From Opitutales bacterium (GTDB lineage Bacteria; Verrucomicrobiota; Verrucomicrobiia; Opitutales; Seribacteraceae), in contig JAOFOL010000004.1 in the NCBI GenBank assembly GCA_028042835.1, forward strand, positions 1 to 64,000: a stretch of 64,000 nucleotides of DNA. Direction: 5' to 3'. The translations under genes were made by a program, and so were the position numbers. The notes below the pieces were generated by a model, which saw only the letters and a list, made by a program, of their open reading frames with translations, did not search any database and had not been told where the DNA came from. Below, piece by piece: positions 1-64,000 of this stretch (the stretch's first letter is position 1; each line of letters opens with the position of its first letter).

Positions 1-178
1 TTACCTCGGATGAGAGCGGGATTTTTTCCAGCTCAATTTTTTTGCGTAAATCATTCAGTTTCGTGATCGCGTTTTCTAGATCTTGTTTTGCAGATTTCTT
101 AGCAATTACAAGGTTTTGACCAAGTAAATTGGGGATAGTAATTGACCACGAGATTAATAGAAGTTGAATAATTCTCAC
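1..178 (-). CDS. MotA/TolQ/ExbB-type proton channel with N-terminal signal and coiled coil (3' part outside window)
   Basis: Reverse strand from GTG at 178 reads VRIIQLLLISWSITIPNLLGQNLVIAKKSAKQDLENAITKLNDLRKKIELEKIPLSSEV, open to the window edge. It overlaps the stop of the upstream DUF3450-like gene by GTGA. Family call rests mainly on the known DUF3450-ExbB gene order. Confidence 0.5.
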   Translation of the reverse strand, partial: MRIIQLLLISWSITIPNLLGQNLVIAKKSAKQDLENAITKLNDLRKKIELEKIPLSSEV

Positions 179-957
179 CTTTCACCTCCTTGAGGTTTAG
201 GGAATGGTAGTTTTAGAAACCGTGGCATTGATCTGTTATTGAGCATGTCAACGCCAGTTGAAATCTCTACAGCCAGCGTATCCTGCCTTTTCCAAAACCA
301 ACCATTTTTACTAGGTTTACCATAACCGGAAACGGTGCCGGATTCGTTAACAAAGTATGCTATACTTAAACCAAAATAAAGAACTTGGAACTCCCTTGAA
401 ATACCATCTTCTAGGGCAAACTCCTGTCTTTCCAAGTTTACACTGCGATGGTAAAGGCTGATGGCCTGAAGCATAGAAAGGATTGTGTCTAACCTCTGCC
501 TAAGGGGTAGGTCTATTTGCTGGGTTGTATCTCCTAGTTTTTTTCGAAATGGGCTTAACCTTTCACTCAGAGGTGTAGGTAATAGCTTAGAAGCTTCTTC
601 CATTTGTTGTTGAAGTTTTTTAATCCCTTCAATGAGCGAAAGAGTCGTCTTTTGAATTTCACTTTTTTGTTCGAGGAGGGTAGTTCTTTGTTTAGCGGCA
701 CCTACCGCTTCTTCTTCGGATTCCTCAAGCCTTTTGTCTAACTCTTCAATCTCTTTTTCAAGGGCATCTTTAACATCTGCAAGTGCTGCTTTTTCAGCAT
801 TCCAATCTGTGGATTCTTCTCCAATCAGCTGTTCTGTTTTCACCCATTCCCGGATGAAGCCAGTGGCATCATCAAAATTAGAACTCCAAAGCGAGGGCCC
901 GGAGATAAGAAGTATTATAAGCAAATTAACGCGATGTAATAAGAGCATATGAGACAA
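175..957 (-). CDS. DUF3450-like periplasmic coiled-coil protein (TonB-system associated)
   Basis: 260 aa, N-terminal signal, long Glu/Lys coiled coil, then LSPFRKKLGD...LPLRQRLDTILSMLQ and a C-terminal YFGLSIAYFVNESGTVSGYG segment resembling DUF3450. Confidence 0.65.
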   Translation of the reverse strand: MSHMLLLHRVNLLIILLISGPSLWSSNFDDATGFIREWVKTEQLIGEESTDWNAEKAALADVKDALEKEIEELDKRLEESEEEAVGAAKQRTTLLEQKSEIQKTTLSLIEGIKKLQQQMEEASKLLPTPLSERLSPFRKKLGDTTQQIDLPLRQRLDTILSMLQAISLYHRSVNLERQEFALEDGISREFQVLYFGLSIAYFVNESGTVSGYGKPSKNGWFWKRQDTLAVEISTGVDMLNNRSMPRFLKLPFPKPQGGER

Positions 958-992
958 GTCTATAAAATCGGACTTAGGATGGAAAGATTATT

Positions 993-1007
993 TGAGACTC
1001 AGTCTCA
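993..1007. promoter_or_regulatory. 15-bp palindromic putative operator TGAGACTCAGTCTCA upstream of the DUF3450/ExbB operon
   Basis: Perfect 7-1-7 inverted repeat 36-50 bp upstream of the 957 start; the identical sequence occurs at 62237-62251. Confidence 0.6.
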
Positions 1008-1054
1008 ATTTAAATGTGTATTGTTATCTTGGGGACTAACATCAATAAGAACAA

Positions 1055-2515
1055 TTATGGGAGTAAAAGACGGCGGAGGGTTTCGTCTACAATTTTGGGA
1101 TTCGCTTGTCCTCGAGTTGCTTTCATCACCGATCCTTTAAGAGCATTAATAGCCCCTTCCTTCCCTCCACGGAATTTGTCTGCCGCATCCGGATCATTTG
1201 AAATCGCCTGGGCACAAAGAGTTTCGATTTCATCCCCATCAGATTTCATTTCGAGACCTTTTTCGGCAATTAATGTTTTAGCTGATTTCCTCGATGCATA
1301 CATTTCAGGGAAAATTTCTTTAGCCACATTGTTAGAGACTACACCGTCTTCAATCAAATTTACCAATTCGGCTAAACTCTCTGGTGAAACTGGACAGTTT
1401 TCAAGGTTCACCCCCTGTTGATCTTTTTCGGAGTGGCTTACCTCTCGGAGTAAATCATTGACCACCCAATTCGCTACTTTGCTTGGAGCACTACAATGGC
1501 TTGCTGCTTTTTCAAAATATTCACAAAGAGGACGATCACCGCAAAGGGCGGATGTAGAAGTGTAGGGGATATTCATCTCTTCCATATACCTTCTTTGTTT
1601 ATCAAATGGTTTTTCCGGAAGGTCTTTGCTTATACGGTTTACCCATTCTGGATCTATTTTAACAGGCATGAGATCTGGGTCTGGGAAATAGCGGTAGTCA
1701 TGTGCCATTTCTTTAGTACGCATTGGAGTTGTATATTTCTGATCTGGATTCCAACGACGAGTTTCCTGAATAATCGTCTCGCCTTCATTCAATGCTTTAG
1801 TTTGCCGCCGAATTTCATATTCCACACCATTTTTTACACCTGAAATCGTATTAAGGTTTTTTAATTCAACTTTTGTACCCAATGTGGATGTGCCAACGGG
1901 GCGGATACTAATATTTGCATCGCAGCGGAGTTGCCCTTTTTCCATATCACAGGGTGAAATTTCGGCGGAAACTAAAGAGTTACGAAGTGAGGTAAGGTAA
2001 GCAAAAACTTCTTCGGGTGAATAAAGATCGGGTTCGCTGACGATTTCAAGCAAAGGGCAACCGGCCCGGTTATAATCTACTAAACTATCTGATTCGTAAT
2101 GGGTAAGTTTACCAACATCCTCTTCCAAATGGATCCGTGTTAATTGAACAATCCTATGAGAACCAATTTCGGAAGGAGAATCTCCTGGCATCTCGATTTC
2201 TACCTCTCCTCCTTCGCAGATAGGTTGATCAAATTGAGAGATTTGATAGTTCTTTGGCATATCCGGGTAGAAATAGTTTTTGCGATCCCATTTACAAACC
2301 TCAGCTATTTTGCAACTGAGAAGCAATCCAACCTTGATGGATTTCTCAATGGCATCCCGGTTCATTACGGGTAATGCACCGGGTAAACCAAGAACGACTG
2401 GGTTAGTAAGAGTATTTGGTGATTTGCCAAACCCTGTACTTACTCGGGTAAACATTTTCGACTTTGTGTTCAATTGCACATGAACTTCTAATCCAATGAC
2501 CGCTTCGTAATCCAT
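1055..2515 (-). CDS. gatB: Asp-tRNA(Asn)/Glu-tRNA(Gln) amidotransferase subunit B
   Basis: MDYEAVIGLEVHVQLNTKSKMF start, RCDANISIRP motif, C-terminal YqeY-like domain. Confidence 0.97.
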   Translation of the reverse strand: MDYEAVIGLEVHVQLNTKSKMFTRVSTGFGKSPNTLTNPVVLGLPGALPVMNRDAIEKSIKVGLLLSCKIAEVCKWDRKNYFYPDMPKNYQISQFDQPICEGGEVEIEMPGDSPSEIGSHRIVQLTRIHLEEDVGKLTHYESDSLVDYNRAGCPLLEIVSEPDLYSPEEVFAYLTSLRNSLVSAEISPCDMEKGQLRCDANISIRPVGTSTLGTKVELKNLNTISGVKNGVEYEIRRQTKALNEGETIIQETRRWNPDQKYTTPMRTKEMAHDYRYFPDPDLMPVKIDPEWVNRISKDLPEKPFDKQRRYMEEMNIPYTSTSALCGDRPLCEYFEKAASHCSAPSKVANWVVNDLLREVSHSEKDQQGVNLENCPVSPESLAELVNLIEDGVVSNNVAKEIFPEMYASRKSAKTLIAEKGLEMKSDGDEIETLCAQAISNDPDAADKFRGGKEGAINALKGSVMKATRGQANPKIVDETLRRLLLP

Positions 2516-2524
2516 ATCTATAAA

Positions 2525-3997
2525 TTAAAGGCTTGGTTGAGATCTACCCAATTGTAATTCCCTGTCGTAATCGTGAGCGATTGATAAAAGCTTCCCTTCT
2601 TCAAAAGCCTGTCCAATTAATTGCATACCAATGGGTAATCCATTTTCAGTAAACCCACATGGTATGGAAATTCCCGGCAAACCGGCAAGATTAGTCGATA
2701 TTGTGTATATGTCGCTCAGATACATGGAGATTGGATCCTCGCTTTTTTCTCCAAATTTAAATGCAGGTGTAGGAGAGGTTGGAGTCAAAATCGCATCAAC
2801 CTGTTCAAATGCCTTATCAAAATCATTACGAATTAGTGTGCGAGTTTTTTGTGCACGCAAGTAATATGCGTCATAATATCCACTACTTAAACCATACGCA
2901 CCCAGAATGCATCGTCGTTTTACCTCTTCACCAAACCCTTCTCCTCTGCTCTTGGCATATACATCAATTGCATTCTCAGCATGTTCGCTTCTGGAAGTAT
3001 AGCGAATGCCATCGTAGCGGGCCAAATTGGATGATGCTTCGGCGGTTGCAATTACATAATAAACGGGGATAGAAAGTTCGGTAGTCGGCAGAGAAATTTC
3101 AACTAATTCGTATCCTTTATCGCGATACCATTGTATGCTTTGCTCAATGGATTTCCTTACATCGTCATCCATTCCTGTACCGAAGAATTCTTTTGGTAAT
3201 CCAAGCTTGCAGGGTTTGAATGGTTGTCTGATTTCGTTAGAAAAACTTGGGACGGGTGTGGGATAACTCGTTGAATCAAGAGGGTCGTGCCCTGAAATAA
3301 TTTCAAGGAGTTGTGCTGTATCTTCCACAGTTTGAGAAAATGGACCGATCTGATCTAATGATGATGCAAAGGCAGCCAAACCGTACCGTGAAACTCGACC
3401 GTATGTTGGTTTCATTCCTACGACTCCACAAAGGGAGGCCGGTTGCCGAATAGATCCTCCAGTATCAGAACCCAGGGTTAAGGGAGCTTCGCGAGCCGCC
3501 ACAGCAGCAGAACTTCCTCCACTACTTCCTCCAGGTACTCGACCTAAATCCCAAGGATTACATGTGGGACCGTAAGCAGAGTTTTCAGTCGATGAACCCA
3601 TGGCGAACTCATCCAAATTTAATCGTCCTCCAACAACAACACCTGCTTTCTTCAGCTTGATGGTTACCGTTGCATCGTAAGGTGAACGGTATTTTTCAAG
3701 AATTTTACTCGCAGCAGTCAGTGGTTGACCTTTTGCTGAAATTACATCTTTCAAGCAGACGGGTACCCCGTCCAGCGGTCCCAAAATTTTACCTGATGCT
3801 CTACGTTGGTCCGAAGACTTTGCCTGATCTAGCATATCTTCTTCGTCATAGCTTAAAAAAGCATGAACTTTATCATCTACTTCTTTAATGCGTGAAAGAT
3901 ACGATTTGGTAACTTCCTCAGAGGAAAACTGCCCGCTTGCAAGACCATCAGATAATTCGGATCCTGTTAGGGTGAAGATTTCAGAATGATCAGTCAT
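2525..3997 (-). CDS. gatA: Asp-tRNA(Asn)/Glu-tRNA(Gln) amidotransferase subunit A
   Basis: Amidase signature GRVPGGSSGGSSAAVAAREAPLTLGSDTGGSIRQPA. Confidence 0.97.
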   Translation of the reverse strand: MTDHSEIFTLTGSELSDGLASGQFSSEEVTKSYLSRIKEVDDKVHAFLSYDEEDMLDQAKSSDQRRASGKILGPLDGVPVCLKDVISAKGQPLTAASKILEKYRSPYDATVTIKLKKAGVVVGGRLNLDEFAMGSSTENSAYGPTCNPWDLGRVPGGSSGGSSAAVAAREAPLTLGSDTGGSIRQPASLCGVVGMKPTYGRVSRYGLAAFASSLDQIGPFSQTVEDTAQLLEIISGHDPLDSTSYPTPVPSFSNEIRQPFKPCKLGLPKEFFGTGMDDDVRKSIEQSIQWYRDKGYELVEISLPTTELSIPVYYVIATAEASSNLARYDGIRYTSRSEHAENAIDVYAKSRGEGFGEEVKRRCILGAYGLSSGYYDAYYLRAQKTRTLIRNDFDKAFEQVDAILTPTSPTPAFKFGEKSEDPISMYLSDIYTISTNLAGLPGISIPCGFTENGLPIGMQLIGQAFEEGKLLSIAHDYDRELQLGRSQPSL

Positions 3998-4005
3998 GAG
4001 TTTTT

Positions 4006-4299
4006 TTATTCTTCGATCACTTTGGGCACAACTATCTGATCGTTTCTGGACTTGGGAGCATTTTTAAGTGCTTCATCTGAAGTGAAACCGGTCGTCGGTT
4101 CATCTTCATCCCATACATTAAATCTAGGAAAAGCATGGGCAGTTGGGGTGACTCCCTCCACATTAACTTCCTGAAGCTTTTCAAAATACACTAACACATC
4201 ACCCAACTGCCCTTGGAACTTTTTTCGTTCCTCAGGGGTGAGTTCAATTCGAGCTAGATTGGCCACATAATCAATATCCATGGATGATTCTTTACTCAT
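4006..4299 (-). CDS. gatC: Asp-tRNA(Asn)/Glu-tRNA(Gln) amidotransferase subunit C
   Basis: MDIDYVANLARIELTPEERKKF typical of GatC. Start set at MSKESS (4299), 1 nt after the pheT stop; the longer track start lies inside pheT. Confidence 0.92.
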   Translation of the reverse strand: MSKESSMDIDYVANLARIELTPEERKKFQGQLGDVLVYFEKLQEVNVEGVTPTAHAFPRFNVWDEDEPTTGFTSDEALKNAPKSRNDQIVVPKVIEE

Positions 4300-4300
4300 T

Positions 4301-6730
4301 TTATTTTCGTAATTCGTAGATTGTATCTTGTTCAATTCCTAAAATAATTTTTTCAAACGACTGGTTTACTTCTTTTTCGCCCAATGTACGATCTTCTGCC
4401 CGCATCCTTAGACTACAGGCTATACTCTTTTTATTTTCAGGAAGTCCCTTTCCCGCAAATACATCGAATATTGATACAGGATCCAATGAAATTTCATTGG
4501 AAAGTACGCTCTGGGCAATTTCTTCTACTTTTTTGCGTACCAATTCTGCAGGCTCACTTTTTTCTACGACGAGAGATAAGTCTTTCATTGCAGGTGGAAA
4601 AGTACCGAAGTTAGTGAATGAATTTGGTTTCCTACGCTTATTGAGCAAAACTGGATCAATCAAGATCTCAACAGCCAGCACAGGCCCCTTAATATTGTAA
4701 GACTTCGAAAGATTTAAGCTCAATGTGCCTAGGGCAATCTCCATTTTGTTTTTATGCACATCTCCGACTTGAGCAGCATATCCGCTTTGCCATGGGAATT
4801 CATCATCAAAACTTTTCCATAGGCCTTTTGGTATGGATAACCCAACTGCATGAAGAAGGCGTTCGAGTGAATTCTTTTGAGAAAAGAAATCTGATTGCTG
4901 ACTGTCTTTCCAATTCTTTTTTTCGGAACCAATCGCATTTACCCATGCTATGCTAATAAGTTCTGCATTACCCCGTGGTCCGGGCTGAAAGATTCTTCCA
5001 GTTTCAAAAACTCGGCTAAGATTGTTTAGGTTATGTTGGTTATGAGCAAGAACTTCGATTAGACCAGGCAACAATGAGGGACGAACGTGAGTGTGGTCCG
5101 CTGTAAGTGGATTTCCTAATGCTAAATCAATCTTTGTAAGCTTAGGGAACCATTTACTGATTTCGTCAGCAGAGCGAAGGCTATAATTGCAGGTTTCTTG
5201 ATAACCCTGACCAATCAGGTTGTCCACGGCAAGATCGCAGAGGTCATAGCTTGGTTGATTATCGCGCTCTAGGCTAGGAGTTAAAAATTTGGATCCCTGT
5301 AAATCTGCAGTTCCGCGAATGCGTAAATATTCTTCAACTAAATCAATCGGACGGTCTACTTCAGAGCGAAACGACGGGACTGTGACTTTTAGGGATGTAC
5401 TTTCTTCAACCTCAAAGCCAAGTCTTTTCCAACTTTCGATAAGGTTTTCTTTTGGGATATCAAATCCGCATCGCTTTTCCACGAACGAGGGGGTAATCTC
5501 TATTGTACGCGAACCACGGGGAGGGTGTCCTATTGATACAAATTCATTAATGCACTCACCGCCTGCTAAATTCAGAATTAAATCAATAGCTCGCTTAGCT
5601 GCATATTCCACACCTTTTGGGTCCACATCTCTTGAAAATCTTTGCGAGCTGTCAGTATGTAATCCTAATGAGCGAGCAGTCGAACGAACACTGGATGGAT
5701 TGAACCAAGCTGATTCTAAAACGATATCAGTAGTATCCTGGTCAACTTCAGCATCCACGCTTCCCATTATACCTGCCACGACCAAAGGTTTCTCATGATC
5801 TGCAATCACAAGCATTTGGGAAGTTAGAGATCTCTCCTGGTCATCGAGAGTGGTTATTTTTTCTCCATCATTTGCTTCACGTACAATAATCGATGAGCCC
5901 GAGATCTTAGAAACATCAAATGCGTGCAATGGTTGTCCAGTTTCGTGAAGAACAAAATTGGTAACATCAACTACATTGTTAATTGCACGAAGCCCAATCG
6001 ATTCAATTTTCTCGACTAACCAATCGGGACTAGGAGCTATCTTAATCCCTTTTATAGACCATAGGGTATAGTAAGGGCAATTAGCAGATTTAATTTGCAG
6101 TGATTCTACGAGGCAAGATTGATTTGGTTCGGTAGAGACAGTTGCGGTCGTTTTAATTTCAGGAAATTTGACCGGCGTTTCATAATAAGCAGATACCTCC
6201 CGGGCCACGCCGAGGTGACTTAGGCAGTCTCCTCTATTAGCAGTGATTTCTAACTCTAACACACTTGACTTGGCAAACACATCAGTAATCGGTTGCCCGA
6301 TAACTGGTTCTCCTGGTAATATCAACAAGCCTGCATCATCATCTCCAAGTTCTAATTCCTTGGCACTACACATCATACCTTCGGAAATTACTCCTCTAAG
6401 TTTTGACTTTTTAATTTTGAAACCACCGGGTAATTTGGCACCAGGGAGAGCAACGGGTACGCTGTCTCCAAGTTTAAAATTCGTCGCACCGCAAACGATC
6501 TGGGCGGGAGTTTGCTCGCCAACTTCTACTGAACAGACACTAAGCCTATCGGCTTCTGGATGCTGGCTTTTTTCAAGCACTTTTCCTACCACTACATGAT
6601 CCAAGGTTGATGAGTGGTTCTCTTCACTTTCTTCCACTTCAATACCAAGCATTGGCAGGACATCAATTAATTCTTCTGCAGGGGAGGGCAGGTTTACATA
6701 ATCACTTAACCAATTGAGGCTTATTTTCAT
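4301..6730 (-). CDS. pheT: Phenylalanyl-tRNA synthetase beta chain
   Basis: MKISLNWLSDYVNLP start; tRNA-binding, B3/B4 and C-terminal anticodon-binding domains. Confidence 0.97.
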   Translation of the reverse strand: MKISLNWLSDYVNLPSPAEELIDVLPMLGIEVEESEENHSSTLDHVVVGKVLEKSQHPEADRLSVCSVEVGEQTPAQIVCGATNFKLGDSVPVALPGAKLPGGFKIKKSKLRGVISEGMMCSAKELELGDDDAGLLILPGEPVIGQPITDVFAKSSVLELEITANRGDCLSHLGVAREVSAYYETPVKFPEIKTTATVSTEPNQSCLVESLQIKSANCPYYTLWSIKGIKIAPSPDWLVEKIESIGLRAINNVVDVTNFVLHETGQPLHAFDVSKISGSSIIVREANDGEKITTLDDQERSLTSQMLVIADHEKPLVVAGIMGSVDAEVDQDTTDIVLESAWFNPSSVRSTARSLGLHTDSSQRFSRDVDPKGVEYAAKRAIDLILNLAGGECINEFVSIGHPPRGSRTIEITPSFVEKRCGFDIPKENLIESWKRLGFEVEESTSLKVTVPSFRSEVDRPIDLVEEYLRIRGTADLQGSKFLTPSLERDNQPSYDLCDLAVDNLIGQGYQETCNYSLRSADEISKWFPKLTKIDLALGNPLTADHTHVRPSLLPGLIEVLAHNQHNLNNLSRVFETGRIFQPGPRGNAELISIAWVNAIGSEKKNWKDSQQSDFFSQKNSLERLLHAVGLSIPKGLWKSFDDEFPWQSGYAAQVGDVHKNKMEIALGTLSLNLSKSYNIKGPVLAVEILIDPVLLNKRRKPNSFTNFGTFPPAMKDLSLVVEKSEPAELVRKKVEEIAQSVLSNEISLDPVSIFDVFAGKGLPENKKSIACSLRMRAEDRTLGEKEVNQSFEKIILGIEQDTIYELRK

Positions 6731-7779
6731 ACTTGGCTGGAGAATTGGGAGAGGAAACGCTGATCATTTTGGTAAAAATGGCGAATATCATCGATCCCGT
6801 GAAGTAGCATCGTGACTCTTTCAATTCCGAGTCCGAATGCGAAACCGGTCCATTCATCGGAGTCAACTCCGACTAAGCCCAAAACTTCAGGATCGACCAT
6901 ACCGCACCCCATAATTTCGATCCATTTATTACTTAATTTACCTAGATCTGGTACTTTGAGGTCTACTTCAAAACTAGGTTCAGTGAATGGAAAAAAGCTT
7001 GGCCTTAAACGCGTCTCAATCTTGCCTCCGAATAATTCGCGTAGAAAATAATCCAGGACTCCTTTTAGGTCTTTTACAGTTACATTCTGATCAACAAAAA
7101 GTCCTTCTGTTTGGTGGAAATTTGCAGAGTGGGTTGCGTCAACTGTATCTCTGCGGAAGCACCGACCGGGTGCAATTATACGCAGTGGCGGTTTTTCTTT
7201 GAGTAAGGTACGGATCTGTACTGAGGAAGTATGAGTTCTAAGTAAATAAGATTCCTTTTTTTTCCTAGAAACATTAGCCCACTCTGAAGAAGAGGGGAAA
7301 AAGAGCGTGTCCTGTTCATCTCGTGCAGGATGATCATCAGGGGTGTTTAGGGCATCAAAACAAAACCATTCAGTTTCGACTTCAGAAGCCTCTGCCACAG
7401 TGAATCCAATTTTTCTAAAGATAGAGATAATCCTTCTTTTTGTTTTGGTCAGTGGATGTAAACCACCCGAAAATGTGGGGGAAGCAGGCAATGTCGGGTC
7501 AATACATTCGCCAAGAGACTTTATATCTTCCAAATCTTCGAGATGAGTAAGTTTACTCTTGAAGAAAGTTTCTACTTTACCCTTTGCTTGATTAAGAGAT
7601 TTTCCAAAAGCTGGTCTTTCTTCCTTTGGGACGGAGCCAATCCCTTTTGCAAATTGAGTAAGACTACCGTTAGGTCCTAAGAAAGTGGCTTTTATCTGTT
7701 CCCATTGTGATTTTGTGGAAACACTTTTTAAGGCTGTCTCCGCATCAGCAACAAGAACTTGGAGATTTTGATTCTCCAC
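6727..7779 (-). CDS. pheS: Phenylalanyl-tRNA synthetase alpha chain
   Basis: FHQTEGLFVD and GFAFGLGIERVTMLLHGIDDIRHFYQND class II motifs; 4-bp overlap with pheT. Confidence 0.97.
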   Translation of the reverse strand: MENQNLQVLVADAETALKSVSTKSQWEQIKATFLGPNGSLTQFAKGIGSVPKEERPAFGKSLNQAKGKVETFFKSKLTHLEDLEDIKSLGECIDPTLPASPTFSGGLHPLTKTKRRIISIFRKIGFTVAEASEVETEWFCFDALNTPDDHPARDEQDTLFFPSSSEWANVSRKKKESYLLRTHTSSVQIRTLLKEKPPLRIIAPGRCFRRDTVDATHSANFHQTEGLFVDQNVTVKDLKGVLDYFLRELFGGKIETRLRPSFFPFTEPSFEVDLKVPDLGKLSNKWIEIMGCGMVDPEVLGLVGVDSDEWTGFAFGLGIERVTMLLHGIDDIRHFYQNDQRFLSQFSSQV

Positions 7780-7802
7780 GCCGAAGCAGATTTACAGAGA
7801 AG

Positions 7803-8162
7803 CTAGGCTTCTAAGGAAGCCTTGGCTTTCACCACCAATTCCTTGAACGCATCAGGTTCATGGATGGCAAGTTCGGAAATTACTTTGCGGTTGAGTTCAA
7901 TACCGGCTTTGTCAAGTCCATGTATAAACTCACCATAACGAATACCCTCGGCTCGACACGCCGCATTTATTCGTACGATCCAAAGCTGACGAAATTCAGT
8001 TTTTCGTTTGCGACGGTGAACATAAGCATACGATTCTGCCCGGTCTACTGCATCTTTAGCGTATCTAAAAAGTCGTGATTTGTTTCCGAAGTAGCCTTTA
8101 GCTTTTTTAAGGACTTTCTTACGGCGTTTACGGGTAGCGGCTACATTACGTGCTCTAGGCAT
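7803..8162 (-). CDS. rplT: 50S ribosomal protein L20
   Basis: MPRARNVAATRKRRKKVLKKAKGYFGNKSRLFRYAKDAV. Confidence 0.97.
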   Translation of the reverse strand: MPRARNVAATRKRRKKVLKKAKGYFGNKSRLFRYAKDAVDRAESYAYVHRRKRKTEFRQLWIVRINAACRAEGIRYGEFIHGLDKAGIELNRKVISELAIHEPDAFKELVVKAKASLEA

Positions 8163-8195
8163 GACAAGATCTCCTGATAAGGTGGTGTGAAAAAA

Positions 8196-8381
8196 TTATG
8201 AAAGGGCTCGAATAACACGACGTGCCATACCTACAGCCAATACTTGGTCTTGGTTTCCAGCACGAACCTGTTTGGTAGTGCGCTTGCGTCGCAGATGACG
8301 TTGGCCGGGCTTACGGAATTTTACTTTTCCTGTACCGGTTATTTTAAATCTTTTGGCTATACCTTTATGCGTCTTCTTCAT
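8196..8381 (-). CDS. rpmI: 50S ribosomal protein L35
   Basis: [38 protein letters not shown]. Confidence 0.96.
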
Positions 8382-8409
8382 TTTATGGAAAAAGCGATTA
8401 CATTAGCTC

Positions 8410-8433
8410 TTCGGTTGCTTGCAAGCAAGCGAA
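8410..8433. promoter_or_regulatory. 24-bp near-perfect palindrome upstream of rpmI
   Basis: ttcggttgcttgcaagcaagcgaa; equals its reverse complement except for one symmetric mismatch pair; about 29 nt upstream of the rpmI start. Confidence 0.4.
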
Positions 8434-8440
8434 ATACGAA

Positions 8441-8701
8441 TCAAGTATCGTAAATTAGTAAGCCTTGATAGCTTTGATAGGCAAACCATAGAGCAAAGAT
8501 CAAAAAAAGACCCCATGCCAGAAGTTTTAAAATTCTATTTCGTAACCAATGCGAGTAGGTTCGGTTCTGCCCGTCTCCCCCAAAATCTTCAAAGTAATGA
8601 ATAAGATCCCGATCTTTGGACCGGCCTTGTATCTTTCGATAGGTATCTCCATACGATGAACGATTTTTTTCGTACAACCATCTGAAAATTTTATGAAGCA
8701 T
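8441..8701 (-). CDS. Small single-TM membrane protein of unknown function
   Basis: 86 aa; C-terminal hydrophobic segment ILKLLAWGLFLIFALWFAYQSYQGLLI. Confidence 0.55.
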   Translation of the reverse strand: MLHKIFRWLYEKNRSSYGDTYRKIQGRSKDRDLIHYFEDFGGDGQNRTYSHWLRNRILKLLAWGLFLIFALWFAYQSYQGLLIYDT

Positions 8702-8719
8702 TGGATATAATCACTCTAA

Positions 8720-9526
8720 TCAGGCATCGAAGTAAGAGCGTCCACTTGCTCCTTGGAAGTCTAATCTTGAGACAGAGGGAATATCTTCTTTTAGTGCCCA
8801 CAAATCTGAGCCCACCTCGACTTCTGCTTCATCTAACCATTCAGGGCGATAAACGAGTTGATGATATTTTTGTCCAGGTGTTGGTTCGAAGAGATTTCCA
8901 AGCCTTAAGTTATCAGCAAAAGTTAGTATGGGTTCTTCCTTGCCGTTATAAGAGCTTGGGAAATTTAGATTATGTACCAAGAGCCCTTCAGCAGGGGTTA
9001 GAGATGCCAGGTTTTTAGCATATTTCGCACAAGCTTTTGCTGAGTTTCGGAGGCTTTTTTCGACCTGTTTACTCATTTTGGTGCCTCCACTTTTTCGGAC
9101 TTCTTCAAATTCTTTATTTGGCAGGCACATACTGCAAGCCATCGCCCGGTGACCTAAGAGGGATGCCTCCATTGCTGCACCCACAGTACCCGAAGATAAT
9201 ATCATGGGCATAGTAATATTGTACCCTAGGTTAATTCCGCTAACCACAACATCAGGTTGTCGGTCCAGGAGATTTCCGCAGGCTAGATTGACGCAATCAG
9301 CAGGAGTACCATTCAACGAGTAAGCTAGGGACGGATAATCATCAATTTCTTTAGGTATAAGCTTGGCATTTCTAGAAATAGCATGGCCTATCCAGCTCCT
9401 TTCGCCGTCAGGTGCGCATGTGACTACATCGAAGTCTTTGACCAGTTCTTCAACTAATGTAATCAGGAAACCGGATTGAATACCATCGTCGTTAGTGGCT
9501 AGAAGAAGTGGTTTTTGTCTACTCAT
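8720..9526 (-). CDS. surE: 5'/3'-nucleotidase SurE
   Basis: LLATNDDGIQSGFLITLVEEL, CAPDGERSWIGHAIS, LNGTPADCVNLA, VSGINLGYNITMPMILSSGTVGAAMEA. Start set at MSRQKPLLLATNDDG (9526). Confidence 0.95.
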   Translation of the reverse strand: MSRQKPLLLATNDDGIQSGFLITLVEELVKDFDVVTCAPDGERSWIGHAISRNAKLIPKEIDDYPSLAYSLNGTPADCVNLACGNLLDRQPDVVVSGINLGYNITMPMILSSGTVGAAMEASLLGHRAMACSMCLPNKEFEEVRKSGGTKMSKQVEKSLRNSAKACAKYAKNLASLTPAEGLLVHNLNFPSSYNGKEEPILTFADNLRLGNLFEPTPGQKYHQLVYRPEWLDEAEVEVGSDLWALKEDIPSVSRLDFQGASGRSYFDA

Positions 9527-9530
9527 AAAT

Positions 9531-9573
9531 AAAAAAGGGGAAGGATTCCGCTTACGCGAATCCTTCCCCTTTG
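9531..9573 (-). terminator. Rho-independent terminator downstream of pnp
   Basis: Minus strand AAAGGGGAAGGATTC-GCGTAAGCG-GAATCCTTCCCCTTT followed by TTT: 15-bp stem with a T tract. Confidence 0.85.
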
Positions 9574-9603
9574 GCAATAAGTTCTGTCTTTAGCGACTAA
9601 TCT

Positions 9604-11802
9604 TTATGACTCTGCTGTCTTAGCTTCCTCTTCATTAGAGCTATCTTCGGAAGTATTATTGTCTTCGGAAGTTTCACCTTCCTCAGTTTTGTTTTCTTCC
9701 ATGGCTGCACGGCGGCTGAGTTTTACCCGCCCCTTATCATCAATGCCGATGCATTTGACAATGATTTCATCGCCCAACTTACAGATATCCTCAGTTTTAT
9801 TAACTCGGAAATCTGCGAGTTCAGAAATATGACATAAACCTTCTTTTCCTGGAAGACATTCTACAAATGCACCAAAATCTTTTACACCACGAACAATTCC
9901 GCGATAGATTTTACCGACTTCTATTTCTCCAGTTACCAAATCAATTTCATTAAGTGCTCGTTGCATGGACTCGGTGTCAGTTGCGTAAATTCTAACTTTA
10001 CCACTATTGTCCTCATCGATGTCGATATTAGCACCCGTGACCTCAGTGATCCGGCGAATGTTTTTACCTCCTGGTCCGATCAGTGCACCAATCTTTTCAG
10101 GATCAATCTGTACGCTTTCGATACGAGGGGCGTGCTCGCGCAATTGGGTACGAGGAGCTGGCATGGCTTCTTCCATTGATGAAAGAATCTTCATGCGAGC
10201 TTCTGTAACTTGCTTAACAGCTTCCTTGGCAATATCAAAAGGGAGCCCCTGAATTTTAAGATCTAACTGGAATCCGGTAACTCCGTCGCGGGTTCCGCAC
10301 ACTTTGAAATCCATATCTCCGAAGTGATCCTCGGCACCAATGATGTCGGTTAAAACAACATGTTTTTCAATCTCACCGTTCTCGTTCATTTTAGTAACCA
10401 GACCGGTTGAAATTCCTGCGACATGTTTTGCGAGGGGAACACCTGCATCCATCAATGCGAGCGAACCACCGCATACACTTGCCATGGAAGTAGATCCATT
10501 AGATGCCATGATTTCTGATACAATCCGAATAGCATAAGGAAATTCATCTTCAGGTGGAAGTACAGGTAAAACCGAACGTTCAGCAAGAGCTCCATGTCCA
10601 ATTTCTCTGCGGCCTGTAAACCCAAATCTACCAGCTTCTCCAACCGAAAAAGGAGGGAAATTATAATGAAGAATAAAAGACTTTGCAGTTGGGCCTCCAG
10701 TCAGACCGTCCAAATCCTGAACATCACGACTTGTACCAAGGGTACTTAATACAAGGGATTGAGTTTCGCCTCGAGTAAAGATCGCAGATCCATGAACTCG
10801 TGGGAGAACTCCAGTTTCGCAGGTGATTTCTCTTAAGTCTGCAGGGCCTCGACCATCAGCACGCTTACCTTTCTCAAGAATATTCTCGCGATATATATCT
10901 TCCTGTATGACTTCGAATGCCATTTTGACATGATCTGCATCAAAGTCCTCACCAAATTTTTCTTCGCAAGCGGCGGTGGCATCCTTTTTAACTTCATCCA
11001 CAGCAACTTGTCTTTCCTGTTTAGAGGCAGCAAAAATAGCATCCTCCATTCGGTTTCCGGTAATTTCACGGCAAAGTTGAAGTACTTCGTCAGGTGCTTT
11101 GACCAATTCGAATTCTTTCTTTGCTTTCCCGCACATCTCAGCAAGTTTATGTTGGGCAGAAATTATATCTTGGATTGCATCATGTGCATACTCCAAAGCT
11201 TTAACAAATGTTTCTTCAGGAATTTGATCCGCTGACCCTTCGATCATCATCATTTCTTTCTCACTCCCGACATAAATCAAATCGAGGGTTGAATCATACA
11301 TTTGTTCGTTGGTTGGGTTTACCACAAATTCACCATCGATTTGGCCCAAGCGAACGCACCCAATTGGTCCATTCCATGGAATATCAGAAATCATTAGTGC
11401 AGCGGATGCTCCATTTACCATAAGTACATCAGCTTCGTTGACTTGATCGGTCGAGAGCAGATATCCTATAATCTGGACTTCATTAAGAAAACCCTTTGGG
11501 AAAAGCGGGCGTAATGGTCTGTCGCAGAGGCGAGAAGTAAGAATTTCTTTTTCGGAAGGTTTTCCTTCGCGCTTGAAATATCCTCCAGGGAAACGTCCGG
11601 CAGCCGTAAATTTTTCCCTGTAATCAACAGTGAGAGGAAAGAAATCCTGACCTGGACGAAGGGTAGTTGCTGCTGTGGCTGAAACAAAAACATTTGTTTC
11701 GCCCTTAGATATCGTTACTGCTCCGCTTGCTAGTCCAGCAAGGGTGCCTGTGGAGATTTGAATGCCGAGTTTTTCGGCGGTTACATTATGCTTCTGTTTC
11801 AT
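9604..11802 (-). CDS. pnp: Polyribonucleotide nucleotidyltransferase
   Basis: Two RNase PH domains, KH ([29 protein letters not shown]) and S1 ([33 protein letters not shown]). Confidence 0.98.
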
Positions 11803-11931
11803 ATTCGTACAATTATGTGATTTGATTTTTGTTCGTCATCCGTTCAGTTCAAGCCGGATTGCTTGTCCTGGATACCCGGTTAAATAAATTAAATCGACAA
11901 GATGCCGGTTCAAATAATTAAGCGGAGAAAA

Positions 11932-11956
11932 ACTCGTGGCAAAAAAGCCTTCGAGT
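11932..11956 (-). terminator. Hairpin plus T run between rpsO and pnp
   Basis: Minus strand ACTCG-AA-GGC-TTTTTT-GCC-A-CGAGT followed by TTTT. Confidence 0.55.
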
Positions 11957-11983
11957 ATGAAATCCGAAAGATACGCTGCTAAT

Positions 11984-12250
11984 TTAGCGACGAAGATCGA
12001 GCTTATCGATTATAGCTTGGTACCTAGTAAGGTCGGTACGCTTTAGGTAATCGAGAAGCTTTCTTCGGCGAGCTGCCATCATGAGCAGTCCTCGGCGTGA
12101 GTGAAAATCCTTTCGGTGGCTTTTCAGATGTTCCGTAAGATGAGAGATTCGAGCACTAAGTAATGCAATTTGCACTTCACTTGACCCGGTGTCCTTATCG
12201 TGGGAACGGTTTTCTTCGATGATTGGTTGTTTTTTTACTTGTTCTGACAT
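11984..12250 (-). CDS. rpsO: 30S ribosomal protein S15
   Basis: [53 protein letters not shown]; start set at MSEQVKK (12250) rather than the 28-aa longer track start. Confidence 0.96.
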
Positions 12251-12490
12251 TTTATTTTCATGAGTTTCTCGATCCGTGGAATGTACTTTAGCACATTCGC
12301 AGCTCAGTCGTAACTGAGTTGCCGTTTCGTCCAAACCTTCAAAATTGAAGGTTTATGGGGTAATCGAGGAGATAATCCATGGAGAATGATCCCTAACGCT
12401 AATCTTCATAATGGTTTTTTTTGACGAAAGTTCAAGCATGGAATCTACTTCCGCTTGCCACGACTTAGAACCTGCTCAATTTTGATGGTA

Positions 12491-12943
12491 ATGGATTATC
12501 CATATTTTGCATACGGTTCCAATATGAATCTCGAGCAAATGTCCCGAAGGTGCCCTGGGGCAATTCTCGGTGATGTAGGCTATTTACAAGATTGGCGGTA
12601 CTTTATAAATGGAAATGGATATGCAGGGATCGAGGAATACGAAGGAGGAGTGATTTGGGGTTGTCTATGGACATTGACAGATCCTCACTGGTTGGCTCTT
12701 GATCAATACGAAGGAGTTGCCGGAGGATATTATGAAAGGAAGATTTTACGTGTAGTCATCGAAAAAAATAAAGAACAAATATCTGCATCGCTTTATCTTT
12801 CAAACGACTACAGATACGGGATTCCAAGTAAAAGATATCAGGAGATAGTTGTGGCGGGAGCAAAAGATATTATATTGCCGAGATCCTACATAACTGAACT
12901 TGAAGTTTGGCGTAACGGTCCACCATCCCACTTTAACCGATGA
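12491..12943 (+). CDS. Gamma-glutamylcyclotransferase-like protein (AIG2/GGCT fold)
   Basis: FAYGSNMNLEQMSRRCPGA motif, LDQYEGVAGGYYERKILRV; start chosen at MDYPYFAYGSN. Confidence 0.85.
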   Translation: MDYPYFAYGSNMNLEQMSRRCPGAILGDVGYLQDWRYFINGNGYAGIEEYEGGVIWGCLWTLTDPHWLALDQYEGVAGGYYERKILRVVIEKNKEQISASLYLSNDYRYGIPSKRYQEIVVAGAKDIILPRSYITELEVWRNGPPSHFNR

Positions 12944-15900
12944 CGGAAGCTTTTCACGCAGAGAGTTGGAAGTTTTTTGTTGATACTGGAGGTACATTTA
13001 CGGACTGTCTGGGGCTTTCTCCAAATGATGAACTAATCAGAGCAAAAGTACTTTCGCGAGGTTCACTTTCCGCGCATGCCTTGGAAATATCTGGTAATAA
13101 GAAAGTGAGGATATCTAGAAACGATGACTGGCCGATTGATTTTCCTGTGGGATTTTCTCTGTCGATTGGATTACCGGGGATGAGAAAGAAAATAATTACT
13201 GGATGGAACCCCTCGACTTGCGAACTGGAGCTTGATCATCTTCTATCTGAAGAAGGAGAGACACTCTTGGGTGCAATTGAATTGGAATCTGGTTGGGAGG
13301 CTCCTATTTTGGCTATGCGTTTAATTCTAGCTCGGAGTGGACTGGACTGGGCCGATGTGAATACTGAAATGAGGTTAGCTACCACACGCTGTACTAACGC
13401 CTTATTGGAAGGAAAGGGTACTTTACCTGTTCTGTTTATAACCGCGGGGTTTGCGGATTTATTAGATATTGGAGATCAACGAAGAATCGATCTTTTTGAT
13501 CTGATTCCTCGGAAATGTAAAAAAATTACAGGTAATGTGGTGGAAGTTAATCAAAGGATGGAGAGTACTGGCAATATCCTAAAAGCTTTGGATTATAATG
13601 AACTTTCTGTTGAGGCATCATTAATGGTGATGAAAGGAGAACGGACGGCAGTCGTCTCCTTTTTACATTCATGGGTAAATAATACACATGAAACTGAGAT
13701 GGCAAAAATTCTCATCAAAGCGGGTTTTGAAAAAGTGGTTCTGTCCTCATCCATTACCAAATTTCCAAAGTGGTTACCTCGAACAGAATCTGCATCAGTC
13801 GAAGCTTACCTTTCAGATACACTTGATAAGTATTTGGACAATGTGAATTCTTCGCTAACGACTGAATCCAAGCTTTGGGTTATGAGCAGTGCAGGAGGTT
13901 TGATACAACGAAAATACTATCGAGCAATAGATAGTCTATTGAGCGGTCCAGCTGCGGGCGTGGTAGGTGCGGGTGTAATTGCCCGCTCCGTAGGAATCGA
14001 AAATTTCATCAATTTGGATATGGGTGGAACTAGTACCGATGTTTCTCGTTACTCTGGTAATTACAGCTACCAATCCTCCCATCAAGTGGGGGATGCACGC
14101 ATTTCAAGTATTGCGTTAAAGATTGAAACAGTAGCAGCGGGTGGAGGTTCTATTTGCCGGTTAGAAAAGGGATTACTACGAGTAGGTCCTGAGAGTGCAG
14201 GAGCACATCCTGGTCCTGCTTGTTACGGGTTTGGTGGCCCGCTTTGCCTGACAGATGTGAACCTTCTGCTCGGTCGATTATCAACTCGTCACTTCTCAAC
14301 GCCGGTTTTTCCTGAGGCATCGATAGAGAGGCTACATGAGATTGTTGAATCTACGGGACGTAATACTGATGAGTTACTTCAGGGTTTTTTGACAATTGCC
14401 AATGATTCTATGGCCAATGCGATTCGAAAAATTTCGATTCAACAAGGATATGATCCATCAGATCATGCATTGGTTGCTTTTGGAGGGGCAGGCGGGCAGC
14501 ATGCATGTGGGGTGGCCGACCTTTTAGGCATGAATCGGGTAATCTTACCAGCGGACTCTGGATTACTTAGTGCCTATGGCTTATCACAGGCTAGAGTGGA
14601 GCGTCTAGTCGAACACCCTGTGCTTCAACCGCTTGATTCTGGAACTATTAATGATTTAGAAAAGCAAATGATCGAGAAGGGTAAATTTGAGCTCCGTAAG
14701 ATGGGGCAAACCGGACAGGTTGTTGAAAAACGTGCTCTTATTCGTCTAATCGGACAAGATTCTACTTTGGAAATCATTTATAAAAATCCACTTGAATTAG
14801 AATCTCGATATTATGAAAAGTTTGAGAATATATTCGGATATATACCTACAGTTTTTAAACTTGAATTATATTCCTTACGAATTCTCATAGCTGGTCCCGT
14901 TTGTCGTCCATCTATGGAGACATTTCCTGATCCTTTTCGATTTGATCTTGATAAACAGCCCACTCAGCTTGATAGGACTGCTCTATTATCAAATGCAATT
15001 TATAGCGGACCACTTTTAATTACAGATCCCTACAGTACTCTTTGGGTGGCAGCAGGATGGTCGGTTCGTTCCGGATCAAAAGGTACTTTGTTATTGGAAA
15101 AAGTTAGCTCGAAAGAAAATGCTGGAAATAAGATTCCATCCACTGCCAGAAGAGAGTTATTTTCTAATCGTTTTCTTTGCCTTGCGGAAGAGATGGGTTC
15201 ACAGCTTCAACGCACGGCTATATCAACTAATGTACGTGAGAGGTTTGATTTTTCCTGTGCTCTACTCGATAGAAAAGGAAAGTTAGTAGCTAATGCTCCT
15301 CATATTCCTGTTCATTTGGGAGCAATGGGGGTATTTACAAGGAGCCTTATCCAAGAATTCCCTTCACTTTCAAGGGGAGATATTTTGATCTCGAATCATC
15401 CAGCCTATGGAGGTTCCCATTTACCTGATATTTCAGTCTTAGCCCCGGTGGTAGGGAAAGATGAAAAGCCTGTTTGCTTTCTTGCCAATCGAGCTCATCA
15501 TGCAGAAATTGGCGGCATTAGCCCAGGTTCTATGCCTGCTGGCTCTGCAATATTAGCGGAAGAAGGTGTGATTATATCTCCTCAGTATTTGGTAAAACAA
15601 GGTCAGTCGCAAATTGATCAAATTGCTGAAGTATTGAAATCTGCTGATTTTCCTTCTCGGCAGATCGACGAAAATTTAGCTGATCTGTTGGCACAGGTTG
15701 CATCTTTACGCCATGGGACTGAATTTATGGAAAATTACTTGTCTTTGTATGGAGAAGTAGAAATTTGCAATCAGATGGAAGCTTTAGGTGAAGAATCTAG
15801 GCAAAGTTGTGAGCAGTATTTAAAAAGTCTTGGAGAAATAAAATTTTTTGGGCAGCAAAAGTTAGATGATGGTGATCTTTTATGTGTAAGGATCAAGATT

Positions 15901-16692
15901 AAGGAAGGACATGCCATTTTTGATTTTTCTGGAACAGCCTCGACCCGCTCTGATAACTTAAATGCTACAGAGGCTATAGTTTACAGTGCAGTTTGTTACA
16001 GTTTGCGGGTTTTAATAGGTTCAAATCTTCCATTAAATGAAGGCATCCTTGACCCCGTAACCATAGTTTTGCCTCAAGGGACTCTTCTTAATCCATCCTT
16101 TTGCCCTGATCCTAGCAAATATCCGGGGGTTGCTGGAGGAAATGTGGAGATAAGTCAGCGGTTGGTTGATCTAATTTTAAGCTCGGCTTTTCAGGAGGTT
16201 GCCTGTTCTCAGGGAACCATGAATAATGTTATCTTTGGGAATCATAAATTCAGCCATTATGAAACCCTGGGTGGAGGTGCCGGGGCGAGGGTTGGGCAGG
16301 AGGGTGCCTCCGCCGTGCAGGTACACATGACGAACACTGCCATCACCGATCCCGAAATACTGGAGACCCGTTTCCCAGTTCGTTTGGTTGCCTTTCGCCG
16401 AAGAACGGGATCGGGAGGCCACGGCACCTGGCCAGGTGGGGATGGGATTGAAAGGGAATACCTCTTTGAGGAGGAGACCCAGCTGTCTTTACTTACTCAA
16501 AGTAGAGTGGAGGCTCCCTCTGGGATTTCTGGAGGAGAGGCCGGGAAGTGCGGGGAGCAGTTTCTCATTCGTATGGATGGCACCGAGGAAGCGATGGGTT
16601 CGCTCGAGCAGGCAACCGTGTATCCGGGAGATCGCCTTGTTATTCGAACACCCGGAGGTGGGGGAGCCGGGGAAGCCGAACTTTTGACCTGA
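12940..16692 (+). CDS. 5-oxoprolinase / hydantoinase, fused HyuA-HyuB (OPLAH-like)
   Basis: FFVDTGGTFTDCLG, NLDMGGTSTDVSRY, VAFGGAGGQHACGVADLLG (HyuA); DFSCALLDRKGKLVANAPHIPVHLGAMG, GGSHLPDISVLAPV (HyuB); 1250 aa. Confidence 0.92.
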   Translation: MTEAFHAESWKFFVDTGGTFTDCLGLSPNDELIRAKVLSRGSLSAHALEISGNKKVRISRNDDWPIDFPVGFSLSIGLPGMRKKIITGWNPSTCELELDHLLSEEGETLLGAIELESGWEAPILAMRLILARSGLDWADVNTEMRLATTRCTNALLEGKGTLPVLFITAGFADLLDIGDQRRIDLFDLIPRKCKKITGNVVEVNQRMESTGNILKALDYNELSVEASLMVMKGERTAVVSFLHSWVNNTHETEMAKILIKAGFEKVVLSSSITKFPKWLPRTESASVEAYLSDTLDKYLDNVNSSLTTESKLWVMSSAGGLIQRKYYRAIDSLLSGPAAGVVGAGVIARSVGIENFINLDMGGTSTDVSRYSGNYSYQSSHQVGDARISSIALKIETVAAGGGSICRLEKGLLRVGPESAGAHPGPACYGFGGPLCLTDVNLLLGRLSTRHFSTPVFPEASIERLHEIVESTGRNTDELLQGFLTIANDSMANAIRKISIQQGYDPSDHALVAFGGAGGQHACGVADLLGMNRVILPADSGLLSAYGLSQARVERLVEHPVLQPLDSGTINDLEKQMIEKGKFELRKMGQTGQVVEKRALIRLIGQDSTLEIIYKNPLELESRYYEKFENIFGYIPTVFKLELYSLRILIAGPVCRPSMETFPDPFRFDLDKQPTQLDRTALLSNAIYSGPLLITDPYSTLWVAAGWSVRSGSKGTLLLEKVSSKENAGNKIPSTARRELFSNRFLCLAEEMGSQLQRTAISTNVRERFDFSCALLDRKGKLVANAPHIPVHLGAMGVFTRSLIQEFPSLSRGDILISNHPAYGGSHLPDISVLAPVVGKDEKPVCFLANRAHHAEIGGISPGSMPAGSAILAEEGVIISPQYLVKQGQSQIDQIAEVLKSADFPSRQIDENLADLLAQVASLRHGTEFMENYLSLYGEVEICNQMEALGEESRQSCEQYLKSLGEIKFFGQQKLDDGDLLCVRIKIKEGHAIFDFSGTASTRSDNLNATEAIVYSAVCYSLRVLIGSNLPLNEGILDPVTIVLPQGTLLNPSFCPDPSKYPGVAGGNVEISQRLVDLILSSAFQEVACSQGTMNNVIFGNHKFSHYETLGGGAGARVGQEGASAVQVHMTNTAITDPEILETRFPVRLVAFRRRTGSGGHGTWPGGDGIEREYLFEEETQLSLLTQSRVEAPSGISGGEAGKCGEQFLIRMDGTEEAMGSLEQATVYPGDRLVIRTPGGGGAGEAELLT

Positions 16693-16737
16693 TCAAGCTT
16701 GATGAGTTCATAAATAGTTGTAAGGAGTGAATTTTTT

Positions 16738-18222
16738 ATGAGTCGATCGTTACGAAATAGTTGGGTTGTTACATTCTTTCATGTGGTTTCATTTTTAACC
16801 TTTGGGGCAGATCTTCCCAATATTCTATTAATTGTCTCGGAGGATAATGGTCCCGAGTTAGGATGCTATGGAGATCCTTATGCCAGGACTCCCGTTCTTG
16901 ATAGATTGGCAAAGTACGGCGTTCGTTTTAATCAGGCCTTTACCCCATATTCAGTCTGCAGTCCTTCCCGTGCATCTTTTTTAACAGGGCTTCACCCGGT
17001 GGTGAATGGGCAACTGGGACTGGCCACCCATAAATTTGCTTTATTTGAGGAATGGCCCAACATTTTCAGCCTCTTTCAAAAAGCTGGTTATCATACGGGC
17101 CTGATTGGTAAATTACATGTGAACCCGGAGAAGTATTTTTCAAAGCACATCGATTATAGAGCGATAAGTAGTGCCAATTTTGATCGAAAATCCATGAGTG
17201 CATATGCCGAAAATGCGGAAACTTTTTTTTCAAAAAGTAAAAAACCATTCTTTCTTTCGATCAATTATCCCGATGCCCATTTTCCCCTTATTCCAAAAAT
17301 TAAAGAATATCCCAAAAAGCAAGACATGCTCACGGGAAGAGATGTAAAGCCTTTGCCATGGATTGGCTGTGATACCCCAAGATTACGAGAGGCCACCGCA
17401 AATTACTATAATTGTATGAATCGCTTGGATTCCTTGATCGGGGATCTCCTCGGGGAATTACAAAAGGCAGGCAAAACGGAAAATACCCTGATTATTTATA
17501 TTGGAGATCATGGTGCCCAATTCTCGCGCGGCAAAACGAGTGTGTATGATGCCGGGACCAGCATTCCATTCATTATAAATTGGCCGAATCAAATAAGTGA
17601 GGGATTAGTCCGGGAAGAACTTGTATGCGTCACAGATATTCTGCCCACATGTCTTTTGGCTGCAGGAGTGACTGCTCCTGCGCATCTATCCGGTCGTGCT
17701 CTTCAACCCCTTTTGCGGGATAGGCGGGTATCCAACTGGAGAACATTCCTTCCTTTTATAACTACTGGTGCGGCTCCTTCAATTGCCTGTCTTCAATTCG
17801 CTTACCGGACCGAGAAGTTCAAACTTATCATTTCACCACCCAATCAGGGAGAAAACCTCAGTGCAGTCGCCTATCTTACTGATTTGAATTCCTTTTACAT
17901 TGCCGGGTGCAAACAACACGAGATTGATGCCTCTGTTCCATCGATTCAGGAGGTTTATAAAATTTACAAAAACCCTCCGGGGTATGAACTTTACGATCTT
18001 GAACAAGATCCTAATGAATTTCTCAACTTGGCGGAAGACCCAGAATACAAAACAATCCGTTCTCACCTAATAAAAGAATTTCAAAAATGGCAGAAAAGCG
18101 TGGATGATCCATTTTTTTATGATTCGAATGTCAGGTTCTGGATCAATGAACAGCAAAAAGCCAGGGGCACTAACTACAAAGGGGTGAAGAACTTCCGGTG
18201 GGGATACCTGAATGAGTTCTGA
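16738..18222 (+). CDS. Secreted type I sulfatase (heparan N-sulfatase-like)
   Basis: NILLIVSEDNGPELGCYGDPYARTPVLDRLA; formylglycine motif CSPSRASFLTG; N-terminal signal peptide. Confidence 0.92.
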   Translation: MSRSLRNSWVVTFFHVVSFLTFGADLPNILLIVSEDNGPELGCYGDPYARTPVLDRLAKYGVRFNQAFTPYSVCSPSRASFLTGLHPVVNGQLGLATHKFALFEEWPNIFSLFQKAGYHTGLIGKLHVNPEKYFSKHIDYRAISSANFDRKSMSAYAENAETFFSKSKKPFFLSINYPDAHFPLIPKIKEYPKKQDMLTGRDVKPLPWIGCDTPRLREATANYYNCMNRLDSLIGDLLGELQKAGKTENTLIIYIGDHGAQFSRGKTSVYDAGTSIPFIINWPNQISEGLVREELVCVTDILPTCLLAAGVTAPAHLSGRALQPLLRDRRVSNWRTFLPFITTGAAPSIACLQFAYRTEKFKLIISPPNQGENLSAVAYLTDLNSFYIAGCKQHEIDASVPSIQEVYKIYKNPPGYELYDLEQDPNEFLNLAEDPEYKTIRSHLIKEFQKWQKSVDDPFFYDSNVRFWINEQQKARGTNYKGVKNFRWGYLNEF

Positions 18223-18474
18223 TAACAAATTAACCTCTTGGTTTCGACCTTGTTCGAAATTAGCCTGCTTCACTGGATAGAAATTTTACAGGACATGATT
18301 TATATTTAATAGTCCTTAAGTGAAATTCATGACTTTTATGAATTAATTTATTTGAAAAAACTTTTTTCGACCCTCCCTTTAAAAATTTTTACCATTTCCT
18401 GACTTTTTTGCAGATAAATTGGGTTTGGCACAGGGTAAGCATAATATTACGCAACAATTAAACAGGAGGGGGAA

Positions 18475-18600
18475 ATGCCAGATTTCAAATCATTCGATTC
18501 CACAAAGAACATGAGCTTTATGCAAAAGCTTTTGGCTCTCGCCACAGGGGTGAGCTTGGCGGTGCTATCAGTCTTATTCTTGGGAATTATTAGTCTTTAA
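18475..18600 (+). CDS. Small single-TM protein, 41 aa (not in supplied ORF track)
   Basis: Strong SD aggaggggga just upstream; MPDFKSFDSTKNMSFMQKLLALATGVSLAVLSVLFLGIISL*. Confidence 0.5.
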   Translation: MPDFKSFDSTKNMSFMQKLLALATGVSLAVLSVLFLGIISL

Positions 18601-18698
18601 GTACTCAGCGTCGCAATTATTCGACGGGTCGACGACCATTTCAATATCTTTTGATCTGTTGACATAGGTTCCATTTCCACTTTTCATCTTCCCAAGAA

Positions 18699-19256
18699 GT
18701 GGATTGTTTTTTGGTCACTCTTTTTCCGTTATCACTTATCGGATCATCCATTATTCCTTACAGCGGAAAAACTTCGAAGAATGGAGTTAACTTCCACGGA
18801 GAAGCTTCATTCAAATTTGCCATCCAGGGAACGAACGCCCTGTCTCCGAAAATCTTTGCCTCCGACCAAACTCTTTATCTGTATGTCCGGGTTGACCTAG
18901 TTGATAAAAAAGGATGGCGGGAAATATCCCCGGATCAACCGATCCATTCCACACCCCATTCTCTGGTTTCTGATTATGCGAAAATTGCCGGAGCGGTTAC
19001 TCCCGGTTCCATCTCTTCCAAAATGCTTTAGGATAAGGTAAAGACGGAGATCAACAAACCCATTGCTCAGGGTGCGATCACGACCGCCCTGTTGAATGAT
19101 CAGATTCTTAAATATTTGAAGCCCGAAATTACCCACAACCCACAGGCACCAGGTTTGATCTTTGGCGGGCAGACCGTTACCCCGCGTCTGCGTCCCCCGA
19201 GCCACGATGAATTGCCGCGTCCCTCGCTCCGCTCCCTCCTCGCAATGACAAAATGA
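18699..19256 (+). pseudogene. Decayed surface-protein remnant related to the kelch protein at 32783-35482
   Basis: FKFAIQG, WREISPDQPIHSTPHSLVSDYAK, GAVTPGSISSKML then in-frame TAG (19029-19031), then DKVKTEINKPIAQGAITTALLNDQILKYLKPEITHNPQA. Collinear with FKFALVN, FQQLSPDRPFASVPYAFNSESAK, GAVTSSML and ILKYLKPEITSQPQA of the intact gene. Confidence 0.75.
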
Positions 19257-19314
19257 GAACTCCAACCTCTTTATTCCCTTCTTGGTAAAACCACCACACC
19301 TTGTCATCGCGATG
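19210..19314. repeat. REP-like dispersed repeat (GTCATTGCGAG...GCGGCAAT type) and partial copy
   Basis: attgccgcgtccctcgctccgctccctcctcgcaatgac and nearby cttgtcatcgcgatgac; a related element lies at about 53677-53722. Confidence 0.5.
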
Positions 19315-19434
19315 ACTAAATAAGTAGCATCCTTTGACTCCTCCAGTAAGAGAATCGCATCCCTTTCAAATAAAAAGAGAAAGCAAGTCTTGTAAGAAGG
19401 GCAAAGGGTCGATAGTTTCGCAAATTTTTATTTC

Positions 19435-21261
19435 ATGAATTCTCTTACCCCCGACCGCATTCGAAACTTAGCCATCATCGCACATGTTGATCATGGCAAG
19501 ACCACCCTAGTTGATCAGTTGCTTCGGCACTCTGGTTCCTTTCGCGAAAATCAAGCTCTGGATGAACGGGCCATGGATTCCATGGCTCAGGAAAGGGAGC
19601 GTGGAATTACCATTAAGGCAAAGAATACATCTGTTCGCTGGGGAGAGTATCTGATTAATATTGTGGATACTCCTGGCCATGCTGATTTCGGCGGTGAGGT
19701 TGAACGAGTAATGAAGATGGTAGACGGAGTTATGCTTGTCGTTGATGCTTATGAAGGACCACAGGCACAGACCCGATTTGTGCTTCAGAAGGCTTTGGCT
19801 GCCGGTTTAAATCCAGTGGTATTTGTAAACAAAATCGATCGGCCTAATGCCAGACCTGCAGAAATGCAGGACTCTGTTTTGGAACTATTTTTAGAATTGG
19901 AAGCCAAAGAAGATCAATTTGATGCACCATTTTTGTACGGTAGTGCTAAGGAGGGCTTCGCAAAAGCTAATCTTGAAGATGAGAGTTCTGATATGGAGCC
20001 TTTATTTGAGGCTATTGTAAAATCTGTACCACCACCCACGATCGAGGATTCAGATGATTTTCGCATGCTTGTATCAAATGTTGATTGGTCTGATTATGTG
20101 GGCCGAATTGGGATTGGGAAAGTTCTCTCTGGATGTGTTAGGGTAGGGGATCCTATTTGGAGATTACGAAAGGACATAAAACCTGTAAGGGGAAAAGTAT
20201 CAAAGGTTTTTGAATACTCAGCATTGGCTACTCAAGATGCGACCGAGGGAATTGCAGGAAATATCGTCGGTATTGCCGGACTGGAAGAGTTGGATATTGG
20301 GGAAACCCTGGCCAGTTCGGAAGAGGCGGAAACTTTACCTTTTGTTGAAATCGACCCACCTACAGTTTCGATGACCTTTTCCGTGAATGATGGTCCCATG
20401 GCCGGAAGAGAGGGAGATCGTGTTACCTCCCGCGAAATTCGTGAAAGACTGGTACGAGAGGCTCGAACAAATATTTCCATTAAATTTGAGGACACCGGAG
20501 AATCTACCGAGTTTAAGGTAAACGCACGGGGTGCGATGCAGGTTGCAGTTGTGGTTGAAGAAATGAGACGTGAAGGCTTTGAAGTTCTCGTCAGTCGCCC
20601 AACTGTAATTAAGCAAGAAATTGATGGTCGTTCACACGAACCATTTGAAACTGTTTATTTAGAAGTACCGGATGAAGCGGTCGGTGGATGTATGCAATCA
20701 ATGGCTAATCGTAAGGGAATCGTTGAATCCATTTCAGCAAACCGAGGAAGAACTCAATTAGAGGCGACCATTCCAACCCGAGGGCTGATTGGGTTTGAAT
20801 TTGAATTATTGAACCTTACGAGTGGTGAAGGAATCATGTCTCACCTTTTCAAGGAGTATCGTCCTGATTCAGGCGATATCCGTACGCGGCGGACTGGAAC
20901 CTTGGTATCGATGGAAAAAGGGGAGTCGATGACCTATGCCCTCCGTAACATTGAGACCCGGGGCAAACTTTTTGTGGGACCGGGCGAAGAAGTTTATGAA
21001 GGTATGATCGTTGGAGAGAACCCAAGAACAGAAGATTTGCCTGTTAATCCAACTAAGGCCAAGCATGTAACCAACCACCGAGCGGCAGGTAGTGATAAGA
21101 CCGATGCCTTAACTCCAGCCATTAAGTTTTCCTTGGAACGTGCGATTGAATACATTGCTCCCGATGAACTCGTTGAGGTGACACCAAAAGGAATCCGTTT
21201 GCGAAAGAGAATTTTAGATTTTAACGAACGTAAAAGAGAATCCAAGCGGGTTACTTCATAA
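19435..21261 (+). CDS. typA: Ribosome-associated GTPase TypA/BipA
   Basis: [68 protein letters not shown]. Confidence 0.97.
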
Positions 21262-21311
21262 GCGAGATTGCCTGCTTGCGTGCCATCTATTCGAAGAATA
21301 GATATCAAATA

Positions 21312-21737
21312 ATGAAACCATGGTTTAACTTCTTATTGTTGACGATTCTTGTACTCTCTGGTTGTGGAGTCGGGGGATTGTATGGACCTGCTTATTACGA
21401 TGAAACGAATCTAGGTGATGGTTTAAAACGGGTTACCTTTAAAGGTGGAGACCATCCGGCGACTGGTGACCTTTGCCTTCTTCGTTGTGCTGAAGTTACA
21501 CGGGAAGAAGGATTTGCATTTTTCGAGGTGGTGGATTCAGAATCAGGCAGTTCTCTTAGGCATACGGGCGTGGCCTATCCTTTTCATCGCCATTACCATT
21601 TGGATGAGCCTTTTGTTGATGATATACCTTTTGTAACCAAGACGATTCGTATGCTTAAACAAAAACCTGAGGATGATTTCGCTTACCATGCGATAGAAGT
21701 GGAAAGATCCATGCGGAGTAAATATGAAATCGAGTGA
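21312..21737 (+). CDS. Predicted lipoprotein of unknown function
   Basis: Start chosen at MKPWFNFLLLTILVLSGCGVG with lipobox LSGC. Confidence 0.6.
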   Translation: MKPWFNFLLLTILVLSGCGVGGLYGPAYYDETNLGDGLKRVTFKGGDHPATGDLCLLRCAEVTREEGFAFFEVVDSESGSSLRHTGVAYPFHRHYHLDEPFVDDIPFVTKTIRMLKQKPEDDFAYHAIEVERSMRSKYEIE

Positions 21738-21786
21738 AGTCGCTACTTGTTGACCTTCCCTGCGGTTTCGGATTTAATGAATTTGT

Positions 21787-22767
21787 ATGAGTCAACAGAT
21801 TGAAGTTAATATACCCGACCTTTTTAGAAAAGGATTTATCCTTTGGATATTAGTCGGGATCATCGCGGTGGTTGGTTTCATAACCTCCATGTACACCGTT
21901 CAAGCTGAATCTGAGGGTGTCGTCCTCAGATTTGGGAAATATTTAAAGACGGTCGACCCAGGTTTGCAGTTCAAGTTACCCTTTGGGATCGACGATGTGT
22001 ATGTTTTACCAGTAAGACGCCAGCTCAAACAAGAGTACGGCTACGGGACACCGGGTGGATCTAATGATAATCAATTCTCTGAGAGTCGCACTCGAAATCG
22101 CGAGAAAAGTATGGTAACAGGAGATCTGAACGCTGCTGAGGTTGAATGGGTCGTGCAGTTTCGCATTGTCGATGCCAGAAACTATCTTTTCAAGGTAATG
22201 GACCCGCAAGGGACTCTCCGATATGTTTCCGAATCAGTTATGCGCACGGTGGTCGGGGATCGAACAGTTGACGAAGTCATAACCATTGGAAGACAAGAAA
22301 TTGAAGAGGAAGCTAGAGATCGTTTAGATGCCTTGGTCAAGAAATATGAACTTGGTATCGGAATCGACCAAATTCAGTTGCAGAATGTTAATCCACCACC
22401 ACCAGTTCAGGCATCCTTTAACGAAGTAAACCAGGCTCAGCAGGAACGTGAACGGATGATCAATGAGGCTAATGGTGAATATAATCAGGAAGTTCCTCGT
22501 TCCGGAGGTGTTGCAGACCAAAAAATTCGGGCAGCAGAAGGCTATGCTCTTAAGCGGGTAAATGAGGCACTTGGTGATGTGGCCCGATTCAATTCGATGT
22601 TTGGTGAGTACAAAAAAGCTCCTGAAGTCACCAAAACCCGACTTTATTGGGAATCGATGAAGGAAGTTGTTCCGAAAATGGGAAAAAAGATAATTTTGGA
22701 TGAGGATGCCAGTCAAGTCCTTCCATTTCTTCAATTAAACCAAGACGGAAGTGGAGGTGTTCGATGA
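21787..22767 (+). CDS. hflK: HflK-type SPFH/band 7 membrane protein
   Basis: ESEGVVLRFGKYLKTVDPGLQFKLPFGIDDVYVLPV; paired with hflC with a 4-bp overlap. Confidence 0.93.
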   Translation: MSQQIEVNIPDLFRKGFILWILVGIIAVVGFITSMYTVQAESEGVVLRFGKYLKTVDPGLQFKLPFGIDDVYVLPVRRQLKQEYGYGTPGGSNDNQFSESRTRNREKSMVTGDLNAAEVEWVVQFRIVDARNYLFKVMDPQGTLRYVSESVMRTVVGDRTVDEVITIGRQEIEEEARDRLDALVKKYELGIGIDQIQLQNVNPPPPVQASFNEVNQAQQERERMINEANGEYNQEVPRSGGVADQKIRAAEGYALKRVNEALGDVARFNSMFGEYKKAPEVTKTRLYWESMKEVVPKMGKKIILDEDASQVLPFLQLNQDGSGGVR

Positions 22768-23780
22768 AGGCTTTACTTACTGTCATTCCAATCATTGTAA
22801 TTTTAGCATCCTTCGGGATCTACATTTCTACCTATGTGGTGGAAGAGACCGATCAAGTTATTATCACTCAATTTGGCGAGCCTGTGGGTGAGCCAGTAAC
22901 CGAAGCGGGGTTGCACTTCAAGATACCTTTTATTCAGGAGATCAACCGTATTGAAAAGAGATTTCTTCCTTGGAACGGTCCCTCCAATGAGATGTCAACA
23001 AAAGATAAGACTTACTTGGTTATAGATACCTTTGCTCGCTGGCGTATCAGTGATGCAATGCTTTACTTTGAGAGTTTACGAGATGAAAGGAGTGCTTTGT
23101 CGCGTCTGGATGATATTCTTGGTAGTGCTACGAGAAATGCGGTTGCGAAGCATGAATTGATTGAAATCGTTAGAACTAATAAGGATCGTATTGCTCAAAC
23201 CGATGAAGCTCTAGTTCAAGGCATTGGGAAAGTTGGAACTTTGTATTCCATCAAGATCGGTCGAGAAAAAGTTGAACAGGAAATATTCGAAAATGCCGCC
23301 AGCAAATTATCAGGTTTTGGCATTGAACTTCTGGACATACGATTCAAGCGCATAAATTACAACGAAACCGTCCGCCGGAGAATCTACGAGCGTATGGTAA
23401 GTGAGCGTCAGCAAATTGCGGCCCGTTTCCGATCCGAGGGTGCTGGAGAAGCGGCAAAGATCATCGGTATGAAGGAGCGTGACTTACAGGAGATTGAGTC
23501 AGAATCTTACAAGACGGTTCAGGAAATCTATGGAGAAGCGGATGCAAAGGCATCTGCAATCTACGCTGAAGCGTACGATCAAGGCCCGGAAACCTCTGAG
23601 TTCTATGGTTTTCTCAAAACCCTGGAAAGCTACAAACAAATTCTAAGCAAGGATACATCTTTGATCTTATCGACCGATTCTCCATTATTTCGGTTATTTA
23701 AATCGTTTACTGCCCAGCCGGTTTCATCTTCGGACTCCAGTAAGAGAAAAGCGGAGACACCTGCTTCGGTTGCTGAATAA
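22764..23780 (+). CDS. hflC: HflC-type SPFH/band 7 membrane protein
   Basis: VEETDQVIITQFGEPVGEPVTEAGLHFKIPFIQEINRIEKR; RIYERMVSERQQIAARFRSEGAGEA. Confidence 0.94.
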   Translation: MKALLTVIPIIVILASFGIYISTYVVEETDQVIITQFGEPVGEPVTEAGLHFKIPFIQEINRIEKRFLPWNGPSNEMSTKDKTYLVIDTFARWRISDAMLYFESLRDERSALSRLDDILGSATRNAVAKHELIEIVRTNKDRIAQTDEALVQGIGKVGTLYSIKIGREKVEQEIFENAASKLSGFGIELLDIRFKRINYNETVRRRIYERMVSERQQIAARFRSEGAGEAAKIIGMKERDLQEIESESYKTVQEIYGEADAKASAIYAEAYDQGPETSEFYGFLKTLESYKQILSKDTSLILSTDSPLFRLFKSFTAQPVSSSDSSKRKAETPASVAE

Positions 23781-23789
23781 GTTAAATAC

Positions 23790-24242
23790 TTAGCCTGCTG
23801 ATTGCTTGGCAAATAAGTGGTCGGTTAGGGTGGGTAGCCATGGTACGACTTGATAATTAGAAAATTCTTTTGGCGATATCCATCTGCACTCATCGTGTTC
23901 CCAGTCTAGAGTGATTTTTTTGGTATTGGTTTCGACTAGAAACCAGTGAGTTTCGAAAATTACATCGTTTGCTTCTGGATAGAAAGGACCCGCGTAAGTT
24001 GTTTTGGTCATGACCCTTTCTGGGAGTTGAGTTTCTTCAAATACTTCCCGGTATGCAGTCTGCTGCGGATCTTCTCCTGGTTCAAGATATCCGGAAATAC
24101 AAGACCAATAGCCTTGGAAACTGCCCACATGTTTCGACCTCTTTAAAATGAGGATTTCCTTTCCATGCTTGAGAAGGCAACTGATTACAGGTCTAATTTT
24201 CTTACTTGATAATCTAGGGGGGGATGATGGGGGCAGGCTCAT
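23790..24242 (-). CDS. NUDIX hydrolase
   Basis: GYLEPGEDPQQTAYREVFEETQL matches the Nudix box. Confidence 0.9.
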   Translation of the reverse strand: MSLPPSSPPRLSSKKIRPVISCLLKHGKEILILKRSKHVGSFQGYWSCISGYLEPGEDPQQTAYREVFEETQLPERVMTKTTYAGPFYPEANDVIFETHWFLVETNTKKITLDWEHDECRWISPKEFSNYQVVPWLPTLTDHLFAKQSAG

Positions 24243-24532
24243 GAATTAATTATAGTGCCTTAGGAAAGTGGGAGACAAACCAAAGCGTATTGGGCCAATG
24301 GTTTTTTTCGTGACGATGGAATTTCCTTTTGGGTGCAAAGTAGTAGTCTTCATCTTAAACCAATTCCCCCCCCCCTCGTTTCTAGTCGTATCGATCAAGT
24401 ATCGCTAGTTATTTGGATTAAACTGACGGGCAACCTCGGAGGGGAAAAAGTCTTCCCGAGACCCCCACTTGCGGGTTAATTCCATAAACTGGGTACGGAT
24501 GATTTCATTCTTCGTTTGCAAATTGATTTCTT

Positions 24533-25708
24533 TTGTTCGATCGGTGTTGTATAGTAGGAGTTAAAATAATTCTAACAAATTTGGATGTGAATACTTTGGC
24601 ACTTGTAAATCAATTACCGGACTGGATGAACCATCAAGTCGTTGCAGGAAATAGTTGGGGGCAAATCTTACTCTTTTTTGTCTGCGTTTTCGTGGTCTGG
24701 GTGATTGCCCGGATCATAAAAGCCTGGACCCATAAACTTTCCGATTCATCGAGAGAGAGTTCCACCCGGAAAGTCTTCCTGAATTCCCTGGGGAAATCTT
24801 TGCCACTGCTCGGAGTATGGGCCGGGATCAAAATCGGAGTTTATTTTATTTATCTTGGGGAGATGGGTGGCTTGGCTGAAACGGTGGTTTTCACCGGGTT
24901 GGAAGTATTGCTGGTAGTGGCGGTAGCTTTACTCGTTTATTATTTAGTGGAAGTCCCTAGTTCTTGGCTTACTCGTCAGACTGAAAAGACGGAAAGTAAA
25001 TTTGATGATATGCTCGTTCCGATTGTCAGGAAGAGTCTGCGGGTTACGGTGGTTCTGTTTGCGGTGGTGAGTATTGCCCAGTCGCTAAGTGATAAACCGA
25101 TAAGTGCCCTGATTGCCGGTCTGGGTCTCGGTGGTTTGGCTTTCGCCTTGGCGGCTCAGGATACCATCAAAAATCTTTTTGGTTCCCTGGTCATTTTTTC
25201 AGACAAGCCTTTCGGGTTGGGTGACCGTATTAATTATGATGGGCATGATGGCACAATCGAGGAAGTGGGCTTACGCTCGACCCGACTGCGTCGGTTGGAT
25301 GGTCATCAGGTCACGATTCCCAATGGGGAGTTAGCCAATAAATCGATTCACAATATTGCCAAACGGCCCTTCATTCGACGAATTTTTACGATTGGGGTGA
25401 CCTATGATACTTCTCCCGAAAAAGTAAAGGAAGCGAAGGCAATCCTGGAAGACATTCTCAAGGATCATGAGGGATTGGATCCGAAAGGTGAACTGCTCCC
25501 TCGGGTTTACTTTAGTGATTTTTCTGCCTCATCCCTCGATTTTAAATGTATGTACTGGTATCATCCACCTGCATACTGGGATTACATGGACTTCAGCGAA
25601 CGGGTGAATATGGAAATTCTGCAAAGATTTAATGAAGCGGGGATTGAATTTGCCTTTCCGACGCAGACTATTCACTTGGCGAAGGAAGAAAGTTCCTCAA
25701 ACTCTTAA
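24533..25708 (+). CDS. MscS-family mechanosensitive ion channel
   Basis: IAGLGLGGLAFALAAQDTIKNLFGSLVIFSDKPFGLGDRI; TIEEVGLRSTRLRRLDGHQVTIPNGELANKSIHN. Exact start uncertain. Confidence 0.94.
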   Translation: MFDRCCIVGVKIILTNLDVNTLALVNQLPDWMNHQVVAGNSWGQILLFFVCVFVVWVIARIIKAWTHKLSDSSRESSTRKVFLNSLGKSLPLLGVWAGIKIGVYFIYLGEMGGLAETVVFTGLEVLLVVAVALLVYYLVEVPSSWLTRQTEKTESKFDDMLVPIVRKSLRVTVVLFAVVSIAQSLSDKPISALIAGLGLGGLAFALAAQDTIKNLFGSLVIFSDKPFGLGDRINYDGHDGTIEEVGLRSTRLRRLDGHQVTIPNGELANKSIHNIAKRPFIRRIFTIGVTYDTSPEKVKEAKAILEDILKDHEGLDPKGELLPRVYFSDFSASSLDFKCMYWYHPPAYWDYMDFSERVNMEILQRFNEAGIEFAFPTQTIHLAKEESSSNS

Positions 25709-25713
25709 ATTAT

Positions 25714-26064
25714 ATGATTTGGTATATCGTCAAACTACTGGTCTCTGCAGGTATTATTGTCCTGATTTCGGAGCTCTCGAAGAAACTTCCATTGCTTGCC
25801 AGCCTGATTGCCTCGTTGCCTCTGGTCTCGGTGCTGGGCATGGTCTGGATGTATGGTGAAAAAGTGGAAACCGAAAAAATTGCCGCCCATGCAGAGGGAA
25901 CTTTTTGGTATGTGCTTCCATCCCTGCCGATGTTTTTAGTGATGCCCTGGATGATGAAGAAAGGAATCTCATTTCCTGCATCTTTAGCAGCTGGGGTTGC
26001 CCTAACCGGGGTGCTTTATTTGCTAATGACTAAAGCGTTGGCCAAGTTTGGGATGAATCTTTAA
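25714..26064 (+). CDS. DUF3147-like membrane protein
   Basis: 116 aa, about four TM segments, ELSKKLPLLASLIASLPLVSVLGMVWMY. Confidence 0.75.
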   Translation: MIWYIVKLLVSAGIIVLISELSKKLPLLASLIASLPLVSVLGMVWMYGEKVETEKIAAHAEGTFWYVLPSLPMFLVMPWMMKKGISFPASLAAGVALTGVLYLLMTKALAKFGMNL

Positions 26065-26438
26065 GCGCTTTCGGTTCCCTCTTCCGGGAACCATTCATCA
26101 GCAGGATCAAAAGTGGGGATGGGAACATTGATTAATTTCAGTTTTCCCACGGCCCGGTGGATGCACCCGGGTTTAATCATTACCGTGATTCCTGGTTTTA
26201 GCTCAAGTCTCTCATCATCAAGCTCAAGGGTTCCTCTTCCTTCCAGCACATGGTAGATTTCGGTCATCTTCTTATGATAATGGGGGCGGCTGTTTTCAGA
26301 AATATCGACAATATGAAAGGATGCGGTGTCATTACCCGGTTCGATAAAAGCCCTCCGAGCCTGACCACAGGGGCAGGGCATGGGCGTTATATTTTTCATG
26401 TCTGCCACTAAATACTTCTTCTTGCCGTTATCATTCAT
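26061..26438 (-). CDS. Cupin-domain protein
   Basis: PHYHKKMTEIYHVLEGRGTLELDDERLELKPGITVMIKPGCIHRAVG. Confidence 0.88.
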   Translation of the reverse strand: MNDNGKKKYLVADMKNITPMPCPCGQARRAFIEPGNDTASFHIVDISENSRPHYHKKMTEIYHVLEGRGTLELDDERLELKPGITVMIKPGCIHRAVGKLKLINVPIPTFDPADEWFPEEGTESA

Positions 26439-26503
26439 GGAAATAACTTATGAATAATGAATTTATGCGATCAAACCAATAAATCCTCCTGGAATATGGA
26501 AGT

Positions 26504-26914
26504 ATGAAATATCCGAGCCTTGGGATTATTGGTGCATTATTCGTAACCATGGCAATTGGTTTGGGTGCATACGGGGCTCACGGCCTTGATGATGCATTCT
26601 CCCAAAATCCAAGAATGAAAGGGGCATGGGGAAATGCGGTCGATTATCAGATGTTTCATGGCTTGGCCCTGTTTGCTTTGGGAATTGTCAGGATTGATCA
26701 GAAAAAAGCAAAATTATGGATCGTTTCCGGGATTCTTATGTTCCTGGGAGTCATTCTTTTTTGCTTCAGTATTTATGCGTGGGTATTTGGGGGACCGGAG
26801 GGATTGATTAAGATAACCCCTCTTGGCGGATTTTCATTTATCTTCGCTTGGGTCTTGCTTGCGATTCACCAATTCCTCACTCTAAAGAGTAGAAATTTAA
26901 CCAACGATTCATGA
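26504..26914 (+). CDS. DUF423 membrane protein
   Basis: GLGAYGAHGLDD and DYQMFHGLALFALGI motifs. Confidence 0.9.
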   Translation: MKYPSLGIIGALFVTMAIGLGAYGAHGLDDAFSQNPRMKGAWGNAVDYQMFHGLALFALGIVRIDQKKAKLWIVSGILMFLGVILFCFSIYAWVFGGPEGLIKITPLGGFSFIFAWVLLAIHQFLTLKSRNLTNDS

Positions 26915-26918
26915 AATA

Positions 26919-28223
26919 ATGATTAAAGCTTTTATTGCACTTTTGTGGATAGCCTCGGTCTTGCTTACTTACTGGCTGGGTTTGGAGCAAGGTTCTGGCT
27001 CGGCTTATCCCCAAGCTGGAAACCCGGCATTACCTGATAATAATGCGGTGATCGCCAAGAAGAATGCGGGAATGTCACAAGTCACTGCCAAGGCTCCTCC
27101 TGTTCTACCTTCCTCAGATTTGTCAGACTCGGATACCATGATTGCAGCCGATCGAAATGGGGAAGAGGAAAGGATATCTGAAACACAGACTTCTGATCTG
27201 CAGGACCGAATCAAATCTTCCAACCCGGTTGTTCGTTTACGTGCTTTCTCAGAACTTTTGGAGGATGGATCACCTCAAAGTATCGAACAGGCCAAAGAAA
27301 TTTATGAAAAGTTGCCGGAAGGACCTCAGCGTTTCAGCGAACTTCGCTTACTCGCTTTTAGTTGGGGGCAGTCTGATCCAGAATCCGCCCTGGAATGGTC
27401 CAACAATCTTGATGGGTTTGATAAAAGAATAGGGACCGGCTCTGTCCTTGATTCCTGGGCACGATATGATTCTGAATCGGCAATTGCATGGGCCAAGGAA
27501 AATTTCGAAGGCGAGGACAATCCCTATTACTCGGCTGTAATCAGTGGTATGTCCGAAAATGATCTTATTGGTGCTTCGGAATTGATGACCACCCTGCCTT
27601 ACGGGCGTAACCGTGGCCGTGCCGCGTCTATTCTTGTGGAAAGGACATGGCAGATGGGTGAGGATGTTGCGATTCATTTTGCGGATAACCTTCCGGAGGG
27701 CTCGATTCAGAATTTTGCATTTGGGGAGATCGCCAAGAAGATTGCTAAGGATGATTTGGGCCGGGCCGTCCAGTGGGTTGAGAAGATGGATGAATCGGAG
27801 GTAAAGGTCAGGGTGAGTGAGGATGTCGCTGAGAATTGGGCGAAACAAAGCCCTGTGGAAGCGGCCGAATGGGTGTCGAATATGCCGGAGGGTGAGGCAA
27901 GGTCTGAGAGTATGGAGGAAGTGGTCACGCAGTGGGCCCGTAAAGACCCCATCGCCACCGCCGAGTGGCTTAATCAGTTCCCATCCGGTGAGTTAATGGA
28001 TGAGCCGATTCAGCGATTTGTTCGGGAAGTTGCTCGTAAAGATCCCGATACCGCTCTTACCTGGGCACAATCCATCACTGATGAGGAACGCCGAAAGAAA
28101 GTGGAGGCCGATGTTTTAAATATTAAAGTAATGCAGGCTCAGCGGGAACAAGCCGAAGCATCGGGGGCACCCGATCCCCAGGGAGAACCTCGTCCACGTC
28201 GAGGACCTCCCAATGCTCCCTAG
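26919..28223 (+). CDS. Membrane-anchored Trp-Ala (WAxxDP) helical-repeat protein
   Basis: N-terminal TM; repeats such as WAKQSPVEAAEWVSNMPEGEARSESMEEVVTQWARKDPIATAEWLNQFPSGELMDEPIQRFVREVARKDPDTALTWA. Confidence 0.75.
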   Translation: MIKAFIALLWIASVLLTYWLGLEQGSGSAYPQAGNPALPDNNAVIAKKNAGMSQVTAKAPPVLPSSDLSDSDTMIAADRNGEEERISETQTSDLQDRIKSSNPVVRLRAFSELLEDGSPQSIEQAKEIYEKLPEGPQRFSELRLLAFSWGQSDPESALEWSNNLDGFDKRIGTGSVLDSWARYDSESAIAWAKENFEGEDNPYYSAVISGMSENDLIGASELMTTLPYGRNRGRAASILVERTWQMGEDVAIHFADNLPEGSIQNFAFGEIAKKIAKDDLGRAVQWVEKMDESEVKVRVSEDVAENWAKQSPVEAAEWVSNMPEGEARSESMEEVVTQWARKDPIATAEWLNQFPSGELMDEPIQRFVREVARKDPDTALTWAQSITDEERRKKVEADVLNIKVMQAQREQAEASGAPDPQGEPRPRRGPPNAP

Positions 28224-28272
28224 GAAGGCAAGTTTTTCGGAAACAAAACGGTACGCAGATTCTTTACTGTAG

Positions 28273-31200
28273 ATGATAAAAGAGGTTAAAATATTTATTC
28301 TATTTTTCCTTCCTTTTCTGTTACAGGCCAAAATTGATTTCAATCGGCAGATCCGTCCGATTCTCTCTGAACATTGCTTCGCCTGTCATGGATTGGATGA
28401 TCCGCAGGGTGGCTTACGATTGGACTTTGCTGAGTATGCTTACAAGGGAGGGAAATCACGATTTCCTGCCATTGCTCCTGGAGACTTGGAAGAAAGTGAA
28501 ATTCTCCATCGCGTGGTTTCCACCGATATGGATGACCGGATGCCCCCCAAAGGTGAACCTCTCAAGCCTGAGCAGATCAAACTTCTGCGCCAATGGATAT
28601 CGTCCGGGGCTGAGTATGCAAAGCACTGGGCGTATGTGGTTCCACAAAGACCTGCCTTACCTAAGACACAAGTCCAGGGATTTATAAAAACTCCTGTTGA
28701 TCGTTTCATTTTGGCAAAACTAGAGGAAAAAAAATGGATACCAAGTCGCCCCGAGAAAAAGGAGAAATGGATTCGCCGGGTAAGCTTGGGTTTGACCGGA
28801 TTGCCTCCCACACTCGATGAGTTTGAAGAATTTATACAGGACAAATCTCCCCAAGCCCGGGAAAAAGTAGTCGATCGTCTTTTGGCATCGCCCCGATACG
28901 GGGAGCACTGGGCACGCCAATGGCTCGATCTCGCGAGATATGCTGATTCCAATGGTTTTCAGGCGGATCAATTGCGGGATAGTTGGGCATTTCGCGACTG
29001 GGTGATCAATGCCATCAATCAGGATATGCCTTTCGACCAGTTTACTATTGAACAGATTGCCGGAGACCTGCTACCGAATGCAACGATCGATCAAAAGATT
29101 GCCACCGGTTTTCACCGCACCCCCACCTGTAATGTGGAAGCGGGCGTTCATCCGGAGGAGAACCGGGTAAATCAGGTGGTGGATCGGGTAAATGCCACCG
29201 GTACCACCTGGCTGGGTACCACCATGGAATGTGCTCAGTGCCACAGCCATAAATACGATCCCTTTTCGCAGGAGGAATATTTTGAAATGTTTGCCTTCTT
29301 CAATAACACTCCTCTGGAAGTCGAGAATAAGAGCGGCAGGGGAGTATCCTATGATTTTTGGGGACCCAAGATGGAACTTCCCCTTCCTGCGGATAAACAA
29401 AAGCAGAGGGATTCTCTGAATGCTGATCTTAAGGTTAAAAAAGAGGAGCTTGCCACCCTGCAAAAGGAAGCAGATCGGAATTACAAGAAGTGGACTCAGC
29501 AACAATTGAAAGAAACTCAAGTTAAGGAGTCCGAGTGGCAGGTACTTACTCCCACAAAGGCAGTTTCCGATGGAGGGGAAAGCTTGCGAATCGTTAAAGA
29601 TGGCAGCCTGCTGGCGGAGGGAAAATCCGGAGACAAGTCTACCTACCAAATCGAAGTATCCATACCCGCAGGAATCTGGAAATCATTTCAAATGGAAACC
29701 ATGCTCCATAAGTCGATGAAACAAAATGGACCAGGCAGAAATACCACCAATGCCAATCCCAATTTCGTACTTACGGAAATGATCGTAAAAGTGGCAGGGG
29801 CATCAAAACCAGAGGATTTTGGCCGGGTGGTCGCTGATTTTAATCAGGGAGGATTTTTACCTGAGCAATTGTTTGATGGGAATTTGGATACCCGCAATGG
29901 ATGGGCAGTCGCTCCGGAATTTGGGAAAGCCCATTGGGTACAGGCTGAATTTGCTGAACCATTGGTATTGGATAAGGATTCCAAATTACTCATCGAAATG
30001 AAACATCTTTATGGAGGAGGGCGCAATGTGGGCCGTCCGCGTTTCTCTCTTTCCACGGATAGAGTGCAGAGGGGTGAAGTTGACAACAAGAGACTGCGTG
30101 AACTTTTAGCCAAGGAAAAACGGAACGGAAAGGAAGAGAAGGAATTACGGGCGATTTTTGATCAGGAAAATCCAAAACTTTTAGCCCTCCAAAAGAAAGT
30201 TGCTGATCTTGAGAAAGCCCTTAAGAAAGTCACCCCACCCACCACCTTGGTAATGGTGGAAATGGACGAGAAACGGGAAACCCATGTCATGGCCCGTGGA
30301 AGCTATTTATCCCCCAAGCAAAAGGTGGAAGCGGATGTGCCCGAAGTGCTCAATGACTGGAAGCCGGAATGGCCGAAGAACCGTCTTGGCTTGGCGAAGT
30401 GGTTGGTCGATCCAGAAAACCCTCTCACCGCACGGGTGATTGTCAATCGTTGGTGGGGCCAGTTTTTTGGTTCTGGTATTGTTTCCACGGAAGAAGACTT
30501 CGGATCCCAAAGCGAACCCTCCACTCACCCAGAGTTATTGGACTGGTTGGCGGTGGAATTTATGGAAAATGGATGGTCCATGAAGCACATTCACAAACTG
30601 ATCGCACTCAGTGGTACCTACGGCCAAAGCTCACGCGTGACCAACGCCATGCTGGAGAGGGATGCGAATAACCGGTTCTTTCTTCGGGGTCCCCGTTTTC
30701 GTATGACTGCGGAAATGATCCGTGATAATGGCTTACAGGTTGCGGGTTTACTTAGTTATAAAATGGGAGGCCCTCCCGTCTATCCTCCCCAACCGGATGG
30801 TTTGTGGAGACAGACCGGGCGCAATGAGCCCAAATATATAGCCGCTCAGACGGAGGACCGTTTTCGTCGTGGAATCTATGTGATTTGGAGAAGAGCAGCT
30901 CCCTATGCCAGTTTTGTAAATTTTGACGGCCCTGATCGGTCCGCCTGCCACCCTAAGCGTAGCCGTACCAATACTCCCTTGCAGGCACTCACTTTACTGA
31001 ACGATCAGGCTTATGTGGAAATGGCCCTCGGCTTTGCGGTTTCGATTCTGGAAAAAACACAGGGAAAGTCCGATCAGGATCGTATCACCCATGCCGTCCG
31101 CCGTGCCTTGTCCCGTGATCCCTCTGCCCGCGAAATCAAAGTCCTGCTTAGTTTACTAAATGAACAGAGTGAAAGATTGAAGTCCGACTCCTCAATTTCT

Positions 31201-31326
31201 AAATCCTTGCTTTCCCAGGCTCCCGAAATTGAAATCTCCGATAAATTGGAATCCGACGAAGTGGGTGCCTGGTTCTTTGTTGCCAATGTGCTGCTCAATC
31301 TCGACGAAACCATTACCAAAGGATGA
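28273..31326 (+). CDS. PSCyt1/DUF1549/DUF1553 protein with c-type haem motifs
   Basis: [72 protein letters not shown]. Confidence 0.92.
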
Positions 31327-32759
31327 ATACACACCCAGTCGATCAATATCTTCGTACGCTTACCCGCCGTCAACTCTTCCAACGGGTAGGACTGGGTGTG
31401 GGTGGATTGGCTCTCGCCAATCTACTGAACAACGATCTGTCAGCTGCTCCCCAAAATCCATTCGCTCACTTTGCACCCAAGGCAAAGAATGTAATTTATT
31501 TCCATTTGGTCGGGGCACCTTCCCATCTTGATCTTTTTGACTATAAACCGGAGCTTCAGAAAAGAAACGGGGAGCTTTGCCCCAAGGAAATGTTCGAGGG
31601 CAAACAGCTCGCCTTTATCCGTTCCCGTCCGACCTTGCTGGGCACATCAAAGGAATCCAAATACGATTTTAAAAAATGTGGAAAGTCAGGCATTCAGATT
31701 TCCAATTTACTTCCCAATTTGCAAACGGTGGCCGATGATATGTGCTTCATCCGCACCCTGCATACCGAGCAGTTTAATCACGCACCTGCCCAGATGTTTA
31801 TGCAAACCGGATTTGAGCGGTTCGGCCGACCCAGCCTTGGGGCGTGGACAAATTATGGGATCGGATCACCCAATGAGGACCTTCCCGGATTTGTGGTCAT
31901 GGTCACCGGACAATATCCCGGTGCCGGAAACAGTGTATTTGGAAGTGGTTTTCTTCCGTCCGTATATCAGGGAATTGAATTTCGCGGGAAAGGAGACCCT
32001 GTTCTATTTCTTTCCAATCCTAAGGGGGTGGACGCAACCGCCCGTCGGAAAGTTATCTCCGCAGTCAATCAGTTGAATGAGATGCAGCTCGACGGGGTGG
32101 GAGATCCCGAGATCGCCACCCGAATCAGCCAGTACGAGATGGCTTACCGTATGCAGACGAGTGTTCCTGAACTGAAAGATATCTCCAAGGAGTCACAGAC
32201 TACTCTGGATGCTTACGGGGCAAAAGTGGGCGGTGCCGGATTTGCCAATAATTGTTTGCTTGCCCGCCGTATGGTCGAGCGTGGTGTACGCTTCGTTCAA
32301 TTATTCGATCAGGGATGGGATCATCACAACAATGTGTTCAATTCCCTTCCCAACAAATGCAAACAGGTGGATCAACCGATCGCCGCCCTGATTAAGGATT
32401 TAAAGGAGCGTGGGTTATTGGATGAAACCCTCGTTGTATGGAGTGCAGAATTTGGACGCACCCCGATGGCCCAGGGAACGAACGGTTCTGGCGAGAAAAC
32501 CAAGGCTGGACGTGACCATCACAAGGAAGCCTTTACCGTCTGGATGGCAGGCGGAGGAACCAAGCCCGGCCATGTCCATGGACGCACGGATGATCTTGGA
32601 TACGGAATCGCTGATTCTCCCGTGCATGTGCACGACTTCAATGCCACGCTTCTACACCTTTTAGGAATGGATCACGAACGCCTGACCTACCGCTTTCAGG
32701 GGCGAAAATTTAGGCTGACCGATGTCCACGGCCATGTGGTCAAAAATGTGATCGCTTAA
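31323..32759 (+). CDS. DUF1501 protein
   Basis: [87 protein letters not shown]; 4-bp ATGA overlap with the upstream gene. Confidence 0.93.
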
Positions 32760-32782
32760 ACTTGTTAGAGTTTAAAAAGAGA

Positions 32783-35482
32783 CTACTGCCCAAGGTTGTA
32801 CAGAGCCTGCACTTCTTCGGCGGATAAGGCACGGTCGTAGATGCGTACATCGTCGATGAGGCCGTGCAACCAGTAAACTTTGCCTTCAGTACCTAAGCTT
32901 TTGCCTATGTAACAGTTTGCAGGTATACCCAAGGCAGTTGCTGGAGTTTCCTTAAGTAATTCAGAATCAACATACATTTTCCAAGATGCACCTAGTTTAC
33001 TAGAAATCACTATGTTATGCCATATGTGAATATCGTGTTCAGACGAAATATCAACTCTTGCATTATATCTCAAAAGGTTGATGTAAAAGAGACCAGTAGT
33101 TGAAAAGTTATAATGAGGGTTTGAACCAGTCCCGAAATGCATTAACCCGCCCCTCCATTGATTATCCCCGTAATCATGAGGAGAAATCACCTTTGTCCAA
33201 GCAGAAAGCGTCGCATCAATCGCTAATGAACTTTTAATATTTGGAAGAGAAACAAAATCATCCACTCCATCAAAACTCAACGATCCCCCAATCTTGCCCG
33301 TCGTCCAAGTCGGTCCATTAGTTAAGTTACCATTATGTCCATTTCCGCTTGAATCATACGCAATCGTTCCACTTGTCTCATCAAACTTCCACCAACTGAC
33401 CAAGCCATTGAGCAAAGCATCAGATATTTTCACCTCAACTTTGTTTGACTCAACACTTCCAAAATCATTGCTCACCACCACGGAATAATTGCCATCATTG
33501 AGGATGGCATTGGCATCGGTTATATTAAGGGTGGTATTGGTTTCACCTGTTAAATCCACACCATCCTTCTTCCATTGGTAAGTGAGGTATTTACCTTCGG
33601 CGGTAACTGAGAAAGTAGCATTGGTATCGGCATAAACTGTCTGAGCCTGAGGCTGTGATGTAATCTCAGGCTTCAGATACTTGAGAATAGAATCGCTGAT
33701 TTGGTCTTTTCCAATTGTTTTACTCGCAATCTTACTCCCCGTCACCGCCCCATCTGCCATCTTGCTCCCTGTCACCGATCCATCGGCATATTCTGACTGT
33801 ACGATAGGTGTACCAACAGGGGCATCGCCATCCTTGCGGTATAGGTCGTAGACGCCTTCCACGGAGGCGTTCAGGTCGGCGGCGAAGACTTTGTTGGAGA
33901 AAATGTTATTTCCAGTAAATCCTGCAACAACATATACTGTATCATTTAAAATTACGGAATCAGCATAGTATTTTGGTTCAGGGAAGTTTCCAAAATGTAT
34001 CCATTTTCTTAGTGCAGGGTCATAAACTTCTATCGAATCTTGATAGCCAAAATTTGATGATAATCCTCCACCTACATAAATTTTACCATTCAAGACCCAG
34101 GTCACAGGGGCGTGCCGTTGAAATGTCAAGGAAGGTCCTGCTGCCCAAGAATTTTGAATTGGATCATAAATTTCTACTTTTCTTGTATGGGAGTTACCAT
34201 TACCACCTATTGCCCAAACCTTGCTATCTAATAAGGCTAATCTTGCACCAAGCCTAGCGGTTGGCATGTTCGCTTTTGCTAGCCATTCATTTGAGATAGG
34301 TGAAAACTCAAACACATTATTTAATCTTTGGTCACTATCATTTATACCACCAATTAAATAAATCTTATTGTTGAAAACAATTGCGTCTGCATGCCTTATA
34401 TTCAGAGGCAACGATGCAACTGATGACCAACTATTTGTAAGCAAATTGTATTTTTTGACACTAGATACATATCTGCCACCAATAAGGTAAAGTTCATTAT
34501 TTAGTATTACAGTACTAACACCGTCTCTATTCTCGCTTAGTTCACTCAAGGTTACCCATTCATTTGTCAATTCCTGATAATATTCAAAAGTTCGGCTTTG
34601 AGCAGAACTATTTTTACCCCCAGCAAAGTATAGTCTTCCATTGATAGCTTCTACGCCATCACCACCAAGTCTCGCCACACTCACAGGAGCCTTCTCCTCC
34701 CAAACCAAAGCCTTAGGCTCACCACGCTGATAAAGCGAATACCCCGCAGGAGCGTCTGAACCATATGGCACCGCAAGCAGACTGCCAATGGATGGAGCAT
34801 TGTAATTTGTAGTAGTCTTTTCCTGATTCAATTTCTCCGTAACTTCAGTAGACAGGCGATTCATACCAATGGTGGCGTTAATGTCTGCTTTGATTTGAGG
34901 AGAAAGTTTATCGCTCGTTACTGCATTACTTGCCAGCATGCTAGATGTAACAGCACCTGCTTGAACAGCCATCGCTGTTGTTGCAACATTTGCAGAATCT
35001 GCTGTTTTTGCTGTTTCCGCATTTTGGGCAGTTTCCGCAGACTTCGCACTTTCAGAATTAAACGCATAAGGAACAGAAGCAAAGGGTCGGTCAGGGCTTA
35101 ACTGCTGAAATCCATTCACTCCGTCGCTAAACCATACTCTCAATTTGGCATCGGTATGCTGGGCAAAAACGGCAGGGTCAATCGCTCCCATGCCCTGCTG
35201 GGCGGTGTTGCCAAGAAGGATAGCATATAAACCACCGTTTACAGGAACGGCAACGGAAGCCTGTGGTTCCGATCCATCCACACTCGTTCCGTCATTGCTC
35301 CAATAGGTGGTCGTGCCATCGGCATTGACGAGGGCGAACTTGAACAAGCCATTACCGTCAAAGGCTTCTCCATTGACGGCTACCTGACCCGCATAATTGA
35401 GGACGGGCGGGACGGCATGCACAGAGATAGCTACTCCAAATAGAAGGATTAGTATCTTGTGAATTAAATACATGCTCCGCAT
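32783..35482 (-). CDS. Secreted kelch-repeat / Ig-like / LamG surface protein
   Basis: Kelch blades (LYLIGGRYVSSVKKYNLLTNSWSSVASLP, IYLIGGINDS), Ig-like TSQPQAQTVYADTNATFSVTAEGKYLTYQWKKDG, LamG GLVSWWKFDETSGTIAYDSSGNGHNG...IDDVRIYDRALSAEEVQALYN. Start set near MRSMYLIHKILILLFGVAISVHA. Confidence 0.88.
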   Translation of the reverse strand: MRSMYLIHKILILLFGVAISVHAVPPVLNYAGQVAVNGEAFDGNGLFKFALVNADGTTTYWSNDGTSVDGSEPQASVAVPVNGGLYAILLGNTAQQGMGAIDPAVFAQHTDAKLRVWFSDGVNGFQQLSPDRPFASVPYAFNSESAKSAETAQNAETAKTADSANVATTAMAVQAGAVTSSMLASNAVTSDKLSPQIKADINATIGMNRLSTEVTEKLNQEKTTTNYNAPSIGSLLAVPYGSDAPAGYSLYQRGEPKALVWEEKAPVSVARLGGDGVEAINGRLYFAGGKNSSAQSRTFEYYQELTNEWVTLSELSENRDGVSTVILNNELYLIGGRYVSSVKKYNLLTNSWSSVASLPLNIRHADAIVFNNKIYLIGGINDSDQRLNNVFEFSPISNEWLAKANMPTARLGARLALLDSKVWAIGGNGNSHTRKVEIYDPIQNSWAAGPSLTFQRHAPVTWVLNGKIYVGGGLSSNFGYQDSIEVYDPALRKWIHFGNFPEPKYYADSVILNDTVYVVAGFTGNNIFSNKVFAADLNASVEGVYDLYRKDGDAPVGTPIVQSEYADGSVTGSKMADGAVTGSKIASKTIGKDQISDSILKYLKPEITSQPQAQTVYADTNATFSVTAEGKYLTYQWKKDGVDLTGETNTTLNITDANAILNDGNYSVVVSNDFGSVESNKVEVKISDALLNGLVSWWKFDETSGTIAYDSSGNGHNGNLTNGPTWTTGKIGGSLSFDGVDDFVSLPNIKSSLAIDATLSAWTKVISPHDYGDNQWRGGLMHFGTGSNPHYNFSTTGLFYINLLRYNARVDISSEHDIHIWHNIVISSKLGASWKMYVDSELLKETPATALGIPANCYIGKSLGTEGKVYWLHGLIDDVRIYDRALSAEEVQALYNLGQ

Positions 35483-35534
35483 GATTGAGTAATTTTTTAA
35501 TTGGGTCAATCCAATGATTGATCCTGAACAAAAT

Positions 35535-36992
35535 CTATTTTTTCTTAGAATTTCCAATCATTTGGGGTCCATTATCTGCAGGCATGGATTTGTGCCAGGC
35601 GATTACTTTCTGCGAGAGTTCTTTCACAATCTTGGGGTGTTTCTTGGCGAGGTTGTTTTTCTCGCCACGATCTTTTGTCAGATCATAGAGGAGTGCATCC
35701 GATCCATCATATTCGCAGAGTAATTTCCATTTGCCTGATCGGATGGCAAGATCGGGCAGGTCTTTGACTCCATAAAATGAATCGCGGTCAGGGGGGCGAC
35801 GAAAGAGGATGTCCTGCTTTCGTGAAGCGTCGGACTTACCGAGTAGAACATCAGGCAGAGATTCTCCGTCGAAACTCGCATTCTTGGGTGCTTTGGTTCC
35901 TGTAATTTCAAGCAGGGTGGGTACAAGGTCGATGGCACTGAAGATGGATTTTTGATTGATCGTTCCTTTGGATTTGTCTGCCATCAGCTTGGGTGCCCAC
36001 GCGACGAGGGATGATCGGATACCACCTTCAAATAAATGGGTCTTGTATCCGCGGAAGGGACCGGCGACCCCGGCTCCCTGTTCGGGACCATTGTCTGAAC
36101 AGGCGAGAATGATGGTGTTATCGGAAAGGGCAGGATCATTATGAATATGATCGAATAGCTTGCCCAGTTGACGGTCCATTTCTTCGAGTACCGAGAGAAA
36201 GAGCTGCCTCTTCGACCCGTCCCTCCATTGATCGACGGGTGGCCAGAATGGGGTATGCACATCATCCGGCCAGAGATTGATGTAGAAGGGTTTCTTGTCC
36301 TTTTTGGCTTTTTGGATGAAGGGTATGGCGGCGTCCACAAAGCCTTCGGTGATTTTGGACCGTTGCATCCAGCGGACCCCATCACCAAGTCGGGTGGCAT
36401 CTCCCCAAATGCGGCCCGGTTTATTGGGGTCCTGTCCGGGTTTTAGGGTAAGGGGGAGCAGTTTTGGACCCATGCCCTCAAAGTTGGTCAGGGATTTATC
36501 AAACCCATAGTCGGAAATGGGCGGGGCATCGGCCACATTTCGCTGCCCCCCCATATGCCATTTTCCAAAATGTCCGGTAGCGTATCCGTTTTTTTGCAGG
36601 GAACGGGCAAGCATAGGGGCTTTGGGGTCGAGCCACTGAGCCATGCCTCGTTTTGTATTATGGTCGCGGTTGCTCAGATAGGAAGTGATTTTCCAACGCT
36701 GTGGATATTGACCGGTGGATATGGCCACGCGGGAGGGTGAGCAGATGGGAGAGTTGACGTAAAACTGATCGAAGCGAAGTCCTTCCTTGGCAAGCCGGTC
36801 AATGTGGGGAGTCTTGGCTGCTTCATTCCCAAAGCAGGAAAAGTCTCCCCAACCCATGTCATCGATAAAGACGAGGATGATGTTCGGTCTTTCGGCCTGA
36901 GTAGAAAAGTATGAAATTAGGAATAAAAAAATAAGAAAAATACGATACACGGTGCTAGGTTGAGATTTCAACAAAAGGAGATCAAGCGTCAA
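35535..36992 (-). CDS. Secreted type I sulfatase
   Basis: NIILVFIDDMGWGDFSCFGNEAAKTPHIDRLAKEG; CSPSRVAISTGQYPQR. Confidence 0.95.
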   Translation of the reverse strand: MTLDLLLLKSQPSTVYRIFLIFLFLISYFSTQAERPNIILVFIDDMGWGDFSCFGNEAAKTPHIDRLAKEGLRFDQFYVNSPICSPSRVAISTGQYPQRWKITSYLSNRDHNTKRGMAQWLDPKAPMLARSLQKNGYATGHFGKWHMGGQRNVADAPPISDYGFDKSLTNFEGMGPKLLPLTLKPGQDPNKPGRIWGDATRLGDGVRWMQRSKITEGFVDAAIPFIQKAKKDKKPFYINLWPDDVHTPFWPPVDQWRDGSKRQLFLSVLEEMDRQLGKLFDHIHNDPALSDNTIILACSDNGPEQGAGVAGPFRGYKTHLFEGGIRSSLVAWAPKLMADKSKGTINQKSIFSAIDLVPTLLEITGTKAPKNASFDGESLPDVLLGKSDASRKQDILFRRPPDRDSFYGVKDLPDLAIRSGKWKLLCEYDGSDALLYDLTKDRGEKNNLAKKHPKIVKELSQKVIAWHKSMPADNGPQMIGNSKKK

Positions 36993-37061
36993 AAAGGAGT
37001 TTACTTTGTTTTTATTATGTTTTGTTATGTAATTTCATTTTTCGCTAACCCAATACCTTAT

Positions 37062-37940
37062 ATGAAAAAGTCACTCGTATCTATATTGTCTGTCTGTTTT
37101 TTCCTCTGTGCATTGCTTTCCGTTTCCGCGGAAGATCACAAACACAAGCTTCATGAAATTGGGGAGCGCATAAAGCAGGCGGTGAAAGCCGGCAAGATCA
37201 CCGAAAAGGAGGGTTGGGCCAAGTGGCATGCGGTGCTTCGTGAACATGGTCAACATGAGGATGATGAAGATCACGACGATTACCATGACGAAGACGAGTG
37301 GGAAGAAGCAGAGGATCTGGAACGCGAGATTGAAATCCGTGAACTGGAATTTGAATTGGAGCGTCTTGAGCATGAGCATGAGATGCAGAGAATGGAATGG
37401 GATCATGAGCGTGAGCGCATGGAGCGTGATTTCGATCGTGAGCGTCGTGAATGGGATATGGAGAATATGCAGTGGGATATGCGTCGGAAGCAGATGGAGA
37501 TGCAGATGCGTGGCGGACCCAGGCCCGGTGGTATGTCACCCCATGGTGCCCGTCCTCCCCATGGAATGAAGCCCCTACATCCTCATCGGGGTTCTGGACC
37601 AAAACCTGATATGCGTCGCGGTGGCCCGCCTAGGGGAATGATGCCTCCCATGAGCCGCGAACACGGGCATGATCATGCCAAAAAGCCTTGCGACTCAAAA
37701 AGGGGAGCATCTTCAGCAGCCAAGGGGAAATCAGATTGCGATGAATCTCCATGCGGTAAGAAGGAAGGAAAGTCCTGCTGTGGGAAATGCAAATCAGGAT
37801 GCGATAAGAAGGAATCCTGCAAAAAGGGTGAATGCAATAAATCGGAGTCCTGCCCCAAGAAAGATTCTTCGTGCAAAAAAGGAGAAAAATCCTGTCCCGA
37901 TAAAAAAGAGGACTGTCCTAAGAAAAAGCGGAAGAAGTAA
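37062..37940 (+). CDS. Secreted charged-repeat protein with Met/His-rich middle and Cys/Lys-rich tail
   Basis: Signal MKKSLVSILSVCFFLCALLSVSA; AVKAGKITEKEGWAKWHAVL motif; E/R helix; 13 Cys in the last ~85 residues. Track start at 36960 lies inside the divergent sulfatase. Confidence 0.65.
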   Translation: MKKSLVSILSVCFFLCALLSVSAEDHKHKLHEIGERIKQAVKAGKITEKEGWAKWHAVLREHGQHEDDEDHDDYHDEDEWEEAEDLEREIEIRELEFELERLEHEHEMQRMEWDHERERMERDFDRERREWDMENMQWDMRRKQMEMQMRGGPRPGGMSPHGARPPHGMKPLHPHRGSGPKPDMRRGGPPRGMMPPMSREHGHDHAKKPCDSKRGASSAAKGKSDCDESPCGKKEGKSCCGKCKSGCDKKESCKKGECNKSESCPKKDSSCKKGEKSCPDKKEDCPKKKRKK

Positions 37941-37976
37941 TTCTTCTCCGTTCTTACTATCCCTTAAATTTTTATC

Positions 37977-38855
37977 ATGATAAAATCCCTTTTCTTCCTC
38001 ACCGCCCTTTTGGCGGGTGCTCTTACCATTTTATTGGCTGATGATCATCGAGAGCGTGAAAAAGAACGAGAAAGGGATGAGCCACGAAGAGAAGTTCGTG
38101 AAAAGCAGGAGAGAATGCATCGGGAATCCAGGGAGATTCATGAAGCGGTAAAAGCAGGAAAGATTTCTCACGAAGAGGGACGCCAGAAACTGGAGGTTCT
38201 TCAGCGAAGACATCACGAACACGAGAAAGAAGTCCACTGGAAACGAGTAAAAGAAGAAGTTGAGGGAGCCGTGCGTTCCGGTCGTATGACCCGTAAACAA
38301 GCGGATGCGGAATATGAGCGTATCAAAAGAAATCAAAAGCAGAAGGAAGAAGTTGCCAGAGAACTACACCATGAAATTGAGCAAGGAATGAGGGAGCTGC
38401 ATATAGCCGTTCGCGAGGGAGAGATCAGCGAGCAAGAGGCCCGAAGGGAAGGGGATGAACTGCGTCGTAACCTGGAGCGTGAAATTCATGCTGCTCATCG
38501 CCGGATTGATTTTGAAGCACAGGAGCAACGGATACACCAATCGGTCGAGGAGGGACGCATCAGCGAGGAGGATGGGGAGCGTCGCTTGGTAGAGATGCAT
38601 CGTAGAATGGAATCAGAAGAGAGAAGGATGGATGATCGGGATAGAGCAGTGCGTCGTCATCACGAGGAAAGAGAGCATCGTGAAGAACGCAGATATTGGG
38701 AGGATGAGGAGGAACTTTGGGAAAGGGTGGCTCAGGGGCTCAAGGCAGCGGTTCGTCTGGGAAGAATGTCCGAGGGCGAAGCCCGTGAAATTTGGGAAGA
38801 GTGGCGCAATCATGAAGAAGACGAAGATCATGAGCACGACCATGAGGAAGAGTAA
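37977..38855 (+). CDS. Secreted charged helical repeat protein (five AV+xG+hSxxEu repeats)
   Basis: Signal MIKSLFFLTALLAGALTILLA; repeat motif starts at aa 57, 98, 144, 189 and 258. Confidence 0.7.
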   Translation: MIKSLFFLTALLAGALTILLADDHREREKERERDEPRREVREKQERMHRESREIHEAVKAGKISHEEGRQKLEVLQRRHHEHEKEVHWKRVKEEVEGAVRSGRMTRKQADAEYERIKRNQKQKEEVARELHHEIEQGMRELHIAVREGEISEQEARREGDELRRNLEREIHAAHRRIDFEAQEQRIHQSVEEGRISEEDGERRLVEMHRRMESEERRMDDRDRAVRRHHEEREHREERRYWEDEEELWERVAQGLKAAVRLGRMSEGEAREIWEEWRNHEEDEDHEHDHEEE

Positions 38856-38894
38856 GTTTCTTCAAGCAACTTTTAATCAACCATAATCAAAAAT

Positions 38895-39683
38895 ATGAAT
38901 AGTAAATTCCTTAGATCCACCCTTGTTACCGTAGTCAGTTTATCTATAGCAGTTATTCTACATGCCGGGAAAAAGCCCGAAGAACAAAGTGGATACGATA
39001 AGAGTAAGGATGTTGGACTGAAAGCGCCTAACGGATCGGAGGTCCTCTTTGATGGTAGCATGAAATCAGTAAAGAAAAATTGGGAAATGTGGCCCAACAA
39101 GGATATGGATATCACTTGGAAAATTATGGATAACCCAAATGGGGATGGTAAGACTCTGATGACGGACGGAGGAAAAAAATGGGGAACCCATGACTTGGTG
39201 ACCAAGAAGAAATATTCCAGTTATGAAGGCCATGTTGAATTTATCATGATGGGATCCCGCGGCGACGGAAAACCAGATGGTTACACTAACAGTGGAGTTT
39301 ACATGCAGAACCGATACGAAATTCAGATCGAATCCCCGAAGGGAAAAAATATCGAAGACCCGTACAATTGGAAAATTGGCGGGCATGGGATCGCGGCTTT
39401 CTGTATGGATCGTGTCCCTGACCGGAACGCTTGGAGACCCAATGGACAATGGCATGCCTTTCATTTCATTTTTAAGGACGCGAAGTGGGATGGTGACAAA
39501 AAAGTTGCTAATGCCCGAGCCACGGTTTGGTGGAATGGAATCAAGGTTCATGACAACGCTGAGATTCAAAAAGCAAATGGTGGAATCAAGGTGACTTCGG
39601 TCCCCGGTGGGTTGAAGCTACAGGAGCATGGTCAGGATGTGCGCTATCGCAATGTCTGGATGATTGATATTGATAAAAGTTAG
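38895..39683 (+). CDS. DUF1080 (3-keto-disaccharide hydrolase-like) secreted protein
   Basis: GSEVLFDGSMKSVKKNWEMWPNKDMDITWKI, SGVYMQNRYEIQI, WHAFHFIFKDAKWDGDKKVANARATVWWNGIKVHDN. Confidence 0.88.
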   Translation: MNSKFLRSTLVTVVSLSIAVILHAGKKPEEQSGYDKSKDVGLKAPNGSEVLFDGSMKSVKKNWEMWPNKDMDITWKIMDNPNGDGKTLMTDGGKKWGTHDLVTKKKYSSYEGHVEFIMMGSRGDGKPDGYTNSGVYMQNRYEIQIESPKGKNIEDPYNWKIGGHGIAAFCMDRVPDRNAWRPNGQWHAFHFIFKDAKWDGDKKVANARATVWWNGIKVHDNAEIQKANGGIKVTSVPGGLKLQEHGQDVRYRNVWMIDIDKS

Positions 39684-39797
39684 TTCTTAATTTTTGTTTT
39701 AACCTGTTTTACCTTTTAGGTCTGCTAATAAGAAGCCTACATTATAGTTCTTAAATAGTTATTGAATTGCTTGAAATAATTTTTAAATTTTCGGGTT

Positions 39798-40844
39798 ATG
39801 AAACTTTTAAAATTTTGTACATTTGCTCTGCTTCCATTGATAGTTTGTAGTTTTCTTTTATCTAAAACAGCGTCTCTTAAAGTTTACAGTGCCTTGATTG
39901 ATTACGAAGTTTTTTTTCAAGATGAAGATGTTTCAATTTTAAGTTATAATCTTATTGATCCGGGGATTTTAAGTAATGAAGTCAAAGTCTCAGGTAGTAT
40001 GACTATAGACGGTGTTTACACTACATTTACAGGCCAATTTACTTCTCCTTACAGTACTAAGGATAATAATTCCAATGGTATATATGATTTCTTTGAAGTA
40101 GGAGAGAATTTTAGCATGGATTTAACTGGGTCTGCTTCATACTCATTGCAGGGATACGGGAATTTTAGTGCAAATCTTTATGCAAATGTTCAGCGAATTT
40201 ATGGGCAGCATGCATTTACTTTGAATGAAACTGTTACTATACAGAGTTCAAATATAGAGGGAATTTATGCTGGTCAGACTGAATCCATATCTGAAAAGCT
40301 AAATGCAGTTCATGCTTTGGGGACTATTACTTACGATGAGAATGCAGGAACTTACTCATATTATTTAGGCTATCATGGAACGACTGGCTCCGCTTCAGGT
40401 AGTGGCACTTATTCTGTAAACTCTGATTCCTCTATCACACTTTCCGAAATGTCATTCCCGAGTATTGGTGATAGCTCCTTTGCTTCTTCTTTTCCGGTCT
40501 TATCAAAGAAAACATTGTCTAGCTCCTTGACTGTCCCTTTTGTCAGTGGAAATAAATTTCATGTAATGACACAAATTGAAAATGCACCATTTTACTTAGT
40601 TATAGAGGATGACAACGATGCTAACAGTGATGGTAAGCCCGATTTACTTAGGACGACATCGCAGGAATTACAGTCCCTTAATTTAAGCGGTTGGAATTAT
40701 CATATTTGGCCATGGGTATTCAATTCATCCGATGATAATTGGCTTTACTATTACAGAAGCGGGGACGATTGGCTGGTCTGGAGAAATAAAACTAGTACTT
40801 GGTTGAAGTTTGATGCTAATAATGGGTTATGGGTTTCGAATTAA
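39798..40844 (+). CDS. Secreted protein of unknown function with Trp-rich C-terminal module
   Basis: Signal peptide; C-terminal LSGWNYHIWPWVFNSSDDNWLYYYRSGDDWLVWRNKTSTWLKFDANNGLWVSN. Confidence 0.6.
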   Translation: MKLLKFCTFALLPLIVCSFLLSKTASLKVYSALIDYEVFFQDEDVSILSYNLIDPGILSNEVKVSGSMTIDGVYTTFTGQFTSPYSTKDNNSNGIYDFFEVGENFSMDLTGSASYSLQGYGNFSANLYANVQRIYGQHAFTLNETVTIQSSNIEGIYAGQTESISEKLNAVHALGTITYDENAGTYSYYLGYHGTTGSASGSGTYSVNSDSSITLSEMSFPSIGDSSFASSFPVLSKKTLSSSLTVPFVSGNKFHVMTQIENAPFYLVIEDDNDANSDGKPDLLRTTSQELQSLNLSGWNYHIWPWVFNSSDDNWLYYYRSGDDWLVWRNKTSTWLKFDANNGLWVSN

Positions 40845-40888
40845 TATGTTAAGGCAAAAAGTTTAAAAAGCGTTATCGAGTAAGTGTA

Positions 40889-41824
40889 ATGAAATCTTCT
40901 CTTTTTATTTATATCATCGCAGTGACAAGATTATTGGATGTTAGTGCTGAGGTAAAACATCGGATCTCCTATTACAAGAATGGGGAAATTCATGTTAATC
41001 AATTGGGGCAACCTGATAAGAAGCCGCTCACTACTGGACATTGGGATTTCAAACCCTCCTGGTCAAAGACCGGAGACAAATTGGTGTTCTTTCGTAGGTA
41101 TGTGAACGCTCCGGAGGTCTGGAATTGGAAAACGGCTATTTGTATTATCAATGCCGATGGTACCGGATTTCATCAAATTACGGATGCCAAGAAGACGAAT
41201 TTTAATCAGACCTGGACCCGGGACGGAAGTAATCGACCGATTTGGAACCGGAGGAACCCAAGTGGGAAGGGGTATCATGTGATGATCAGCGAGATCGGAG
41301 CAAAACCTGGCGATGGGACCGCATTGACCAGTGATGGTTATCATACCTGGGTATACACCTGCCTAACCGATGGCAGAGTATTGGTTAATCATGTTCCGCC
41401 AAATGAAAGTAGGGGATATTATCTGATGAGTTTCGGAAACAATGAAAAACCGAAATTTGAAAAAATCGAATGCGAGTTGGCGAAGAAGGGATACCTGGAT
41501 CGTCTGAGCCTTTCGGTGGATGAAAAGAAAATATGTTTTGAGTTTCAGAAAGGATTTAAGCGGAAAGTACCGGGTAGAGTCCTGTATCTTGCTGATTTTG
41601 ATAGGGAGAAGAGAGTGATTTTCAATTTCAAACCGATTGCCAATCAGGATGAAAAGCCTGCATGGTTTGCCTACCCCAGGTGGACCCGTGATCAAACCGG
41701 TATCGTCTACCATGCAGCTAAATCGCTTTATCTTTATGATTTGAAAACGGGGGAGACCACCAAGGTTTCAACCGATCCCAAGGGGGACTACCGTTATCCG
41801 CACGGCGAAGCGACGCCTAAATAA
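40889..41824 (+). CDS. TolB-like beta-propeller protein
   Basis: HWDFKPSWSKTGDKLVFFRR, YPRWTRDQTGIVYHAAKSLYLYDLKTGETTKVS propeller-type repeats; N-terminal signal. Confidence 0.7.
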   Translation: MKSSLFIYIIAVTRLLDVSAEVKHRISYYKNGEIHVNQLGQPDKKPLTTGHWDFKPSWSKTGDKLVFFRRYVNAPEVWNWKTAICIINADGTGFHQITDAKKTNFNQTWTRDGSNRPIWNRRNPSGKGYHVMISEIGAKPGDGTALTSDGYHTWVYTCLTDGRVLVNHVPPNESRGYYLMSFGNNEKPKFEKIECELAKKGYLDRLSLSVDEKKICFEFQKGFKRKVPGRVLYLADFDREKRVIFNFKPIANQDEKPAWFAYPRWTRDQTGIVYHAAKSLYLYDLKTGETTKVSTDPKGDYRYPHGEATPK

Positions 41825-41833
41825 ATATCTGTT

Positions 41834-43207
41834 TTACTTCTGCCACGGCATGTCACCTGACTTTTGCAGGTGCACCATGAGTTTGCTGATCAATTTGCGG
41901 GCGACAGGATGGTTAGCAGGCATGGGATTCTGCTCGGCGGGGTCCTCTTTTAAGTTGACCAGTTGCATCGGTTCGAAGGGATGATTTTGGAGGAGCTTCC
42001 AGTCGCCCTCGCGGATGGCATAGTACGCTCGTCCCTGATAGCGAAAATTTCCTTCCCTGCGTACCCAGATCAGGGTGCGGTTGGGATCGCCTTTTTTTCC
42101 GTTCAGCCAAATAGGAGCCAGGCTTTTTCCTTCGATTTCATTCTTCACTTCTATACCGGCGATCTCGGCATAGGTAGGAAATAAATCCATCGTTACACCC
42201 AATTCATCTGTCTCCTGAATGGTTATTTTGCCGGGCCAGACTGCACAGGTGGGGACACGGATTCCACCTTCCCAGTGTTCCTGCTTGCCTCCGCGCCAGG
42301 GATCATTGGTGGCAGCATGGGGAATAGAGCCTCCATTATCGGACGAGAAAGTAATCAGGGTATCCTTGGCAATTCCGAGTTTTTTGACCGCATCTAAAAC
42401 CTTGCCAATTTCATGATCCATGTGCTCGACAAATGCCACATTGGTTGCCCGCTTAAGATCCAGTTGAGGTTCTCTTTTTTGGACTTTCTTCAGCCAGTCT
42501 TCAGGTGGTTGTATTGGGAAGTGGGGTGCGTTGTAGGCTAGGTATAAAAAGAAGGGCTTTGATTTGTCAGCAGCTTGTTTCTTGATGTAATCAATGGCCC
42601 ATCGGCTGAATATCTCAGTGGCGTGACCCTTGGGGGTAATGGTCTTTTTGTTTAGACGCATCCAATTGATCCCTCCACGAAGGTGGGTCCAGTAATCATC
42701 CATCATGTCGCCGAGGAAACCATGGAAAAAAGTAAACCCACGATCATTAGGCAGGTTGGGTTCCTCATAGCCGAGATGCCATTTTCCAACCATGCCGGTA
42801 TGATAACCAGCCTGGTTCATAAGCTCGGGAAGGGTCGGGCCGGTAGGGTTGAAATACCCCCAGTTGGATTCCGGATTCTGACGGATAACCCCGGGTGCAC
42901 CCACCAGATCGGGATAGCGGCCGGTCAAAAGGGACGCACGGGTGGGCGTGCAAACCGTACAGTTCGCATAGAATTGATTCATCCGCATGCCTGAGTTCAT
43001 TAACTTATCAATGGCTGGCGTCTTGATATCTTTTCCCCCGAAAGAGGATAGATCGCTGTATCCAAGATCATCGACCAGAATGCAGACAATGTTAGGCCTT
43101 TTTTCACCACTTATGGTGCAAAGACAGATGAGTATGAGGAAAGATGTGAAAAGGAGACGAATAGATATCATGTTACCATCTATGAATTTCCTTCGCCCGA
43201 AGGGCAA
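41834..43207 (-). CDS. Secreted type I sulfatase
   Basis: NIVCILVDDLGYSDLSSFGGKDIKTPAIDKL; formylglycine motif CTPTRASLLTGRYPD. Start may be internal (MISIRLLFTSFLIL). Confidence 0.95.
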   Translation of the reverse strand: MPFGRRKFIDGNMISIRLLFTSFLILICLCTISGEKRPNIVCILVDDLGYSDLSSFGGKDIKTPAIDKLMNSGMRMNQFYANCTVCTPTRASLLTGRYPDLVGAPGVIRQNPESNWGYFNPTGPTLPELMNQAGYHTGMVGKWHLGYEEPNLPNDRGFTFFHGFLGDMMDDYWTHLRGGINWMRLNKKTITPKGHATEIFSRWAIDYIKKQAADKSKPFFLYLAYNAPHFPIQPPEDWLKKVQKREPQLDLKRATNVAFVEHMDHEIGKVLDAVKKLGIAKDTLITFSSDNGGSIPHAATNDPWRGGKQEHWEGGIRVPTCAVWPGKITIQETDELGVTMDLFPTYAEIAGIEVKNEIEGKSLAPIWLNGKKGDPNRTLIWVRREGNFRYQGRAYYAIREGDWKLLQNHPFEPMQLVNLKEDPAEQNPMPANHPVARKLISKLMVHLQKSGDMPWQK

Positions 43208-43233
43208 GGATTAGCTGGAGGGGGCAAAGATTT

Positions 43234-44673
43234 TTACGCGAAGATGTCGGTGGCCGCTTTACCAATTCCGTCCTTGGTCGCATAGAAAGGGCGTTTTTCT
43301 ACCTCGTAGGCAGTCTTGGGATTGATGCCCATAGCCGTGTAGATCGTGGCATGGAGATCTTCGATGGATACAGGGTTTTCGATTGCCATCAAGGGTCGTT
43401 CATCTGCAGTCTTACCATAAACGAACCCTTTCTTAACTCCGCCTCCCCACATCATCACACTGGTTCCTCCGGTGAAGTGGCGGTGTAACCCGTAGTGTTT
43501 CATTTCCTGCAGCTTTTCGGTTTTGGCGCGGGATTGATCCTTTGCAGTCGAACCGGGAACTCCTTCAATCATCATGTCCCGGCTGAATTCACTGGCGAGA
43601 ATGACAAGTGTTCTGTCCAAAAGTCCGCGTTCTTCCAAATCGAGAATCAACTGGGCTATGGGTTTGTCCACTTCCTTTTTCATCCGAGCCTGGGTGGTGT
43701 GTCCATTTTCGTGGTGATCCCAGTGCAGAAAGGGAACATATTCGGTGGTTACTTCGATAAAGCGAGAACCTTCCTCAGCTAACCGTCGTGCCAGGAGACA
43801 TCCCCTGCCAAAACGGGAATCACCATACTTGGCGTATGAATCCTTGGGCTCGAGAGTCAGATCAAACGCATTTTTCTCCTTGGATTGCAGGAGGCGGTGA
43901 GCGGACTCCATCGAGCGAAGCATGGATTCACGCTGGAAATCGCTCATCAATTCACGGTTTGGGTTTTGATCAAGCAGTTTCTTAAAGTGTTTATAACGGT
44001 TGGAGAACCTACCGGGTTCCATACCTGCCGGAGGTTGCACGGATTTAACAGCCTGTTCAGGGTAGGGTAGGTTCATCGGTCCGAATTCAGAACCGAAGAA
44101 TCCAGCGGTGGTGAAAGCCTTAAGTTCTTCTTTTTCTCCCACCCCTTCCAAACGCTGACCAATATTAATGAACGGAGGAACGACTTCATTTTTTGGCCCG
44201 AGCACCTTGGCCATCCATGCCCCGAGGTGAGGAGCCGCCACGGTGATGGGGGGAACATATCCAGTGTGCCAGTGATATTGGTGCCGGGAGTGAAGGATCG
44301 AACCCAGATCGGGTTGGACGGCGGAACGGATCAAGGTGCCCCGATCCATGACCTGGGCAATATTTTCCAGCCCCTCGGATATTTGCAAGCCATCCACATT
44401 GGTGTCGATTGCCGGAAAGGTGCTGAGGATTTTGTTCACATCCAATCCCTTTTCAAAGGGATGGTATCTTTTGGGGTCAAAGGTATCAGGAGCCGCCATT
44501 CCACCGGCCATCCAAATCAAGATGCAGGAATCCGCCTTGGCTGCAGGGTGGATGATGTCCTCATTACCCCATGCCTGTGTACCATTGGTGGCAAGGGCAG
44601 CGGTGGAGGCGAGCCCGAGTTGTTTTAAAAAATCACGTCGTTGTATAGATTCTGGAATATTCATAATCTGCAT
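43234..44673 (-). CDS. DUF1501 protein with Tat-like signal
   Basis: QRRDFLKQLGLASTAALATNG, CILIWMAGGMAAPDTFDPK, RTLVILASEFSRD. Confidence 0.92.
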   Translation of the reverse strand: MQIMNIPESIQRRDFLKQLGLASTAALATNGTQAWGNEDIIHPAAKADSCILIWMAGGMAAPDTFDPKRYHPFEKGLDVNKILSTFPAIDTNVDGLQISEGLENIAQVMDRGTLIRSAVQPDLGSILHSRHQYHWHTGYVPPITVAAPHLGAWMAKVLGPKNEVVPPFINIGQRLEGVGEKEELKAFTTAGFFGSEFGPMNLPYPEQAVKSVQPPAGMEPGRFSNRYKHFKKLLDQNPNRELMSDFQRESMLRSMESAHRLLQSKEKNAFDLTLEPKDSYAKYGDSRFGRGCLLARRLAEEGSRFIEVTTEYVPFLHWDHHENGHTTQARMKKEVDKPIAQLILDLEERGLLDRTLVILASEFSRDMMIEGVPGSTAKDQSRAKTEKLQEMKHYGLHRHFTGGTSVMMWGGGVKKGFVYGKTADERPLMAIENPVSIEDLHATIYTAMGINPKTAYEVEKRPFYATKDGIGKAATDIFA

Positions 44674-44677
44674 TTAA

Positions 44678-47050
44678 TTAGCGGATGATTTGAAAGTCTG
44701 GTTGCATGAAGACAAGCCAAAGTAAGTCTTCCACCTGTTGAGTGTCTTTGGGATCGGTCATTACAGAAGCGATGATTTGTTCCTCGCCGTTAGTGGGAAG
44801 ACGGCCAAGGGTATGCTCGTAAAGCCAGTTGATAAATTGCTGACTATTGGTTGCCTTGGCCTTCAAGTTATTTGCTCCCTCATTTAAATATTTGGAAAGG
44901 ATTGCCCCGTTGGCCAAATCAATGGCCTGTAACATGGTGAGCTCTGCAGGGCGGGAAGTGACCACCTGGTCGCGGTGGGGGCGGCCAAGAGAACGCATCA
45001 AAAAGTCATTTTTGACTAGGGCAGCCCGTACGGACGGCCCATCAAAGGCACTTTGGCCCGGTTTAGTAGGTATGGCTTGGTCGAGAATGCGTTTCCAGGG
45101 GCCGGCACCGTACTTGTGAAATGCCTTGGCAGGGATCCATTTCTTATCCTGCTGCACTTCCCAGTTTTGATCCGTACCCAGGATGTTTGCGTCTTTTTCT
45201 TTGCCAAAGGAAAATTGTGCGATGAATCCGGATCCACCCCCAAACATTTCAGCATTTACTTCAATCAGGTTTTTTCCTGCTTTGAAAAAGTCCGAAACTT
45301 CATGATAAGCGGGCCGGGTCCATTCTCTCGAAGATGTGACAAATTTTCCATTTACCCGAAGGCTGAATGCATTGTCACAGGTTGCAAGCAGGGAGGTGAA
45401 TGCGGGTTGTTTTTCAAGGTCAATTGATGTGCGCAATTTGATCTTACGGGTCTGGGGATCCGGTGCCCATATCCATTTTGCGGTAATTTTTTCAATCTCT
45501 GGCAAATCTTTGGATTCGGAGACTAAACGGGGTGTAGTTTTGGGTGATCGGTCCACCTTCGCTTCCGGTTGGTTGGGATTAGTTCCGGTAACCTGCCATA
45601 TTGTATCCATTAACTGTTCAGCAGTCATTCGCTTGGGCACGGGGCCTTTGTAAACATACTCCTCGCCGGGTAAGGATTCGAGCCGGTCAGTTTGTGATCC
45701 GTACGCCTCGGAGGTGAGCACAAATTTGAGAAATTTTCTCAAATCATATCCGTCCTTGGCAAATTGAATGGCCAGGAAATCAAGTAGATCCTCGCTCCAT
45801 GGCTTGGTGTGCATTGCATCGACCGGGTGGACGATTCCACGCCCCATCAACTGGGCCCAGATACGATTAACAATAGTACGGGTAAAGCGTCCGTTATCTG
45901 GATGGGTCATCAGCTTAGCCAATTGTTTGAGACGTTCGTTTTTATTCGCCTTGGGATCGATCTGGCCGATCTCAGGGAACATCCACTTAGGGGTGGCCAT
46001 CTTTCCAGTAGGAATGTCGCATCTTTCGAGTTCAAGAGGTTCTTCTGAAAAAACTGCAGCCAGGTCGTAGGCTTCCTGAAGTGTCCAGCGATCAATAAAG
46101 CTATCATGGCAACTAGCACATTTCATATTAATTCCCAGAAATACCTGAGAAACATTCTGGGCAAACTGCATGTCCCGGGTCTGGCTGGCATTGACGCTTC
46201 CCCGCCATTTGATTCCGTTAATAAACCCGGCTGCGTCCGGCTTGGCATCGATCAGTTCCCGGGTCATTTGATCATAGGGCATATTTCCCTTCAGTGCATT
46301 ATAGAGCCAAGTGGTTATCTGTTTGCGCCCGCCGGTAATGAACCCAGTGCCAGTATAATCATTACGTAGTAAATCATTCCAAAAGGTTAGCCAATGGTCT
46401 GCGTAGGAGACATCCTCGGCAAGCAGTTGATCGATCAGTTGTGTCTTTTTATCGGAGGATTTGTTGTGAATGAAAACGTTTAATTGTTCAGGGGTGGGCA
46501 GGATGCCAATAATGTCGAGGTAGGCACGACGTACGAAAGTCCGGTCTGGTGCAACTGTAGGAAGATTTATTTTTTTGTCTTCGAGGTAGTTGTCGAGAAT
46601 TCGGTCGATGGGATGGGTACGCTTGTTGATTGGTTTGGGAAGCTTAACAATCCTTGGTTTCATTTTGGGTTCCCACCCGGAAGAACCGAGAGTGATCGCA
46701 TCATCCCAGACCATGCCTTCCTTTACCCATTGTTTAAGAATTTTTATTTCATCGGGAGAGACTTCCGGTCCTTTGGGGGGCATCCGTTCGCCCAGATCGG
46801 TGGAGGCGGTAAGTTCCAAAAAATAACTGTCTTCAATACTTCCAGGTACGGCCACTTCTCCGCCTTCACCGCCCGCCAAAAACTCCGCTCTCGTATTCAT
46901 GGAGAGTCCACCTTTCTTTTTTCCGTCAGTGTGGCACTCGGCACAATTCTTTTTGAGGATGGGCATCACCTGATGCACGAAATCAATCTTTGCACTCAGA
47001 AAGAGAGGCGAGAAAAAGGGGAGTAGTAGAAGTATGGGAGGAAAGTTCAT
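44678..47050 (-). CDS. PSCyt1/DUF1549/DUF1553 protein with c-type haem motifs
   Basis: NCAECHTDGKKKGGLSMNTRAEFLAGGEGG, KCASCHDSFIDRW, RTIVNRIWAQLMGRGIVHPVD. Confidence 0.92.
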   Translation of the reverse strand: MNFPPILLLLPFFSPLFLSAKIDFVHQVMPILKKNCAECHTDGKKKGGLSMNTRAEFLAGGEGGEVAVPGSIEDSYFLELTASTDLGERMPPKGPEVSPDEIKILKQWVKEGMVWDDAITLGSSGWEPKMKPRIVKLPKPINKRTHPIDRILDNYLEDKKINLPTVAPDRTFVRRAYLDIIGILPTPEQLNVFIHNKSSDKKTQLIDQLLAEDVSYADHWLTFWNDLLRNDYTGTGFITGGRKQITTWLYNALKGNMPYDQMTRELIDAKPDAAGFINGIKWRGSVNASQTRDMQFAQNVSQVFLGINMKCASCHDSFIDRWTLQEAYDLAAVFSEEPLELERCDIPTGKMATPKWMFPEIGQIDPKANKNERLKQLAKLMTHPDNGRFTRTIVNRIWAQLMGRGIVHPVDAMHTKPWSEDLLDFLAIQFAKDGYDLRKFLKFVLTSEAYGSQTDRLESLPGEEYVYKGPVPKRMTAEQLMDTIWQVTGTNPNQPEAKVDRSPKTTPRLVSESKDLPEIEKITAKWIWAPDPQTRKIKLRTSIDLEKQPAFTSLLATCDNAFSLRVNGKFVTSSREWTRPAYHEVSDFFKAGKNLIEVNAEMFGGGSGFIAQFSFGKEKDANILGTDQNWEVQQDKKWIPAKAFHKYGAGPWKRILDQAIPTKPGQSAFDGPSVRAALVKNDFLMRSLGRPHRDQVVTSRPAELTMLQAIDLANGAILSKYLNEGANNLKAKATNSQQFINWLYEHTLGRLPTNGEEQIIASVMTDPKDTQQVEDLLWLVFMQPDFQIIR

Positions 47051-47131
47051 ATAACTTAAAAGTAGATACTTAATTATTAATTATCTAATCATTAAGGGCA
47101 AAATATTTTTTTAAGATTCGGGCTTTCTTTT

Positions 47132-48064
47132 TTGATGGCAAAGAACAATATGGAGGCTATGAAAATTCATAACAGGCGCCTTTTTCTACACAGTCTCGCA
47201 ATTGGTTCTATCGGAATTCCTTTCGGATTCGATCTTTTGGCTAAGGAAAAAAATGATCCGAACCGCTTTCAGATTGGAATTCAGGAATATACATTCAATC
47301 GTTTGCTCCGAAGCGGAAAACTTAAACACCTCGATTATCCAATCATGGTTAAAGAAGAACTGGGGATTGAGCATGTTGAATATTGGAGCCGGCCTTTTGA
47401 TGGCAAGCATACCGATAAAAAATTTGTGGGTGAGTTGAAGAAGCGAACGAACGGGGAAGGGATCAGTAATGTCCTCATCCTTGTGGACGAAAAACATGAA
47501 TTGGATGATGAAAAGAAATCAGAACGTGATTTATCAGTCGACTTGCACAAAGGCTGGATTGACTGCGCCGCTCAGCTTGGATGCTCCGCCATCCGCGTGA
47601 ATTGCCGGAAGGGGGGAGATGCTCAGGATAATCTAAAACGGGCTGTCGATGGGGTGGGGCGGTTATGCGAATATGCGAAAGATACCCCGGTGAAAGTCGT
47701 TATTGAACCGCACGGACGAAACTCACAGGATCCAGACTGGTTACTCGCGGTGATGAAAGAACTCGATCATTCCCATGCGGGTATTCTGCCGGATTTTAAT
47801 AATTTTGGATCGTATGACCGTTATAGTGCGGTCGAAAAGACTTTGCCTTTTGCACCCGCGGTCTGTGCCAAGGCTCTGAAATTTGACGAAGAAGGAAATG
47901 AAACCCACACCGATTACTTTAAAATGCTCAAGATTGTTCATGCATCCGATTTTTCAGGCGTGATCAGTATTGAATTTGAAGGCCACAGCGTGGATCCAAT
48001 TGTTGGTTCCCGGATGACCAAGGACTTAATTCTCAAGGGATTAAAAAGAGCGATGAGGTCATAA
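47132..48064 (+). CDS. Sugar phosphate isomerase/epimerase-like TIM-barrel protein
   Basis: IGIQEYTFNRLL, GCSAIRVNCRKGG, KVVIEPHGRNSQDPDWLLAVM, GVISIEFEGHS; N-terminal NRRLFLHSLAIGSIGIPFG export-like segment. Confidence 0.85.
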   Translation: MMAKNNMEAMKIHNRRLFLHSLAIGSIGIPFGFDLLAKEKNDPNRFQIGIQEYTFNRLLRSGKLKHLDYPIMVKEELGIEHVEYWSRPFDGKHTDKKFVGELKKRTNGEGISNVLILVDEKHELDDEKKSERDLSVDLHKGWIDCAAQLGCSAIRVNCRKGGDAQDNLKRAVDGVGRLCEYAKDTPVKVVIEPHGRNSQDPDWLLAVMKELDHSHAGILPDFNNFGSYDRYSAVEKTLPFAPAVCAKALKFDEEGNETHTDYFKMLKIVHASDFSGVISIEFEGHSVDPIVGSRMTKDLILKGLKRAMRS

Positions 48065-48080
48065 TCCAGTACTTGGCCTT

Positions 48081-49343
48081 TTGGCAATGAAGACCAACAC
48101 AAAGGAAATCGGGGGTAAATCTTCCCCTGTGCTGATTGTCGGTGCCGGTATGGCGGGCTTGGCATGTGCGGTTACTTTACATCAAGCAGGTATCCCTTCT
48201 CTTATATTTGATCGCGGTAATCAAGTTGGCGGGCGTGTCCGTACGGACGAAGTGGACGGCTATCGATTGGATTGTGGATTTCAGGTTTTATTGACTGCAT
48301 ATCCGGAAGCCCAACGGTTTTTAGATTATGAAAAACTTGAGCTACAGCCATGTTATCCGGGCTCCAAGGTCTGGTTTGAAAATCGTTTTCATCGAGTGGC
48401 GGATCCTTTTCGGCATCCGATTGACGGGGCTAAATCATTACTTACTCCCATTGGAACCCTCGCGGATAAATTGAGAGTTGGGATGATGAGCATGGGACTG
48501 CTTTCCTCCAGATCAATGCCTGATAACTGCTCCACCATTAATGCATTGAGGAAAATGGGTTTTGGACATTCGATGATCGACCGGTTTTGGAAACCCTTTA
48601 TGCGGGGAGTTTTTTTGGAAAATGAACTCAGCACCACGATTCGAAAATTTGAGGAAACCTTTCGCTTTTTTTCCAAAGGAGATACGGTTTTACCCAAAAA
48701 TGGAATCGGTGAGATTCCACGCCAATTAGCCGGACAAATTCCCAATGATCATATTCTGCTGGAAACTGAAATTTCCAAAGTGGGACCGAATTCAGTTGAA
48801 TCATTAGATGGAACAAAATGGGAGGGAATGGCGGTGGTCTTAGCCACCGAAGATTATCACGCAAATCAATTACTCGGTTTTGGAAAGGACCATGTGGAGT
48901 GGAACTCGGTTGATTGCCTGTACTTCTCTCTTTCGGTTGTTGATTTGCCCAGTGATGAACCCATTCTTTATCTTGATGGTACGGGTAATGGACCGATTAA
49001 TAATCTTACATTTGTAAGTACCTTATGTGATTGTGCACCACTTGGCCAGGCACTCGCATCTGTAAGTGTGATTGGTAAAAAAGAGTTGGATATGGAAGAA
49101 ATTGCAAAACAGGCAAAGAATCAATTGACAGAATGGTTCGGGAAAAAAGCGGAGGGTTGGAAATATTTAAAAGGATATCGAATCCATCAAGCCGTTCCTT
49201 CCTGTCCCACTCCGCCAAGCCCAAAAGCGGCCTTAACCGAAGTTTACAGGTGTGGTGATTATTTTGGACTGCCTTCCATTGATTCGGCCATGAAATCTGG
49301 CCGCTTAACTGCGGAACATATTATTCGAGAATCTCAATCCTGA
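48081..49343 (+). CDS. FAD-dependent amine oxidase/phytoene desaturase-like oxidoreductase
   Basis: VLIVGAGMAGLACAVTLHQAGIPSLIFDRGNQVGGRVRTDEVDGYRLDCGFQVLL. Confidence 0.9.
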   Translation: MAMKTNTKEIGGKSSPVLIVGAGMAGLACAVTLHQAGIPSLIFDRGNQVGGRVRTDEVDGYRLDCGFQVLLTAYPEAQRFLDYEKLELQPCYPGSKVWFENRFHRVADPFRHPIDGAKSLLTPIGTLADKLRVGMMSMGLLSSRSMPDNCSTINALRKMGFGHSMIDRFWKPFMRGVFLENELSTTIRKFEETFRFFSKGDTVLPKNGIGEIPRQLAGQIPNDHILLETEISKVGPNSVESLDGTKWEGMAVVLATEDYHANQLLGFGKDHVEWNSVDCLYFSLSVVDLPSDEPILYLDGTGNGPINNLTFVSTLCDCAPLGQALASVSVIGKKELDMEEIAKQAKNQLTEWFGKKAEGWKYLKGYRIHQAVPSCPTPPSPKAALTEVYRCGDYFGLPSIDSAMKSGRLTAEHIIRESQS

Positions 49344-49382
49344 CAGTAATACAGACCGGGAAATTGAGTATCCCCATTTTAT

Positions 49383-50672
49383 TTGCAATATATTAGTAAG
49401 TTGAAAAGAGGTATTATATGGTTTCGGTATAATTTGCGGCTTGCGGATAACGAATGCATCACCCGTGCATTGGATGAGTGTGACGATGTACTCTGTGTTT
49501 ACATCATGGAGACCCCGATTTGGAACCCTTCGTCAGAAACTCGCAGAATGGGTTCGATCCGGGCGCAATTTATTCTCGAATCCCTCCGCGAACTCGATGA
49601 AGAAATCAAGGAACTCGGTGGATCTATTGAATTCATTAAGGGCCGGGCCGTGGATGAAATCCCTAGGGTAATGGAAAGCTTTGGGGCAGATCGTTGTTAT
49701 GCACAAAAAGATGATGCCTGGGAGGAAACCGAGCAGGAACGCCTCCTGGCCAATCAGATAAATCTTATTCTCACCGGAGGGAAAGGCATATGGGAAGAGG
49801 CTGATCTTCCTTTTGCTCTGGAGAGTTTGCCTGCCGTGTTCAGTTCTTTTCGTCGGAAAGTGGAAAAGAAGATGCAGATTCGCAGCTCTTTCTCATCACC
49901 AAAAAGTATATCCTGTTCATGGAAACCAAAAACAGAACTTCCCACACTTACTTCCCTCGGTTTTGTTGAATGTCCAAAAGATGAGCGGGCGGTATTGGAT
50001 TTTCGCGGCGGGGCGAAGGAAGCGAAAAAATGGATGAATCAATGGATCTGGGAAAGGGATTGTTTGAAAGAATACAAGGAAACTAGAAATGGATTGGTGG
50101 GGGCGGATTATTCCTCGAAATTATCGCCGTGGTTATCGATCGGATGTATCTCTGCAGTGGAAGTATATTGGGAAATCAAAAAATACGAGGAGGAGCGGGT
50201 GGCCAATGACAGTACTTACTGGTTATTCTTCGAACTATTATGGCGCGAATTTTTCCGCTTCGTTGCCCTCCGATATGGCCCCCAAATTTTCCAGCGAAAC
50301 GGAATTAAAGACTCCGAAGATAAGAAAACCTTGGGAGATCCGAAAACATTTCATCGATGGAAAGAGGGCAGAACTCCCAACGCCTTTGTAAATGCCAACA
50401 TGATCGAACTGGCAACAACCGGATGGATGAGTAATCGAGGAAGGCAAAACGTGGCTTCTTATTTAGTGCACGACCTGGGACAGGACTGGATGGCGGGCGC
50501 TCGGCACTTTGAGGAGCAATTACTTGATTATGATCCCTGCAGTAATTACGGAAACTGGATGTACTTGGGTGGGGTGGGTAATGATCCACGCCCCAATCGA
50601 GCTTTTAATTTCGAAAAGCAGGCCGAATATTACGACCCGGATGGAACCTTTCGCAAACTCTGGCTGGTTTGA
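49383..50672 (+). CDS. Cryptochrome/photolyase family protein, DASH-like
   Basis: GIIWFRYNLRLADNECITRAL, LSPWLSIGCISAVEVYWEI, LLWREFFRFVALRYG, WMSNRGRQNVASYLVHDLGQDWMAGARHFEEQLLDYDPCSNYGNWMYLGGVGNDPRPNRAFN. Confidence 0.93.
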   Translation: MQYISKLKRGIIWFRYNLRLADNECITRALDECDDVLCVYIMETPIWNPSSETRRMGSIRAQFILESLRELDEEIKELGGSIEFIKGRAVDEIPRVMESFGADRCYAQKDDAWEETEQERLLANQINLILTGGKGIWEEADLPFALESLPAVFSSFRRKVEKKMQIRSSFSSPKSISCSWKPKTELPTLTSLGFVECPKDERAVLDFRGGAKEAKKWMNQWIWERDCLKEYKETRNGLVGADYSSKLSPWLSIGCISAVEVYWEIKKYEEERVANDSTYWLFFELLWREFFRFVALRYGPQIFQRNGIKDSEDKKTLGDPKTFHRWKEGRTPNAFVNANMIELATTGWMSNRGRQNVASYLVHDLGQDWMAGARHFEEQLLDYDPCSNYGNWMYLGGVGNDPRPNRAFNFEKQAEYYDPDGTFRKLWLV

Positions 50673-50675
50673 GAT

Positions 50676-51806
50676 TCAGTCTAAAAAGAGGATGCATATA
50701 GGAGAGGGGACATTGATTACCGAACCTCGCTGGTAGGTAAGCTTTCCAGTTTCCTGATCTACGCGGTGAGCGGCAATGGTGTTGGAGTCTGCACCGGCGG
50801 CGAGGAGCCAATTGGCATCAGGAGTGAGATTAATATTTCTTGGGAAGGCTCCGCGAATGGGTTGTACTTGGACGACTTTTAATTTTCCTGTCTTTGGATT
50901 GGCTTGGTACACGGAAACCGTATCATGTCCACGATTGGAGGAGTAAACAACTTGCCCGTTTGGATGCACCAGGATTTCCGCAGAAGAATTGAAGGATTCA
51001 CCCGCTTTCACTTCTTCTGAGAGGGAAGGAGAAGTGGTAAGTCGTTTAGCGGTTCCCTTTTGGGTGTCCCATGCGAAAGTCGTGACGGATAGGCTCAGTT
51101 CGTTGAGGAGATAGATGAATTTTCCATCGGTTGAAAATCGCATATGGCGGGGACCGCCACCGGGAACGGATTGGGCGACTCCATGCTTGGAAATGGAAGG
51201 CTTATTCGTATCCACTTTATAAATCACGATCTGATCGAGTCCGAGATCAGGAACCAAGGCATACTTTCCATCCGGAGAAAACCCAGTCCAATGGGGATGA
51301 GGAGATTCCTGTCTTCTTTCCATGACTTTGGATCCCCCTTGGTGCTCGATAACGGTGGGTTTTTGTAAGTGCCCATCCTTGTCTAATGGAAACATTGCTA
51401 CGGAACCAGCCCCATACTGAGCAGTAAGCAAAAACTTTCCGCTCGGATGAATTGCAATATGTGCGCCGCCCCCGTCCGGGCAGGCCATTCGGGTAAATTC
51501 CTTTAATTCACCTTTGGGGCCAATGTGATAGCCCAATGCCCCAGCGCTCCCATCCCATCTACCCAGCGAGTAGAGAATTTTCCCATTGGGATGAGTGGTT
51601 AAAAATCCAGGTGATCCAATCTCGGCTGCGAGTTTTGATGGTGTAAATTTTCCATTTTCTGGATTAAAGGTTGCGTGGTAAATTCCCTTGGCATTTCTGC
51701 TACCGGTTCCAAAGAATACATTTAAGGGTTTTGCGAAAAGATGGATAGTCGCAAATAGAAATGTTACTGAAAAAATACTAAGATTTAGATTCTGTTTATT
51801 TATCAT
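50676..51806 (-). CDS. 6-phosphogluconolactonase-type (7-bladed lactonase) protein, secreted
   Basis: KGIYHATFNPENGKFTPSKLAAEIGSPGFLTTHPNGKILYSLG; GGGPRHMRFSTDGKFIYLLNELSLSVTTF. Confidence 0.9.
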   Translation of the reverse strand: MINKQNLNLSIFSVTFLFATIHLFAKPLNVFFGTGSRNAKGIYHATFNPENGKFTPSKLAAEIGSPGFLTTHPNGKILYSLGRWDGSAGALGYHIGPKGELKEFTRMACPDGGGAHIAIHPSGKFLLTAQYGAGSVAMFPLDKDGHLQKPTVIEHQGGSKVMERRQESPHPHWTGFSPDGKYALVPDLGLDQIVIYKVDTNKPSISKHGVAQSVPGGGPRHMRFSTDGKFIYLLNELSLSVTTFAWDTQKGTAKRLTTSPSLSEEVKAGESFNSSAEILVHPNGQVVYSSNRGHDTVSVYQANPKTGKLKVVQVQPIRGAFPRNINLTPDANWLLAAGADSNTIAAHRVDQETGKLTYQRGSVINVPSPICILFLD

Positions 51807-51976
51807 TAGTCCGTTAAAGAATTCATTTGTTTAAATTGGCAACTCTATAAGTAAAGATAAGAAAATTCTAACTTTTTAAAATGTACTTCAAATAATCGAA
51901 TATTTTTGACAAAATTTCTAGGTTTTGTTTTGTTGGAATTGCAAGGATGCAATTATGTAAGCAAGGAGGCTTAGTA

Positions 51977-52015
51977 ATGTTTTTATTTAGTAAATGCTCT
52001 CCACCACATCCATAG
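51977..52015 (+). CDS. Putative 12-aa leader ORF overlapping the flagellin-like start
   Basis: SD aaggagg at 51963-51969, 7 nt before ATG 51977; MFLFSKCSPPHP*. Confidence 0.3.
   Translation: MFLFSKCSPPHP

Positions 52016-64000: not shown

What the first reader, a model, noticed from the sequence alone, without database searches (positions are those of the whole stretch)
37062..38855. Two adjacent secreted proteins built from a shared 'AV+xG+(I/M)(S/T)xxEu' repeat
Gene 1 has one copy (KQAVKAGKITEKEGWAKWHAVL). Gene 2 has five: HEAVKAGKISHEEGRQKLEVLQ, EGAVRSGRMTRKQADAEYERIK, HIAVREGEISEQEARREGDELR, HQSVEEGRISEEDGERRLVEMH and KAAVRLGRMSEGEAREIWEEW, with motif starts at aa 57, 98, 144, 189 and 258. 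Both have signal peptides and extreme Glu/Arg/His/Asp content, and they are 36 bp apart. The motif looks like a helix-turn-helix pair with a conserved xG turn. I know of no characterised function for it. A secreted charged-helix scaffold or ion-binding pair next to sulfatases is plausible.
Basis: partly seen in the sequence, partly recalled or inferred. Interest (0 to 1): 0.72.

Follow-up and report, generated by a model that had tools for sequence, protein, structure and literature searches.

The report
Exported tandem SHOCT-like hairpin protein pair
Two neighbouring exported proteins of a marine Opitutales bacterium are built from a small helical hairpin related to the known SHOCT-like domain, here strung in tandem and inherited as a block with a sulfate-removing enzyme, so they are probably a lineage-specific structural accessory to sugar-sulfate breakdown.

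Summary
In detail: six copies of the motif lie where stated, and composition-matched shuffles almost never give even one. The motif is not unknown. It is a SHOCT-like alpha-hairpin of about 30 residues. Pfam SHOCT-like models match most gene 2 homologues, one of them above the curated cut-off, while eight shuffles and one reversal give no such match. AlphaFold puts all five turns of gene 2, and the turn of gene 1, exactly on the G-x-[ILM]-[ST] motifs. What is unusual is the form: signal-peptide proteins with 3-7 hairpins in tandem. The hairpin profile matches 33 of 42 sampled genomes of one Opitutales family but only 1 of 288 other Verrucomicrobiota genomes. Gene 1 carries one hairpin, a coiled-coil rod and a variable basic, disordered tail. 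The pair sits in a conserved block (PSCyt/PSD1, DUF1501, sulfatase, gene 1, gene 2, DUF1080). Gene 1's presence tracks that sulfatase in the genus (13/13 versus 0/12), and a sister genus fuses both modules in one protein. Purifying selection is clear. Most likely role: a non-catalytic envelope scaffold or adaptor for the sulfated-glycan enzymes (inferred). A conserved metal site is disfavoured because Cys/His are not conserved.

The parts
37062..37940 (+). Gene 1: exported protein with one SHOCT-like hairpin, a coiled-coil helix and a basic disordered tail (292 aa)
   Evidence: matches in 22 of 57 genomes searched, own included; dN/dS 0.11-0.12 where dS is measurable
37062..37130 (+). Gene 1 signal peptide (aa 1-23), read by eye
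   Evidence: sequence; conserved position in alignment A2
37152..37247 (+). Gene 1 SHOCT-like hairpin (aa 31-62)
   Evidence: repeat-profile match E 6.4e-12; AF2 helix-turn-helix, pLDDT over 90
37287..37511 (+). Gene 1 coiled-coil/charged helix (aa 76-150)
   Evidence: AF2 one helix, pLDDT about 89-98 over most of it; the same module is fused to SHOCT-like hairpins in L054/L055
37515..37937 (+). Gene 1 basic low-complexity tail (net charge +21, 13 Cys)
   Evidence: pLDDT about 40-55; net charge +12 to +24 in ten orthologues measured, Cys number not conserved
37977..38855 (+). Gene 2: exported array of five SHOCT-like hairpins (292 aa)
   Evidence: matches in 17 of 57 genomes searched, own included; dN/dS 0.08-0.15 against three relatives
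37977..38039 (+). Gene 2 signal peptide (aa 1-21), read by eye
   Evidence: sequence; alignment A1
38118..38213 (+). Gene 2 hairpin 1 (aa 48-79)
   Evidence: profile E 4.6e-12; AF2 turn at aa 60-64
38241..38336 (+). Gene 2 hairpin 2 (aa 89-120)
   Evidence: profile E 3.3e-9; AF2 turn at aa 101-105
38379..38474 (+). Gene 2 hairpin 3 (aa 135-166)
   Evidence: profile E 6.0e-11; AF2 turn at aa 147-151
38514..38609 (+). Gene 2 hairpin 4 (aa 180-211), best Pfam PF22746 match
   Evidence: profile E 6.7e-11; PF22746; AF2 turn at aa 192-196
38721..38816 (+). Gene 2 hairpin 5 (aa 249-280), the most conserved: ELWExVAxGLKAAVRLGxMSExEAREIWEEW
   Evidence: profile E 1.6e-11; most invariant columns of A1 lie in aa 247-273; AF2 turn at aa 261-265
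36982..37025 (.). Conserved AT-rich block between the divergent sulfatase and gene 1 (candidate shared promoter/operator)
   Evidence: retained in 7 of 8 orthologous intergenic regions; no other match within 3 mismatches in the window, one 3-mismatch match elsewhere in the genome
35535..36992 (-). Sulfatase (PF00884, CSPSR motif) divergent from gene 1; the real start is probably GTG near 36950
   Evidence: orthologue beside gene 1 in all 12 same-genus loci where contigs allow the test
31323..32759 (+). DUF1501 protein of the conserved block
28273..31326 (+). PSCyt1-PSCyt2-PSD1 protein of the conserved block
38895..39683 (+). DUF1080 / 3-keto-disaccharide hydrolase (PF06439) downstream of gene 2

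Best explanation
Genes 1 and 2 encode a partner pair of exported, all-helical, non-catalytic proteins assembled from SHOCT-like alpha-hairpins. Gene 2 is a zig-zag rod in which helix 2 of one hairpin runs on into helix 1 of the next, giving five turns. Gene 1 has one hairpin, a long coiled-coil rod and a basic flexible tail. They are inherited with, and probably expressed with, a divergent sulfatase and the surrounding PSCyt/DUF1501/DUF1080 genes. Their most likely job is to act in the cell envelope as an adaptor or scaffold that holds the sulfated-glycan enzymes, or the substrate through the basic tail, together. Shown: hairpin identity, tandem architecture, conservation, synteny, fusion, purifying selection. 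Inferred: export, partnership, scaffold function and substrate.
For: SHOCT-like models match: PF22746 in 10 of 14 gene 2 homologues at E<=1 (best 2.4e-6) and DUF1707 SHOCT-like at 5.6e-12, above its cut-off, in L053. Eight shuffles and one reversed sequence give no SHOCT match. AF2 turns coincide with all six motifs. Ungapped 32-residue unit, Gly in 95/95 unique copies. Repeat profile confined to one family (33/42 genomes; 1 of 288 others has any match). Orthologous sulfatase adjacent and divergent in 12/12 testable same-genus loci. Gene 1 presence tracks that sulfatase: 13/13 with, 0/12 without. Fusion of hairpins with the gene 1 rod in a sister genus: 50 and 32 bits against a shuffle maximum of 9.8. 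dN/dS about 0.1. Published suggestion that SHOCT-like domains help assemble membrane-associated complexes (PMC11237479).
Against: No direct evidence of binding to any partner. The one published oligomerisation test of a single SHOCT domain was negative (PMC3581485). Gene 2 is absent in two loci that keep gene 1 and the sulfatase (L056, L057), and in genera g3/g4 the neighbouring sulfatases are not orthologous, so any partnership with this sulfatase is not obligatory. Sulfatases are abundant (70 Pfam matches in the 2.1 Mb assembly), which weakens neighbourhood arguments. No PDB fold match, and pTM for gene 2 is only 0.56.
Confidence: 0.45

Rival explanations
1. Polyanion binding: the main function is electrostatic capture of sulfated polysaccharide by gene 1's basic, flexible tail displayed on an acidic rod, with gene 2 as spacer. 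It would be a surface or substrate-retention factor rather than an enzyme scaffold.
For: Tail net charge is +12 to +24 in ten orthologues measured, while the preceding rod is -3 to -21. The locus is sulfatase-rich, and sulfatase/PSCyt neighbourhoods in Verrucomicrobia have been proposed to act on sulfated polysaccharides (PMC5615132).
Against: The tail is absent or very short in L047, L058 and the g4 fusions. Gene 2 is itself net acidic. No carbohydrate-binding fold was found.
Confidence: 0.2
2. Periplasmic holdase-type chaperone: charged amphipathic helical hairpins that bind and protect the many exported sulfatases and cytochromes, functionally like Spy/CpxP or Skp.
For: Small exported all-helical charged proteins inherited with exported enzymes. 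The S/T-x-x-E helix cap after the turn (S/T in 91% and E/D/Q in 98% of copies) is analogous to the LTxxQ cap of Spy/CpxP (own knowledge).
Against: No Spy/CpxP (LTXXQ) family appears among the Pfam matches shown. Restricted to one family and one locus type, whereas a general chaperone would be expected more widely.
Confidence: 0.13
3. Metal or ion binding: a His/Asp/Glu/Cys-rich pair that buffers Ca, Cu or Zn for the sulfatase and cytochromes.
For: High His content and a gene 1 tail with 13 Cys in this genome.
Against: No conserved His or Cys in the hairpin. Tail Cys varies from 0 to 13 among orthologues.
Confidence: 0.1
4. Generic charged coiled coil: the repeats are a low-complexity accident without a defined fold or family.
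For: Extreme E/R composition and long predicted helices; dN/dS is higher than for the neighbouring DUF1080 and DUF1501 genes.
Against: Shuffle controls, specificity of the profile across 289 phylum genomes, an invariant Gly in an ungapped unit, and purifying selection.
Confidence: 0.05

Closest known systems
SHOCT domain (PF09851; PMC3581485) and SHOCT-like domains PF22746 (DUF2089-C) and PF08044 (DUF1707)
   Same: About 30-residue bi-helical unit with an invariant Gly in the turn and an acidic residue early in helix 2, no indels in helices or loop; profile matches to PF22746 and PF08044; the last copy of gene 2 lies at the C-terminus.
   Different: SHOCT domains are nearly always single and C-terminal, and SHOCT-like domains are mostly without signal peptides; here the proteins consist mainly of 1-7 copies behind a signal peptide. 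Gene 2 in the window scores 26.5 bits, just under PF22746's 27-bit cut-off, and PF09851 itself was not matched.
Exported SHOCT-like protein of the response-regulator / histidine-kinase operon in the same bacterial family (L129:8279-9151 and orthologues)
   Same: Signal peptide plus one or two of the same hairpins; found by the same profile.
   Different: Carries a long second helical region and a conserved RTSDL or RTSE C-terminus; sits in a conserved sigma54 response-regulator operon rather than beside sulfatases.
Spy/CpxP (LTXXQ) periplasmic helical proteins
   Same: Small exported helical proteins with an S/T-x-x-E/Q helix cap after a turn (own knowledge).
   Different: No Pfam match to that family; different repeat organisation and genomic context.
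PSCyt/PSD1-DUF1501-sulfatase gene neighbourhoods of Verrucomicrobia and Planctomycetes (PMC5615132)
   Same: The pair is embedded in such a block; sulfatase genes beside PSCyt genes are described there.
   Different: The passages of that paper read here describe PSCyt genes beside two families of unknown genes but no SHOCT-like exported proteins.

Membership tests
SHOCT / SHOCT-like domain | About 30 residues, bi-helical, invariant Gly at the turn | tested here: met
   32-residue unit; Gly in 95/95 unique copies; AF2 helix-turn-helix at every motif
SHOCT / SHOCT-like domain | Strongly conserved Glu and conserved hydrophobic positions | tested here: met
   Position 20 is E 62%, D 23%, Q 13%; positions 7, 11, 16 almost always I/L/M/V; position 25 mostly W/L/Y/M
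SHOCT / SHOCT-like domain | No insertions or deletions in the helices or loop | tested here: met
   22 diverse copies align in 32 columns without gaps; copies were collected with a profile, which favours this outcome
SHOCT / SHOCT-like domain | Match to curated Pfam models above their cut-offs | tested here: inconclusive
   Window gene 2: PF22746 26.5 bits against cut-off 27. Homologue L053: PF08044 45.9 bits against 27.6, though the score is summed over repeats and no single stretch passed the E-value limit. PF09851 not matched. Eight shuffles and one reversal: none
SHOCT / SHOCT-like domain | Usually a single copy near the C-terminus of a protein without a signal peptide (typical, not obligatory) | tested here: not met
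   Gene 2 has five copies along its length behind a signal peptide; only the last is C-terminal
Generic coiled coil | A repeat HMM would match unrelated coiled coils in many genomes | tested here: not met
   At E<=1e-4 only 1 of 288 other Verrucomicrobiota genomes matched
Metallothionein / metal-binding protein | Conserved Cys or His ligands | tested here: not met
   None in the hairpin; tail Cys 0-13
Spy/CpxP LTXXQ family | Pfam LTXXQ family match | tested here: not met
   Not among the matches shown for the scanned homologues
SHOCT-like domain as envelope-complex assembly module | Demonstrated assembly of protein complexes | not testable with these tools
   Needs binding experiments; published single-domain oligomerisation test negative (PMC3581485)

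The most novel reading that the evidence does not exclude
A lineage-specific envelope scaffold system in which SHOCT-like hairpins, usually single and intracellular, are exported and strung in tandem, so that the gene 2 array and gene 1 adaptor organise sulfatases and PSCyt redox proteins into a degradation complex, a distant analogue of a scaffoldin.
Probability: 0.2. Interest if true: 0.75.

Novelty: new variant of a known kind. Interest (0 to 1): 0.42.

Why it matters
SHOCT-like domains are widespread and their function is still unclear. A family that exports them in tandem, with a fused form and a fixed sulfatase partner locus, offers a clean system for asking what the hairpin binds. It also adds two non-enzymatic parts to the PSCyt/DUF1501/sulfatase gene blocks of marine Verrucomicrobiota, whose function in sulfated-glycan breakdown is poorly understood.

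Tried and rejected
Solved-structure relatives by sequence (best E 0.084 and 0.11, meaningless) and by fold (no match below E 2). NCBIfam (nothing above cut-off). Metal site: rejected as the main reading because Cys/His are not conserved. PVC-wide distribution: rejected. A regulon sharing the conserved intergenic block: rejected for this genome, since the only other match within 3 mismatches is a 3-mismatch one. Low-complexity artefact: rejected by shuffles and selection. Arg_decarbox_C, TMP_3, HIP1 and similar Pfam matches were set aside as helical look-alikes.

Full report
Observation. The two genes are present at 37062-37940 and 37977-38855, + strand, 36 bp apart. All six motif copies are at the residues given. 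Shuffling each mature protein 20,000 times gave the core pattern 0 times (gene 1) and once in 3 shuffles (gene 2), against 1 and 5 observed. An HMM made only from these six copies finds 1-7 copies in each homologue, scoring up to 51 bits against a maximum of 10.7 in 1,600 shuffled homologues.

What the unit is. Collected from the homologues, 95 distinct copies share a 32-residue unit: Gly in all 95, mostly Ala then Val/Ile/Leu four and three residues upstream of the Gly, I/L/M two residues after it, then S/T (91%) and three residues on E/D/Q (98%), a classical helix N-cap. Pfam matches are to SHOCT-like models: PF22746 in 10 of 14 gene 2 homologues (best 2.4e-6; window gene 2 at 26.5 bits, cut-off 27) and PF08044 (DUF1707 SHOCT-like) at 5.6e-12, above its cut-off, in a homologue with six regular repeats. 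Eight shuffles of two of these proteins and one reversed sequence gave no SHOCT-like match. The published definition of SHOCT (about 30 residues, two amphipathic helices, strongly conserved Gly and Glu, no indels; PMC3581485) fits. AlphaFold2 on 14 sequences predicts gene 2 (pLDDT 79.5, pTM 0.56) as long helices broken by five turns at aa 60-64, 101-105, 147-151, 192-196 and 261-265, each on a motif; helix 2 of one hairpin continues as helix 1 of the next. Gene 1 is predicted as one hairpin, one long helix (aa 76-150) and a disordered tail. Nothing similar is in the PDB by sequence or fold.

Distribution. The repeat profile at E<=1e-4 matches 33 of 42 genomes of the window's own family, in all four genera, but only 1 of 288 other Verrucomicrobiota genomes, and that protein has a single copy and no obvious signal peptide. 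Named relatives are mostly marine Opitutales and other Verrucomicrobia MAGs and single-cell genomes. The 33 genomes include some that hold only the two-component-linked relative described below, so the tandem arrays proper are in fewer (gene 2 homologues in 17 of 57 relatives). The exported form is therefore a family-level invention, not a PVC-wide one.

Gene pair and neighbourhood. In the genus, the order PSCyt/PSD1 - DUF1501 - sulfatase (divergent) - gene 1 - gene 2 - DUF1080 recurs. The orthologue of the window sulfatase (73-92% identical) lies beside gene 1 in all 12 loci where the contig is long enough. Among 27 genus genomes, 13 have that sulfatase and all 13 have gene 1; 12 have neither; two (G011, G014) have gene 1 cut by a contig end. 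This is linkage in one block, not 25 independent events, and the genomes are incomplete. Gene 2 is missing in two of these loci (L056, L057), and in L049 and L050 other genes stand between gene 1 and gene 2. In genus g4 (L054, L055) one gene fuses three hairpins, including the 'ELWEEVxxGLxAxxELGKI' type of gene 2, to the gene 1 rod: a gene 1 rod profile scores 50 and 32 bits there against 9.8 for the best of 3,200 shuffles and at most 1.8 for gene 2 homologues and the other hairpin proteins without the rod. In g3 (L052, L053) a gene of 5-6 regular hairpins stands between other, non-orthologous sulfatases. Because this genome has 70 Pfam sulfatase matches in 2.1 Mb, proximity to some sulfatase is weak evidence; the conserved orthologous arrangement and the fusion are stronger. 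A 44-bp AT-rich block in the divergent intergenic region is kept in 7 of 8 orthologous regions and has no other close match in the genome, so it is probably a shared promoter or operator.

Selection and charge. Where dS can be measured, dN/dS between the window and three relatives is 0.08-0.15 for both genes, against 0.02-0.05 for sulfatase, DUF1080 and DUF1501 and 0.10 for the PD40-type gene: functional genes under looser constraint than the enzymes. dS is near or above 1 in most of these comparisons, so the ratios are approximate; between the closer pair G006 and G009 they are 0.30 and 0.49, against 0.11 for the sulfatase. Gene 1's tail is basic (+12 to +24) in ten orthologues measured while the rod before it is acidic; the number of Cys is not conserved, so a conserved metal site is unlikely.

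How it probably works. Shown: proteins with signal-peptide-like N-termini made of SHOCT-like hairpins, one a tandem array, one an adaptor with rod and basic tail, inherited with a sulfatase block and fused in a sister genus. Inferred: that they partner each other and act as a non-catalytic scaffold or tether in the envelope for enzymes or substrate. The suggestion that SHOCT-like domains help assemble membrane-associated complexes is published (PMC11237479), but a direct test of one SHOCT domain found no oligomerisation (PMC3581485). Polyanion-binding and chaperone readings are the main rivals.

Verdict. Of the 14 open-access papers that name SHOCT, two were read in part and describe no such architecture; the rest were not opened, and most subscription papers are not held.

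Noticed in passing
L129:8279-9151 (- strand; own genome contig C28, about 12.3-13.1 kb) and L061, L121-L125, L127, L128, L130-L136: A second exported SHOCT-like protein (one or two hairpins, long helical region, conserved C-terminus ...TRTSDL or ...RTSE) lies in a conserved operon: NtrC-type sigma54 response regulator, this protein, an unknown exported protein, histidine kinase. All 16 loci keep the regulator next to it; the kinase follows wherever the contig is long enough. It looks like a periplasmic partner of a two-component system.
   Followed up: partly
window 36982-37025: Conserved AT-rich block (TCAAGCGTCAAAAAGGAGTTTACTTTGTTTTTATTATGTTTTGT) between the divergent sulfatase and gene 1, with an AAGT-TT-ACTT-like core in the relatives.
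   Followed up: partly
window 35535-36992: The sulfatase ORF as listed overlaps the conserved intergenic block; its real start is probably a GTG near 36950.
   Followed up: no
own genome G000: 70 Pfam sulfatase matches in a 2.1 Mb assembly estimated 63% complete, an extreme density.
   Followed up: no
window 32783-35557 (- strand): A 924-aa exported Kelch-repeat protein with Ig-like and laminin-G domains lies between DUF1501 and the sulfatase in this genome but is absent from that position in the relatives examined.
   Followed up: no
L046:7924-9547 and L042:9593-10645: The gene 1 tail region varies greatly in length and 3' end between close relatives, in keeping with a fast-evolving low-complexity tail.
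   Followed up: no
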